Shown here in pieces: positions 1 to 52,729 of a stretch of 52,729 nucleotides of DNA. The DNA comes from Terriglobia bacterium (GTDB lineage Bacteria; Acidobacteriota; Terriglobia; Acidiferrales; UBA7541). The position numbers were made by a program, and so were the translations under genes. Under the pieces are notes generated by a model. It did no database searches. It saw only the letters and a program-made list of their open reading frames with translations, and was not told the origin of the DNA. Position 1 is the first letter of the stretch; each line of letters starts with the position of its first letter. The stretch lies in assembly GCA_020073705.1 (NCBI GenBank), contig JAIQES010000029.1:1-52729 (forward strand), given 5' to 3'.

Positions 1-84
1 GGTTGCCAACAGTAGGAAGATGATCGCCACGATGGAAGCGCTGGTGATGGACACCAGCGCTCCCGTGAGGATAAGTCCGCTCAC
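1..84 (-). CDS. partial small membrane protein (cut by window edge)
   Basis: Twenty-eight codons are visible, starting at a GTG whose last two bases lie in the TGA stop of the preceding ORF (GTGA, 4-nt overlap). The visible part is almost entirely hydrophobic (begins MSGLILTGALVSITS), so it is probably a membrane helix. The gene runs off the window, so no family can be assigned. It is included because the start/stop overlap continues the pattern of the whole cassette upstream of it and suggests translational coupling. Only the N-terminus is seen. Confidence 0.4.
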   Translation of the reverse strand, partial: MSGLILTGALVSITSASIVAIIFLLLAT

Positions 85-317
85 GCGTCGTTCTCCGGTG
101 GCGTGATGCCCAGGTCTTGACACCACTCCTTGAGACTTTTCCGCTCGAAGTAGCCCGCGACGATGGCGCGGAAGGTTTTTTCGTCGACCTGCTCGGCAAC
201 TCTGTAGTGGATGAAGTGCGCCGTGATGGCGTCGTTGATGGATTGAATCACGGCGGCGCTGGCCTTCTCGATGGCCGATGGTTCGTTTCTGCTCGGTGTG
301 CAGGGGTTCGCGGTCAT
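81..317 (-). CDS. small hypothetical protein of integrase cassette (78 aa)
   Basis: I do not recognise a family. The protein is 78 aa, mildly acidic overall and predicted mostly helical, with no signal peptide or membrane segment. The ATG start is preceded by a strong ribosome site (AGGAGG followed by CTAGGAA). It overlaps the upstream ORF's stop by 4 nt (ATGA), and its own stop overlaps the next start. The tight chain of overlaps with a tyrosine recombinase at the head argues that it is an expressed gene of an integrated element. Function is unknown. Confidence 0.55.
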   Translation of the reverse strand: MTANPCTPSRNEPSAIEKASAAVIQSINDAITAHFIHYRVAEQVDEKTFRAIVAGYFERKSLKEWCQDLGITPPENDA

Positions 318-553
318 TTCCTAGCCTCCTTTGGTCGTGGCGATTGTGATTTCGGCCTCATCTTTTTCCTTTCGAGTTGACTGCGCTGTTTGGACACCGC
401 CATGTGCAGGCGGTGAAGCTCGTCGAGCACGGCGGTTAGGTCGAGGTGTTCTTGCTTGGTGAGTCTGCGGTTCTTTCTCCAGTCCTCGTCTACGGTGTCG
501 ATGGCGAGTACGCGGAGTCTCATGATGCTGCTGTCGATGCTTTCGGGGTTCAT
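314..553 (-). CDS. small basic-tailed hypothetical protein (79 aa)
   Basis: The chosen ATG at 553 has a perfect AGGAGG about six bases upstream and overlaps the upstream stop by 4 nt (ATGA). A longer reading of the same frame, to 718, would run back through the Cys-rich ORF and is unlikely. The 79-aa product has a helical, charged middle (about residues 15-55) and a strongly basic, Lys/Arg/Pro-rich C-terminal tail (about 60-79) that could bind nucleic acid. No family was recognised. Its place in the coupled integrase cassette is the main support. Confidence 0.55.
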   Translation of the reverse strand: MNPESIDSSIMRLRVLAIDTVDEDWRKNRRLTKQEHLDLTAVLDELHRLHMAVSKQRSQLERKKMRPKSQSPRPKEARK

Positions 554-744
554 TTCTGTTCCTCCTTTTGTCTGCGTCGATGGCAGGGGCACATGCAGCG
601 TGCTCTTAGATCGGAATGGCCGAGTGGCCGGGTTCCGATGTGCGCCGTCCCTGGGCAGAACTTGTGCATGCGGTCCGGCTTCGTCCAGAGTTCGGTCTGG
701 CAGAAGGTGAGGATGCACTCGATCTGTCTTTCTTCGGTGTCCAT
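550..744 (-). CDS. small Cys-rich protein (64 aa) downstream of integrase
   Basis: The ATG start shares its A with the integrase TGA stop (TGATG), and the stop overlaps the next ATG (ATGA), so it is probably translated by coupling. The 64-aa product contains cysteines near residues 10, 15 and 30 and a C-terminal CMCPCH cluster followed by a basic tail, which suggests a small zinc-binding, nucleic-acid-interacting protein. This is inference from spacing; no named family was recognised. The longer frame starting at 771 would sit inside the integrase gene. Confidence 0.5.
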   Translation of the reverse strand: MDTEERQIECILTFCQTELWTKPDRMHKFCPGTAHIGTRPLGHSDLRARCMCPCHRRRQKEEQK

Positions 745-1547
745 CACTGCACCGGGCCTTTCGGCTTCCACAGCTGATCGAGCACTTGCTTAATCATCTG
801 TGGGTCGCGGTGTTCGAGATATTGCGCGGTGGACGCTAGGCTGCGGTGTCCGAGCATGTGCTCTACGACGCGCAGGTCCTTCGACACTTCGTAGAGGGAG
901 ACTGCGAGCGTTCTTCGCAGGTCGTGAATCCATAGTCCGGGGTTGACGCCTGATTTCTTTTTGAGCGTGTTCCACGCGCTACAGAATCCCTTCTTTGATA
1001 TGGTCTTGCCCCTGACGATGGCGTACAGCGGTTTCTCCGGTTCGTCGGCGGGGATGGCTTCGATGGTTGCCGTGAGTTCGTCGGTGAGTGGGAGCCTTGC
1101 GAGCGTTCCGGTTTTCTGCTGGTAGAGGTTGAGGGTTTTGTTTTCGCGGTCGTAGTGGATGGGCGCGGCTCGCAGGCAGTCCGACGCTCTGAGTCCGGCG
1201 TGAGCGGCGAGCAGGAGCAACACGCGCATCCATGGGGAAGCGTGTTCCAGTACTCGGGTGAGTTCGTCGGGCGTGGCGATGATTGTCCGCGGGCCGGGCT
1301 TGCGGAGATGCGGGAGTTTGATGTCGCCGCGCTTCAGGAAGCGGAGAAGTTGGCGAAGCGTGGCAGCGTAGTTGTAGGCGGTCATCGGCTTGGTGCGGTT
1401 CTTCCAGTCGAGCACGATGGCTCCGGCGTGGGTCTCGTTGAGTTGGATTGGGCGCAGCGGGCCTGCGATCTTTTCGAGTGCGCGGGCTACGATGCGCTGC
1501 TGCTGTCGTGGTGCGGCCTCGGACCAAGCGTTGCAGAGGTCCTTCAC
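744..1547 (-). CDS. tyrosine recombinase (phage-type integrase), core and catalytic part
   Basis: This is site-specific recombinase activity for integration or excision of a mobile element. All catalytic residues are visible, counting from the GTG at 1547: Arg120 (GLRASD), Lys145, His208 and Arg211 (HDLRRT), His234 (LGHRSL) and the nucleophile Tyr243 (AQYLEH). Residues 1-75 look like a SAM-like core-binding domain. Length is 267 aa, shorter than the usual 350-400 aa, because the N-terminal arm-binding domain is in a separate overlapping ORF. The GTG start overlaps that ORF's TGA by 4 nt. A -1 slip at an A7 run upstream would fuse the two into one normal integrase. Four small coupled ORFs follow. 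Confidence 0.9.
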   Translation of the reverse strand: MKDLCNAWSEAAPRQQQRIVARALEKIAGPLRPIQLNETHAGAIVLDWKNRTKPMTAYNYAATLRQLLRFLKRGDIKLPHLRKPGPRTIIATPDELTRVLEHASPWMRVLLLLAAHAGLRASDCLRAAPIHYDRENKTLNLYQQKTGTLARLPLTDELTATIEAIPADEPEKPLYAIVRGKTISKKGFCSAWNTLKKKSGVNPGLWIHDLRRTLAVSLYEVSKDLRVVEHMLGHRSLASTAQYLEHRDPQMIKQVLDQLWKPKGPVQ

Positions 1548-1702
1548 TGTTGGGCCGAGGCGGGGGCTTTTTTTCGGTCGCGCCTCTTGAGTTGCGCGGT
1601 CTGGTAGGCGCGGGCTTCGGCGGCGGTTTTGAAGGCGCGGCGGTGGCGCTTGCCGTGCTCGTCTCGCCAGTCGGCATAGAACTTGCCGTATTTCTTCTCC
1701 AT
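1544..1702 (-). CDS. integrase N-terminal arm-binding (AP2-like) domain, separate ORF
   Basis: The ORF encodes about 52 aa from ATG 1702 (MEKKYGKFYADWRDE, then a basic stretch and TAAEARAYQ), typical of the AP2-like arm-type DNA-binding domain that begins many tyrosine integrases. The frame extends further up to a TTG at 1780, but the extra residues do not look like this domain. It ends in TGA inside the GTG start of the catalytic ORF. Seven A residues (1568-1574, read on the minus strand) lie in frame as CGA AAA AAA, a classic -1 slippery arrangement. The ORF could be a natural split gene, a programmed frameshift or a homopolymer indel. Confidence 0.65.
   Translation of the reverse strand: MEKKYGKFYADWRDEHGKRHRRAFKTAAEARAYQTAQLKRRDRKKAPASAQQ
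1568..1574 (-). other. A7 slippery run at the integrase frame break
   Basis: On the coding strand the run reads CG A AAA AAA GCC with the arm-binding frame, which fits the X XXY YYZ form for -1 slippage. After a one-base backward shift the frame stays open through to the catalytic ORF with no stop in between. It sits about 22 bases before the TGA that ends the first ORF. A downstream stimulatory structure was not established. Confidence 0.5.
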
Positions 1703-1780
1703 TTGGACACCGATGGACACCGGACGCTTGATTGGGCCGTGGATGTTGGGGTTTGTCGTTCTTCCGAATCTTGCGATCAA

Positions 1781-2118
1781 ACTGGAATCGTCCCGGTTTG
1801 CTATGCGCCGGATTTTTCAGGTTTGGGCAGACCTCCGGCTGGAGGCGTGGCGCGCCGTGACGTTGCGATGACCATAACGGCTCCGGAGATGATCACGACC
1901 GTGGCGTTCAGCATCTGCTGCGTCAGACGTAACTTGAATGGATGCCGGCCGAGCAGAACAGCCTCGACGATACGCAGCAGCAGCCATTTTGGCCGGGAGG
2001 ATGGGGGGTGTTTTGAAGTTGTGCATTAGGACAATTTACGCGGAACATGAATTGACGGAAGAATTCGCGCAGAGGATAGTCTCTGCGAGCAGTGCCAGAA
2101 GCGTGAGGAGGGAGACCT
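1781..2118. other. gene-poor stretch between integrase and PilZ gene
   Basis: No convincing full gene is seen here. A very short plus-strand ORF (1942-2016, 24 codons, MPAEQNSLDDTQQQPFWPGG then WGVF) has protein-like composition but no ribosome site. It might be the tail of a gene interrupted by the integrated element. An attachment site would be expected near the integrase head, but no repeat partner or tRNA was visible in the window to define it. Confidence 0.35.
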
Positions 2119-2646
2119 ATGCGCATTGCTCGGAATCCGAAAATCATGAACCGATCCGAATCCGGCCCCGGCGAGTCCGTGGCGATCAGAGGTCTGTCAG
2201 CACAGTCGGCGTTCACCGTCGTGGACGAGCCATCGTGGGCGACACGGGCCAAGCCCGAAGGGATTGCGCGCGTTCCAACGCATGCGGTGCGGCCAGTCGA
2301 GGAGCGGCGCGCCTATACGCGCGCAAGACTCAGCCTGCCATTGCGCTTGAAGCGCATTGCCGGGCAGCGTAAGCACAAAGACCAGCCCCTGCGGACGGCC
2401 AATATCAGTTCGAGCGGGGCCCTTTTTCTCTACCCGCAGCGGATTGAGCCGGGAACTCCTGTCGAAATCGAGGTTTTGCTTGTGGACCGGCCGCTCGGCC
2501 GGGGCACCGTGCGGATGATGACCGAGGCACATGTCGTGCGTGCGGAACCATCATCGCGGCACGGTTGGCATGCACTGGCCGTCACATTCGATGACATCAC
2601 ATTCCAGAGGGACGAACACCTGCCTTCGCGTTTTGAGAGGTTCTAG
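2119..2646 (+). CDS. PilZ-domain protein (probable c-di-GMP receptor)
   Basis: Predicted to bind cyclic di-GMP and pass the signal to a partner. The 175-aa product has a disordered first 60 residues, then the PilZ signature: Arg64-x3-Arg68 in ERRAYTRARL and, about 30 residues later, Asn95-x-Ser97-x2-Gly100 (NISSSG). The beta-barrel part runs to about residue 170. The ATG has a good ribosome site (GGAGGGAGACCT). It stands alone between the integrase element and a HAD phosphatase, so its partner cannot be read from context. The family is confident; the process it controls (motility, exopolysaccharide or other) is unknown. Confidence 0.8.
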   Translation: MRIARNPKIMNRSESGPGESVAIRGLSAQSAFTVVDEPSWATRAKPEGIARVPTHAVRPVEERRAYTRARLSLPLRLKRIAGQRKHKDQPLRTANISSSGALFLYPQRIEPGTPVEIEVLLVDRPLGRGTVRMMTEAHVVRAEPSSRHGWHALAVTFDDITFQRDEHLPSRFERF

Positions 2647-2878
2647 TACTCCCTGCTGCCAGCGCCCCAAGTGGGGGTGAAGCGTTCCGGTTCTTGCGGC
2701 CGCCAGATTTCCAGTAGTTTCCCCATGCTTTTTCAGCCAGCGATCCATAGTGTGCGTGCGCAGATTCTTTGCAGCTTTCGCTGTGTTTGGCTGGGCCATG
2801 TGATTCTGTGCTACTTTGACTTTGGCAGAGCTGAAAGGCCGAAGAGAGATATCTCACTCCGTCCAGGACGATAGAAGA

Positions 2879-3535
2879 ATGAGAATGGCGGCGAGCGGAA
2901 GAAACACCATAGAGTGCGTGTTGTTTGACTGGGACGGGACGTTGCTCGATTCGTTCAGTGCCGACGCGCAGGCCTATATCCACATGTTCCGCGCGCTGGG
3001 GATGAACTGGAGCATTGCGGAATTGAAGCAACATTACTCGCCGGACTGGCGCCGCGTGTACCGCGCGGCGCGCCTGCCGCGTGCGAAATGGGATGAGGCC
3101 GACCGCTTATGGATGCAGTTCTACAGGAGGCATCAGCCGGAACTCCAACCGGGAGCGCGGCAGGTGCTGCGCTTGTTGGAGCGGCGCTTCACACTGGCGC
3201 TGGTTTCGAGCGGAAGCCGCGCGCGCGTGCGGCGGCAACTGCTTGAATACGATGTAGCGGCGATGTTTCGTGCAAAGGTATGCAGCGAGGATGCTCCCCG
3301 GAGGAAACCGCATCCCGCGCCGCTGAGGATGGCGCTCGGCCGGCTGCGGATAGCGCCGAGGGTATGCGTGTATGTCGGCGATGCCCCGGAGGACATCGAG
3401 ATGGCGCATCGCGCGGGCGTGCGCGCCATCGGCGTGCTTGGCGGGTCTCCAGTGCCGGAACGGCTTCGCGCCGCATCGCCCGATGCCATGATCGAAACTA
3501 TTCGCGAGCTACCCAATCTCCTTAGAGAATTCTAG
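2879..3535 (+). CDS. HAD-superfamily hydrolase, phosphoglycolate phosphatase-like
   Basis: A cytoplasmic phosphatase of HAD subfamily I. Counting from ATG 2879, motif I is FDWDGTLLD with the nucleophile Asp17 and acid Asp19; motif II is the Ser of SSGS; motif III is the Lys of RRKPHP; motif IV is GDAPEDIEMA. Between motifs I and II lies a helical cap typical of Gph/PGMB-type enzymes. Length is 218 aa, normal for the group. Other in-frame starts exist at 2816 and 2885; the ribosome site is weak. The substrate cannot be read from sequence: phosphoglycolate, pyrophosphate or a sugar phosphate are all possible. Confidence 0.85.
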   Translation: MRMAASGRNTIECVLFDWDGTLLDSFSADAQAYIHMFRALGMNWSIAELKQHYSPDWRRVYRAARLPRAKWDEADRLWMQFYRRHQPELQPGARQVLRLLERRFTLALVSSGSRARVRRQLLEYDVAAMFRAKVCSEDAPRRKPHPAPLRMALGRLRIAPRVCVYVGDAPEDIEMAHRAGVRAIGVLGGSPVPERLRAASPDAMIETIRELPNLLREF

Positions 3536-3618
3536 GAGATGCCTCACAAACGATTCTTGTGTATCGCGGCCCTGGCAGAGTCAGCCTCGCCTCGCCGAGT
3601 CTCAGGTCTCCACAGGTC

Positions 3619-3632
3619 GGACCTGAAGGTCC
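3619..3632. repeat. short palindrome, REP-like (GGACCTgaAGGTCC)
   Basis: A perfect 6+2+6 inverted repeat in the 108-base gap between the convergent HAD and LolA-like genes. Its form (two short arms around a CTnnAG centre) resembles the other palindromes in this window at 4682, 4731 and 29426. It may act as a terminator hairpin or be one copy of a dispersed intergenic repeat. Confidence 0.45.
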
Positions 3633-3643
3633 AACCCACAAAC

Positions 3644-4495
3644 CTACTTGCTGTCGGCGGGCCTCGGAGCCGGGACCGCCGGGAGAGCGCTTGCGAGCGG
3701 CGTGTAGTCGGTCCACCGGATGATAATGCGAATCGGCACCGTAGTGTTGCCTTCCGGTATGGTGTCGTCAGATCGAGAATAGGCGGGGAACCACTGGTTC
3801 TTGCCCACTTGCTGCCGGTACGTTTCAAAGACCGTAAACGGCAGCAAAGAGGACTTGACGTCGCCCAGCTCGGAGACCCATTTGCCGATGGTCTTCACGA
3901 TGACCAGGTCCTGCTCGTCCACCCACACTACGCCGGAGAAGTAAGCATGCGTGCGGTCCAGTGAACGCGGCTTTACCGCAAAAATGTAGACGTTCAGTTC
4001 GTCCAGCGGTTGCTTCCCTTGGAAACTGATGTCGTATTTCGAAAGCTGCGACGTGGTCAGCGGGAATAGGGGAGTTGAAGCGACGAGATCAGAATCTCCC
4101 CGTTCCACTTGCAAATAATGAAGCGTGGATTCGGTTCGGCGGATGGTTTTCTCATAACGCCTGCCATCCGGGCCCACGATCTGCTGCGTGATGATTTCAA
4201 GCTGTCCGGCGGGCTTGTTGTCGGGACCGATCTCTTCAAGACGCACGCTTTTCTGGAAACCATAACCCATGATCGCGCGAAACATCTCATCCTCCTTCGC
4301 TGCGAAGCGCTGGATGATCTCTTCAGGGGGGATGGGCGGCGGTTCGGGCTTATTGGCCGGTAAAGGCACAGAGAGCTTCGAGCTGGCCGGCGGCCTCATC
4401 GGGCCGGACTCCTGAGCAGGTACCGAGCCGATCCCAGCCGTGAGAAGCACGGCGAGCGCGCAGAAGCCGGCCGGAGTGATTAAGCGACGATTCAT
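3644..4495 (-). CDS. exported LolA-like (outer-membrane lipoprotein-sorting-like) protein
   Basis: The 283-aa product begins with a signal peptide (about residues 1-27, cleavage near VPAQ), a Pro-rich linker to about residue 60, then a mixed beta domain. The strands around FSGVVWVDEQDLVIVK and the late VPIRIIIRWTDY resemble LolA/LppX-fold proteins common in Acidobacteria. No catalytic motif is seen. It stands alone, convergent with the HAD gene and divergent from the acylphosphatase gene. Periplasmic location is likely; a role in carrying lipid or lipoprotein is inference from fold resemblance only. Confidence 0.6.
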   Translation of the reverse strand: MNRRLITPAGFCALAVLLTAGIGSVPAQESGPMRPPASSKLSVPLPANKPEPPPIPPEEIIQRFAAKEDEMFRAIMGYGFQKSVRLEEIGPDNKPAGQLEIITQQIVGPDGRRYEKTIRRTESTLHYLQVERGDSDLVASTPLFPLTTSQLSKYDISFQGKQPLDELNVYIFAVKPRSLDRTHAYFSGVVWVDEQDLVIVKTIGKWVSELGDVKSSLLPFTVFETYRQQVGKNQWFPAYSRSDDTIPEGNTTVPIRIIIRWTDYTPLASALPAVPAPRPADSK

Positions 4496-4681
4496 CTTGT
4501 TCGCGTCAATTCGTTGGATGCATTTTGTGCGTGTTTTGTGGCATACGTGTCTGCAAATCGAGCGCGCTACAGCCTAGACTCGACAGTGTATCGCAGAGTG
4601 AACTCCCTGAATGCGGGACCGGCGTCCCTCTGAATGACACCTTTTGGTGCACCCTATCACGTCCAACCACCGGTTTTGGTG

Positions 4682-4701
4682 GCACAGACTTCAGTCTGTG
4701 C
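4682..4701. repeat. REP-like palindrome copy 1 (GCACAGACTTCAGTCTGTGC)
   Basis: A perfect 9+2+9 inverted repeat. A second copy 30 bases away (4731-4750) has the same arms and a different centre. With their flanking bases (TGG before the first, CCA after the second) the two copies also form a larger inverted pair, the arrangement expected of a REP/BIME-type element. Confidence 0.7.
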
Positions 4702-4730
4702 TCTTTTGATCTTGCGTCACTCAGTGCGCT

Positions 4731-4750
4731 GCACAGACTAAAGTCTGTGC
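4731..4750. repeat. REP-like palindrome copy 2 (GCACAGACTAAAGTCTGTGC)
   Basis: A perfect 9+2+9 inverted repeat with the same arms as the copy at 4682-4701 and an AA centre instead of TC. The pair is oriented head to head, so transcription through it could fold into either two small hairpins or one long one. Confidence 0.7.
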
Positions 4751-4852
4751 CACTGGCTGGATCCCGGAATCGCAGTTTCCGCACCGCGGGCCGTGAAACC
4801 TCTGCTACAATCGCGCGGCTGCGAAAACAATATCGCAGCATGGTATGCTTCC

Positions 4853-5140
4853 GTGGAGACTCTGGCCAAGCGATTTTACGTGTCCGGCGCCGTGCAAGGT
4901 GTAGGGTTCCGTTTTTTCGCCGAGCGTGAAGCAGCACGGCTAGGCGTCGCCGGATACGTGAAAAACATGTTCGATGGACGCGTCGAAGTGTATGCCATCG
5001 GCAATGCGGCCCAACTCGACGCGCTGAAAAGCGAGCTGTGGCGCGGACCGCGCATGGCCGGGGTGGAAAAAGTCGCCGAAAGCGATGCGGCAATCCTGCC
5101 CGAGCATTCAAAAGGTTTTACAATCGAGCGGGACTATTGA
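4853..5140 (+). CDS. acyP: acylphosphatase
   Basis: Hydrolyses acyl phosphates such as acetyl phosphate or 1,3-bisphosphoglycerate in the cytoplasm. The hallmark loop GAVQGVGFR gives the catalytic Arg20, and YVKN gives the catalytic Asn38. From the GTG at 4853 the length is 95 aa, exactly typical; the frame stays open upstream to 4793, but the extra residues do not belong to the fold. It is followed after 22 bases by apt in the same direction, so the two are probably cotranscribed. Confidence 0.9.
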
Positions 5141-5162
5141 ATTTAAGACCGGAGCAAAAGGA

Positions 5163-5684
5163 ATGAACCGCTTAAAGACATTGATTCGAGAAATCCCAGA
5201 TTATCCAAAACCGGGAATCCTGTTCTATGACCTGACGACGCTGTTGCAGAATCCTGCCGGATTTCACAAACTTGTGGACAGACTCTGCGAACACTACGCG
5301 GGGAAAGCAGTCGATGCGGTTGTTGGTATCGAGGCGCGCGGGTTTATTTTTGCTCCGGCGCTGGCATACCGGCTGGGCGCAGGATTCGTCCCCGTTCGCA
5401 AGCCCAAGAAACTGCCTTGGAAGACGGCTTCGGTTACCTACCAACTCGAGTATGGGACGGACACACTCGAAATTCACCAGGACGCCATAAAACCCGGCCA
5501 GCGCGTCTTGATCAACGATGACTTGCTCGCCACAGGAGGGACCGCTGCCGCGACCGCTGAACTCGTGCGCAAGCTGGGCGGCGAAGTGATCGGAGCGTCT
5601 TTTGCGGTGGAACTCACGTTCCTCAACGGCCGCAAGAAGCTGCCGGGAATCGATGTCACCTCCATGATTCAGTACGACAAGTAA
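5163..5684 (+). CDS. apt: adenine phosphoribosyltransferase
   Basis: Purine salvage: adenine plus PRPP gives AMP and pyrophosphate. The 173-aa product has the type I phosphoribosyltransferase PRPP loop [12 protein letters not shown] and the N-terminal [18 protein letters not shown] stretch specific to Apt. The ATG at 5163 has a ribosome site (GGAGCAAAAGGA); the frame's earlier start at 5085 overlaps the acylphosphatase gene and is rejected. Located directly downstream of acyP. Confidence 0.95.
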
Positions 5685-5738
5685 TCGCACAGAATTACGG
5701 CAGAATCGCCGGAGAAGCTGTTGCCGGGTTCCCCCGGC

Positions 5739-6506
5739 TTATTCTTTGTGTGGAGGAGGCATTGATTGTGACGCCGTTTCAGCGCGCTGGCGGACGGCCT
5801 CGAACAGGACGATGCCGGCGGCGACCGACACATTCAACGCGCGCACGGGGCCGGTCGTCGGGATCGAAACCAGAAAGTCGCAGCGCTCGCGGACCAGTGC
5901 GTGCAATCCCTTGCCCTCGCCACCCAGTACAATTCCAACCGGGACTTTGAAATCCGCTTCGGTGTGGCGTTTTTCGGCGCGCTCGTCGAGGCCCACCAGC
6001 CAGTAGCCCGCCTCTTTCATTTCCTCCATCGCACGGGAGAGATTGGTGACGCGCGCGACCGGCAGGTGTGCCAGGGCCCCGGCTGATGCGCGCGCCACGG
6101 TTTCGGTAAGTCCGGCGGCGCGACGCTCAGGGATAACGACGCCTTGCGCACCGGCGGCAAGCGACGTCCGCACAATGGCGCCGAGATTCTGCGGGTCTTC
6201 GACGCCGTCCAGAAGAACCAGAAGGCCGGGAGCGCCATGCGGATCGCGCGGCTTCAGCAGATCCTCAAGACTAGCCGATGGCGACGCCGCGACGAACGCG
6301 ACGACGCCCTGGTGCTCGCGCGTGCCGGCCGTGCGATCGAGCTGAATGCGCTCCTCAAAGCGCACCGGAATACCCTGCTGCCGCGCCAGACGCACCAACT
6401 CTTCGATGCGGTTGCCGTGGCTGCCTCGCGCGACGATCAGGGAATCAAGCGGCCGATTGGCTTCGAGCGCTTCGCGTACGGAGTGGATGCCGGTGAGACG
6501 GTTCAT
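5739..6506 (-). CDS. rlmB: 23S rRNA (guanosine-2'-O-)-methyltransferase, RlmB/TrmH family
   Basis: SAM-dependent SPOUT methyltransferase acting on rRNA (Gm2251 in the E. coli enzyme). The 255-aa product starts HSVREALEAN, has the RNA-binding L30e-like N-domain (about 1-80) and the three SpoU motifs: LDGVEDPQNLGAIVRT, VLGGEGKGL and the knot motif RALNVSVAAGI. ATG 6506 is chosen because the N-terminus then aligns with the family; the frame stays open to 6686 with non-family sequence. It follows ispF at about 110 bases in the same direction. Confidence 0.9.
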   Translation of the reverse strand: MNRLTGIHSVREALEANRPLDSLIVARGSHGNRIEELVRLARQQGIPVRFEERIQLDRTAGTREHQGVVAFVAASPSASLEDLLKPRDPHGAPGLLVLLDGVEDPQNLGAIVRTSLAAGAQGVVIPERRAAGLTETVARASAGALAHLPVARVTNLSRAMEEMKEAGYWLVGLDERAEKRHTEADFKVPVGIVLGGEGKGLHALVRERCDFLVSIPTTGPVRALNVSVAAGIVLFEAVRQRAETASQSMPPPHKE

Positions 6507-6615
6507 AAACTGGAGGGTCTCCTGTTCAGTCGAGCGCGGCGCAGAACTTAAGAATGTGAGCGCGAACAGTCTTGACCGGCGCAAGTCCCTTAATCTCCGC
6601 CGCGCGGCCGAGCAG

Positions 6616-7089
6616 TCAGCCTTCGAGCGTGACGATCGCCTGTGCGGCGATAGCTTCCCCGCGGCCAATGGCGTCAACGCCTTCATTGGTCTTGGCTTTC
6701 AGATTGATGGCCGAAGCGGAAATTCCTAATGACTGCGCCAGGGCCTCGCGCATTGCGGGGAAATGCGGACCCAGCTTCGGTTTTTCCAGGATGACAACCG
6801 CATCAATATGCGCGATGCGGAGTCGCCGTTCGGCGAGCAACTCGCGGACGCGCTCGAGAAATCGCAGGCTCGATACATCCCTCCACTTCGGATCGGTGTC
6901 CGGAAAATGCGCGCCGATGTCGCCGAGCCCCGCAGCGCCGAGCAGCGCGTCGCAGATGGCATGAGCCAGCGCGTCGCCGTCGGAGTAGCCCACGGGCCCC
7001 TTGTGGAACGGAACTTCGATGCCGCCGAGGATGAACTTGCGGTTTTCGGTGAGGCGGTGAAGGTCATAGCCGATGCCGGCGCGGGTCAT
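6616..7089 (-). CDS. ispF: 2-C-methyl-D-erythritol 2,4-cyclodiphosphate synthase
   Basis: Fifth step of the MEP isoprenoid pathway: CDP-ME-2-phosphate to ME-cyclodiphosphate and CMP. The 157-aa product has the metal-binding GYDLHRL near the N-terminus, SDGDALAHAICDALLGA, and the C-terminal KAKTNEGVDAIGRGEAIAA motif. The ATG overlaps the ispD stop by 4 nt, so the two are coupled. Length and motifs are complete. Confidence 0.96.
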   Translation of the reverse strand: MTRAGIGYDLHRLTENRKFILGGIEVPFHKGPVGYSDGDALAHAICDALLGAAGLGDIGAHFPDTDPKWRDVSSLRFLERVRELLAERRLRIAHIDAVVILEKPKLGPHFPAMREALAQSLGISASAINLKAKTNEGVDAIGRGEAIAAQAIVTLEG

Positions 7090-7802
7090 CTCGCGGCGCG
7101 TTCCTGGCGCAGGTAGAACTCGGCGAGCTGCATGTCACCGGGGCGAGTGATCTTCAGGTTGCGTTCGGATCCCACCACGACATGGACATCGCGTCCTATT
7201 CGCTCGACCAGTCCGGCTTCGTCCGAGGCTGACACGCCATCCTGGCGCGCGCGGGCAAACGCTTCGAGCAGCAACGCGGCGCGGAAGACCTGCGGAGTCT
7301 GCGCGAGGACGATGCGCTCGCGAGGTATCGTCGCTGTGATGAGCGCCACGTCGGCGGGCAAGCTCGCGCGCTTCACTTCCTTCACGGTGTCCATCGCCGG
7401 GATGCCCAAAATGGCCGCGTCGCAGGAGAGCGCCTCCGCGATCACGCGCTCGATCTGGTCGCGCGTGACCAAGGGCCGTACCGCATCATGGACAAGGATC
7501 AGGTCCGCATTGTCAGGGACCTCCGCCAGGGCGTTAGCGACCGAATCCTGGCGCGTGTCACCGCCGCGGACAACGCGAACCGGGCGGCCTAGATTTTCTC
7601 GCGCGATGAGGGCGGCTACAGAGTCTACTTCGTCCGCCCGCGTAGCAACGATGAAGTCGGTAATTGCGGGACAGGCCGCAAGGCGCCGCAGCGTGAAGAT
7701 GAGGACGGGCACCCCGTCGAGTTCCAGAAACTGCTTCGGTGTCTCCGCACCCATTCGGGTGCCGAGTCCGGCAGCGGGCAGGATTGCGGTTACACGGTTC
7801 AT
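7086..7802 (-). CDS. ispD: 2-C-methyl-D-erythritol 4-phosphate cytidylyltransferase
   Basis: Third step of the MEP pathway: MEP plus CTP to CDP-ME. The nucleotide-binding ILPAAGLGTRMG lies at the N-terminus, followed by PKQFLELDG, VHDAVRP and SASDEAGLVE. About 238 aa, normal. Two adjacent ATGs exist (7805 and 7802); the second is better spaced from GAGG. It lies downstream of the PIN/TRAM gene and overlaps ispF by 4 nt, an ispDF arrangement. Confidence 0.96.
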   Translation of the reverse strand: MNRVTAILPAAGLGTRMGAETPKQFLELDGVPVLIFTLRRLAACPAITDFIVATRADEVDSVAALIARENLGRPVRVVRGGDTRQDSVANALAEVPDNADLILVHDAVRPLVTRDQIERVIAEALSCDAAILGIPAMDTVKEVKRASLPADVALITATIPRERIVLAQTPQVFRAALLLEAFARARQDGVSASDEAGLVERIGRDVHVVVGSERNLKITRPGDMQLAEFYLRQERAAR

Positions 7803-7914
7803 CATCGCCTCAGGAGAGGGGCAGAAAGTTTACACCAATTAAAAGCGCATATAAACAGGAGTCGAGAGATTATTCTGCGCGCTCAGATCACGCGCAACGG
7901 CGAATGGGTGGGTC

Positions 7915-9153
7915 TCATTCCGGTCCGTGAGAAGTATCCGGGACCACAGGACGCGGCACGCGTTCGCCACCCGCATTCGCTTCGCTATGACTGCTGCTGC
8001 GCTCGACCGGGCGCGGCGGCGTGGCATCGGTAGGACTGTGGGGCGGCGCCAGTCGGGAGGTCTGGGATTCGGTCCGCTCGTCGTACCGCCCGAAGATCAT
8101 CTTGCCGGCGGTTGTCTGATGGACGGAGGTGACCGTAATGTCCACGGTCTTGTTAATCATGCGGCGCGCACCGTCGACGACGACCATGGTTCCATCGTCG
8201 AGATACGCAACGCCCTGGTTGTGTTCCTTGCCCTCCCTCAGAATGAACACCCGCATGATTTCGCCTGGCAGGACCACGGGCTTCAGCGCGTTGGCGAGCT
8301 GGTTGACGTTCAGGATTTCGATGCCCTGGAGCGTAGCGACCTTATTCAGGTTGTAATCGTTGGTGACGATCTTGCCAACGTAGCGCTTGGCAAGTTCGAT
8401 GAGTTTCATATCCACATCGGCGATGTTTGTGAAATCGTCGTCCACGATGTCGATTTCGAGATGCGGCATCTTCCGGATGCGTTGCAGAACCTCGAGACCG
8501 CGGCGTCCTCGCTGGCGCTTTGTGGAGTCGGCGGAGTCGGCCACCTGTTGAAGCTCGTGCAGGACGAATTGTGGGATCAGCAGGACGCCGTCGAGGAAGT
8601 GGGCCTCGCAGATGTCGGCGATGCGGCCGTCGATGATGACGCTGGTATCCAGCACCTTGGGTATGCGCCTTGCGCCGCGCTCACTGCCGAACAGGCCTTC
8701 GAGGGCGGGCCCCTTGTTGGCGCCGAGGGCCAGACCGATGTAGGTCATCACCAGAAGCAGGCTCACATCCAAAAATGAGCGTGAGCTTTCCGGGATGGTG
8801 GTGCGCACCAGGACCAGGCCCATGAAATACGCGCCGAGTATGCCGAGGATCGAGCCAATCACCGCGCCAACCAACCGGCGCATGCTGGCGTATTTCAGCC
8901 GGGCCTCAAACAAGAAGACCGAAATCGAAAACCCAAAACCTACGCCCGCGCCCACCCAGCTTGACAGTCCGAACGGGTGGAAATGGTAGCCTGAGACCAC
9001 GCACGCAACTGAAAAAACAAAGCGCAGCAGCAACTGATCCCACCAGCTCCCGAGTCCAGAAGCTGTGTGAGCGGGCCTCTCGGGATGCAAAGGTAACGGT
9101 GTGGATGCGGGCGGTGGAACCGAAGTTTCTGACTGGGTATAAGGACGAATCAT
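7915..9153 (-). CDS. PIN/TRAM-domain membrane protein (YacL-like)
   Basis: The 412-aa product has four predicted membrane helices (about residues 40-145), then a PIN ribonuclease-like domain (begins about 165, KVLDTSVIIDGRIADI, with further acidic residues at NDYNL), then a TRAM domain (about 310-370, with GVAYLDDGTMVVVDGAR), and a disordered Ser/Pro-rich tail. This is the YacL-type architecture known from Bacillus and Thermus. Start ATG 9153 has GAGG five bases upstream. It precedes ispD-ispF in the same direction. The family is annotated as a membrane-anchored RNase-like protein; its target is not known. Confidence 0.85.
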   Translation of the reverse strand: MIRPYTQSETSVPPPASTPLPLHPERPAHTASGLGSWWDQLLLRFVFSVACVVSGYHFHPFGLSSWVGAGVGFGFSISVFLFEARLKYASMRRLVGAVIGSILGILGAYFMGLVLVRTTIPESSRSFLDVSLLLVMTYIGLALGANKGPALEGLFGSERGARRIPKVLDTSVIIDGRIADICEAHFLDGVLLIPQFVLHELQQVADSADSTKRQRGRRGLEVLQRIRKMPHLEIDIVDDDFTNIADVDMKLIELAKRYVGKIVTNDYNLNKVATLQGIEILNVNQLANALKPVVLPGEIMRVFILREGKEHNQGVAYLDDGTMVVVDGARRMINKTVDITVTSVHQTTAGKMIFGRYDERTESQTSRLAPPHSPTDATPPRPVERSSSHSEANAGGERVPRPVVPDTSHGPE

Positions 9154-9283
9154 AAGAACCTCATTTCTTATGAGGCGGCATACAAATGAATTAAATGAAT
9201 TCGTTCACTGCTATGAATCTGTATAAATCCGGGTTGCCCTGGACATAATGATAAAGAAAACAACCCTATTACATCTTCCAGAT

Positions 9284-9300
9284 AGCGCATTTCATGCGCT
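9284..9300. repeat. 7-bp perfect hairpin downstream of alr
   Basis: AGCGCAT-TTC-ATGCGCT forms a perfect 7+3+7 inverted repeat in the 250-base gap between alr and the PIN/TRAM gene. No T-run follows on the minus strand, so a factor-independent terminator is not established; it could help end alr transcription. The rest of the gap is AT-rich relative to its surroundings and probably holds the promoter of the PIN/TRAM-ispDF unit. Confidence 0.4.
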
Positions 9301-9403
9301 GGAGTCAAGCAATTAAGGATTTGGGATTGTGGCACGGAGGGCGCCAGCGTTCTTGGTCCGTTGCCTTGACCTCAGGGCGACCCTTCGGCCGCCGTTGGCG
9401 GCC

Positions 9404-10591
9404 TCAAGGCAGGTAGAACCGGCGCACGCGCTTGCCGAGTGCGCAGAGCAGATCGGCGCTGGCGGTGTTGGCGATGCGCGCAACGTCGGGCACCGATTGC
9501 GTCGTTTCGCCATCGGAACCATAGATCGTGGCCGTATCGCCCGTGCGAGCCGAGGATATTCCAGTGACATCGGCGGTGGTGAGATCCATGGAAACCGTGC
9601 CGATAATCGGCGCGAACTGGCCTCGAACGATCACTCGGCCTTTGTTCGAAAGCACGCGAGCCAGCCCATCGGCATAACCGGCTGCCAGCACAGCGACGCG
9701 GGAAGGGCCTTTGGCGGTCCAGCGGGCGTTGTAACCAACGCGGGCGCCAGCCGGAAGGTCTCGAATGGAGATAATCCGCGCGCGGAAGGAGAGCACGGGC
9801 CGTACCGGAAGTTTCGCTTCCATCTTCGGGTTGAGCTCGGGCGGTTCGAAGAACTGGTGATACCCGTACAGAATCGCACCGGGACGCACCATGGCGTGCC
9901 AGGTAGAAGGACGGCTGACAATCGCCGCGCTGTTGGCCATGTGGACGATGCCGGGATCAAGCCCCAGAGAGCGCATACAACCGAGCGCCACTCCAAATGT
10001 TCTTTCCTGCTCGACGGACTGTTCGGTGGTGAAGACCTCCGACGAAGCAAGATGCGTGAACGTGCCTTCAAGGCGCAGATGCGGACAATCCGCCAGCGCG
10101 CGCGCGAACGCGGGGATTTCCGTGGGCGCAATGCCGAGGCGATTCATGCCCGAGTCAATCTTGAGATGGAAGCCAACCGGCCCGCGGCGCGCGCGACGCG
10201 AGCGCGCGGCAGCGCGTTCGAGCAACTTCAACTGCTCGGGCCGCATGATCGCCGGCGTGAGATGGTGCTCGAGGATGAGCTGTTCTTCGCCGGCCCAGAA
10301 GCCCGTGAGTATCAGCACCGGCTCGCGAATGCCACTCTCCCGCAACTCGGCGCCTTCGGTGGAACAGGTCACGCCAAACCAGTCGGCGAGCGCGCGGGAA
10401 AGCGCGCGCGCGACGGGAACGATACCGTGGCCGTAGGCGTTGCTCTTGATGACCGCGAGAATTTTCCGGCGCGGGCCGCGCGTGCCAGCGGGGTTGATGT
10501 GGCGGCGGATCGCGCGCAGGTTGTGCGTCAGTGCTCCAAGACTTACTTCCGCCCAGATGGGCCGTCCATCGAATTTTACGGTTCGTGTCAT
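9404..10591 (-). CDS. alr: alanine racemase
   Basis: PLP-dependent interconversion of L- and D-alanine for peptidoglycan. The PLP lysine is Lys49 in AVIKSNAYGHG and the second catalytic base is Tyr287 in RVGYNARW. The N-terminal TIM barrel and C-terminal beta domain are both present; 395 aa is normal. ATG 10591 gives the family-like start (RPIWAEVSLGAL); a GTG at 10627 is an alternative. It follows dnaB in the same direction, echoing the alr-dnaB neighbourhood seen near rpsF-rpsR-rplI in enterobacteria. Confidence 0.93.
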   Translation of the reverse strand: MTRTVKFDGRPIWAEVSLGALTHNLRAIRRHINPAGTRGPRRKILAVIKSNAYGHGIVPVARALSRALADWFGVTCSTEGAELRESGIREPVLILTGFWAGEEQLILEHHLTPAIMRPEQLKLLERAAARSRRARRGPVGFHLKIDSGMNRLGIAPTEIPAFARALADCPHLRLEGTFTHLASSEVFTTEQSVEQERTFGVALGCMRSLGLDPGIVHMANSAAIVSRPSTWHAMVRPGAILYGYHQFFEPPELNPKMEAKLPVRPVLSFRARIISIRDLPAGARVGYNARWTAKGPSRVAVLAAGYADGLARVLSNKGRVIVRGQFAPIIGTVSMDLTTADVTGISSARTGDTATIYGSDGETTQSVPDVARIANTASADLLCALGKRVRRFYLP

Positions 10592-10744
10592 GGGAATCGT
10601 CACATTGAGAGTAACCGATATCGGCACAAAAAAAGAATTGCTTCCCGAGCGGCTGCGCGCCGCTTAGTTACTAGCGCCGTTCCAACTTGACGAGCCTGTG
10701 ATTACACATACGAATCGCGAAGCAAAAAGAGGAATCGAGGATAC

Positions 10745-12103
10745 TTACTCGGATTCGGTCCAGGCGTCGGGTGCGGCTTCTTCGAATCGCGTGAATGCGT
10801 TGCGGAAAACGAAATGGATGCGGTCGGTGGGACCGTTGCGTTGTTTGGCGATCAGGAGCTCCGTCTTGGCGCGTTCCTCGGGGGCTTCGTCGGGCTTGAA
10901 CGCATTGGGGCGGTGAATGAACATCACCACGTCGGCGTCCTGTTCGATGGCGCCTGATTCGCGAAGGTCGGCAAGCTGCGGGCGCCGGTCCTCGCGTTCC
11001 GGAGCACGCGTCAGCTGCGAGAGAACCAGCACCGGAACTTTCAGTTCCTTCGCGAGGCTTTTGAGGCCACGCGTGATGCTCGAAACTTCTTCGTTGCGGT
11101 TCCCGAACCGCCCGCGCGCGGAGATCAATTGCAGGTAATCCACGACCACCAGCGACAAGCCCTTATCGCGTTTCAAGCGCCGCAACTTCGCGCCCATTTC
11201 CACCACCGTGGCGGAGCCCATATCGTCGATCCAGAGCGGCGCCTCCGCCAGCCGCGTGAGCGAAATCGGAATTTTCCCGCCGTCTTCACGGCTCAGGTGG
11301 CCCGTGCGGAACTTGTGCGAGTCGATTTGCGCGTCGGAGGAAAGCAGGCGCAGCAGGAGCGACTCCTTCGACATTTCGAGGCTGAAAATCGCGACCGGCT
11401 TGTTGCCCCGCACGGACACGTTTTCCGCGATATTGAGTGCGAGAGCCGTCTTTCCCATCGAAGGCCGGGCCGCGAGGATCAGTAGCTCGGAGGGCTGCAA
11501 GCCGGAGGTGAGATTGTCGAGCTGATGGTAGCCGGTCGAAAGTCCAGTGATGCGCTTGCCTTCGCTGAAAATCTGCGAGATGCGCTCGAAATTTTCGCGC
11601 ACCACATCGCGCACGCCCACCAGGCCCGAGCGGACACGGTCTTCGGCGAGCTGGAAAATCTGGGATTCGGCGTGGTCGAGGATCGTGTCGGCGTCGTCTT
11701 CGGCTTCCAGCGCCTGTTGCTGGATGGCATGCGTGGCGTGGATCAGGCCGCGCAGCAGAGATTTCTCCTTCACGATGCGCGCGTAATGCTCGACGTTGGT
11801 GACATGCGGCACGCCGTCCATCAACTGCGCGATGTAAGCGGGGCCGCCGGAGGATTCGAGTTCGCCGCTGCGGTGGAGCTGGTCGGTGAGCGTCACCAGG
11901 TCTATGGCTTGCTGCGTCTCACCGAGCGCGATCATCTGCTGGTAGATGCGCCGGTGATGATCATGGAAGAAATCTTCGGGTTTGAGTTTCTCGAGCGCGG
12001 CATTGAGCGCGTTGTTGTCGAGCAAGATCGCGCCCAGGATGCTGCGCTCCGCCTCGGTGTTCTGGGGCAGCGGACGTTCGAGCGTTGTGGTTCCCGTGGC
12101 CAT
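10745..12103 (-). CDS. dnaB: replicative DNA helicase DnaB
   Basis: Hexameric fork helicase that also recruits primase. The N-terminal helical collar domain (about 1-115) begins PQNTEAERSILGAIL; the RecA-like motor has Walker A AARPSMGKT at about 212-219 and Walker B LVVVDYLQL near 320. Length 452 aa, normal, and no intein. It lies between a small Cys-rich gene with L9 beyond it, and alr, all on the minus strand. Confidence 0.97.
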   Translation of the reverse strand: MATGTTTLERPLPQNTEAERSILGAILLDNNALNAALEKLKPEDFFHDHHRRIYQQMIALGETQQAIDLVTLTDQLHRSGELESSGGPAYIAQLMDGVPHVTNVEHYARIVKEKSLLRGLIHATHAIQQQALEAEDDADTILDHAESQIFQLAEDRVRSGLVGVRDVVRENFERISQIFSEGKRITGLSTGYHQLDNLTSGLQPSELLILAARPSMGKTALALNIAENVSVRGNKPVAIFSLEMSKESLLLRLLSSDAQIDSHKFRTGHLSREDGGKIPISLTRLAEAPLWIDDMGSATVVEMGAKLRRLKRDKGLSLVVVDYLQLISARGRFGNRNEEVSSITRGLKSLAKELKVPVLVLSQLTRAPEREDRRPQLADLRESGAIEQDADVVMFIHRPNAFKPDEAPEERAKTELLIAKQRNGPTDRIHFVFRNAFTRFEEAAPDAWTESE

Positions 12104-12152
12104 AGTTAATTCGCCTTATTTTCGCCTAAAGGTTGCCGCCTGGCAAGAGGAG

Positions 12153-12434
12153 TCAATCGGCAGAGGCGTCCCAATTGGATATCACCCAAATTTCGGTGAA
12201 ATGCTTGTGCTTGCGATCGTGCCCGTGGTCTTCTGCAAGCATCTCCCTGAGCTTATTCGGCAGTGCAGCCGTCTGCTGCGTGGAATTCGCGTGGTTCTTG
12301 CACCCTTGATGGTAACCAATTCCAAATCGGGCGCCACAGCAATCGCAGAGCTCAAAGGTTTCGATCGTATACCAAGGATACTTTGCCAATTCCTTGTCGA
12401 GTATCGCCACCGGACTGTTTACATCGTTTGTCAC
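12153..12434 (-). CDS. small Cys/His protein of unknown function (93 aa)
   Basis: No family recognised. The GTG start at 12434 is supported by GGAGG seven bases upstream. The core LCDCCGARFGIGYHQGC followed by KNH carries four cysteines and two histidines with spacing that could bind zinc. It lies on the minus strand between rplI and dnaB. Composition is somewhat less GC-rich than its neighbours. Expression is likely from the ribosome site; function is unknown. Confidence 0.55.
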   Translation of the reverse strand: MTNDVNSPVAILDKELAKYPWYTIETFELCDCCGARFGIGYHQGCKNHANSTQQTAALPNKLREMLAEDHGHDRKHKHFTEIWVISNWDASAD

Positions 12435-12720
12435 GTCATCCTCCGCTGGAACAAGGATTCATCGGCTTCGTTGGTGGTCGCAAGGCGTAGCACGTCGCGG
12501 GGCAGAGCCGGGACCGGGTCCGAACGAACCAAGTCTAGCCGGGAAAAACGAACTGCGCCCTGTGGAATTCGTGTGAGCCTGTGAATAATGTTTCGAATAC
12601 ATCTCGCAGCTCAGGCTGTGGGAAAAACGTGGAAAACCTGTGTGCCGGCGCGGAAAAAAATGACCGCCGCGCGTAAGTCCGCCTTGCGCAGCGGCCCGGA
12701 AAACGATCCAAACAGGCGAT

Positions 12721-13167
12721 CTAGGCTTCTCTTTCGATGACCACCTTGAACTGCGCGGTGACGCCGTGGACCAGCTTCACGGTCACAACCGATTCACCGA
12801 GAATCTTGATGGGCTCATCGAGCGCGATGCGGCGCTTGTCGATCTGGAAGCCCTGCGCCGCAAGCGTTTCGGCAAGATCAGCGGAGGTGACTGAGCCGAA
12901 CAACTGGTCGTTCTCGCCGGCCTTGCGCGCCAACTTGACGGTCACGGAGTTGAGCAGAGCGGCCTGCTGTTCGGCAGCTTCCTTTTCAGTCGCCGTGCGC
13001 TTGGAGAGGGTAATGCGGATTTTTTCCAGTCGCTTGATGTTCGCGGGCGAAGCTTCGAGCGCGAGTTTATGCGGCAGCAGATAATTGCGCGCATAGCCCG
13101 CGGCGACTTCCACGACTTGGCCGCGCGTGCCAAGCTTTTCGATGTCTTCTTGCAAAATGATTTGCAT
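12721..13167 (-). CDS. rplI: 50S ribosomal protein L9
   Basis: Binds 23S rRNA through its N-terminal domain and projects a second domain from the L1 side of the ribosome. The N-terminus MQIILQEDIEKLGTRGQVVE and GYARNYLLPHKLA are diagnostic; a long connecting helix (about 45-75) precedes the C-terminal domain. Length 148 aa, typical. Start has GAGAGG upstream. It ends the rpsF-rpsR-rplI run. Confidence 0.97.
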   Translation of the reverse strand: MQIILQEDIEKLGTRGQVVEVAAGYARNYLLPHKLALEASPANIKRLEKIRITLSKRTATEKEAAEQQAALLNSVTVKLARKAGENDQLFGSVTSADLAETLAAQGFQIDKRRIALDEPIKILGESVVTVKLVHGVTAQFKVVIEREA

Positions 13168-13256
13168 GGCGTTCCTCTCGTTCTCGTTTCAATCCAGCTA
13201 GAAATTACTCCCTGGCAGACCGCTGTCCCGGCTTTGCTGGGACACGTCCCCTGTGT

Positions 13257-13685
13257 TTACAGCTCGGTGGCGAAGGGCAGCAACGCGATATTGCGTGCCC
13301 GCTTGATGGCTTCACCGAGCCACCGCTGGTGGCGCGAGCAGGTGCCCGTCATGCGGCGCGGCAGAATCTTGCCGCGTTCCTGCAAAAATGGTTGGAGCAT
13401 CTCGACCTTCTTATAGTCGATGAAGTCCACGCGCTCGACGCAGAAGCGGCAAACCTTCTTCTTGCGGAAAAACTGGCGCTTCCCGCCGCGGCGCGGGCCA
13501 CCGGGACCACCGGGACCGCCCGTGCCACCGGGACCGCCTTCACGGCGCTGGCCCCCACCTCCGCCGCCGGAGAAACCTTCGCGGCGTGGCGCGCCTCCGC
13601 CGGAATGCCCTTCTGCGCGGGGCGTGCTCGGAGCGGGCGTGGCTTCGGGCGCTGCGGGTGGTACTTGTGTCGGCTGATCGGACAT
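13257..13685 (-). CDS. rpsR: 30S ribosomal protein S18 with long Gly-rich N-terminal extension
   Basis: The S18 core (about residues 70-142) is clear: [25 protein letters not shown] and TGTCSRHQR. The usual protein is 75-90 aa; here about 65 extra residues precede the core, rich in Pro/Ala and then Gly/Arg ([15 protein letters not shown]). The ATG has AAAGGAAA upstream, so the extension appears genuine rather than a false start. It lies between rpsF and rplI; no ssb or priB gene is interposed. Confidence 0.93.
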
Positions 13686-13712
13686 CGTGTTTCCTTTCCC
13701 TTTAGAAATCGT

Positions 13713-14135
13713 TTAGCTGGCCGCCGTTTGTTCGGCGGGCGGCGGAACTTGCTGCTGGGGAGCCGGCGGCGCCTGCTTGCGCGGGCGGCGGCTGGCACGG
13801 CGCTCTCGATGATGCACGAGCTTCTGCTGGCGCTTCAGCTCCTCGTCGAGCCGGATCGTTTGATACTTGATGACGGCGTCGGAAACCTTCAGGCGCCGCT
13901 CGAGTTCCTTGATGATGTCGCCCTGCGTGCTGCGCACGGCCATATAGACGAAGAAACCTTCGCGGTGCTTCTCCACGCGATAGGCCAGCCGGCGCGCGCC
14001 CCATCTCTCGGTCTTCTCGACTTTGCCGCCGTGCTCGGTGGCCGATTGCTCGAGTGTGGCCACGATCTTGTTGATGTCTTCTTCCGGCGTGGCCGGCCGG
14101 CAGATGAAGATCAAGTCGTACAAGCGTTCTTCCAT
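13713..14135 (-). CDS. rpsF: 30S ribosomal protein S6
   Basis: Partner of S18 on the platform of the small subunit. The product from ATG 14135 (MEERLYDLIFICRP) is 140 aa; the S6 ferredoxin-like fold spans about 1-100 with the diagnostic WGARRLAYRVEKHREGFFV. The last 40 residues are basic and then Pro/Gln/Ala-rich, a common C-terminal extension. The earlier in-frame start at 14174 lacks a ribosome site, whereas 14135 has GGAG. Confidence 0.95.
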   Translation of the reverse strand: MEERLYDLIFICRPATPEEDINKIVATLEQSATEHGGKVEKTERWGARRLAYRVEKHREGFFVYMAVRSTQGDIIKELERRLKVSDAVIKYQTIRLDEELKRQQKLVHHRERRASRRPRKQAPPAPQQQVPPPAEQTAAS

Positions 14136-14183
14136 GTTTGGTTGACTCCGTTTCTCAAACTTCAGCGTATTCAAAATCCGGTC

Positions 14184-14777
14184 TTACGTTGCAGCGTCGT
14201 CCTCGCCAGGCGGCACGCGGCGATTGAAGCGGTTCATGGCGTGCTGCGTTCCTTCCGCCACGATCAATTTCACGGCCTCCGCGGCTTGCTCGACTTCCTC
14301 GGCGGCAAGATCTTCTTCGTCGCGCCGGATCTGACGAAGCACGTATTGCTTCAGATCGCCGCTCGGTTCCGCGGGCTGCACGCCCAGCCGGACGCGTGGA
14401 AACTCCATCGTACCTAGCGCGCCGATCACGGACTTCAAGCCGTTGTGGCCGCCCGCCGAGCCGCGCTCACGCACGCGAATCATGCCCCAGGGAAGCGCGA
14501 CGTCGTCGCAAACCACGATCACGTCGGAGGGCTCGCACTCGGCGCGCCCCACCAACTCGCGGACCGCCAGGCCGCTCAGGTTCATCATCGTCTGCGGCTT
14601 GGCGAGCACGACTTCGTGTCCCGCCAAATGTCCCCGGCCCAGCAGTGATTTCGCCTCGGGCCGCGTCACGCGGATGCCGGCCTGTTCGGCCAGCTTGTCC
14701 ACGACCAGAAAGCCCAGGTTGTGCGGCGTCCAGGCATATTCGATGCCGGGATTGCCGAGGCCAACGATCAGGCGCAT
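14184..14777 (-). CDS. pth: peptidyl-tRNA hydrolase
   Basis: Releases peptides from peptidyl-tRNA that has dropped off ribosomes. Catalytic residues are visible in GLGNPG (Asn), PHNLGF (His), and CDDVALPWG (Asp); GSAGGHNGLKS is the tRNA-binding signature. From ATG 14777 (AGGTGG six bases upstream) the length is 197 aa. It is first in the pth-rpsF-rpsR-rplI run, downstream of the rplY terminator. Confidence 0.95.
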   Translation of the reverse strand: MRLIVGLGNPGIEYAWTPHNLGFLVVDKLAEQAGIRVTRPEAKSLLGRGHLAGHEVVLAKPQTMMNLSGLAVRELVGRAECEPSDVIVVCDDVALPWGMIRVRERGSAGGHNGLKSVIGALGTMEFPRVRLGVQPAEPSGDLKQYVLRQIRRDEEDLAAEEVEQAAEAVKLIVAEGTQHAMNRFNRRVPPGEDDAAT

Positions 14778-14857
14778 CCGCGCCACCTGTCGCGCTCATC
14801 TTCGGCAAAGCCGGATGCGACTTTGCGCCATGATGGAACGGTTCGCATTTTGCCTGC

Positions 14858-14887
14858 AAAAAGGGGACAGGGAAGAGCGCCTGTCCC
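14858..14887 (-). terminator. factor-independent terminator after rplY
   Basis: Read on the minus strand: GGGACAGG, a short loop, CCTGTCCC, and then a run of five T. It sits just past the rplY stop and before pth, so it should separate the prs-rplY unit from the pth-rpsF-rpsR-rplI unit. Confidence 0.75.
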
Positions 14888-14900
14888 ACTTTGCCATGGG

Positions 14901-15605
14901 CTACTTCTTCTTTTCCTTCTCGGGAGCCGGAGCCTCTTCGACTTCTTCTCCCTCTTCGGCTTCCTTCTTGCCCTTCTTGATGACTTCGGGTTCGGCCGGC
15001 GCTGCGGCCTCGGCGGCTACGGCCTCGGCTGGCTTCTCTTCCTCGACGCGCAGGGCGACGACGTGTGCAAGAACGCGTTGTGGATCGGTGACCAGCTTGA
15101 TCTTTTCCGGGTCGAGTTGAATGTCCGACGCGCGGAGCTGCGTGCCAATCATCAGTTCGGAAATGTCCAGGCGGAACTCGGTCGGGATTTCGCTGGGCAA
15201 GCACTCGATTTCGACTTCGCGGGTGACCATTTCGAAGATGCCGCCCTGGAGCTTGACGCCTTGCGCTTCGCCGAAGGTGTGCACCGGCACTTTGACGCGC
15301 ATGCGGACATCCATCGCGATGCGCAGCAGGTCCACGTGCAACAGATGGCCTTTGACCGGGTCCACCAGCCAATCTTTCAGGATCGCGGTCTGCTCGGTGT
15401 CCTTGGTCTTGACCTTGAAAATCGTATTGTGGCCCGAAGGCGACCGAAGAATCGCCGTCACTTGCTTGGCATTGACCTCGAGTGCCTGCGATCCGCCCTC
15501 GCCGCCGTACATCACGGCGGGAACTTGTCCCGTGAGGCGGACACGCCGCGCGGCGTTCTTACCCCGAGTTTCCCGGGGCGCTGCTTCAACGATGATCTGT
15601 TCCAT
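14901..15605 (-). CDS. rplY: 50S ribosomal protein L25, CTC family
   Basis: Binds 5S rRNA; the long form is the general-stress protein CTC. The N-terminal L25 domain (about 1-90) has RETRGKNAARRVRLTG and VPAVMYGG; the TL5-type C-terminal beta domain follows to about 185; the last 45 residues are a highly charged Glu/Lys/Ala tail. From ATG 15605 (GAGGAAGGA upstream) it is 234 aa. The frame extends to 15746 but that region lies in the prs gene. It is followed by a clear terminator. Confidence 0.95.
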   Translation of the reverse strand: MEQIIVEAAPRETRGKNAARRVRLTGQVPAVMYGGEGGSQALEVNAKQVTAILRSPSGHNTIFKVKTKDTEQTAILKDWLVDPVKGHLLHVDLLRIAMDVRMRVKVPVHTFGEAQGVKLQGGIFEMVTREVEIECLPSEIPTEFRLDISELMIGTQLRASDIQLDPEKIKLVTDPQRVLAHVVALRVEEEKPAEAVAAEAAAPAEPEVIKKGKKEAEEGEEVEEAPAPEKEKKK

Positions 15606-15672
15606 AAGTCCTTCCTCGTTTTGTAACCACAGGCCGCCAGCGGAACGCAGGATGCGTTGCCGGTGCAGGCCG

Positions 15673-16617
15673 TCAGAAAAATAGTTCGCTGATCGAAGTT
15701 TCTTCGTGGATGGAATGAATGCCGCGCGCGAGCAATTCGGCCACACTCAGAACCTTGATACGTGAAACGTTCTTGGCCGCTTCGGTGAGCGGCACGGAAT
15801 CGGTGACCACGACCTCTTCGATAGGCGACGCGCAGATGCGTTCGACCGCTGGCCCGGAAAGCACCGCATGGGTGCAGGCCGCGTAAACTTTCGTCGCACC
15901 TTCCTTCAGCAGGGCCTCGGCCGTCTTCACGAGCGTGCCCGCGGTGTCAATAATGTCGTCAATGATCAGCGTGGCGCGGCCGCGAACATCGCCGATCAAG
16001 TGCATCACTTCGCTGACGTCAATGTCCACGCGGCGCTTGTCCACAATGGCCAGTGGCGAATCGAATTTTTTTGCAAAGGCGCGCGCGCGTTCAACCCCTC
16101 CCGCATCGGGGGAAACTACGGTGACGTCGCCGAGGTCCTTGTGCTTGAAATAATCGACCAGCACCGGAGATGCATACAAGTGGTCTACCGGGACGTTGAA
16201 GTAACCCTGGATCTGCGGCGCGTGCAGGTCGAGCGTCAGGGCGCGGTTCGCCCCGGCGGTCTCCAGCAGATCGGCGACCAGCTTCGCGGAAATCGGCACG
16301 CGGGGCTTGTCCTTGCGGTCCTGGCGCGCATAGCAGTAGTACGGCATCACCGCGGTGATCCGCCATGCCGATGCCCGCTTGAACGCGTCGATCATCATCA
16401 ATAATTCCATCAGGTGAAAGTCCGCCGGATTCGTGCCGGGCTGCACCACAAAGACGTCCGCGCCGCGCACGTTTTCCAGAATCTGAAAATAAATCTCGCC
16501 GTCGCTGAACTTGCCAAGCTTGGCAGCACCCGGCTTCGCTCCCAGATGACGGCAAATATTCTCGGCCAGGCGCGGATTCGCGCTGCCGCTAAAAATTTTA
16601 AACTTGTCGTAGGTCAA
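15673..16617 (-). CDS. prs: ribose-phosphate pyrophosphokinase
   Basis: Makes PRPP from ribose 5-phosphate and ATP, feeding purine, pyrimidine, His and Trp synthesis. Motifs visible: FSDGEIYFQILENVRG, the catalytic flexible loop DRKDKPRVPISAK, and the PRPP-binding LIIDDIIDTAGT. Length 314 aa, normal. The start is a TTG with AAGGA upstream. It follows ispE by 27 bases, as in many bacteria where ispE, prs, rplY and pth are adjacent. Confidence 0.96.
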   Translation of the reverse strand: MTYDKFKIFSGSANPRLAENICRHLGAKPGAAKLGKFSDGEIYFQILENVRGADVFVVQPGTNPADFHLMELLMMIDAFKRASAWRITAVMPYYCYARQDRKDKPRVPISAKLVADLLETAGANRALTLDLHAPQIQGYFNVPVDHLYASPVLVDYFKHKDLGDVTVVSPDAGGVERARAFAKKFDSPLAIVDKRRVDIDVSEVMHLIGDVRGRATLIIDDIIDTAGTLVKTAEALLKEGATKVYAACTHAVLSGPAVERICASPIEEVVVTDSVPLTEAAKNVSRIKVLSVAELLARGIHSIHEETSISELFF

Positions 16618-16644
16618 AGCTGTTCCTTCGCGCGCTGGAATCGC

Positions 16645-17544
16645 TCAGACGAAATCCGGCCCGCCCAATTTTCGGCGGTAATCTGCCCTCGAAACAGTCG
16701 AGCAGACGAAAACCTGATCCTTCGGAAACGCCCGAGCAGCTCGGCGCGCCTTCGCTGGGTTTTGGAATATTCCAAACACCGCCGAACCGCTACCCGCCAG
16801 CGAGGCCCCTGCAGCTCCTTGCCGAAGCAACTCCCGCTTGATCGCAGCCAGTCGGGAATACCGCGGGAAGACAGCAGCCTCAAAGTCGTTCGAGAGGGCG
16901 CCCCCCTGCGGGCTCCAGCACAGAGAACAGAACCGCCATAGTTTAGGTGTGTCCGGGCGCTTTGTCAATCGCTGCGCAAGCCAGTGGTAGGCGTCGGGTG
17001 TGGGTACAGCGATATCGCGGGGCGAAACAACAAGGAGCGTGCGGCGGGGAACATCGGGCAGCGGGTAAGTCTCATCTCCCCGGCCGATGCCCAGCGCGCG
17101 GCCGCCATGCAGAAAAAATGGCACGTCAGCGCCGAGTCCGGAGGCAATTTCAGCCAGGTGGGAGGCTTCGATGCGTTTTCCCGTCAGACGGAGCAGCCCA
17201 ATCAGCGCGGCGGCGGCGTCGCTCGAGCCGCCGCCGAGTCCACGTCCGACCGGGATACGTTTAGTGAGAACGGCCCGGACGCCCTGACGCAGCCGAAGCT
17301 CGCGACGCAGCTTATCGAGCGCCCGATGGACGAGATTGTCGCGGCCAGGGCCGCCGGCCAAGGCAGGATTGCCGATAATGCGCAGATCGATTCGCCCCGC
17401 GCGGTTTGCTTCGAGCTCCAGCGTATCGTGCAGGGTAATCGTCTGAAAGATGGTGCGCAGCTCATGATAGCCGTCCGCGCGGCGCCCGAGAACGTCGAGA
17501 CACAGATTGACCTTTGCGTATGCTGGAACACGCACGGATTTCAT
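16645..17544 (-). CDS. ispE: 4-diphosphocytidyl-2-C-methyl-D-erythritol kinase
   Basis: GHMP kinase, fourth step of the MEP pathway, linking IspD and IspF encoded about 9 kb away in this window. N-terminal AYAKVNLCLDVLGRRADGYH and the ATP loop PVGRGLGGGSSDAAA are diagnostic, and a late AGSGSAVFGIF closes the active site. From ATG 17544 it is 299 aa; the longer frame to 17679 would overlap the TPR gene. It is 14 bases downstream of the TPR gene and just upstream of prs. Confidence 0.95.
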   Translation of the reverse strand: MKSVRVPAYAKVNLCLDVLGRRADGYHELRTIFQTITLHDTLELEANRAGRIDLRIIGNPALAGGPGRDNLVHRALDKLRRELRLRQGVRAVLTKRIPVGRGLGGGSSDAAAALIGLLRLTGKRIEASHLAEIASGLGADVPFFLHGGRALGIGRGDETYPLPDVPRRTLLVVSPRDIAVPTPDAYHWLAQRLTKRPDTPKLWRFCSLCWSPQGGALSNDFEAAVFPRYSRLAAIKRELLRQGAAGASLAGSGSAVFGIFQNPAKARRAARAFPKDQVFVCSTVSRADYRRKLGGPDFV

Positions 17545-17558
17545 AGATAGGTATGCTA

Positions 17559-19661
17559 CTACGGCTTGGCGTCGCCCGGGGGGTTCTGCTGCGCGAGCCG
17601 GCGTTTTAGAGCGGACACTTTTTGTTCCACTTCCGCGAGCTTTTCCGGTTCGAAATCGCCCGGCAGCACGCGATGCCATTCATCGAGCGATTTCTGCCAA
17701 TGGGTCTCTGCCAGACTGTTCTTGCCGGTTTTGAAATAGAGATCGCCAAGGTGGCTCAGGATCGTCGGGTCATGACTGTCGCGGCTGGCCGCTTTCCGCA
17801 GAAACTCTTCCGCTTCGGGGAATTTGTTCTGTTTGAAGTAGGCCCATCCGAGACTGTCCTGGTAGGCGGGGTTGGCCGGATCTTCGGCAAGCGCGCGCTT
17901 GATCATATCCGTGGCTTCGTCCAGGCGTATGCCCCGGTCGGCCAGCATGTACCCGTAATAGTTGAGCACCGAGGGGTTGCGAGGGTTTTCTTTGAGCACC
18001 ACGCGGAACTGCTCCTCGGCCAAATCAAATTTTTTCTGCCGTTCGAAAATCGCGCCGAGGAGGAAACCCGTCATTTCCTTCTCCGAGGGTTGACCGGCGA
18101 TCTTTTCCGCGGCATGAGCGGCTTGCTCGGCTTCGGGCCAGCGCCGCCCCTGTTCATATACCTGCGCGAGGTCGATCTGGATTTCGAAATCGGCGGCCGT
18201 GCCATCAAGCAACTGGCGAAGCTGTGAAACCGCCTGATCCGTTTGCGCGTTTTCGCCGTAGAGCAATGCTTGGACGGTCTGGATCGGGCGATCCTTCGGG
18301 TAGGCTTCCAGTGCCTTGCGCGAGGCATCCAGCGCTTTCGGAATGTCCCGAGCCGCGCGGTAGGTATCGATGATCATCACGCGCGCCCGGCGGTCCTCCT
18401 CAGGCCCCAGGCGCAGCATTTCTTCGAAGGTGTTCACCGCCGCGACGTAGTTGCTCACTTCGCGATAGAGCTGTCCAAGCTGCTGATACAGAATGGCAAG
18501 TGTGCGGCGCCGGGCTGGTGTGAATTCCGACTGTGCCTTCACGGCAGTCACGGCGTCAGAGAGCACGCGAATGGAGTCCTCGAAGCGGCCCTCAGCTTCG
18601 TAGATTGAGGCCTCGTAGTAGATCACCTCGAGATTGCCCGGGGCGAGCTGCTTCGCGAGCAGGACGTTCTGCTCGGCCTTGTCGAGTTGTTTCATCTGCC
18701 GGTAAATTTCCGCCAGACGCAGATAGTTGTTCGGGTCGTCTGCATCCATTTCCACAAGCCGCCGGTATTGCTCGAGCGCCTCCGGATATTTCTCTTCGCT
18801 CAGCAATGTTTGCGCGAGACCTCGGCGGTGACTGATGTTGCCGGGTTGGGCCTCTGCGGCCTTGCGATAAGCTTGTTCGGCATTCGTGAAATCGTGGGTT
18901 TGCGTGTACGCGTCACCGAGAAGATCCCATAGCCGCGCCGTGGGCGCGCGCTCCACGATACCCTTGATCGAGGAAACGGCCTCCTGCGATTTCCCCTCGT
19001 CGAGCAGAAGCTGCGTCAGCTGTTCAACGGCGTTTTCGTTTTCCGGTTCGCGCGCGAGCAGGCCGCGGAGAACCGCTTCCGCCTTGTCGTGTTCATTCTG
19101 CAGGCGGTAGAGCCGCGCCAGCCACAGCGCGGCATCGGTGTCCGCAGGATCGAGACGCATGATTTCACGATATTGCTCCGCCGCGCGCACCAGCGTATCG
19201 CGCTGTCCGGAAGTATCGCTCAGATCGCCCAGCGTGCGGACATAGATCCGCGCCAGCAGGCGCCGCGCGGGCAGGTTGTCGGGATCCTTGGCAATGATGG
19301 ACTGCGCTTCCAGCACGGCGTCGCGAATGCGTTGCGACTGAAAATAGATTTCGGCGAGCCCTTCGCTGATCTGCTGGCTGCCGGGATCGAGTGCGTACGC
19401 CTTCTTGTAAAATTCGATTGCCCGGTTGGCGTCTTCTCCGTGACTTGTGACTTCATATCGCTGCTGATAGTAGTGGCCGAGCGTGAAATCGTAATAGGCT
19501 TCGGCGCGCTTATCCGCGTCGTCCTGCAGCGCGGGCTTGGCGGACGGCGTGGCAGTCTGCTGACTTACGGATGGCGGCTGATTGGATTGTCCCGCAGAGG
19601 CAACATGCGGCCCAGCCGTGGCAAACAGCAGCAGTATGGCGAGTTGCTCGCTGATCTTCAT
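17559..19661 (-). CDS. large exported tetratricopeptide-repeat protein
   Basis: The 700-aa product begins with a signal peptide (MKISEQLAILLLFATAG, cleavage about 24), then is made almost entirely of TPR units of about 34 residues from about residue 50 to 680 (for example KAYALDPGSQQISEGLAEIY and LDKAEQNVLLAKQLAPGNLE). A short basic end follows. No enzyme domain is seen. It probably acts as a periplasmic or outer-membrane scaffold. The ATG at 19661 has GGTGA upstream; the earlier start at 19730 would spoil the signal peptide. It is upstream of ispE with a 14-base gap. Confidence 0.85.
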   Translation of the reverse strand: MKISEQLAILLLFATAGPHVASAGQSNQPPSVSQQTATPSAKPALQDDADKRAEAYYDFTLGHYYQQRYEVTSHGEDANRAIEFYKKAYALDPGSQQISEGLAEIYFQSQRIRDAVLEAQSIIAKDPDNLPARRLLARIYVRTLGDLSDTSGQRDTLVRAAEQYREIMRLDPADTDAALWLARLYRLQNEHDKAEAVLRGLLAREPENENAVEQLTQLLLDEGKSQEAVSSIKGIVERAPTARLWDLLGDAYTQTHDFTNAEQAYRKAAEAQPGNISHRRGLAQTLLSEEKYPEALEQYRRLVEMDADDPNNYLRLAEIYRQMKQLDKAEQNVLLAKQLAPGNLEVIYYEASIYEAEGRFEDSIRVLSDAVTAVKAQSEFTPARRRTLAILYQQLGQLYREVSNYVAAVNTFEEMLRLGPEEDRRARVMIIDTYRAARDIPKALDASRKALEAYPKDRPIQTVQALLYGENAQTDQAVSQLRQLLDGTAADFEIQIDLAQVYEQGRRWPEAEQAAHAAEKIAGQPSEKEMTGFLLGAIFERQKKFDLAEEQFRVVLKENPRNPSVLNYYGYMLADRGIRLDEATDMIKRALAEDPANPAYQDSLGWAYFKQNKFPEAEEFLRKAASRDSHDPTILSHLGDLYFKTGKNSLAETHWQKSLDEWHRVLPGDFEPEKLAEVEQKVSALKRRLAQQNPPGDAKP

Positions 19662-19870
19662 CAAGTCACCGAAAAGATTATCCGCCACGCTCCAGCGCGG
19701 GTCAAAACGCTTCAGGAAACAGGTTTCCACAGCGGCCCCGCGCCGGGCGTCCCCCGGAGCCGCCCGAACGAAAACCGTACATTCGTTGGATGCGCGGCCC
19801 GGATTGGCGGTTCCTTATTGTATCTGTTCTTGCCCGTGGATTCCTACGCATCCCTAAAAGGACTGGCCAC

Positions 19871-21445
19871 TCAGTGGCGGAAATGACGCACGCCACAGAA
19901 CACCATTGCAAGGCCCAGCCGGTTGGCGGCGGCGATCACGTCGGGATCGCGAACCGAGCCGCCCGGCTGGATCACGGCTGTGGCGCCGGCCTTCGCAGAT
20001 TCTTCGACGCCATCGGGAAACGGAAAAAACGCGTCCGATGCAACGATGCTGCCGGCCAGCGGCAATTGAGCCTTCATCACAGCGATTTTCACCGAGTCCA
20101 CGCGGCTCATTTGTCCCGCCCCGACGCTGACAGTCTGCCCGGCGCGCGCGAAAACGATTGCGTTCGACTTCACGTGTTTGCATACTTTCCAGCCGAAAAG
20201 CATCGCGTCAAGCTCCTCACGCGTGGGCGCGCGCCGGGTGACCACCTTCAGATCGCTCTCGGCCAGCTCGTGACGATCCTGTTCCTGCACCAGGAGGCCG
20301 CCCGAAATCCGTTTAAGCTCCCACTCGGCCTCCTGCGCAGCGGAATAGCCCGCGGGAAGCTGCAGCAGCCGCAGATTTTTCTTGGACGCAAATTTTTCGA
20401 GCGCCGCCGGTTCGTAGCCCGGCGCGACGATGCACTCCACAAAGATCTTCGCCACTTCCCCGGCGGTCGCGGCATCAAGCGGCCGGTTAAACGCCATCAC
20501 GCCGCCGAACGCCGAAATCGGGTCGCAGGCAAGCGCCTTTGTGTAGGCCTCCACCAGCGTATCCTGTTCAGCCGCGCCGCACGGATTACTGTGTTTCACG
20601 ATGACCGCCGCCGGCCGCCGGAATTCTCCGGCAAGCGCCAGGGCCGCCTCCAGGTCCACCAGATTGTTGTAAGAAAGCTCTTTGCCTTGCAGTTGGCGTG
20701 CCGCGGGGAGGCCCGTGGCGTTGCGCCCGGCCGCAACATAGAGCGCCGCGCGCTGATGGGGATTCTCGCCGTAACGCAGTTCCTGCTGGCGCGTGAAGGC
20801 GAAATGCAGCCGTGCGGGCAGGACGGGGCGCTGGCCAAGGTCAATCGAGCTATTCGCCGCAGAGAGGCGTTCGAGTTCCGTGGCAATTTTGCCGTCATAG
20901 CGCGCAGTCAGGGCGAACGCCTTGCGCGCCAGCTCGAGCCGCGTCGCGAGGCTCACTTCGCCGCGCGCCTCGATCTCGGCGGCGATGGCGGCGTAGTCGG
21001 CTGTGTCGGTGACTACCGCGACGCTTTCGAAGTTCTTCGCGGCTGACCGGACCATCGCCGGCCCGCCGATGTCGATATTCTCGATTAGCTCTTCGTGCGT
21101 CAGATCCGGTCTCGCGGCCGTGGACTCGAAAGGGTAGAGATTGACGACCACCAGATCGATAGGCGCGATCTTATGTTCTGCGGTTTGCGCGCGATCGCCC
21201 GCTTCGCCGCGGCGGAACAAGATTCCGCCGTGCACTTTCGGGTGCAGCGTCTTTACCCGCCCGCCGAGCATCTCGGGCCATCCCGTCAGATCAGATACGT
21301 CGCGGACGGCAATCCCAGCCTCGCGCAGCAGCCGCGCCGTGCCTCCAGTCGAAACGATTTCGACGCCGCAGGCGGCGAGGCGCCGCACAAAATCAGCAAG
21401 TCCAATCTTGTCATAGACACTCACCAGCGCGCGTTCAACAGGCAC
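19871..21445 (-). CDS. purH: bifunctional AICAR formyltransferase / IMP cyclohydrolase
   Basis: Last two steps of IMP synthesis. The N-terminal MGS-like cyclohydrolase domain (about 1-195) begins [14 protein letters not shown], with STGGTARLL and [13 protein letters not shown]; the formyltransferase domain fills the rest ([22 protein letters not shown], and the terminal [14 protein letters not shown]). Length 524 aa, complete. The start is GTG with GGAGG five bases upstream. It heads the run that continues to the TPR gene, but a 200-base gap leaves cotranscription open. Confidence 0.97.
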
Positions 21446-21550
21446 AGAATCCTCCAGAGGATGGCAAGAAAACCCATATTGTAAGCGCGATGGCTGAAAT
21501 CGAAAAGCGGGAATTAGGCCTTGACCGGAAAGCAGAAATGCAAGCGGCGA

Positions 21551-22156
21551 TCAGGATTTTACGCGCGCCTTTAGCCGTGCGTGCTTGCCTTCAAGCGTGA
21601 CGACATATTCGACCTCATGCGCGCTCTCTTGCTTTTTGAGCTGGTCGGTCTTCTGGCGGACGAACTGCTGAAACACTTCAAGCGTGAGGCGGTCGGTGTT
21701 CTCGCCGGCTTGTCCCTTCGCGCGGCGAAACGCCGCGAAGAGCTCTCCGACCTTCTTCTTCTCGTGATCGGGATCCTTGCAGGAGATGGCAAACGGAAAT
21801 TCTGCGGAGGTTTCAGACTCGGATTCGGCAGAATGCTTGCGCGCCCGCTCTTTCTCAATCTCCCGGGCCGCGGCGCCGAAATGCCGCGGGACACTGCCTT
21901 CTTCCTTTTGTTTCAGCCGCTTGCGGAAGATCTCGCGATACTTTGAGTACATCTGGACCAGATTGCCGTATCGGAAGCGCTGGGAATAACTCATTTCCGC
22001 GCCCCGGTCGCCGTAGCGCTTCACCATTGTATCGATGCGCCACTCGATGTCCGTAGGCGGCCGAGCCTTCCCTCCGCCGAAATACTGTTCGTACTCGATC
22101 TTGAGCTGGCGGATATCCTTCTCGAGTTGGCTCAGGTGTTCGTCAATCGTTGCCAT
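21551..22156 (-). CDS. MXAN_5187-like coiled-coil protein
   Basis: The 201-aa product starts with a coiled coil (about residues 5-30, HLSQLEKDIRQLKIEYEQYF), then GGGKARPPTDIEWRID and a long charged helical region, and ends in a small beta part (VEYVVTLEGKHARLKARVKS). This pattern, including the FGGG and PP followed by a basic helix, resembles the MXAN_5187 C-terminal-domain proteins of myxobacteria and acidobacteria. Function is unknown. It is divergent from the alcohol dehydrogenase gene. Confidence 0.6.
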   Translation of the reverse strand: MATIDEHLSQLEKDIRQLKIEYEQYFGGGKARPPTDIEWRIDTMVKRYGDRGAEMSYSQRFRYGNLVQMYSKYREIFRKRLKQKEEGSVPRHFGAAAREIEKERARKHSAESESETSAEFPFAISCKDPDHEKKKVGELFAAFRRAKGQAGENTDRLTLEVFQQFVRQKTDQLKKQESAHEVEYVVTLEGKHARLKARVKS

Positions 22157-22300
22157 AGTGTGTCCGGCAGAGCATCTCGATGCTATGCGGCGCGGGGAGA
22201 GCGGTCAACACGCACGGTGTCCGGCAGTGCGGAACAGACAATGCTTCCCGATTGCCGCTGTTTGCCCTCCCGTGGCTGGTTGTGCTCCAATGTTTTTCGA

Positions 22301-23305
22301 ATGCTCGCCGCCGTCACACGTCGAAATCATCTGGTCCTGGTTCAAAAACCGGAGCCGCGATTGAGGTCCGGCTGGGCGCTGGTCCGCGTGCGCCTGGCGG
22401 GAATCTGTAATACAGACATCGAGATTCTGCGCGGCTATCACAATTTTCACGGCACGCTCGGCCATGAATTCGTGGGCGATGTGGTGCGCGTCGCCGGTGC
22501 AAGAGGCGGGAACTGGATTGGGCGGCGCGTCGCCGGTGAAATCAACCTTGCGTGTGCCGGCCTGGGGCTTCGCGGCCCTGGGTTTCGGAAGATGTGCAGC
22601 TATTGCCGCCGCGGAATTCCGACGCATTGCGCGCGGCGCCGCGTTCTTGGAATTGTGGCGCAGGATGGCTCGTTTGCCGAATATCTCGCGCTCCCGCTCG
22701 TGAATCTGCATCGCGTGCCCGCCGGCATCCCCGATGACGCGGCCGTTTTTACCGAGCCGCTTGCCGCGGCGTGCCAGATCCTCGAACAGGTGAACGTTCG
22801 CGCCCACCGCGAGGCGGCGGTGCTCGGCGACGGCAAGCTCGCGCAGTTGATCGCGCGCGTGTTGCGCGTGGCGGGCCTGCGCGTCCTGATGATCGGCAAA
22901 CACGCGAGTAAGCTGCGCCTGGCGCGCCCTGCGGGGGTCGCGATCCTGTCCGCGAGTCGGCGGAGCGCACGCCGCGCGGACGCCTTCACTCTAGTCGTCG
23001 AGGCGACCGGCTCACCCTCGGGTCTTGCGCTGGCGCAACGGATTACAGCCCCACGCGGCACTCTCGTGCTCAAGTCCACGTTTCACGGCGCGGCGCCCGT
23101 CGAGACGTGGCCGATCGTGGTGAAGGAACTGACCGTCGTCGGCTCGCGTTGTGGTCCCTTCCCGCGCGCACTGGCACTGCTGCGCTCGGGCCGCGTGGAC
23201 CCGAGGCCGCTGATTTCGCGCGTTTTCCCCCTAAAGTATGCGGTGGAGGCCATCCGGTACGCGCAGCAGCCCGGCGTGATGAAAGTTCTGCTGCACGTTT
23301 CTTGA
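22301..23305 (+). CDS. zinc-dependent medium-chain alcohol dehydrogenase-like protein
   Basis: An NAD(P)-dependent oxidoreductase of the MDR family. Catalytic zinc ligands are seen in GICNTDIEI (Cys) and LGHEFVGDV (His-Glu); the structural zinc site is given by four cysteines in the CAGL-to-THC stretch (CAGLGLRGPG, then CSYCRRGIPTHC). The Rossmann part holds AAVLGDGKLAQLIARV. From ATG 22301 the length is 334 aa; the same frame is open upstream to 22127 with unrelated sequence. The ribosome site is weak. Substrate unknown; sorbitol, threonine or glucose dehydrogenase-like enzymes share this layout. Confidence 0.8.
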   Translation: MLAAVTRRNHLVLVQKPEPRLRSGWALVRVRLAGICNTDIEILRGYHNFHGTLGHEFVGDVVRVAGARGGNWIGRRVAGEINLACAGLGLRGPGFRKMCSYCRRGIPTHCARRRVLGIVAQDGSFAEYLALPLVNLHRVPAGIPDDAAVFTEPLAAACQILEQVNVRAHREAAVLGDGKLAQLIARVLRVAGLRVLMIGKHASKLRLARPAGVAILSASRRSARRADAFTLVVEATGSPSGLALAQRITAPRGTLVLKSTFHGAAPVETWPIVVKELTVVGSRCGPFPRALALLRSGRVDPRPLISRVFPLKYAVEAIRYAQQPGVMKVLLHVS

Positions 23306-23331
23306 CTTTCGAGCGAATCGCTGTCTAGACT
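23302..23331 (+). promoter_or_regulatory. sigma-70-like promoter for the menaquinone genes
   Basis: TTGACT at 23302-23307, an 18-base spacer, and TAGACT at 23326-23331 make a plausible promoter 20 bases ahead of the ubiX-like start. It overlaps the stop codon of the dehydrogenase gene, so the menaquinone genes may be transcribed separately from it. Confidence 0.55.
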
Positions 23332-23351
23332 GGAAACTCCCGCGCCAACCA

Positions 23352-23987
23352 ATGAATCCGGCGGATCACAAGACGATTGTTATCGGTGTCACCGGCGCTT
23401 CGGGTGCTGTGCTGGCGCAAGCCGCGCTGCGGCTGCTGGAAGCCGACGGGCGCGTCGCGCGGATTCATCTGGTGGTCACCGACACGGGCATGCGCTTGCT
23501 GGCGCATGAGCTGGGCATTGCCACGCATGACACCAAGCAGCTTCCCTCGCTGCTCATCGGTGGACCCGCGGCCAAAACGGAAGTTTTGCCGGACAAGGAC
23601 GTCGGCGCGTCGATCGCCTCGGGCAGCTATCCGGTGGATGCCATGGTGGTGATTCCCTGCTCGATGGGCATGCTCGCGGCCATCGCCGCGGGGACGAGCG
23701 ACGATCTGATCGCGCGCGCCGCGGACGTGTGCCTCAAGGAAGGCCGCCGCCTGGTGCTCTGTGTGCGCGATACGCCATTTAGCCGGATTCATCTGGAAAA
23801 CATGCTGCGCGTGCAGCAGGCCGGCGCCGTGATCATGCCGGCGATTCCGTCGTTCTATCACCAGCCGAAGACGATCGACGATTTGGTCGCGCATTACGTC
23901 AATCGCGTGCTCGCGCAGATGGGACTGCCGCAGGAGAAAGCCTACCGGTGGCAAGGCCAAGTGAAAGGCAACGCGCGAGAAGCCTGA
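23352..23987 (+). CDS. ubiX: UbiX-family flavin prenyltransferase
   Basis: Makes prenylated FMN, the cofactor of UbiD-type decarboxylases. The 211-aa product has the N-terminal FMN loop VIGVTGASGAVLAQ, the conserved CSMGMLAAIAAGTSDDLIARAADVCLKEGR region and a late PAIPSFYHQPKTI. It is followed within 40 bases by an MqnP-like prenyltransferase and then MqnE, so here it most likely serves the futalosine menaquinone route. No ubiD/mqnL gene is in the window. Confidence 0.9.
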   Translation: MNPADHKTIVIGVTGASGAVLAQAALRLLEADGRVARIHLVVTDTGMRLLAHELGIATHDTKQLPSLLIGGPAAKTEVLPDKDVGASIASGSYPVDAMVVIPCSMGMLAAIAAGTSDDLIARAADVCLKEGRRLVLCVRDTPFSRIHLENMLRVQQAGAVIMPAIPSFYHQPKTIDDLVAHYVNRVLAQMGLPQEKAYRWQGQVKGNAREA

Positions 23988-24024
23988 CCGTCGTGAGCGC
24001 CAACTCCATAGCCAGAGTAAAGTG

Positions 24025-24915
24025 ATGAGTTCGAGCCGCATCCGCACAATCTTCGAAATGATCAAGTTCGAACACTCCGTCTTCGCGCTGCCGTTTGCGC
24101 TGACCGGAGCGCTGCTGGCGGCGCGCTATCCCACGATTCCGGGCACGGCGCCGGGCTGGCCGTCGTGGCGTCAAATCCTGTGGATCATCGTCGCGATGGT
24201 TGGGGCGCGCTCGTGGGCGATGACGCTGAACCGGATCATCGATCTGCGTTACGACCGCGAGAATCCGCGCACTCGCACGCGGGCGCTCGCGACGGGGGCG
24301 CTCTCGGTAGGCTTTGCGTGGGCCTTTGCGGTTGCGGCCGCCGCGGTGCTGGTCATTGCGGCGTGGCAATTGAACCCGCTCGCGTTCGAACTCTCCCCCG
24401 TCGCGCTCACCGTACTGTTCTTCTACTCCTACACCAAGCGCTTCACGTCCTGGTCGCATGTCGCGCTGGGTTTTTGCCTCGGGATGTCTCCTGCGGCGGC
24501 GTGGATCGCCATTGCGGGCTCGCTCGACGCACGGATGCTGATTCTCTGCGCGGCCGTGACGCTTTGGGTGGGCGGCTTCGACGTGCTCTACGCGTGCCAG
24601 GACATCGAGTACGACATGTCAGCGGGGCTGTTTTCCGTGCCAAAACGCTTCGGCGTTGCCCGCGCCCTCGCCATTGCCCGCGGTATGCACGTGGTGATGA
24701 TTGGGCTATTGGCGTGGCTGGCGTGGAGCTTCCACCTGCCCTGGCCGGCATGGGCTGGTATCATTGTGGTTGCAGCCTTGCTCGCCTACGAGCATTCGCT
24801 GGTTTCCGCTAACGACTTGAGTCGGATGAATGCTGCGTTTTTTACAGTGAACGGCTATATTAGTCTCTTGTTCCTGCTGTTCTGGGGGGTGGCAGTGGCA
24901 GTCGCGCACCCGTAA
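24025..24915 (+). CDS. mqnP: UbiA-family prenyltransferase, MqnP-like
   Basis: Integral-membrane prenyltransferase joining a polyprenyl diphosphate to an aromatic acid. The first Asp-rich motif is Asn69-x3-Asp73-x3-Asp77 (NRIIDLRYDREN); the second is in LYACQDIEYD near residue 200. Eight or nine membrane helices are predicted along 296 aa. GTG 24022 is an alternative start just before ATG 24025. The neighbouring ubiX-like and mqnE genes point to 1,4-dihydroxy-6-naphthoate as substrate in menaquinone synthesis rather than 4-hydroxybenzoate. Confidence 0.85.
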   Translation: MSSSRIRTIFEMIKFEHSVFALPFALTGALLAARYPTIPGTAPGWPSWRQILWIIVAMVGARSWAMTLNRIIDLRYDRENPRTRTRALATGALSVGFAWAFAVAAAAVLVIAAWQLNPLAFELSPVALTVLFFYSYTKRFTSWSHVALGFCLGMSPAAAWIAIAGSLDARMLILCAAVTLWVGGFDVLYACQDIEYDMSAGLFSVPKRFGVARALAIARGMHVVMIGLLAWLAWSFHLPWPAWAGIIVVAALLAYEHSLVSANDLSRMNAAFFTVNGYISLLFLLFWGVAVAVAHP

Positions 24916-25006
24916 CAGTTGGCACAGGCTCTCGTGGTGAGCGCAGCCGAATCATTAGCCTGTGCGGGTTTGGGAGTTTCTCGGAGATGACAGAGTGCAG
25001 ATTGAA

Positions 25007-25147
25007 CAGGCTGCGGAAAAAGTGGGGTAGCATGTCATTCCGAGCGAAGCGAGGAATCTCTCATTGTTTACACCCCTAGAAAAGAGAGATTCCTCGGCAC
25101 GCAGCGTGCCTCGAAATGACGACGTTCTTGAGTTTTTCCGCAGGCTG
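25007..25147. repeat. nested inverted-repeat element (MITE-like)
   Basis: Outer arms CAGGCTGCGGAAAAA (25007-25021) and TTTTTCCGCAGGCTG (25133-25147) pair with one mismatch. Inner arms (25034-25062 and 25084-25120) pair around a 21-base loop and carry the motif ATTCCGAGCGAAGCGAGGAAT on one side, with a small extra hairpin in the right arm. The inner motif recurs at 30949-31027, 31416-31456 and, partly, 41835-41852. It lies between the mqnP-like and mqnE genes. Confidence 0.75.
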
Positions 25148-25194
25148 CGAAGCCTGTGCTGCTTGCCGGAAATTTGAAAGCAAATGTTGGCACG

Positions 25195-26346
<1,152 letters not shown>

Positions 26347-26375
26347 CGTAAATTCAGCAAGGAAATATCAGTTTC

Positions 26376-27731
26376 TTACTTTTCGATCGACTCTTCTTCA
26401 GCGAAGCGTTGCGGCTCAGCCTGAGGCTTCTTGCGCAGAATCTCCCAACCCAGCAGAACGTAGAACGGCGCGTAGGTCAGCCACTGGAAGAAGGGATCGA
26501 ACTGCCAGTTGCCCAGCGCTCTGTAGTTGATGAAAATCTTGTAGGAGAGAAACTGCAGCACGGTGAGCAGCAACCAGGCCGCGCTCGGGTAGAAACACAG
26601 CAGCGGCACGATCCAGGTGAAGTACCACGAATATCCGTTGGGCGCGAACAGCAGCACCGTGCCGATCAGCAGAAACGCCGCGCGCGCCGGATCAGCGCGC
26701 CGCACGGCGAGCCACAGGGCGAGCACGACCACGACGCCTTCGCCGATACCTGCAGCCACTTGATGTGAGCCGGAAATCCACAGCAGGACCGGATAGATGC
26801 TCGAGTGATAATTTCGCCAGATCCGCCGGTAATACTGGAGCATCTGAAGAAATGAGCGCCAGGCGGTCCAGAACGGCCATGTGCAGAGAGCAGTGAGCGC
26901 CACGCAACCCGTCGCGGCGATCCATCCGCGCAGCCGGCTGGGCCATCCGGCGCGGAAAAGCGCGAGTGGAAGCAGCACGACGGGGAAAGCTTTGGAGAGC
27001 GCCCCGGCGGTCAGCGTAAGCGTTGACACTGCCGGAAACCGCCGTATAATCAGTAGGGTAGCGACGACACAGGCGATGGCTAGCGCGTCGTTGTGTCCGC
27101 TGGACGCGAATTCGACCACGACCAGCGGATTCCAGGCGTAAATCGCCACCTGGTAGTTCCGTCCCCCCGTCGAACGGATCCACCCGGCGAGCATGGCCGC
27201 GACGGCGAGATCGGCGAGCAGGAATGGCAGCTTGAAGCCAACCGGGCCGGGCAGCACGCGCCACGTCGCGCGGAACACCAGCTCAGATAGCGGCGGGTAC
27301 ATCGTCGGAATTTCCGGCGCGGGCATTACGTACCAACCCGGATCGCGCAGTGGCGCGAGGCGCGGGTCCGTGGGCGCCACAGCATACGGGTTCCAGCCCG
27401 CGTTCTGGACGTGACCGTCCCACCGGTAGCGGTAAACGTCGGTCGAAAGCGACGGCGGATAGGAAAACAGCGTCAGGCGGAATGCGAGCGCACCCAGCAG
27501 TACGAGCCACAGCACGGCCCGGTTGTCCCGCGTGTGTTCGAGCGCGTACAGCGCGATGAAATATAGGACGCCGGCGCCAAGCGCAAGGGCCATGAATTCG
27601 GGGATGTGACCCGTCAGGTCTCCGAGGCGCGCCATCGCGGCGAACACGGCTTCGAACGCAACGATGGCGACGAGCGCGACAACAGCTTGTGGGGCCCGTG
27701 GCTCGATGCGGCGGGTGGAAGCGTTCAACAT
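26376..27731 (-). CDS. polytopic membrane glycosyltransferase (GT-C / GT87-like)
   Basis: A 451-aa integral membrane protein with about 10-12 predicted helices. After the second helix the lumenal part has YPPSLSTDVYRYRWDGHVQ and NPYAVAPTDPRL, the pattern of polyprenyl-phosphate-mannose-dependent GT-C enzymes; SKAFPVVLLPLALFR and FAPNGYSWYFTW recur in GT87/DUF2029 proteins. ATG 27731 is used; the frame extends to 27806, into the divergent gene's start region. It shares a 21-base divergent start gap with a GT2 gene, so the two may act in one envelope glycan or glycolipid route. Confidence 0.75.
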   Translation of the reverse strand: MLNASTRRIEPRAPQAVVALVAIVAFEAVFAAMARLGDLTGHIPEFMALALGAGVLYFIALYALEHTRDNRAVLWLVLLGALAFRLTLFSYPPSLSTDVYRYRWDGHVQNAGWNPYAVAPTDPRLAPLRDPGWYVMPAPEIPTMYPPLSELVFRATWRVLPGPVGFKLPFLLADLAVAAMLAGWIRSTGGRNYQVAIYAWNPLVVVEFASSGHNDALAIACVVATLLIIRRFPAVSTLTLTAGALSKAFPVVLLPLALFRAGWPSRLRGWIAATGCVALTALCTWPFWTAWRSFLQMLQYYRRIWRNYHSSIYPVLLWISGSHQVAAGIGEGVVVVLALWLAVRRADPARAAFLLIGTVLLFAPNGYSWYFTWIVPLLCFYPSAAWLLLTVLQFLSYKIFINYRALGNWQFDPFFQWLTYAPFYVLLGWEILRKKPQAEPQRFAEEESIEK

Positions 27732-27752
27732 TTGATCTTTCGCAAAGGGGGA

Positions 27753-29408
<1,656 letters not shown>

Positions 29409-29425
29409 CTTTTCGCTTGTGTAGC

Positions 29426-29443
29426 GCCCGCTTTTAAGCGGGC
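29426..29443. repeat. REP-like palindrome (GCCCGCTTTTAAGCGGGC)
   Basis: A perfect 8+2+8 inverted repeat directly after the GT2 stop codon. It may terminate or stabilise that transcript. Its shape matches the other small palindromes of this window (3619, 4682, 4731). Confidence 0.6.
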
Positions 29444-29546
29444 ACCCCGTGGCAATTTGAAAATGCCGCCCTCGCGACTATTTCGAGACAAGTTCCGGAC
29501 GGCGCCGTGGTATGTTTTCATAAGAATGCTCCGGCGAGATAACTGG

Positions 29547-30914
29547 ATGAACAGGCGAAGCTCGATCCTACGCAGCGGTCTCGCTGTTTTCCTGCTGATA
29601 TGTCTCGCGCCGCTGGTGCGGGCCTGGGAGCGCGAGCCGTCGAGCGTCTTTGCCGAGCGGCGCGCGAAACTCATCGCCGCGGTGGGTGCGCCCATCGTGC
29701 TGTTCGGCTATACCGGCCACGAAGAATCGAACCCTTCCTACGTGTTCATGCAGGAAGAAAATTTCTATTATCTGACCGGCCATAACGAGGAAGGCGCGGC
29801 GCTGCTGTTGCTCCCCGAATCGGCCGCGCAAAAGGGCTGGTCCGGACCGCGCGAAATTCTGTATCTCCCGCCGCGCAATCTGGCCGAGGAAAAATGGAAC
29901 GGTCCGCGCCTCGGCCCGGATGATCCCGGCATCAAGGAGAAAACCGGCTTTGCTGCTGTGGAATCATTTACAAAGTTGCACGAAGCACTTGCCAATATCA
30001 GCAGGGATTTTCCCGAGATCTACACCGAATTGCCGGGCCCGCACGATGATGGCTATCCACACGCGGCCTACTGGTCAAATTGGATCAAGGGCGCCGCACC
30101 TCACGCGACCCTGAAGGATGTCTCCTCGGCGGTCGACACGCTGCGCGCGATCAAGTCGCCCGGCGAGCTGGCGCTGATCATCAAGGCGATTGAGCCTTCC
30201 ATCGACGCGCACCTGGCGGCCATGAAGATGATGCATCCGGGACTTTATGAGTATCAGGTGGCGGCAAAGATGGTCGAGATTCATGCCGAGGACGGCTGCG
30301 AGACCGAGGCGTATGCTCCGATTGTCGGCTCGGGTCCCAACTCGACCGTGCTCCACTACAACAAGCTCGACCGCAAGATTGAGGATGGCGACATTGTTGT
30401 TCTGGACGTCGCGGGGCAGTATTCCGACTACGCCGCCGACATCACGCGCACGCTTCCCGCAAATGGAAAATTCACGCCTCGCCAGCGCGAGATCTACGAA
30501 ATCGTCCTGGGCGCGCAGAATGCCGCGCTCGCCGCGCTCAAGCCCGGCATGACGATCCTCGGCGAGAGTTCCACTAGCCTCCAGAAGATCGCCATGGATT
30601 ACATCAATTCGCACGGGAAGGACAAGGAGGGCCGCACGCTTGGCCGGTACTACATTCACATCCTGAGCCATCACATCGGCTTGGATGTGCATGACCCGAG
30701 CGGTCCGCCGCGCTCCCTCGAGCCAGGCATGGTCATCACGATCGAGCCCGGAATCTACATTCCCGAGGAGAATATCGGCGTACGCATCGAAGACGACGTG
30801 CTCATCACGCCCACCGGCTACAAACTGCTCACGGCGCGCCTGCCGCGCTCGCCCGACGAGATCGAAAAAATCATGGCCGATGGCAAAGCGGCGCGCGAAA
30901 GGCAGCGGCCGTAG
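29547..30914 (+). CDS. exported Xaa-Pro aminopeptidase-like metallopeptidase (M24B)
   Basis: Removes N-terminal residues ahead of proline; here apparently periplasmic. A signal peptide covers about residues 1-28 (LAVFLLICLAPLVRA). The N-terminal creatinase-like domain includes YLTGHNEEGAALLLLP; the pita-bread catalytic domain has all five metal ligands: Asp in VVLDVAG, Asp in YAADITRT, His in ILSHHIGLDVHD, Glu in TIEPGIYIP and Glu in VRIEDDVLIT. Length 455 aa. ATG 29547 is chosen because it opens the signal peptide; 29457 and 29526 are alternatives. Confidence 0.88.
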   Translation: MNRRSSILRSGLAVFLLICLAPLVRAWEREPSSVFAERRAKLIAAVGAPIVLFGYTGHEESNPSYVFMQEENFYYLTGHNEEGAALLLLPESAAQKGWSGPREILYLPPRNLAEEKWNGPRLGPDDPGIKEKTGFAAVESFTKLHEALANISRDFPEIYTELPGPHDDGYPHAAYWSNWIKGAAPHATLKDVSSAVDTLRAIKSPGELALIIKAIEPSIDAHLAAMKMMHPGLYEYQVAAKMVEIHAEDGCETEAYAPIVGSGPNSTVLHYNKLDRKIEDGDIVVLDVAGQYSDYAADITRTLPANGKFTPRQREIYEIVLGAQNAALAALKPGMTILGESSTSLQKIAMDYINSHGKDKEGRTLGRYYIHILSHHIGLDVHDPSGPPRSLEPGMVITIEPGIYIPEENIGVRIEDDVLITPTGYKLLTARLPRSPDEIEKIMADGKAARERQRP

Positions 30915-30948
30915 AGAACCAGCAGTTGCGGACAAAGGTCCCTGGTTT

Positions 30949-31027
30949 CGTCATTCCGAACGAAGCGAGGAATCCCTCTTGCCTTCATACGATCACGGAG
31001 AGATTCCTCGCTTCGCTCGGAATGACG
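30949..31027. repeat. inverted-repeat element upstream of GIY-YIG gene
   Basis: Two arms of about 30 bases (30949-30978 and 30998-31027) form a near-perfect inverted repeat around a 19-base loop. Each arm contains ATTCCGAACGAAGCGAGGAAT or the closely related ATTCCTCGCTTCGCTCGGAAT. It is the same family as the inner part of the element at 25007-25147. It ends 26 bases before the GIY-YIG start codon. Confidence 0.8.
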
Positions 31028-31053
31028 GAGTGTTAGTCTGACGCAGAAAACTC

Positions 31054-31341
31054 ATGGAGAGAATCTTCCATGTCTACTTCCTTGCGGGAAAGTCGGGTGT
31101 GTTGTATACGGGCATGACGAACAATCTGATTCGCCGTGTATCGGAGCACAAAAACAAGCAAATCCCGGGGTTCACACAGAAGTACAATGTGACGAGTCTC
31201 GTGTGGTACGAGGCGCACGGAAGGGTCACGAGCGCCATCGTCCGCGAGAAGCAAATCAAGGGGTGGGGACGGACAAAGAAAGTAGCATTGGTCGAGGCAA
31301 TGAACCCTCATTGGAAGGACTTGAGCGAGGGACTCAAATAA
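31054..31341 (+). CDS. GIY-YIG nuclease-family protein (UPF0213-like)
   Basis: A 95-aa single-domain GIY-YIG protein. The signature appears as VYFLAGKSGVLYTGMTNN, the second Tyr of the motif being in LYTGMT, followed by LIRRVSEH; YEAHGRVTSAIVREKQIKGW supplies the later conserved Glu. No DNA-binding domain is attached. The gene has no strong ribosome site and is flanked on both sides by copies of one inverted-repeat family. It may be a repair-type nuclease or part of a small mobile unit; the sequence does not decide. Confidence 0.85.
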   Translation: MERIFHVYFLAGKSGVLYTGMTNNLIRRVSEHKNKQIPGFTQKYNVTSLVWYEAHGRVTSAIVREKQIKGWGRTKKVALVEAMNPHWKDLSEGLK

Positions 31342-31415
31342 CCGAAGGCTTGCGTTCTGTCCCCACGGCGCTGAACAGGTTGTTCGACGGGGCCAATACC
31401 GGCAAGCCCCGTTTT

Positions 31416-31456
31416 CGTCATTCCGAACCCGCTCCTGCGGGTGAGGAATCCCTCGG
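31416..31456. repeat. half-copy of the ATTCCGA... inverted-repeat family
   Basis: Contains CGTCATTCCGAAC, an internal hairpin CCCGC-TCCT-GCGGG, and GAGGAATCCCTCGG. It matches the left arm of the element at 30949-31027 with a different centre, and has no right arm. It lies 75 bases after the GIY-YIG stop. Confidence 0.6.
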
Positions 31457-31481
31457 AGCCGACCTGATCACCCGCCGCGCG

Positions 31482-31510
31482 TTGACCGTTCGATGATCGG
31501 CGTCTATAAT
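31482..31510 (+). promoter_or_regulatory. strong sigma-70-type promoter of efp
   Basis: TTGACC (31482-31487), a 17-base spacer, and a perfect TATAAT (31505-31510). Transcription would start near 31517, leaving a leader of about 100 bases before efp. It is the best consensus promoter in the window. Confidence 0.8.
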
Positions 31511-31619
31511 TGATATTTGGAGGGGGCGCACGTCTGGCCCGCTCGAGCCGCGCGACGCTAAATCGCAGCGGGTTTCAGCCGCCTGCCGCAAGATCCCGTA
31601 GGCATCAGGAGAGAATGGA

Positions 31620-32174
31620 ATGCGAGCAACACAACTGCGCCCCGGAATGACCATCCGCCACGAGGGCGAACTGTACACGGTGCATAGCGTCGAGCACCGC
31701 ACGCCCGGCAACAAACGCGCCGCCATGGCTACGAAAATGCGCAACTTGCGCACCGGCTCGATCATCGACTACCGGTTCCGCGCTGAAGTGGATATCGAGC
31801 GCGCCATCTTCGATGAGATCGAGCACGAATATCTCTATTCGGATAGCGAGGGCTACCACTTCATGAACACGGAGTCCTACGAGCAGTTTCATCTCGGCGC
31901 GGACGTGCTCGGCGAAGCGGTGTACTACCTGATTCCGAATACCACGGTGAAGCTGGAGTTCTACGAGGGCAAGCCAATTGGCGTGGTGCTACCCGACACG
32001 ATGGACTTGAAGGTGGTAGACACCGAGCCGACCGTGCAGAAGGCCACCGCCAGCGCGGTGATGAAGGCCGCAAAACTCGAGACCGGCCTTACCATCCAGG
32101 TGCCGCCGTTCGTCAATACTGGCGACAAAGTCAAAGTCGATACCTCAGAAGCCCGCTACGTCCAGCGTGTGTAG
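31620..32174 (+). CDS. efp: translation elongation factor P
   Basis: Rescues ribosomes stalled at polyproline. All three OB/KOW domains are present in 184 aa: MRATQLRPGMTIRHEGELYTV at the start, YLIPNTTVKLEFYEG in the middle and VPPFVNTGDKVKVDTSEARY at the end. The domain I tip loop reads TPGNKRA: aligned with PGKGQA of E. coli, the modified Lys34 position is Asn, with Lys one residue later. No modifying-enzyme gene (epmA/B or earP) is nearby. Ribosome site GGAGAG precedes ATG 31620. Confidence 0.95.
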   Translation: MRATQLRPGMTIRHEGELYTVHSVEHRTPGNKRAAMATKMRNLRTGSIIDYRFRAEVDIERAIFDEIEHEYLYSDSEGYHFMNTESYEQFHLGADVLGEAVYYLIPNTTVKLEFYEGKPIGVVLPDTMDLKVVDTEPTVQKATASAVMKAAKLETGLTIQVPPFVNTGDKVKVDTSEARYVQRV

Positions 32175-32323
32175 ATGGCGGGAGGGGCATGTGCAATTAT
32201 GTACTTGCGCAGACATGTTTTCTTACAATTAGTTCACGGGTGCTTCAGTAGCTGCAAGATTCCCATTACTTCTAGAGATACAATTCCGGAACTATCGGTC
32301 GAATCTCGAATACAACGGATTTA

Positions 32324-33343
32324 TCAGGGTAGCGTAATATCAAGCCCGTGTTGTTTAAATATAAGGTCTATTTTCGGCTCCTCACTTGCGTTGTTCTTGA
32401 CACTTTCACCAGCAATAAGCTTGTACCTGAAGAACTTGTCAAAAGTATCCACGTACTTTGCTGGGAGGTTCTTCCACATCATCTCCGTAAAACACATAAG
32501 TCCGTCTGCATAGTCCTGACCGTATGATTTTCTAACATCCCACATTGCATCGACCCACTTGTATCCAGGAGTATCCTTTTGACACACATTCCGCCCACTA
32601 AAACTCGCAGAAAAATAACAAGAAAGAATCCACGCTGCGACCTCGTCATCATCGGCCTCGGCGCGCGATATTCCACGTCTGTATGCATCTGGCCATACCA
32701 AGGCACGATTAAACGTGTATATGGAATATATAGAAATCAGGACACTGGAATTATTAATTGCGTCTTCTGAAATGATGAGTGACGAATAATAGGTGGGACC
32801 CGGTGAGCCGCCGCCACTAATGATCCCATGCGACGGTGAAACTCCTAATGGTGGAATCTCCGCAGGAAGCTCAAATCCTATTTTCTTCAGATACAGGTAG
32901 TATTGATTTATTTGCCAGATAATCTTTCTTTGCGTTCTTTCCGTAAGAACAGGCGAGGACTTAAATGTCATCTTGATTACTACTTCCTGCTTCCACTCAA
33001 TCTTGCTGACAGCCCACCATCCGCCATAGGTAACGACCATCAAAGCTAATCCACTGATTACGAAGACCGCGGAAATCTCCTTAGCAGGTTTATGCTCGCC
33101 GATGGAGACGTGGAGTATCTTTAGCAACAGTAATAAGGGACCCAGTGCAATAAGCGTGCGACCTAATCCGTACATTCGCTCCTGGGCTACCACGATGCCC
33201 ACAGGAATGAGGATTGTGCCAACGATCCACGCCAAAGGACCCCAGTCCCATATCTTCCTCCAGAGCCATCGCACCACGTTTATGAAAGAAAGCAGCCAAT
33301 TAAGATAAAGCGAGCCCGTGGAAGAACCAAGGTCCTCATCCAT
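32324..33343 (-). CDS. AT-rich orphan membrane protein (339 aa)
   Basis: Not recognised. Three hydrophobic segments lie in the first 130 residues (about 35-55, 65-80 and 90-115), followed by a soluble domain with many Tyr, Trp and Ser and a few Cys. The start is an ATG at 33343. The gene and its flanks (about 32180-33370) are clearly richer in A and T than neighbouring DNA and use AT-rich codons, which suggests recent transfer. No partner genes accompany it; efp and purB flank it. Confidence 0.6.
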   Translation of the reverse strand: MDEDLGSSTGSLYLNWLLSFINVVRWLWRKIWDWGPLAWIVGTILIPVGIVVAQERMYGLGRTLIALGPLLLLLKILHVSIGEHKPAKEISAVFVISGLALMVVTYGGWWAVSKIEWKQEVVIKMTFKSSPVLTERTQRKIIWQINQYYLYLKKIGFELPAEIPPLGVSPSHGIISGGGSPGPTYYSSLIISEDAINNSSVLISIYSIYTFNRALVWPDAYRRGISRAEADDDEVAAWILSCYFSASFSGRNVCQKDTPGYKWVDAMWDVRKSYGQDYADGLMCFTEMMWKNLPAKYVDTFDKFFRYKLIAGESVKNNASEEPKIDLIFKQHGLDITLP

Positions 33344-33380
33344 TACAAATACCCCCGCAAAACGGCATCATCCTACAATC

Positions 33381-34688
33381 TCAGGCGAACACGCGGGCGA
33401 AGATCGCGTCCACGTAGCGGAGCTGGCGGTTTAGGTCGAATGTATGTTGGAGCGCTGCTGCGTTTAGGAACTTTGTGATGCGCGGATCGGCGGCGACGCG
33501 GTTCTTAAAATTTGTTTCCGTTTCCCACGCGGCCATGGCGTGTTCCTGCACCCATTTATAGGCGTCTTCGCGGGCGGCGCCCGCTTCGACCAGGTCCTGC
33601 AAGAGCTGGCCGGAGAATACCAGGCCGCCGGTCGCGTCCAGGTTGCGGCGCATGCGTTCCGGGAAGACGCGCATGCCGGCGACGATGTCGGTCATGCGCG
33701 CGAGCAGATAGTCGGCCAGAATGGTCGAATCGGGCAGGATGACACGCTCGACCGAGCTGTGCGAGATGTCGCGCTCGTGCCACAGCGCGATGTTTTCGAA
33801 CGCCGCGCCGGCGTTGGCCCGCACGACGCGCGCCAGCCCGCAAATCTGTTCGCTCGAAACCGGGTTGCGCTTGTGCGGCATTGCCGAGCTGCCGCGCTGC
33901 TCGCCTCCGAACGGCTCCTCGGCCTCGCGAACTTCGGTGCGCTGCAGGTGGCGAATTTCGAGCGCGATTTTTTCGAGCGTGGCCGTCAGGATCGCCAGTG
34001 TCGAGAGATATTGCGCGTGGCGGTCGCGCTGAATCACCTGGGACGCCACCGGCGCCACATCCAAACCAAGCCGCTTGCAGATTGCTTCTTCGACCTCTAC
34101 CCCCAGATGCGACGCGTTGCCCACGGCGCCGGAGATTTTTCCCACGGCCATCTGCCGCGCGGCGTGCCCGAAGCGTTCGAGATTGCGGCGGTTCTCGGCG
34201 AACCAGTTGGCGATTTTCAGGCCAAACGTGATGGGCTCGGCGTGCACGCCGTGCGTGCGTCCGATCTGCGGCGTCTGCTGGAATTCGCGCGCGCGGCGCT
34301 CGAGCACTTCGCCGAAACGAACCAGGCCATGCTCGATCAGGCGCGAGGCTTCCCGAACCTGCAGGGCCTGCGCGGTGTCCACGACGTCGTTCGATGTCAT
34401 GCCGTAATGCAGCCAGCGCGCGGAGCCGGGATCGCCGATGGTTTCGCCGACGGCCATCGTGAATGCGATGACGTCGTGTTTCACCCGTGCTTCGAGCTCG
34501 GCGATGCGGCGCGCCACGGCCCCATCGACGCGCGCTTTCTCGCGGATTTTGGCGGCTGCGGCGGCCGGCACAACGCCGCGTTCGGCCAGCGTTTCGGTCG
34601 CGGCGAGTTCCACATCGAGCCAGCGGCGGAATTTGCCTTCCTCGCCCCAGATTCGGCCCATCTCTTCGCGCGTGTATCGTGAAATCAA
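33381..34688 (-). CDS. purB: adenylosuccinate lyase
   Basis: Two steps of purine synthesis: SAICAR to AICAR, and adenylosuccinate to AMP. The fumarase/aspartase superfamily signature SSAMPHKRNP lies near residue 270, and RTHGVHAEPITFG near 145 holds the general acid/base His. A TTG start at 34688 is chosen because GGGAG lies six bases upstream and the N-terminus then reads ISRYTREEMGRIW like the family; a GTG at 34709 is in frame. Length about 435 aa. Confidence 0.95.
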   Translation of the reverse strand: MISRYTREEMGRIWGEEGKFRRWLDVELAATETLAERGVVPAAAAAKIREKARVDGAVARRIAELEARVKHDVIAFTMAVGETIGDPGSARWLHYGMTSNDVVDTAQALQVREASRLIEHGLVRFGEVLERRAREFQQTPQIGRTHGVHAEPITFGLKIANWFAENRRNLERFGHAARQMAVGKISGAVGNASHLGVEVEEAICKRLGLDVAPVASQVIQRDRHAQYLSTLAILTATLEKIALEIRHLQRTEVREAEEPFGGEQRGSSAMPHKRNPVSSEQICGLARVVRANAGAAFENIALWHERDISHSSVERVILPDSTILADYLLARMTDIVAGMRVFPERMRRNLDATGGLVFSGQLLQDLVEAGAAREDAYKWVQEHAMAAWETETNFKNRVAADPRITKFLNAAALQHTFDLNRQLRYVDAIFARVFA

Positions 34689-34843
34689 TCTGATCTCCCT
34701 TAGGCGCACGCCATCGAATCACAGGCGGCGGGTGAAGCAAGATTGGCGGGGAAACTCCCTACGTCAGGATACCCGATTTCACTGCCCAATGTCGCGTCAT
34801 GTCCGCCGGGGGATGGTGGGCCACATTCCGAGAAGCGGACTTA

Positions 34844-35122
34844 TCAGGACTTGGAAACAAATCTCCTCAAGCGCAAAATCCAATATGCCAATCCAGCAAA
34901 GAGAACTGCTGTCGTAAAGCGTGAGCGCCACAAGAACTCTGGGCTTGCATCGCCGCGATCATGAAAAGGTGTGGCGATTAGCTTTCCTGGTAGCAAGACC
35001 AACTCACAGGTGAGGTCTGGAATGGAACCTGCCTTGAAGTGCGGTTGAAGAATCGAAGGGATCGCCGCAATCACACATCCAACCAATATGGCTAGTGCGA
35101 TGCTCATGCGTTTTCTAATCAT
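34844..35122 (-). CDS. small membrane protein, unknown (92 aa)
   Basis: From ATG 35122 (AGGA seven bases upstream) the product begins MIRKRMSIALAILVGCVIAA, a membrane helix, and has a second hydrophobic segment near the C-terminus (TTAVLFAGLAYWILRL). The same frame is open back to 35308, but the longer N-terminus looks non-coding and overlaps the deacetylase gene's end. No family recognised. Confidence 0.45.
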   Translation of the reverse strand: MIRKRMSIALAILVGCVIAAIPSILQPHFKAGSIPDLTCELVLLPGKLIATPFHDRGDASPEFLWRSRFTTAVLFAGLAYWILRLRRFVSKS

Positions 35123-35217
35123 GGCGCGTCCTGACTTGACTTGCACTAAGCCATTGCGGTCCCTGAGCCAAGTCCTGATAAACGGTCTTCTCGGTACCTG
35201 GCCGACTCCCACCAAAA

Positions 35218-36090
35218 TCACAAACCCCGTTGGAACTTGTACCAATCGAGGATCTTCCCGCCGGTGGAGAACATCACCCCATTCTTGACCGACAGATCGT
35301 CCAGGCATTTCTCGAAGTACCCGATGCGGTGCGGCACGCCGTGTAGATAGGGATGGCAGGCCAGTGCCAGTACGCGCGCCTGCTCAGGCCCTTCGGAAAG
35401 ATAGCGGTCGCATGTCACCATGGCTCGATCATAAAGTTCGGACGAGGGACGTTTTTCGTTCGCCATCAAGACCACGTCGTTGACCTCCACCGAATAGGGC
35501 ATGCTATAAAGCGGCCCTTCTTTGGTTTTTATGACAGTGGGCTGATCATCCAGCACCCAATCGACGGTGTATTCGATGCCCGCCTTGACCAGGAGTTCGG
35601 GCGTATTGTGGGTCTCGGTGAGTCCCGGGCCCATCCAGCCGCGCGGCTTCGCACCGGTGAACTTCTTGATCGACTCGGCGGTCTGGCGAATGGCCTCTTC
35701 CTCATTCGTCATGGCGTGCATGGGTTTTTGAATGGTGTTGTGGCCCATGAATTCCCAACCCGCCTTGAGGGCAGCCTCGCAAATCCGCGGATAGTGCTCG
35801 ATCACCGAGGCGTTGATGCAGAAGACGGCTTTCATACTCCGCTTGTCCAAAGCCGCTTTCATCCGCCAGAACCCAATGCGGGCCCCATACTCTGCCCAAC
35901 TCCAGTTGGGCACATCGGGGACGAAGAGCACCCCTTGAGGTGGCGTCAATATGGTGCGCGGTAAAGGTCCGTCAGGGTCCCATACCTCGACCGTCACCAG
36001 AGGCCAGACCACTACGGTCTTGTTATCCGGAAGGCGCAACGGCTTGCGATCTACAATTGCGCTGTACTCTACCCGGTCCCAAAGTTTCAT
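35218..36090 (-). CDS. polysaccharide deacetylase family protein (PuuE/PgdA-like)
   Basis: A NodB-type carbohydrate esterase-like fold of 290 aa. The order YGARIGFWRM, KAVFCINASVIEHYP, GWEFMGHNTIQKPMHAM, and LALACHPYLHGVPHRIGY matches the group that includes allantoinase PuuE and peptidoglycan deacetylase of Helicobacter. Metal-binding positions are only partly conventional: His in MGHN and His in PMHAM are visible, while the usual Asp-Asp pair is not. No signal peptide, so it is probably cytoplasmic. Substrate unknown. Confidence 0.75.
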   Translation of the reverse strand: MKLWDRVEYSAIVDRKPLRLPDNKTVVVWPLVTVEVWDPDGPLPRTILTPPQGVLFVPDVPNWSWAEYGARIGFWRMKAALDKRSMKAVFCINASVIEHYPRICEAALKAGWEFMGHNTIQKPMHAMTNEEEAIRQTAESIKKFTGAKPRGWMGPGLTETHNTPELLVKAGIEYTVDWVLDDQPTVIKTKEGPLYSMPYSVEVNDVVLMANEKRPSSELYDRAMVTCDRYLSEGPEQARVLALACHPYLHGVPHRIGYFEKCLDDLSVKNGVMFSTGGKILDWYKFQRGL

Positions 36091-36391
36091 CGTTTTCTCC
36101 TCCGCAGGTCGTATCCGAAATAATCAGCCCGCATTGTACTAAAAGATGCCGTCTTCTACTTTGCGCTACACCGTTTACCTTACCCCTCAGCGAAGGGTTC
36201 TTGCGGTTACAACGGTCCAGCCCACAATTTACGTTTGCCGAAAGTGTGATGCGCTGTTTTTTTGCAGTTCAAATTCCGCGACTATTTCTGTATCCTAAGT
36301 TCCGCGGACACAGGATGAACGGTTCACCGAGAACGTTCTCCGTGAATGGCTCCACCGAGATCGAACGCAGCAAGTCGAAGGAGAGAACCGT
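36091..36391. other. divergent intergenic region, deacetylase / CusF-like lipoprotein
   Basis: No gene is supported. It must hold promoters for both flanking genes. The clearest structure is a 24-base palindrome at 36324-36347, listed separately. A run of seven T precedes GCAGTTC near 36260. Confidence 0.5.
36324..36347. promoter_or_regulatory. 24-base operator-like palindrome ahead of CusF-like gene
   Basis: TTCAC-C-GAGAAC joined directly to GTTCTC-C-GTGAA: eleven of twelve base pairs match, with no loop. The absence of a loop favours a dimeric protein-binding site over an RNA hairpin. It ends 45 bases before the start codon of the copper-binding lipoprotein gene, a suitable place for a repressor site. 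The regulator is unknown. Confidence 0.5.
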
Positions 36392-36814
36392 ATGCGGGAC
36401 CGCGCCAAGTTAAACACACGCTCCCTTTTTCTCTTTGTCGCTTTTACAGCAGGAATATCTCTTTTGGTCTGTCTCGCCGGCTGCAGTCCTCCGCAGCCGG
36501 AACAACCACCAGGTCCGCGCCGCTACTCGCTCCATGGCCGTGTGGTTTCAATCGAAAAGGAGAAGCAGCAGGTTGTCGTGGATCACGGAGCGATCCCGGG
36601 CTTCATGATGGCGATGACGATGCCTTATGCCGTCAAGGATCCTCGCCTGCTCGATTCACTCTCGCCTGAAGATGAGATCACGGCGGACGTTGTCGTGAAT
36701 ATAAATGACGTCTGGCTGGAGAATATTGTGGTCGTCAAGAAGGCGGAGCAGATGAAGATGCCGCCCCCTTCGAACAAATCTCATCCCTCTCCGGCAGTTC
36801 CAAGAAAGCAATAA
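36392..36814 (+). CDS. CusF-like copper-binding lipoprotein
   Basis: The 140-aa product has a lipoprotein signal with lipobox LAGC (Cys31). The mature part has GRVVSIEKEKQQVVVDHGAIPGF in short runs, then the Met-rich PGFMMAMTMPY, which is the copper-binding strand of CusF-like domains, and ends with KPG-like spacing and a Pro/Met-rich tail. Such domains deliver copper to SCO-type proteins or efflux pumps. No SCO1 or efflux gene is adjacent. Ribosome site GAAGGAGAG precedes ATG 36392. Confidence 0.85.
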   Translation: MRDRAKLNTRSLFLFVAFTAGISLLVCLAGCSPPQPEQPPGPRRYSLHGRVVSIEKEKQQVVVDHGAIPGFMMAMTMPYAVKDPRLLDSLSPEDEITADVVVNINDVWLENIVVVKKAEQMKMPPPSNKSHPSPAVPRKQ

Positions 36815-36824
36815 TCGAAATGTG

Positions 36825-36856
36825 CCACAGGGAACCTGGAACACGGTTCCCTGTGG
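36825..36856. terminator. 12-bp hairpin between convergent genes
   Basis: CCACAGGGAACC, an 8-base loop, GGTTCCCTGTGG: a perfect 12-pair stem just after the CusF-like stop and before the stop of the convergent FecR/DUF6600 gene. It is likely a bidirectional terminator, although no T-run follows closely (TTTTT lies about 20 bases on in the plus direction). Confidence 0.65.
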
Positions 36857-36893
36857 TGAGAGCGAACTAGTTTTTCAGCGCGATTTCGTGAGG

Positions 36894-39053
36894 TTATTTC
36901 CGTCCCTGATCGCCGCCTCCTTGCTTGTCGGATTTCTGTCCGCCCTGTCGTTCTCGGTCTTGCCCGCGCGCTGATCCTTTTTCATTCGCTCTCCCGGGAC
37001 TTGTCTCTACTCGGGCCGGAGGGGCAGATTTCACCGGAGGAGGCTGCTGCACGGGAGATCGACCGGGCTGCTGCACGGCAGGTCGACCCGGCTGCTGCAC
37101 GGCAGGTTGGCTCGGCTCCTGCACGGGAGGGCGACCCCGCTGTTGCTCAGGAGGTTGGCTCGGTTGCTGCACAGCAGGTCGACCCCGTTGCTGCTCGGGA
37201 GGTTGGCTCGGTTGCTGCACAGCAGGTCGACCGGGCTGCTGCGCGGCAGGTTGGCTCGGCTCCTGCACGGGAGGGCGACCCCGCTGTTGCTCCGGAGGTT
37301 GGCTCGGTTGCTGCACAGCAGGTCGACCCCGCTGCTGCTCGGGAGGTTGGCTCGGTTGCTGCACAGCAGGTTGGCTCGGCTGCTGCTCGGGAGGTTGGCT
37401 CGGTTGCTGCACAGAAGGTCGACCGGGCTGCTGCGCGGGAGGTTGGCTCGGTTGCTGCACAGAAGGTCGACCGGGCTGCTGCGCGGCAGGTTGGCTCGGC
37501 TGCTGCATGGCAGGTCGACCCGGCTGCTGCACGGGAGGTTGGCTCGGTTCCTGCACGGGAGGTCGACCGGGCTGCTGCGCGGCAGGTTGGCCCGGCTGAG
37601 AGGGCGGGACCGGCTGGCCATTTTGAGTGGACACATGCCGCGGGGGTGGCGGCAGCTTTACCACAACCCGGCGCCTCATGACCTCCTCGGAAGGTCTGAC
37701 GTTTGCCGGGGCGGGAGCCCCCGCGCCAATGATGCTCTTTCGTTCCGGCACCACTGAGACGCTACGCTGGATTTCCGCCGTCCGAAGCTGCTGCTGATTG
37801 ACGCGGACGGCGGCCCCTGCCACAGGCCGCGCGTTCACAAACGTGTCATGCGGAACCGCGGTGACCGCTCCTATATTGTTTTGGTGCATGTAGGTAATCT
37901 TGTTGACGTTTACATTGTTATAGACGTTCGTGACGTTGGTGACGTTCACCGTCGTGTTCGTTATGTTGACGTTCTGCACGTAGCGTGGGCTGGTGCGATA
38001 GGGGGGAACATAGACCTCGCGCGGCCCGAGCGGAAACCATGCGACTCCTCCTCTGCCGCCACCGATGGAAAGCGAAATACTGAATCGGCTTCCGCCGACG
38101 AATGCCACGAGTGCCGGAGCATAGACAGGCCGGACAACACGGGGACCAGGCACCCAGCACCAGCGTCCACGGGCAACGGCCCACCGGCCATAGTGGAAGG
38201 GCGCGAAGCCCCACGGTTCATCTTCCACCCAGGTCCATCCCCACGGCTCAATCCAGACCCAATGACCGAAACGATAGGGAGCCCATCCCATGGCGATTCC
38301 TGATGGAAACCACACAGTGCCGTATTCCGGAACGGTTCTCCATTCGCCGTAATCATCAAGGTCTTCGTAGCCGATGACGTCGCGCGAAACGTAGCGTGCG
38401 GACTGAGCGTGTTCTTCGTGGTCGTCGCGGGAATGGCACCATTCGTCGAATCCGTCCGGACGCCCGACTCGTCCCTCATCGTAGGTCAGCGAATCCGTGC
38501 CGGAAAAGCGCGCGCGATCACCGAAGCCCAAATGATAGTTGATGCCGCCGCCGGTGGCCTCGCCTTCTCCTTCACGCACGGTGATGATAGTCGCGTTGCC
38601 GTTTGGATCGACGTCGACGCGGTATTCACCGGGGCGCTGCACTGTAAATGCGAGATTGGGCGTGTCGATCTCGAATGCATCGTCGCCGTCGAGTCTCCGC
38701 AGGCGAACGTTCAGCGACCCCTGGGCAAGCTGAATCTGCACTGCGTGGTCATCGAGGTTCAGGAAAGATATGCCTGTTTCGCCCGAAAGGCGGATCGCAG
38801 TGCTTTCGATATGCAGCTCGCCGCGCGAATTCCTGTCGGCCCAGAGGTTGTCGCCAGTCGTCAAGGGACGATTGGGATTCGCTTGCACCCAATCGGTCTG
38901 GCCACCCGGCTGGAATGACACCGAACCTTGAATGTAATTCACCCGCGCAACCCTCCCAGGCGGATCATCGTCGGCCACTGCGGCAGTCGAAAATGCGGAA
39001 AGAAAACCGAAAGCGAGAAGCAGGAATAGGAAGTAGGAAGTTGGTTTTCTCAT
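36894..39053 (-). CDS. exported FecR-like / DUF6600-type protein with Gln-Pro repeat tail
   Basis: The 719-aa product has a signal peptide (about 1-27), a FecR-like beta domain (about 30-190: VNYIQGSVSFQPGG, TPNLAFTVQRPGEYRVDV), then the repeated Trp/Tyr region (about 220-330: DDYGEWRTVPEYGTVWFP, APYRFGHWVWIEPWGWTW) typical of DUF6600-type proteins, an Asn-rich stretch (NVNITNTTVNVTNVTNV), and finally some 22 copies of an 8-residue Q-P-x-x-P-x-x-Q unit followed by a basic tail. The tail is encoded by a 24-base tandem repeat. It is a paralog of the next gene; cell-surface or periplasmic location is likely. Confidence 0.75.
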   Translation of the reverse strand: MRKPTSYFLFLLLAFGFLSAFSTAAVADDDPPGRVARVNYIQGSVSFQPGGQTDWVQANPNRPLTTGDNLWADRNSRGELHIESTAIRLSGETGISFLNLDDHAVQIQLAQGSLNVRLRRLDGDDAFEIDTPNLAFTVQRPGEYRVDVDPNGNATIITVREGEGEATGGGINYHLGFGDRARFSGTDSLTYDEGRVGRPDGFDEWCHSRDDHEEHAQSARYVSRDVIGYEDLDDYGEWRTVPEYGTVWFPSGIAMGWAPYRFGHWVWIEPWGWTWVEDEPWGFAPFHYGRWAVARGRWCWVPGPRVVRPVYAPALVAFVGGSRFSISLSIGGGRGGVAWFPLGPREVYVPPYRTSPRYVQNVNITNTTVNVTNVTNVYNNVNVNKITYMHQNNIGAVTAVPHDTFVNARPVAGAAVRVNQQQLRTAEIQRSVSVVPERKSIIGAGAPAPANVRPSEEVMRRRVVVKLPPPPRHVSTQNGQPVPPSQPGQPAAQQPGRPPVQEPSQPPVQQPGRPAMQQPSQPAAQQPGRPSVQQPSQPPAQQPGRPSVQQPSQPPEQQPSQPAVQQPSQPPEQQRGRPAVQQPSQPPEQQRGRPPVQEPSQPAAQQPGRPAVQQPSQPPEQQRGRPAVQQPSQPPEQQRGRPPVQEPSQPAVQQPGRPAVQQPGRSPVQQPPPVKSAPPARVETSPGRANEKGSARGQDRERQGGQKSDKQGGGDQGRK
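37040..37600 (-). repeat. 24-base tandem repeat (minisatellite) inside the FecR-like gene
   Basis: About 22 imperfect units of 24 bases encode QPGRPxVQ and QPSQPxxQ octapeptides, often alternating to give a 48-base higher-order period. Because the unit length is a multiple of three and lacks stops, other frames on both strands also stay open here; those ORFs are artefacts. Copy number may vary between strains by slippage. Confidence 0.9.
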
Positions 39054-39232
39054 TGTAAATTGTCCCTTCTGCATTTGCGTTCTTGAGGGCTGGCTGTTCA
39101 TTCCAATTCTACTCCAACTTATGAAACGTGACAGCAACTCGGCGCTCTGCCTCCCGAAGCGTTCCACCCCGGTTATAAAACACGCCGTTGCAGGATAAAG
39201 TGTCTCCTCTCCATTATCATTCTTAGGGAGAG

Positions 39233-39258
39233 CAGGAGGCTCCTTTCAGAGCCTCCTG
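39233..39258. terminator. 10-bp hairpin downstream of second FecR-like gene
   Basis: CAGGAGGCTC, a 6-base loop, GAGCCTCCTG: a perfect 10-pair stem 40 bases past the stop of the gene ending at 39299. No T-run follows on the minus strand, so it may act as a pause or processing hairpin rather than a classic terminator. The rest of the 39054-39298 gap should hold the promoter of the first FecR-like gene; none stands out. Confidence 0.55.
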
Positions 39259-39298
39259 ACGGTGATGGGGAGTCGGCCTTGAGCCGGTGCGAGAAGAA

Positions 39299-41599
39299 TT
39301 AGCGGCGACCGTGTCCTGACGAACCACCATGGCCGCCCGAAGATGAAGAGCCGCCGCCGGAAAATCCGCCGCGCGACCCGCCTCCGGAGTAACCGCCACC
39401 CGGTGACCCTCCGCGATATCCTCCGCCAGAAGATCCGCCGCTATAACCGCCACCGCGGGACCCGCCGCCCGGTGACCCACCGCCGTATCCTCCTCCGGAA
39501 GGTCTGCCGCCATAACCGCCGCCGGAGTAGCTACCGCGCGATCCGCCGCCGGGAGATCCGCCGCTATAACCGCCACCGCTCGGCACGCTGCGCGGAGAAG
39601 GAGAAGAATAGGATCCTTGCCGTGGTATCACGATGGGTTGCTGCATATTGAGCGGCGGGCGGCTGTATCCACTGTTGCCCGAGCTTCCGCGCGAATAGTT
39701 CTGGAATTGCCGTGGTGATTGAGCCGGCTGAGAAAAGCTGGGCCGTGATTGCCCTCCACCGTATCCCCCGGAGTTTCTGCCGCCACCATACGGTTGAGAC
39801 TGACCAGAAGGCGGAGTGAATGTGCGCCAGCCAGGTCTCGTGGACTGATTGGATGGGGCCTGGTGGGATGAGGGCGGAGTAAAGGTCCGCTGGCCCGGAG
39901 TGTTTCCCTGAAATGGCCGGGCCGTTTGTGCAGGGGCAGGTCTCGCACTTCCAGAATTCTGTGAGCCGAAACTGTGGAACCCTGGACGAACCGCGTTCTG
40001 TTGTGGCTGAGTGCCAGTAGGATTTCCGCCGCGAGTAAACCCACCCTGAGAGCGTTGCCCTTGAGACCTTCCAGCCTGTGCAGACCCGCTGAAAAAGCGC
40101 TGGTTGGCAGTTGCCCGATTGGGAATCGCACCCGGGCGCACTTGCCGGTCGGACGGACGGAAACTCTCACGCGACGGCGTCACGGGCAGCGAGCCGGTCA
40201 TTACGCTTGCTTGCCGGAACGATCCTGCGTCGAACCTCTGCTGTTGCATCGGCACGCGCCCGCGGCCAAATTGGCCGGAAGACATCGAGCTCACCCCGTT
40301 GCGCACTCGCGAATCCGTGAACGCCCGGTTGAGGTTGGAATGTGCACGCGGCCCTTCCCTCAGTGGCGAGAAGCCGCCGTGGTTGTTATGGATGTTGTAG
40401 ACGTTCACGACGTTCACCCGGTTTACGCCCCGACCGTACCAGGGATAGAACCGGTCGCCCGGGCCACACGGCATCCAGCCAACACTCCTAAAGCCGCCGC
40501 CAAAGCCGAACCCAAATCCCCAGCCTCGACCGCCGAAGCCGAAGAAGGAAACGTATGCCGGCGCCCACATCGGATAATATCCGGAATAGACTGGCCCCGG
40601 CCACCAGCCCCAGTTTCCGCCGTAAACGAACCAGCGTCCGTAGTGATACGGCGCCCAGCCCCAGGGCTCATAGGAAACCCAGGTCCAGCCGTAGAATGGC
40701 TCATAAACCCAGCGGCCATCGCGGTATGGAGCCCAGTCCGAGCCTGCGGCGGGGAACCACACGCTGCCGTAGTCGGGAACATCTTGCCAGTTGCCGTATG
40801 CGTCAAGGTCCTGGCTGCCCGTGTAGTAGGGATTCGTGTGGCGCCAGCTTTCCGCACTGGTGATCACGTGATCGCGGTCGCTGTTCCACTTGTCCCAATC
40901 ATCTTTGCCGGGCGCATTGGAAATCTGGTATTGCGCGCTGTCCGCGTTGCCCTGAATCGTGATGCGCTGATCCTTTTCCACGTGTGTGCTGCCCTGCGGC
41001 GTGGAGATTTCCGCAGAGCCCCTGCGGACGTCCACGACGGTTTCGCCGTCTGAATTGACCAGGATTCGGTAGCTGCCTTCGCCGAGCTGCGGGTGGATCG
41101 CCACGTTGGGCGTGTCGATTTCGACGTCTGCTTCGTTGCCCATCAACACGTCGTAATTCACCAATCCCTGGCCGACCTGGAGCTGGATCTGCGTGCGGGT
41201 GAGGTTCACGACGTTCGCCGTGGACTCATCCGACATGCGCAGAATGTTGGCGTGATCGAGCTGAATTTCCGCGCGCGAGCGCTGGCCCGTCGAAACGTAG
41301 TCCCCAATCACAACAGGCGTGTTCATCGTCGCCGCGACCCAGTCGCTGGAATCGCTGTGTTGCGTCGAGACATCGCCTTGAATAAAGCTGACGCGCGCCG
41401 CGCCCGAATCGGCTGGGGCTTGCTGCTGCGGTCCAGCCTGTTGCTCCGGCCCGCCCTCCTGTGGCGGATACTGTGCCGGAATCTCCATGGGCTGCTGTCG
41501 CGCCGGTGGCGGGTACTGCGCGCGAGCCGTCGCGCCCATTCCCAGGATCGCAGCCCCGAAGAAAAGCACTGTTGCCAGACTTCCAAGATAGCGTTTCAT
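39299..41599 (-). CDS. exported FecR-like / DUF6600-type protein with Gly-Ser tail
   Basis: The 766-aa product has a signal peptide (about 1-27, ATARAQ), a Pro/Gln linker, a FecR-like domain (about 65-230: SFIQGDVSTQHSDS, DVEIDTPNVAIHPQLGEGSY), the Trp/Tyr region (about 265-360: LDAYGNWQDVPDYGSVWFP, DGRWVYEPFYGWTW), a Gly/Phe stretch, and a long low-complexity tail rich in Gly, Ser, Arg and Pro (GGGYSGGSPGGGSRG). It is clearly paralogous to the gene at 36894-39053 up to the Trp/Tyr region. ATG 41599 has GGAGG upstream, and a sigma-54-like promoter lies about 55 bases before it. Confidence 0.75.
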   Translation of the reverse strand: MKRYLGSLATVLFFGAAILGMGATARAQYPPPARQQPMEIPAQYPPQEGGPEQQAGPQQQAPADSGAARVSFIQGDVSTQHSDSSDWVAATMNTPVVIGDYVSTGQRSRAEIQLDHANILRMSDESTANVVNLTRTQIQLQVGQGLVNYDVLMGNEADVEIDTPNVAIHPQLGEGSYRILVNSDGETVVDVRRGSAEISTPQGSTHVEKDQRITIQGNADSAQYQISNAPGKDDWDKWNSDRDHVITSAESWRHTNPYYTGSQDLDAYGNWQDVPDYGSVWFPAAGSDWAPYRDGRWVYEPFYGWTWVSYEPWGWAPYHYGRWFVYGGNWGWWPGPVYSGYYPMWAPAYVSFFGFGGRGWGFGFGFGGGFRSVGWMPCGPGDRFYPWYGRGVNRVNVVNVYNIHNNHGGFSPLREGPRAHSNLNRAFTDSRVRNGVSSMSSGQFGRGRVPMQQQRFDAGSFRQASVMTGSLPVTPSRESFRPSDRQVRPGAIPNRATANQRFFSGSAQAGRSQGQRSQGGFTRGGNPTGTQPQQNAVRPGFHSFGSQNSGSARPAPAQTARPFQGNTPGQRTFTPPSSHQAPSNQSTRPGWRTFTPPSGQSQPYGGGRNSGGYGGGQSRPSFSQPAQSPRQFQNYSRGSSGNSGYSRPPLNMQQPIVIPRQGSYSSPSPRSVPSGGGYSGGSPGGGSRGSYSGGGYGGRPSGGGYGGGSPGGGSRGGGYSGGSSGGGYRGGSPGGGYSGGGSRGGFSGGGSSSSGGHGGSSGHGRR

Positions 41600-41908
41600 G
41601 GCCGACCTCCTGCGACTGCCCAGGCCTCCTTATACTTACACTCGTATTGGATGATTGCAGGACCCATGCCAAACTGAGGGAGTTTTAAAATCTAAAATAA
41701 ATAGCATGTTTCCAATGAGTTCCGCAGGATGTCTGGGCGAGTAACTCGTCATTTCCCCTCAGAATCTGGTGGTTCTCACGCAGCCGGGTGGTGGATTTCA
41801 ACCATTGCCACTCCATAACAACAACCTCAGTGCTTCATTCTGAGCGAAGCGACTTGACCCGCCGGGCAATCCGCCGAATAATTGCGCCACTTTAGGGAAT
41901 ATGAAACT
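41600..41908. other. divergent intergenic region, FecR-like / PD-(D/E)XK gene
   Basis: No gene is supported. It contains the sigma-54-like promoter (41655-41672) and a partial copy (41835-41852) of the ATTCCGAGCGAAGCGA repeat family. The stretch near 41680-41710 is very AT-rich and may be an upstream activation or UP-like region. Confidence 0.5.
41655..41672 (-). promoter_or_regulatory. sigma-54-type promoter of the second FecR-like gene
   Basis: On the minus strand the sequence is TTGGCATGGGTCCTGCAA. The GG of the -24 box and GC of the -12 box have the required 10-base spacing, and the match to TTGGCACGrNNNTTGCW is good, with two mismatches. Transcription would start near 41645, giving a leader of about 46 bases to ATG 41599. 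Activation would need a bacterial enhancer-binding protein, which is not encoded nearby. Confidence 0.6.
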
Positions 41909-42667
41909 GTGCCCAGTTTTTCACATAGCAAGCTAACGACGTACCAGCAATGCCCGCAAAAGTACAAGTTTCGCTATATCGACGAAATTCCTCCTCCTAT
42001 ACGAAGCATCGAGCTTCACCTCGGAGATTCCGTCCATCGCGCTCTTGAAAAACTATACGCAGATGCCATGCACGGCAGGACTCATTCGTGTGATGAAATT
42101 CTTTCGTTCTATCAACAGAAGTGGGATGAAGGCTACACGCCCCAAATGCGAATTGTCAGATCGGGGACCACTGCCCGGACGTATTTGGAAAATGGGCGGC
42201 GAATGCTGCAGACTTACCACCAGAGGTTCTATCCCTTCACACAGTCTAGAACGCTGGAGTTGGAAGGAAAATTCCTGTATCCGGTCTCTGAGAAGCATGA
42301 GATTCGAGGCGTCATTGACCGGCTCGCAAGAACCGGAGACGGCTCGCTGGAAATTCATGACTATAAGACCTCACGCAGACTACCCGACTCTTCGCAAGTT
42401 GGCTCCGATACGCAGCTGGCCCTATATGAGCTGGCCCTGAGGCATCGCTGGCCCGGCACCCGGCACATTTCTTTGATTTGGCACTACCTTGCATTCGATG
42501 AGGAAATTCAAATTACCAAGACGCCTCAACAGTTGGAAACGATCAAACAGAATACCTTAGGCCTCATTAAACGGATTGAGTCCACGACTTCTTTCCCTAC
42601 GCGAGTTGCGCCCTTATGCGACTGGTGCGAATACAAAGAGATTTGCCCGGCCATGGTGAAATGCTAA
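41909..42667 (+). CDS. solo PD-(D/E)XK nuclease, Cas4/AddB C-terminal-like, with Fe-S cysteines
   Basis: The 252-aa product (GTG 41909, AGGGA ten bases upstream) begins SFSHSKLTTYQQCPQKYKFR. The nuclease core has the Asp of GVIDRL and the Asp/Lys pair of EIHDYKTS, then a QLALYELAL helix (motif QxxxY). Four cysteines, Cys15 and Cys237/Cys240/Cys246 (CDWCEYKEIC), match the 4Fe-4S staple of AddB and Cas4. It stands alone with no helicase, cas or recB partner, convergent with trpG. Role may be DNA end processing or unknown defence; base composition is lower in GC than its neighbours. Confidence 0.8.
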   Translation: MPSFSHSKLTTYQQCPQKYKFRYIDEIPPPIRSIELHLGDSVHRALEKLYADAMHGRTHSCDEILSFYQQKWDEGYTPQMRIVRSGTTARTYLENGRRMLQTYHQRFYPFTQSRTLELEGKFLYPVSEKHEIRGVIDRLARTGDGSLEIHDYKTSRRLPDSSQVGSDTQLALYELALRHRWPGTRHISLIWHYLAFDEEIQITKTPQQLETIKQNTLGLIKRIESTTSFPTRVAPLCDWCEYKEICPAMVKC

Positions 42668-42669
42668 AT

Positions 42670-43230
42670 CTAGAGCGAGAGGAAATTCTGTAGGAGCTGC
42701 ATGCCAACATCGGTGAGGACTGATTCGGGGTGGAACTGCACTCCTTCGACGAGCAGCCCGCGGTGGCGCAGGCCCATGATGATCCCGCCGGTTCGCGCGG
42801 AGATTTCCAACTCAGCGGGGAGCGTTTTTTCCTCGACGATAAGCGAGTGATAGCGCGTGGCCACGAAGTCCTGTGGCAGGCCCTTGAAAATCGTCTTGTT
42901 ATCGTGGTGGATGCGGCTGGTCTTGCCGTGCATGATTGCAGGTGCGCGGATCACGCGTCCTCCGAAGGCATAGCCGATCGCCTGATGGCCCAGGCAGACG
43001 CCAAGGATCGGAATCACTCCAGCGAAGCGACGAATCACGTCCACGCAGATGCCTGAATCTTCCGGCGTGCCGGGACCGGGCGAGATGACAATGCGTTGGG
43101 GCTTCTTGCCGGCGATCTGGTCGAGCGTGATCTGGTCGTTGCGATGCACTTCCAGCTTCTCGCCCAACTGGCCGAGAAACTGAGCGAGGTTATAGGTGAA
43201 CGAATCGTAGTTGTCCAGTAAGAGTATCAT
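42670..43230 (-). CDS. trpG: anthranilate/aminodeoxychorismate synthase glutaminase
   Basis: Releases ammonia from glutamine for TrpE (and probably PabB). A class I glutamine amidotransferase of 186 aa: LLDNYDSFTYNLAQ at the start, ISPGPGTPEDSG, the nucleophile Cys79 in GVCLGHQ, and the His/Glu of VQFHPES near the C-terminus. Complete. It lies 3.7 kb from trpE on the same strand with unrelated genes between, unlike the usual adjacent pair. Confidence 0.94.
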   Translation of the reverse strand: MILLLDNYDSFTYNLAQFLGQLGEKLEVHRNDQITLDQIAGKKPQRIVISPGPGTPEDSGICVDVIRRFAGVIPILGVCLGHQAIGYAFGGRVIRAPAIMHGKTSRIHHDNKTIFKGLPQDFVATRYHSLIVEEKTLPAELEISARTGGIIMGLRHRGLLVEGVQFHPESVLTDVGMQLLQNFLSL

Positions 43231-43333
43231 CGCCTGCGGCCGGTACCCGTCTCGCCTGCGTCAGCCACGAACAGGCGGCAGCGCGTGGGAAGACCAAACA
43301 GAAAGTATAAAGCTGATCGACGGGCCGCACAAA

Positions 43334-43900
43334 TCAGCGCGCCTGCGCCCGGATCGTATCGGGGTCCGTCTCTTCTTCATCACGCTCGCATTTCTTCCGG
43401 GTTTCGGTGACATAGTCGTCGAGCTTGCCCTGATCCCGCATTTGGATCAGCTTGTCCACATACGGCCAGCGCGATCCAGAGTCCTGCATGAGGATCGCCT
43501 GGTAGGCCTTCAGTGCGCCCAGCAGGCCGGAGAGGGCCACGGCCTGCTCATCTTTAGCCTTGTCCGGATGCTCGATCATGAACGCGGCGCTCGAAATTAT
43601 CATCTGTCGAGTGATCTCCAGCGAGTGCCCACGGGGCGGGTCAGGGAGCTTGCCGAAATAATCGAAGCATACGTTGACGGTAATGTCTGGAATTTCGATG
43701 ATCCACTGTATCACCCAAGCGCGCTGTTCTCCTGCGTCCTTGGCGAGCGGATCTTCTTCAAGGCCGTGTGCGACCTTGATGGCCCGAGCGCGTTCTTCAG
43801 GTGTGGAAGGTCCGCGGTCCTGGGCGCCGCCGGCTCGCAGCCCAAGAAATCCGAAGAATAAAGTTGCCATGGTGATGGCCCTGATGGCGTGCAGTTTCAT
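43334..43900 (-). CDS. exported hypothetical protein (188 aa)
   Basis: Signal peptide at about residues 1-26 (ATLFFGFLGLRAGGAQ). The mature part is mostly helical and charged, with two cysteines (in NVCFDYF and RKKCERD) that might pair. No family recognised. ATG 43900 has GGGAG upstream. It lies just upstream of trpG on the same strand (103-base gap), so it may be cotranscribed with it. Confidence 0.65.
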   Translation of the reverse strand: MKLHAIRAITMATLFFGFLGLRAGGAQDRGPSTPEERARAIKVAHGLEEDPLAKDAGEQRAWVIQWIIEIPDITVNVCFDYFGKLPDPPRGHSLEITRQMIISSAAFMIEHPDKAKDEQAVALSGLLGALKAYQAILMQDSGSRWPYVDKLIQMRDQGKLDDYVTETRKKCERDEEETDPDTIRAQAR

Positions 43901-44291
43901 AGGTCTCCCTGCAGATGCGGGCGGTACACTTGTCCCCAGCGCTTAGAGAACCTATATAACACGGATCACCCGGGTGTGCGAATCTGGGAAGTGGGTCACT
44001 TTCCGATGATTCGAGGCATTATAAAGGGAGCCTCTTTGGAGGGTGATGGAGTGCCTTCTGGAAACGAAAGCGGCCACCCTTCTCCAGTTTATTCACGGAC
44101 TGCGCGGAAGTTTGCAGGCGACCTTCGAAGAAGCAAGCGCCGTAGGCTTCCAGGAAAGTCCGAGACGCGAACCCGGTAGAACGGTCCGGTGGAGCACAGT
44201 GGCCGCTTGAAAACGTTCGTCTACGTCGTGCGAGCGGCGCAATGAAGCCCGGTAAATTGCCTCTTCGCGCGCACCATTCGCTGCGTGGAAA
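43901..44291. other. intergenic stretch holding a transposase remnant
   Basis: Between the exported hypothetical gene and the MFS gene. It contains a short IS110-like transposase fragment on the plus strand (listed separately). No other gene is supported. Confidence 0.5.
44025..44210 (+). pseudogene. IS110-like transposase N-terminal fragment
   Basis: From the TAA at 44022 the frame reads REPLWRVMECLLETKAATLL and then QFIHGLRGSLQATFEEAS before drifting to unrelated sequence and stopping at 44210. The ETKAATLLQFIHGLRGSLQATFEE segment, read in two parts, closely resembles the N-terminal region of IS110/IS1111-type transposases (pattern E-T-x-A-x-T-L-x-x-F-x-x-G-L-R-G-x-x-x-x-T-F-E-E). The rest of the element is absent. 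Recognition is from memory of the family, so moderate confidence. Confidence 0.55.
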
Positions 44292-45530
44292 TCATTCTAC
44301 GGATACTTCGGTGGCGCGAGTACTCGCGTGTACTTTGGGCGCCCTTAGGGTGGACACCAGCAGCGCCGACAGGCCTGCCGATATAGCCATGAATATGAAT
44401 CCCGCGTCATAGTGGCCCGTTAGCTGGATTAAGGCCCCGATCACAACTGGAGACCCAATCCCTGCGATTTGGCCGCCGGTGTTAATGAACCCCGACGAAT
44501 ACCCCATTACTCTGGAAGGCAACAGATCCATGGACAGGGACCAGAACGGACCCTGGATCGCCGGAAGGAAAAAACCCGTCACTGTCAAAAAAATGACTGC
44601 CGAGGTGGCAGTGCTTGCCGTAGCTGTCAGGAGCATGAAAAGCGCATTTCCCAGCAGAACCGAAACGAGGATTGCCTTCCGTTTCCCGGTCCAGTCCGAA
44701 ATGTAAGAGCATATCAGTAAGCCGATGAACCCGGCTGCGAATGGCAAGGCTGCCACCGCGCCTGTTTTCACTAGCGTAAAACCTCTGACTTTGAGCAAAT
44801 AGGAGGGTAGCCAGGCCTGGAATCCCCACCAGGTCACATCCCAGGTCATGTAAATGAAGAAGAGCTGCCACAAAGCCTTGTACTTGTATAATTCGGAAAA
44901 GGATATCTTTTCTTGGCTCCTGGCTTGCGTGCCAATTTCCGCTAATTCGCCGGCAGTCATTTTGGGATGTTCTGCCGGTGTGTCGCGCAAATACCAGTAA
45001 ACAGCGATCGTAATGAGAAAACCTGGAATGAAATCCAAATAAAAGGCCTTACGCCAACCGAAGGTTCCCATCACCATCGCGAATATAATCGGGGCAATCA
45101 TGGGGCCAAGCGTATTGGATGACATCACAAAACCGTTGGCCCGGGCCCTCTCCGGGCTGCTGAACCAAGCGGAAAGCGCTTTGAAGGCGGCGGGGGGATG
45201 CATTCCTTCGCCGAGTCCGAACAGAATGCGCAACCAGATGAGGCTCGTCAGGCTTCGTGCCGTGCCAGTCAAAAAGCTAAACAGAGACCAAGCAGCAATA
45301 CCGAATGTTATAGTCTTCCGCGGCCCGAACTTGTCCGCGATTATTCCGCCGGGAATTTGCATCGAGCCATAACCGATGAAGAAGGCGCTGACAACTGCCC
45401 CCATCGCAGTGGGGCTCATATGGAATTCCTGGCCGATCAGGGGAAGTGCCATCGGCATCAGGCTGCGATCGATGTAGGACATCAGCCAGGTTAAGAACAG
45501 CAGGAAACAAACCCGCCAGCGTACCTTCAT
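44292..45530 (-). CDS. MFS transporter, anion:cation symporter (sugar-acid) type
   Basis: A 412-aa permease with 12 predicted helices. The N-terminal SYIDRSLMPMALPLIGQEF and GGIIADKFGPRKTITFG, and the later FWSLSMDLLPSRVMGYSSGF, are typical of the ACS family that imports hexuronates, galactonate and similar acids. It is divergent from a Gfo/Idh/MocA oxidoreductase gene, which suggests a shared sugar or sugar-acid catabolic role. The ATG is at 45530. Substrate is inferred only. Confidence 0.85.
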   Translation of the reverse strand: MKVRWRVCFLLFLTWLMSYIDRSLMPMALPLIGQEFHMSPTAMGAVVSAFFIGYGSMQIPGGIIADKFGPRKTITFGIAAWSLFSFLTGTARSLTSLIWLRILFGLGEGMHPPAAFKALSAWFSSPERARANGFVMSSNTLGPMIAPIIFAMVMGTFGWRKAFYLDFIPGFLITIAVYWYLRDTPAEHPKMTAGELAEIGTQARSQEKISFSELYKYKALWQLFFIYMTWDVTWWGFQAWLPSYLLKVRGFTLVKTGAVAALPFAAGFIGLLICSYISDWTGKRKAILVSVLLGNALFMLLTATASTATSAVIFLTVTGFFLPAIQGPFWSLSMDLLPSRVMGYSSGFINTGGQIAGIGSPVVIGALIQLTGHYDAGFIFMAISAGLSALLVSTLRAPKVHASTRATEVSVE

Positions 45531-45839
45531 TCACTGACCCCGATCACGGACTGGACGTCGTTTCGAAAATATCTTGGCCCGCGACGCTGGTCCAAGAAGG
45601 GCACGGCCGCCGGCGCGCTGCGCACAGAAGCTACACGATTCTTCAAGTAGCACGACATGTCTGATGCATAGTATCGCAACAAGCAGAAAAAATCCGGCGT
45701 AGGCAAGGCACCGTGCTTGATCAACGCATTGAGCTCACGGTGTTGCTTTCTGGAAAGGGGGCTGATAGTCTGCCGGGTTGCAAAAACAATTCATGTGAAT
45801 TCGAAAACAAGCCTTCAGCTCACATCCAGGAGATACACG
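45531..45839. other. divergent promoter region, MFS / oxidoreductase
   Basis: No gene is supported. A palindrome AATTCATGTGAATT (45788-45801) lies 39 bases before the oxidoreductase start and could be a regulator site shared by both genes. No clear -35/-10 pair is claimed. Confidence 0.4.
45788..45801. promoter_or_regulatory. operator-like palindrome AATTCATGTGAATT
   Basis: A perfect 6+2+6 inverted repeat between the MFS and oxidoreductase genes, close to the oxidoreductase start codon. It could bind a GntR- or LacI-type dimer, but no regulator gene is nearby. Confidence 0.35.
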
Positions 45840-46943
45840 ATGAGGCAAAAAGCGAAACGGATTGGTCTTGCCATAGTGGGGGCGGGGCGCGTCGGGCTCT
45901 TTCGAGGCGAGGTGGCAGCGCGCCATAGTGCCGTTGATTGGATCGGCATCGCTGAAAAGAAGCCGGACCGTGCCCGGGAGGTCGCCGCCAAGATCGGAGC
46001 CGATTTCGTAACGGGCGATCATCGGGAGCTGCTCAAGCGGCCTGAAGTCACAGCCGCGATTATTGCGACGGACGAGCATCTGCATGTTGATCCGATAATG
46101 TGCGCTGTTGAGCGCGGCCTGCCAATGTTGGTCGAAAAACCGCTTGCTACCAAACTCTCCGAATCGTTTGCAGTGCTGGAAGCCATCGAGCATTCCGGTG
46201 TGGATGTGGTCGTGGGCTATACGCAACGATTCCGCAGGCGTTGGCTCGCCGCGAAGGAAAAGGTGCGAACGAACGCGCTCGGCGATGTTACCTTAGTTAC
46301 GTCGCGCGCCTTCATGAACCGGCTTGTGGCGATAGATAACTACAAACGAAGCAATGCGCCGGAGACAATCTCGCCCATGGTGATTTCCGGCACCCATGCG
46401 CTTGATATCGTGATGTGGTATCTCGAAGCCAAGACGCCAGTGGAAGTCTACGCCCGTTCGATCGACAAAGTTCTGGGTCCACTCTATGGCGGGATCGATG
46501 CGACAGCGGGCATGATCATGTTCAGTGACGGCTGCATCTATCACCTCAATATTTCTTGGGCGCTTCCCGTCACTTGGCCAGCTGCTGTGTACAGCCTGGA
46601 GGTCGGAATCGTCGGCACCGAGGGTGTGCTCACGATCGACGATACGCATCGCGACATCGTCCTTGCCGTAAGCGCTCCGCAATCGGAAGGTTACCTTCCC
46701 GACCAGAGCCGTCTGGTCGATTTCATGGGGAGTTATCCGCCAGGTGATATGGCGCTCGGCGAACTGCGCGGGCCAATGCGCGAGGAAACCGAATCCTGGC
46801 TCAATCGTGTCGCACTTGGCGCGCCGACCCAGCACGCGACCGCCAGAGAAGCCCATAATCGACTGATGCTGACCAAGGCTCTCGATCTTTCGGCGAAAAG
46901 ACGACAGCCTGTTCCCTTTCCCCTCGCGCCAGGAGATGAGTAA
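45840..46943 (+). CDS. Gfo/Idh/MocA-family oxidoreductase
   Basis: NAD(P)-dependent sugar or inositol dehydrogenase-like protein, 367 aa. The N-terminal Rossmann motif is IVGAGRVGLFRGEVAARH; MLVEKPLATK carries the Lys of the EKP motif; the C-terminal domain has the GTHALDIVMWY signature with the usual catalytic His/Asp. ATG 45840 has AGGAG upstream; the frame's earlier start at 45717 is rejected. Divergent from an ACS-type transporter, which supports a role in a sugar-acid or polyol pathway. Confidence 0.88.
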   Translation: MRQKAKRIGLAIVGAGRVGLFRGEVAARHSAVDWIGIAEKKPDRAREVAAKIGADFVTGDHRELLKRPEVTAAIIATDEHLHVDPIMCAVERGLPMLVEKPLATKLSESFAVLEAIEHSGVDVVVGYTQRFRRRWLAAKEKVRTNALGDVTLVTSRAFMNRLVAIDNYKRSNAPETISPMVISGTHALDIVMWYLEAKTPVEVYARSIDKVLGPLYGGIDATAGMIMFSDGCIYHLNISWALPVTWPAAVYSLEVGIVGTEGVLTIDDTHRDIVLAVSAPQSEGYLPDQSRLVDFMGSYPPGDMALGELRGPMREETESWLNRVALGAPTQHATAREAHNRLMLTKALDLSAKRRQPVPFPLAPGDE

Positions 46944-46968
46944 TTCGAAAGAGGTCTGACGCCCTGGT

Positions 46969-48492
46969 TTACTTCGGTTTCCGGCGCCGGGATTTTGGGC
47001 CGCCGCCTGGCGCAGGATCCGATCCGCGATGTGCGATTTCAAGGGCGGCGAGCAGGGCGCGCGCCTTATTGACCGTCTCCACATACTCTTTCTCAGGAAC
47101 AGAGTCCGCAACGAGGCCCGCCCCTGCCTGCACGTAGGCCACCCCCTTCTTGACGACCATGGTTCGAATCGCAATGCAGGAATCGAGATTCCCGGTGAAA
47201 TCGAGATAGAGGATTGCGCCACCATAGATGCCGCGGCGGGTGGGCTCGAGTTCGTCAATGATCTCCATGGCGCGGACTTTGGGCGCGCCGGAGAGTGTGC
47301 CGCCGGGAAAGCAGGCCGCGAGCGCTTCGAAACAGTCCACATCTTCCCGGAGACGCCCGCGGAGGCTGGAAACCAGATGCATCACGTGGGAATAGCGCTC
47401 GACGAACATGAGCCTTTCGACGGACACGGAACCGTATTCCGAAACACGGCCGAGGTCGTTGCGGCCAAGATCGACAAGCATAATGTGCTCGGCGCGCTCC
47501 TTGGGATCGGCGGCGAGATCCGTTTCCAGGCGCTGATCCTCTTTTTCGTCGAGGCCGCGCGGGCGCGTCCCGGCAATGGGGCGATAAAACGCTTCGCGGC
47601 CCTGGACCTTGAGCAGCATTTCCGGCGAGCTGCCAACGACGGCGGTGTCACCCAGCTTCAGAAAATACATGTACGGCGACGGGTTGACGACGCGCAAGGC
47701 GCGGTAGATCTCAAACGGATCGGCGTCGGTGCGCGCGGCAAACCGCTGGCTGATGGCAACCTGAAAAATGTCGCCCGCGCGAATGTATTCCTTTGCCTTG
47801 CGCACCACACGGAGGAAGCGCGCGCGCGTGAAATTGGACGTTATCTTGAGCGGACGAGCCCGGCGGCGCTTCGAATGTTCGGCGGCCACGGGCACGTCCA
47901 GGCGGCGGCGCGTGGCGCGAATTTCGCGCACGGCGGCGTGGTACTTGGCACGAAGGCTGCCCGGGCCTGTGGTGAAGACGTTGCGTACAATCCACAGCCG
48001 ATGCCGGACATGATCGAACGCAACCAGACCGAGGAAGAACATCATCACGGCATCGTCCATGCCGACGTCGTCGCGCGCGGTGTCAGGAATGCGTTCAACC
48101 AGGCGCACCATGTCATAGGCAAAATAACCAATCGCACCGGCCACCAGCGGTGGCAGGCCCGGCACTCGCACGGGGCGATAGCGCTCGACGCGATTGCGCA
48201 AGTAATCGAGCGGATTGGATTGCACCCAGGAAACGCGGCTCTCGCTTTCGAGCACGCATGCGCCGTTTACGTAGCGAAAGACCTCAACGGGGTTCGCGCC
48301 AACAAACGTATAACGGGCGATTTTTTCGCCGCCCTCGACGCTTTCGAGAAGGCAAGCGTAACGCGCGTCATGCGCCAGGCGCTGGTAGGCGGAGACGGGC
48401 GTGAGCGTATCGGCCGTGAACATATCGTATACGGGCACAAGATTGCCCTCTCGCGCCAGCTTGCGGAACGTCTTGAAGTCAGGCTGAATCAT
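46969..48492 (-). CDS. trpE: anthranilate synthase component I
   Basis: Chorismate to anthranilate with TrpG-derived ammonia. The 507-aa product has the Trp-binding N-domain (LESVEGGEKIARYTFVG), and the catalytic part with GDIFQVAISQRF, RPIAGTRPRG, DLGRNDLGRV and GTLSGAPKVRAMEIIDELE. The C-terminal tail is basic. ATG 48492 overlaps the aroD-aroE stop by 4 nt (ATGA), so it is coupled to that gene. trpG is 3.7 kb downstream. Confidence 0.95.
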   Translation of the reverse strand: MIQPDFKTFRKLAREGNLVPVYDMFTADTLTPVSAYQRLAHDARYACLLESVEGGEKIARYTFVGANPVEVFRYVNGACVLESESRVSWVQSNPLDYLRNRVERYRPVRVPGLPPLVAGAIGYFAYDMVRLVERIPDTARDDVGMDDAVMMFFLGLVAFDHVRHRLWIVRNVFTTGPGSLRAKYHAAVREIRATRRRLDVPVAAEHSKRRRARPLKITSNFTRARFLRVVRKAKEYIRAGDIFQVAISQRFAARTDADPFEIYRALRVVNPSPYMYFLKLGDTAVVGSSPEMLLKVQGREAFYRPIAGTRPRGLDEKEDQRLETDLAADPKERAEHIMLVDLGRNDLGRVSEYGSVSVERLMFVERYSHVMHLVSSLRGRLREDVDCFEALAACFPGGTLSGAPKVRAMEIIDELEPTRRGIYGGAILYLDFTGNLDSCIAIRTMVVKKGVAYVQAGAGLVADSVPEKEYVETVNKARALLAALEIAHRGSDPAPGGGPKSRRRKPK

Positions 48493-50048
48493 CGGTTCAC
48501 CGGGAGCGCTCGCCGCGAGCGGCGTCCTTGAGATTTTTCTTCCCGCTCGAGCGCCATGGTAACCGCGCGGCGCATGGCGGCTTCCGGCGCGCGCTCACCG
48601 GTCCAGATTTCATATTGCGCGAAACCCTGCTCGAGAAACATTTCGAGTCCGGAAATGATCTCGATGCCCCGCCGGCGGGCGCGCCTCAATAATTCGGTCG
48701 TGCGCGGGCGATAGACCATATCCATGACGATCCGGCAGTTGAGTTCCGCGCTGCCGAGGGGCGAACCGCCGCGCGGATGCATGCCGACGGGCGTGCAATT
48801 CACGATGGCGTCGAAAAATTCCCGGCGCAAGCCGGCCCGCGTCACGACTTGAGCCCCAACGGCGCGGGCCAGCGCCCGGGCGCGCTCCGGGCGCCGCGCC
48901 GAAAGACATACGGTCGCGCCTGCTTGTGCCAGCGCGAAAGCAGCCGCTCGCGCTGCGCCTCCTGCGCCATACAACAGGACGCGGCTCCCCGCCAGACACA
49001 TGCGGCGCTGGAGACTCCGCAGCACGCCGGCGTAATCCGTATTGTACCCGTACAGCCCGCCCCCGCGACGAACAACGACGGTGTTGACGGCCCCGATGCG
49101 CGCCGCCAAAGGATCGCAATCGCTGAGATGCCGGAGGATGATCTCCTTGTGCGGAATGGTGACGCCAAAGCCGGCGATGCCGAACGGCTCGATGGCGCGC
49201 AGGAAATCGCCCAGGTCTCGAACGAGAAACGGCACAAGAACGGCATCGAACCTGCGCGCGCGGAATGCTGTATTGTGCAGCAACGGCGAAAGCGAATGGC
49301 CGATCGGGTTGCCGATCACGCCATAGACACGAGTCCGGCGCGTGATATCCGCGGCGCGGTACAGATGCTCCATCGCGTCGAGCGAGAGCTGGCCTGGCGC
49401 CGTGGCTTGTTCAACGGCGGCATACGCGAGTGCGCTGCCCGCCCGCAACGAAAGAACGCGTCCCGCCAGGCCGATTTCGCCCATGGGAATCGCGACGGTG
49501 TCACGACGGCCGCGAGCGAGGCTGCAGATGCGGACGCTATCGGAGATGGAATGGCACTGTGTGGCGACTTTTGCGATTCTGCCCCCGGCGCGAAGAAGCC
49601 GTCGAGCGATGGCCGGAAGGCTCTTCGGCGTCTTTCGAAAATCGTGATGGGAGACCATCACGCGCGCGGGAGAAAGTGCGCTTCGGAGTTCAGCCGGCGA
49701 CGCGTGACTTGCGGTTTCAATTTCGACGTCGCACCAGCGGCAGCCTGCGCGTACCGCTTGCGCCAGAATTTCGAGCTGCGCTTTGCGGTTGCCCCGAAAC
49801 AGCCCCCCTCCCTGACGGCTGCGGCAGGTTGCGATCAGCATGGCGCGGGGCCGCTGGCGGCCTAACCAACTCAAGTAAGCCGTACGCTCCCTCGCATTGC
49901 GGAGATAGTCCAGCCGCAGCTCGAGCGTCCGGGTGATTCTAAGGCCACGGCGCATCTCAAAGATCATCTCGCGCGCCGTTCCGGCCGCGATCACCCCGCA
50001 AACGCGATCTTTTCCAAACGGTCTTTCCAAAGTGGTTCCCCCATTCAA
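48489..50048 (-). CDS. aroDE: fused 3-dehydroquinate dehydratase (type I) / shikimate dehydrogenase
   Basis: Two consecutive shikimate-pathway steps in one 519-aa protein, the plant and chlamydial arrangement. The AroD part (about 1-225) has LELRLDYL, the catalytic His in VSHHDF (134/135) and the Schiff-base Lys160 in AKVATQC. The AroE part (about 238-505) has GNPIGHSLSPLLHNTAF, catalytic Lys301 in IPHKEIIL, and the NADP loop YGAGGAARAA. The N-terminus uses TTG at 50048, or TTG 50030, which has GGGGGA six bases upstream. It is upstream of and overlaps trpE. Confidence 0.93.
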   Translation of the reverse strand: MNGGTTLERPFGKDRVCGVIAAGTAREMIFEMRRGLRITRTLELRLDYLRNARERTAYLSWLGRQRPRAMLIATCRSRQGGGLFRGNRKAQLEILAQAVRAGCRWCDVEIETASHASPAELRSALSPARVMVSHHDFRKTPKSLPAIARRLLRAGGRIAKVATQCHSISDSVRICSLARGRRDTVAIPMGEIGLAGRVLSLRAGSALAYAAVEQATAPGQLSLDAMEHLYRAADITRRTRVYGVIGNPIGHSLSPLLHNTAFRARRFDAVLVPFLVRDLGDFLRAIEPFGIAGFGVTIPHKEIILRHLSDCDPLAARIGAVNTVVVRRGGGLYGYNTDYAGVLRSLQRRMCLAGSRVLLYGAGGAARAAAFALAQAGATVCLSARRPERARALARAVGAQVVTRAGLRREFFDAIVNCTPVGMHPRGGSPLGSAELNCRIVMDMVYRPRTTELLRRARRRGIEIISGLEMFLEQGFAQYEIWTGERAPEAAMRRAVTMALEREEKSQGRRSRRALPVNR

Positions 50049-50111
50049 AGCCTAAACTTAGGGCTTCTACCATGCGGGTGACAAGTATGTAAAGCGGGGG
50101 AACAGGTTTTC

Positions 50112-50140
50112 TTGACGGTCGCAACAGCAGGTGTTAGCTT
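50112..50140 (+). promoter_or_regulatory. sigma-70-like promoter of the exported FlgT-C-like gene
   Basis: TTGACG (50112-50117), a 17-base spacer and TAGCTT (50135-50140). The -35 box is near consensus and the -10 box weak. Transcription would begin near 50147, 54 bases before the start codon, in the gap between divergent aroDE and this gene. Confidence 0.5.
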
Positions 50141-50200
50141 GAAATGGAAGGCCCAGTCAGGGCCGAAACACTTTTCGCGGCAGCAGAAGGAGCAGTTTCC

Positions 50201-51079
50201 ATGCGTAAATGGATAGGCTATCGTTTTCTCAATATGGGACTTAGCTTGGGATTGGGTATGGCGATGGCTGGCAGCTTCGCTGCGGCACAGGAATCTCACA
50301 AAGCACCTACCGAAGCGGATGTCTACTGCTCGGGCGTGGCGACTGACCAGGCTATTCCGGCAGACACTTACCTGATCTCCGGAGAGAATTCCAGCTACAA
50401 AGCTATGTTCGGGCAGAGAGACAATGTGTACATTAACCGGGGCGCTGAACAAGGCGTCAAGGTCGGCGACGAATTTGAGGTCGTTCGCCCGGTGCACGAT
50501 GTGGTAAAGCACAAGTGGTTCAAGTGGCAGCCACAACTGGTTCGGGCGATGGGGACCATGTACGCCGACATCGGGCGAGTGCGCGTGGTAATTGTGCAGG
50601 CGAAGACTTCGATTGCGGAGGTGAGGTTGACCTGCAACTCGATGCAACGCGGCGACATTGTTCGTCCGTTCGCAGTTCGGCCTGCCCCCGCTTATCATGA
50701 CGCGAAGTTCGATCCCTTCGCTTCCCCCTCCGGCAAGAAAACGGCCATGGTTGTGACCACGAAGAATTTTGGGGTGGCGTCCGGAACAGGTACGGTAGTA
50801 TTTGTGAACCTGGGCAGCTCCCAGGGCGTGCAGGTCGGTGACTATTTCCGTGTATTCCGGTACCAGGGAACGCGAGACGAATCGGCGTATCAGGTCCGCG
50901 GAACGGCTTACAAAGTGTACGGTTTTGGGAGCACGCCAATCGCATATCAATGGGACAATCTCCCCCGGCAAGTGCTGGGCGAAGGAATTGTGCTGCGCAC
51001 CGGGCCCAACTCGGCGACCGTGCTGCTGACAACCACGAGGCAAGAAATTTTTAACGGGGATTACGTGGAACTCGAGTAA
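50201..51079 (+). CDS. exported protein with FlgT-C-like domains
   Basis: From ATG 50201 (AAGGAG upstream) the product is 292 aa with a signal peptide (about 1-30, MAGSFAAAQE). The mature protein has two similar beta segments: VYINRGAEQGVKVGDEFEVV with GRVRVVIVQAKTSIAEV, and VVFVNLGSSQGVQVGDYFRV with the late SATVLLTTTRQEIFNGDYVE. The G-x-x-x-G-V-x-V-G-D pattern is that of the FlgT C-terminal domain and related envelope proteins. No flagellar genes are nearby; the role is unknown. A good hairpin terminator follows. Confidence 0.65.
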   Translation: MRKWIGYRFLNMGLSLGLGMAMAGSFAAAQESHKAPTEADVYCSGVATDQAIPADTYLISGENSSYKAMFGQRDNVYINRGAEQGVKVGDEFEVVRPVHDVVKHKWFKWQPQLVRAMGTMYADIGRVRVVIVQAKTSIAEVRLTCNSMQRGDIVRPFAVRPAPAYHDAKFDPFASPSGKKTAMVVTTKNFGVASGTGTVVFVNLGSSQGVQVGDYFRVFRYQGTRDESAYQVRGTAYKVYGFGSTPIAYQWDNLPRQVLGEGIVLRTGPNSATVLLTTTRQEIFNGDYVELE

Positions 51080-51123
51080 CCACGGGGAAAAGTTCCTTCA
51101 CTCAATCCGCAGTGGAGACGAGG

Positions 51124-51159
51124 AGGCCCTGTTCCGAATTACGGATCAGGGTCTTTTTG
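51124..51159 (+). terminator. factor-independent terminator after FlgT-C-like gene
   Basis: CCCTG-TT-CCG, a 5-base loop, CGG-AT-CAGGG, followed by TCTTTTTG. It ends about 80 bases past the stop codon at 51079 and should terminate plus-strand transcription before the convergent AMMECR1 gene. Confidence 0.75.
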
Positions 51160-51229
51160 TATTTGGCACAAATTGCAATGCCAGCAGCCGGGGATTCCAC
51201 GACTGAAAATATGGCGGCAAAGCCGAAAT

Positions 51230-51799
51230 TCAGAAGCGGGAAAATGCTTGAAGGCTGGTCTCGGAAAAGACTTCCGCTGTGAATGCAAAGACACGGGTGG
51301 AAGATTCCCTCCAGGCATCGTGGGGCAGGCCAGCTTTGGCGCAGGTTTCTTCCAGAAACCGCTGGCGGGACCATCGCCGTTCCTGGGCGACCTGAGGAAG
51401 CAGCAACCCTCGGTTTTCGTCTTTGACGACCATCAACCCGTGAAGACCCACAATGATGGCTTCCGGCGCGATGGGATCGAGCGGTGACAACACGGAGATT
51501 TCGATTTCAAGGGTCGCGACTTCCTCGGCCGCGACTGGAGGAAAGCGGAAATCATGAAGGGCCGCGTTGATGGCGGCGCGAACGATCGCTTCCGCAAGCG
51601 GGCCGGGGTTTTCCGCTTGACCGACGCAGCCGCGCAGCCGGCCGTTGCGGTGAAGTGTTACAAATGCCCCGGCGGGAACACTGAGCGAGGCGGAGTGCGG
51701 TGCAAAATCCGGGATGCGCTGCTCTAAGACGGCGTTCGAAATCGCGCGGCGCGCAAGTTCCAGCAGTGCGCGGCAATCATCACTGGATAGTCGGGACAT
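51230..51799 (-). CDS. amrA: AMMECR1-domain protein (AmmeMemoRadiSam protein A-like)
   Basis: A 189-aa single-domain AMMECR1 protein: PAGAFVTLHRNGRLRGCVG contains the nearly invariant LRGCVG, and LEIEISVLSPLDPI is a second conserved stretch. Bacterial members often sit with a Memo protein and a radical SAM enzyme; neither is seen here. The biochemical role is unknown. ATG 51799 lies 20 bases inside the end of pgsA, so the two are probably cotranscribed. Confidence 0.88.
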   Translation of the reverse strand: MSRLSSDDCRALLELARRAISNAVLEQRIPDFAPHSASLSVPAGAFVTLHRNGRLRGCVGQAENPGPLAEAIVRAAINAALHDFRFPPVAAEEVATLEIEISVLSPLDPIAPEAIIVGLHGLMVVKDENRGLLLPQVAQERRWSRQRFLEETCAKAGLPHDAWRESSTRVFAFTAEVFSETSLQAFSRF

Positions 51800-52409
51800 C
51801 TTGTGCTTTCTTGCGCCGTTCGAGAATGCGCAAATGGCGCCTCTGTTTCACGCTATCGTCCACACGCCCCCAAAATTTCTGAAAATACTGGACCGCGGAG
51901 ACAACGGCGCTTCCAACCACCAGCCATAACAGCAGAACGCCGAGCGGCCGGATAATCGCGTGTTTTGCCGCCAGGATCACGGCGCAGACGGCCATAATCT
52001 GTAGGACCATCTTTGTCTTGCCAAGCGCCGAGGCGGGAATCGTAAAGCCTTCGGCGGATGCGATGTTGCGCAGACCCAGGACGACAATCTCACGACCGAT
52101 GATGATCACCGCCATCCAGCCTTGCACCAGGTGCATTTCGACGAGCGAGATAAATGCAGCCGACATCAGCAATTTATCGGCGATGGGATCGAGCAGAATG
52201 CCGAGTGTGGTCACTTCGCTGCGCCGCCGGGCATAATAGCCGTCCGCCCAGTCAGTGGCCGCGGCCGCAAGCAGGATGAGGACGCCCCAGACAGCAAAAT
52301 TTATCGGCACACCAAAAAAAACAACATTGGGTGCGCGCGTCAAAAGGACAACGACCAGCACCGGAATGAAGAAGATGCGTAGAATCGTCAGGCTATTCGG
52401 CAGGTTCAT
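51780..52409 (-). CDS. pgsA: CDP-diacylglycerol-glycerol-3-phosphate 3-phosphatidyltransferase
   Basis: Membrane enzyme making phosphatidylglycerol phosphate, the committed step to PG and cardiolipin. The CDP-alcohol phosphotransferase motif is complete in DWADGYYARRRSEVTTLG followed by ILLDPIADK (D-x2-D-G-x2-A-R-x8-G-x3-D-x3-D). About five membrane helices in 209 aa. N-terminus MNLPNSLTILRIFFIPV is typical. It overlaps the AMMECR1 gene by 20 bases. Confidence 0.93.
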   Translation of the reverse strand: MNLPNSLTILRIFFIPVLVVVLLTRAPNVVFFGVPINFAVWGVLILLAAAATDWADGYYARRRSEVTTLGILLDPIADKLLMSAAFISLVEMHLVQGWMAVIIIGREIVVLGLRNIASAEGFTIPASALGKTKMVLQIMAVCAVILAAKHAIIRPLGVLLLWLVVGSAVVSAVQYFQKFWGRVDDSVKQRRHLRILERRKKAQDVPTIQ

Positions 52410-52536
52410 GACGCACCCGGGGGGCGCCTCTATTCGTACCGCGTTTACCCGCCCAGTCGCGAGGCATTCCCACTATAGACGCACACTTGCAGGCAGTCAA
52501 CGACTGCTCACATGAGATGTCTTAGCTCCATAATTC

Positions 52537-52573
52537 TGTCACCCCTTTACAGCAACGTGAAAATGTCACCCCT
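52537..52573. repeat. tandem TGTCACCCCT pair at IS left end
   Basis: TGTCACCCCT occurs at 52537-52546 and 52564-52573, 27 bases apart, directly before a transposase start codon. It is probably the terminal repeat and adjacent transposase-binding site of the insertion sequence that continues past the window. The right end is not visible. Confidence 0.55.
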
Positions 52574-52729
52574 ATGGAGACGTACACGTTGAGTGCAAAG
52601 GAACTACAACGAGTGACCGTCATTTCCAGTTGCGTGAAGGGGAACCTGGCGTGTGCTAGCGCCGCGAAGCTGCTCGAGCTTACGCCTCGCCATGTCAAAC
52701 GCCTCAAAGCACGCTATCGGCAAGCAGGT
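52574..52729 (+). CDS. partial transposase, helix-turn-helix N-terminus (ISNCY/IS481-like)
   Basis: Fifty-two residues are visible before the window ends. They begin METYTLSAKELQRVTVISS and continue with SAAKLLELTPRHVKRLKARY, a helix-turn-helix of the type that opens ISNCY- and IS481-like transposases (an R-E-L pattern and then Q/S-A-A-x-L-L-x-L-x-x-R-x-V-x-R-L). The catalytic DDE domain would lie beyond the edge. Exact IS family is uncertain. Terminal repeats lie just upstream. Confidence 0.7.
   Translation, partial: METYTLSAKELQRVTVISSCVKGNLACASAAKLLELTPRHVKRLKARYRQAG

Follow-up and report, generated by a model that had tools for sequence, protein, structure and literature searches.

Here we describe an integrase gene that, judging from its sequence and those of its relatives, very probably belongs to a small site-specific integrative element and is decoded by programmed -1 ribosomal frameshifting. 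The gene lies near one end of a 52,729-nt contig of a Terriglobia bacterium (contig C54 of a 78-contig genome that is 97% complete; hereafter the window, meaning this whole stretch), where the element is truncated at base 1. A conserved frame offset between the two domains of the integrase, a slip site at their junction and a downstream hairpin all support the programmed-shift reading that a first-pass annotation of the window had put forward.

The gene occupies two reading frames on the minus strand. ORF1 (1544-1702; 52 aa, from ATG at 1702-1700 to TGA at 1546-1544) encodes an AP2-like, putative arm-binding N-terminal domain (N-domain), and the tyrosine recombinase domain is carried by the -1 frame, which is taken here to begin at the slip site and runs as far as its stop at 744 (744-1574). 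The listed start of the catalytic ORF (ORF2) is a GTG at 1547-1545, and the coordinates bear out the earlier observation that the two ORFs overlap by GTGA. The slippery heptamer A AAA AAA (1568-1574, a T7 on the plus strand) does stand in the phase proposed for a -1 shift, frame 0 reading CGA AAA AAA GCC, and the -1 frame is open into the catalytic ORF as had been claimed, its 382 open codons extending through the catalytic domain. The slip site was also rightly placed ahead of the stop; its distance, given as 22 bases, is 21 nt when counted from the last A.

Ribosomes would initiate at the ATG at 1702, translate the N-domain and mostly terminate at the TGA at 1546, which would yield a short DNA-binding protein; at A AAA AAA (1574-1568), which is followed after 6 nt by a hairpin, a fraction would slip back by one base and would read on in the catalytic frame to produce the full integrase. 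Both that slippage occurs and at what rate we infer.

Domains encoded by the two frames

When searched against Pfam, the catalytic ORF of the window matched PF00589 (Phage_integrase) at 3.8e-22, above the curated cut-off; this was its only match at E <= 1, and the DDE transposase domain of an IS1/IS3-type insertion sequence was not found at that threshold. In PDB, the catalytic profile (A5) matched the XerC-like 4a8e (4.5e-22) and lambda Int 1z1b (2.2e-12). Across an alignment of eight proteins, K154, H217, R220, H243 and Y252 are invariant, and the first catalytic Arg, located by eye, is present in seven (L015 deviates); we take these positions to be the catalytic residues of tyrosine recombinases (R, K, H-x-x-R, H/W, Y).

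ORF1 of the window scored 63.8 bits against the N-domain profile. Among the 21 members of this profile, 17 matched phrog_11531 (integrase) at E <= 0.1, seven matched Pfam AP2 at E <= 1 (best 0.0019) and one matched Arm-DNA-bind_4 weakly (0.74). The best E-value of the N-domain profile against PDB was 0.41, and an AF2 model of the N-domain from a single sequence is helical (pLDDT 70, pTM 0.35), neither being usable as evidence of its fold.

Relatives and the frame offset

Relatives were sought in the genus, family and order, in the phylum (396 genomes), in the family by profile (89 genomes) and in f4, a second family of the same class (250 and 398 genomes), together with an N-domain profile search of the class (349 genomes). 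The nearest are two loci in a genome of the same genus (G002), 46-48% identical. In all of the first eight loci (the window, L006, L011 and L015-L019), frame 0 encodes the N-domain and frame -1 the catalytic domain, and an A7 lies at the junction. A scan of 28 loci found an N-domain match in 20, every one with the same relative frame; the eight without were L091, L098, L103, L026, L104, L067, L068 and L069.

For the census, 42 chosen loci were read with two profiles in six frames, and the 40 with both domains were counted; these come from 35 genomes, 11 of the loci in the window's family and 29 in f4. Excluded for want of an N-domain were L148, which is cut at a contig end, and L091. The second G296 copy (L027) and the N-domain matches without a catalytic match (L125, L126, L130, L132 and L133) were left out, the weak catalytic loci L070-L088 stood outside the census, and L025 was read by eye only. 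The catalytic frame is -1 relative to the N-domain in 39 of the 40 loci. The exception, L149, scores as frame 0; by eye, its catalytic domain starts in -1 after the N-domain and then meets a second break. To the question raised at the outset, whether homologs would all have a single uninterrupted frame, the census gave the opposite answer, with no in-frame fusion of both domains at any of the 40 loci. N-domain scores reach at least 43 bits in 33 loci and are weak (5.6-23.3 bits) in L099, L101, L102, L153, L155, L156 and L158; the extrapolated start is other than ATG or GTG in L099, L100, L153, L155 and L156.

Farther afield, a search of genome contigs for named relatives returned one distant locus (L014), and tblastn with the catalytic parts of the window and L093 gave no match in phages and plasmids. 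Weak similarity to the N-domain of L093 turned up in three records of Arthrobacter phages and in three plasmids of Pseudochrobactrum. In viral contigs, single-protein queries and profile A2 found no relative, and profile A1 found 31 distant loci.

Conservation and turnover of the slip site

Of the 40 census loci, 33 have an in-phase slippery heptamer at the junction. It comes in seven kinds, most of them non-homopolymer: A AAA AAA (14) and C CCA AAA (11) are the commonest, followed by C CCA AAC (3), G GGA AAA (2) and A AAA AAC, A AAC CCT and C CCA AAT (1 each). The automatic list, drawn at nt 105-160 of the N-domain ORF, comprises 32 loci (13 with A AAA AAA); the A7 of L131, which the filter skipped owing to a later stop, was added. 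Restricting the count to the 33 loci whose N-domain score is strong leaves 30 with an in-phase heptamer. Its occurrence at this position is above chance: unfiltered in-phase XXXYYYZ occurs at nt 105-160 in 32 of 39 loci, at nt 60-105 in none and at nt 160-220 in one, and the other two phases at nt 105-160 give 16 and 3 of 39, the 16 including overlapping readings of A7 runs.

No canonical in-phase heptamer was found in seven loci (L021, L028, L100, L153, L101, L102 and L158). The first four of these have in common CCT CA at about the same codon, which is perhaps a weaker alternative slip site, possibly through single-tRNA slippage on C CCU. Upstream of the slip site, no consistent Shine-Dalgarno-like stimulator was seen by eye.

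On a tree of 36 catalytic domains (L131, L149, L124 and L102 omitted), the heptamer label requires 12 changes, compared with a shuffled mean of 20.3 and a value as low in 0 of 200 shuffles. A7 needs four changes on this tree, three of them forced by well-supported branches, and C CCA AAA needs five, with four so forced. The heptamer turns over on the tree, and the -1 offset stays constant.

A hairpin downstream of the slip site

In the window, the candidate stimulatory hairpin (1516-1561, minus strand) has a 7-bp stem, GCCTCGG (1561-1555) with CCGAGGC (1522-1516), and a 32-nt loop. It is present in the minimum-energy fold, and elsewhere in its own gene, as far as scored, no stem start matches it in strength (fraction 0.0). 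When stems were scanned by start position over the 32 loci, the strongest 5-nt interval lay 5-9 nt past the heptamer, which is the canonical spacing (mean -14.5 kcal/mol), with a stem of -10 kcal/mol or better in 27 loci; the other intervals have such stems in 0-22 of the 32, the highest counts being 22 at 20-24 nt, 17 at 100-104 nt and 16 at 0-4 nt. For starts 3-7 nt past the heptamer, an interval picked after the peak at 5-9 nt had been seen, the mean is -14.4 versus -7.5 in own-gene windows, the stem ranks in the strongest tenth of its own gene in 25 of 32 loci and in the strongest twentieth in 16, and stems as strong arose in 0 of 20,000 random draws. A stem of at least 6 bp starts at 3-7 nt in 24 of the 32.

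Covariation was scored on nine of the eleven C CCA AAA loci (L140 and L023 were omitted for length), with a stem defined from the same nine sequences. Its cells are paired in 83%, compared with 31-59% when the stem is slid; both sides have changed in five of six pairs, a count reached by 21 of 500 shuffles, and the covariation score of 0.565 (shuffled, 0.156) was reached in 0 of 500. Total folding energy downstream is only slightly low over the 32 loci (mean z -0.62 versus control -0.20) and is ordinary in the window (z -0.02). An Rfam search returned no frameshift element, with one snoRNA match at chance level.

Frame of selection and start codons

In the pair L096 and L105, 84% identical over 495 nt, the codon position at which differences fall changes along the gene. 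Before the slip site, differences at frame-0 positions 1, 2 and 3 number 2, 3 and 11, concentrating at position 3; they are mixed over the first 120 nt past it (5, 10, 11), and further down (1, 12, 2; 2, 15, 4; 9, 35, 16) they concentrate at position 2, the third position of the -1 frame. The pattern moves to -1 even though frame 0 remains open to nt 495. Amino-acid identity just past the slip site does not tell the two frames apart (-1, 0.256; frame 0, 0.257; L066, L149 and L024 omitted).

Between the slip site and the conserved core, 33 of 39 loci have no ATG, GTG or TTG in the catalytic frame; taken from the preceding stop to the core, 28 of 39 have none. The short products range from 49 to 289 aa (median 96, 39 loci), and because of this range their tails look free.

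Alternative explanations

The homopolymer at the junction naturally raises the question of slippage by RNA polymerase rather than by the ribosome, in which an A would be added or dropped at the A7 so that a share of the messages carries a continuous frame. RNA polymerase slippage is known on A7 runs, and A7 stands at the junction in 14 of the 40 loci. Nineteen loci, however, have in-phase heptamers without an A7 run (C CCA AAA and C CCA AAC among them) and keep the same -1 offset, although L093 and L146 do carry an A6 as well, and a conserved hairpin at 5-9 nt better suits a ribosomal signal; we give transcript slippage a slim chance. That the integrase is instead made in two pieces, the catalytic ORF being translated alone by re-initiation or coupling at the GTG at 1547, we regard as slimmer still. 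In the window this GTG overlaps the ORF1 stop, and six of 39 loci do have some ATG, GTG or TTG between the slip site and the core, yet the start-free stretch in 33 of 39 means that re-initiation, which the first-pass annotation had entertained, offers no shared route, and the 28 loci without any start after the preceding stop speak against it further. Since the frame-0 stop varies from codon 49 to codon 289, stop-start coupling is not conserved, whereas the heptamer and hairpin are.

Least probable of all is a sequencing error or a decayed pseudogene, even though the slippery run of the window is a homopolymer, its genome is a draft of 78 contigs, and decay is visible in some relatives: L066 has two internal stops, L149 its second frame break, and the catalytic match of L131 spans only 52 profile positions. 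The same offset recurs in 39 of 40 loci from 35 genomes, among them the single-contig assemblies G676, G695, G588 and G843, and the catalytic K, H, R, H and Y are intact in all eight aligned proteins. A homopolymer indel, the other reading initially allowed for, is very unlikely because the corresponding position in relatives is occupied by non-homopolymer heptamers, and their offset is unchanged. Distant relatives retain the slip signal, and the break therefore looks like built-in control and not like a sequencing error.

Comparison with known systems

Programmed -1 frameshifting is well known in DDE transposases. In the OrfA/OrfAB arrangement of IS1 and IS3, a short N-terminal DNA-binding product is accompanied by a rare -1 fusion to the catalytic domain, made at an A-rich slip site. 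The gene considered here would be alike in pairing a short N-terminal product with a -1 fusion to a catalytic domain at an A-rich slip site; it differs in that this domain is a tyrosine recombinase (PF00589) and not a DDE transposase, and in that direct att-like repeats bound the three complete elements. In dnaX and phage tail assembly genes, an X XXY YYZ heptamer is combined with a downstream hairpin. That combination is found here too, in another class of gene and, by eye, with no consistent Shine-Dalgarno-like stimulator. With lambda-type, phage and ICE tyrosine integrases our gene shares the domain order and the catalytic fold family, and heptamer repeats near both ends of the element resemble arm-type sites; to our knowledge, the known integrases of these kinds that have an arm-binding N-domain are each one uninterrupted gene. 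Indeed, the integrase of phage TripleJ, whose N-domain is weakly similar (E 0.06), is a single uninterrupted 1137-nt CDS, whereas that of the window is split between two frames.

For IS2, an A6G slippage window and OrfAB are described in PMC3219604. Our search of the open literature, with most subscription journals outside its scope, found no report of programmed frameshifting as the normal route to a tyrosine integrase in the portions of articles available (including PMC3174227, PMC7335449, PMC9030533, PMC3188489, PMC2627896, PMC13313380 and PMC3219604), which is weak evidence of absence; the -1 shift described in PMC9030533, itself putative, concerns a terminase gene and not the integrase gene. 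If the frameshifting reading is true, annotation is likely to record such genes as pseudogenes or as pairs of ORFs and to overlook such elements, and control of site-specific recombination would be tied to ribosome behaviour in a way that is directly testable. Because one offset is kept while heptamer and hairpin sequences turn over, these loci would also form a natural series on what makes a bacterial shift signal work.

The element and its candidate arm sites

In relatives, flanking att repeats with the integrase gene beside one end mark a site-specific integrative element. Three complete ones measure 4824, 4706 and 4439 bp between direct att-like repeats. The repeat is exact in L162 (16 bp) and L164 (24 bp, 5.5e-6); that of L161 is weak alone (18 columns, 94%, E 1.8) and was picked as lying just outside the stretch shared by L161 and L162. 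The copies in G002:C34 and G051 lie in matching stretches of chromosome. In the window, two further small ORFs of the element follow on the minus strand. The one at 314-718 is partly similar to L161:8254-8619 (tblastx, window 374-544 with L161 8398-8568, 40%) and has no Pfam match above cut-off; the other, at 81-317 (78 aa), is similar to L161:8616-8867 (window 87-275 with L161 8637-8825, 41%) and has no Pfam match. The element in L161 also carries, at L161:9010-9447, a protein for DNA modification that is Mom-like (phrog_1384, 5.4e-39; the match to Pfam Mom, 0.00026, is below cut-off).

Directly upstream of the ORF1 start, the window carries a tandem GGTGTCC (1705-1721, minus strand; copies at 1705-1711 and 1715-1721) as candidate arm-type sites. 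Counted inward from the left end, all three complete relatives have GGTGTCC/GGTGACA-like heptamers at 57-58 and 68-69 bp, upstream of the N-domain start, and four or five near the right end; a degenerate pattern, chosen after the heptamers had been seen, has a density of 13-18 per kb in the ends and of 2-4 per kb in the interior. GGTGTCC itself is found 13 times in the window (5.07 expected; 0 of 100 shuffles), with six copies inside the first 1.73 kb, and is not enriched in exact form over the whole 20-kb stretch of L161 (3 found, 1.8 expected). Of the 40 loci, 16 have an exact tandem 7-mer upstream of the N-domain: 8 of the 11 belonging to the window's family and 8 of the 29 in f4. The end heptamers are plausibly arm-type sites of the elements.

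By analogy with IS1 and IS3, we infer that the short protein may limit or direct recombination and may bind the GGTGTCC copies next to its start codon. More broadly, we offer as a tentative proposal, with somewhat less than even confidence, that these elements balance integration and excision by frameshifting: the common short product would be a free arm-binding domain occupying att-arm heptamers, two of which lie directly before its own start, and serving as a built-in repressor or directionality factor, and the rare shifted product would be the recombinase, the OrfA/OrfAB logic having arisen separately in tyrosine recombinases.

Among 27 loci scanned for tRNA genes near the integrase start, two have one upstream, a tRNA-Arg in L024 (1206-1282, plus strand, ~85 nt) and a tRNA-Met in L120 (1367-1442, minus strand, ~60 nt), and some members therefore probably integrate at tRNA genes. 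Elsewhere the N-domain is fused in frame to host genes: to myo-inositol-1-phosphate synthase (PF07994) in two genomes (L125:1501-3045, plus strand, 1e-102; L126:118-1632, minus strand, 3.8e-103) and to MoaC in another (L130:1003-1623, minus strand, 5.9e-49). Each fusion could be what is left of an element that inserted at the 5' end of a host gene, or a case of domain reuse. Additionally, L133:1501-1605 is a lone N-domain stub of 34 aa followed by a stop, beside sequence resembling the left end of the element. The contig on which this stub lies (G002:C34) also carries a complete element ~5 kb away, and the stub is a possible element remnant.
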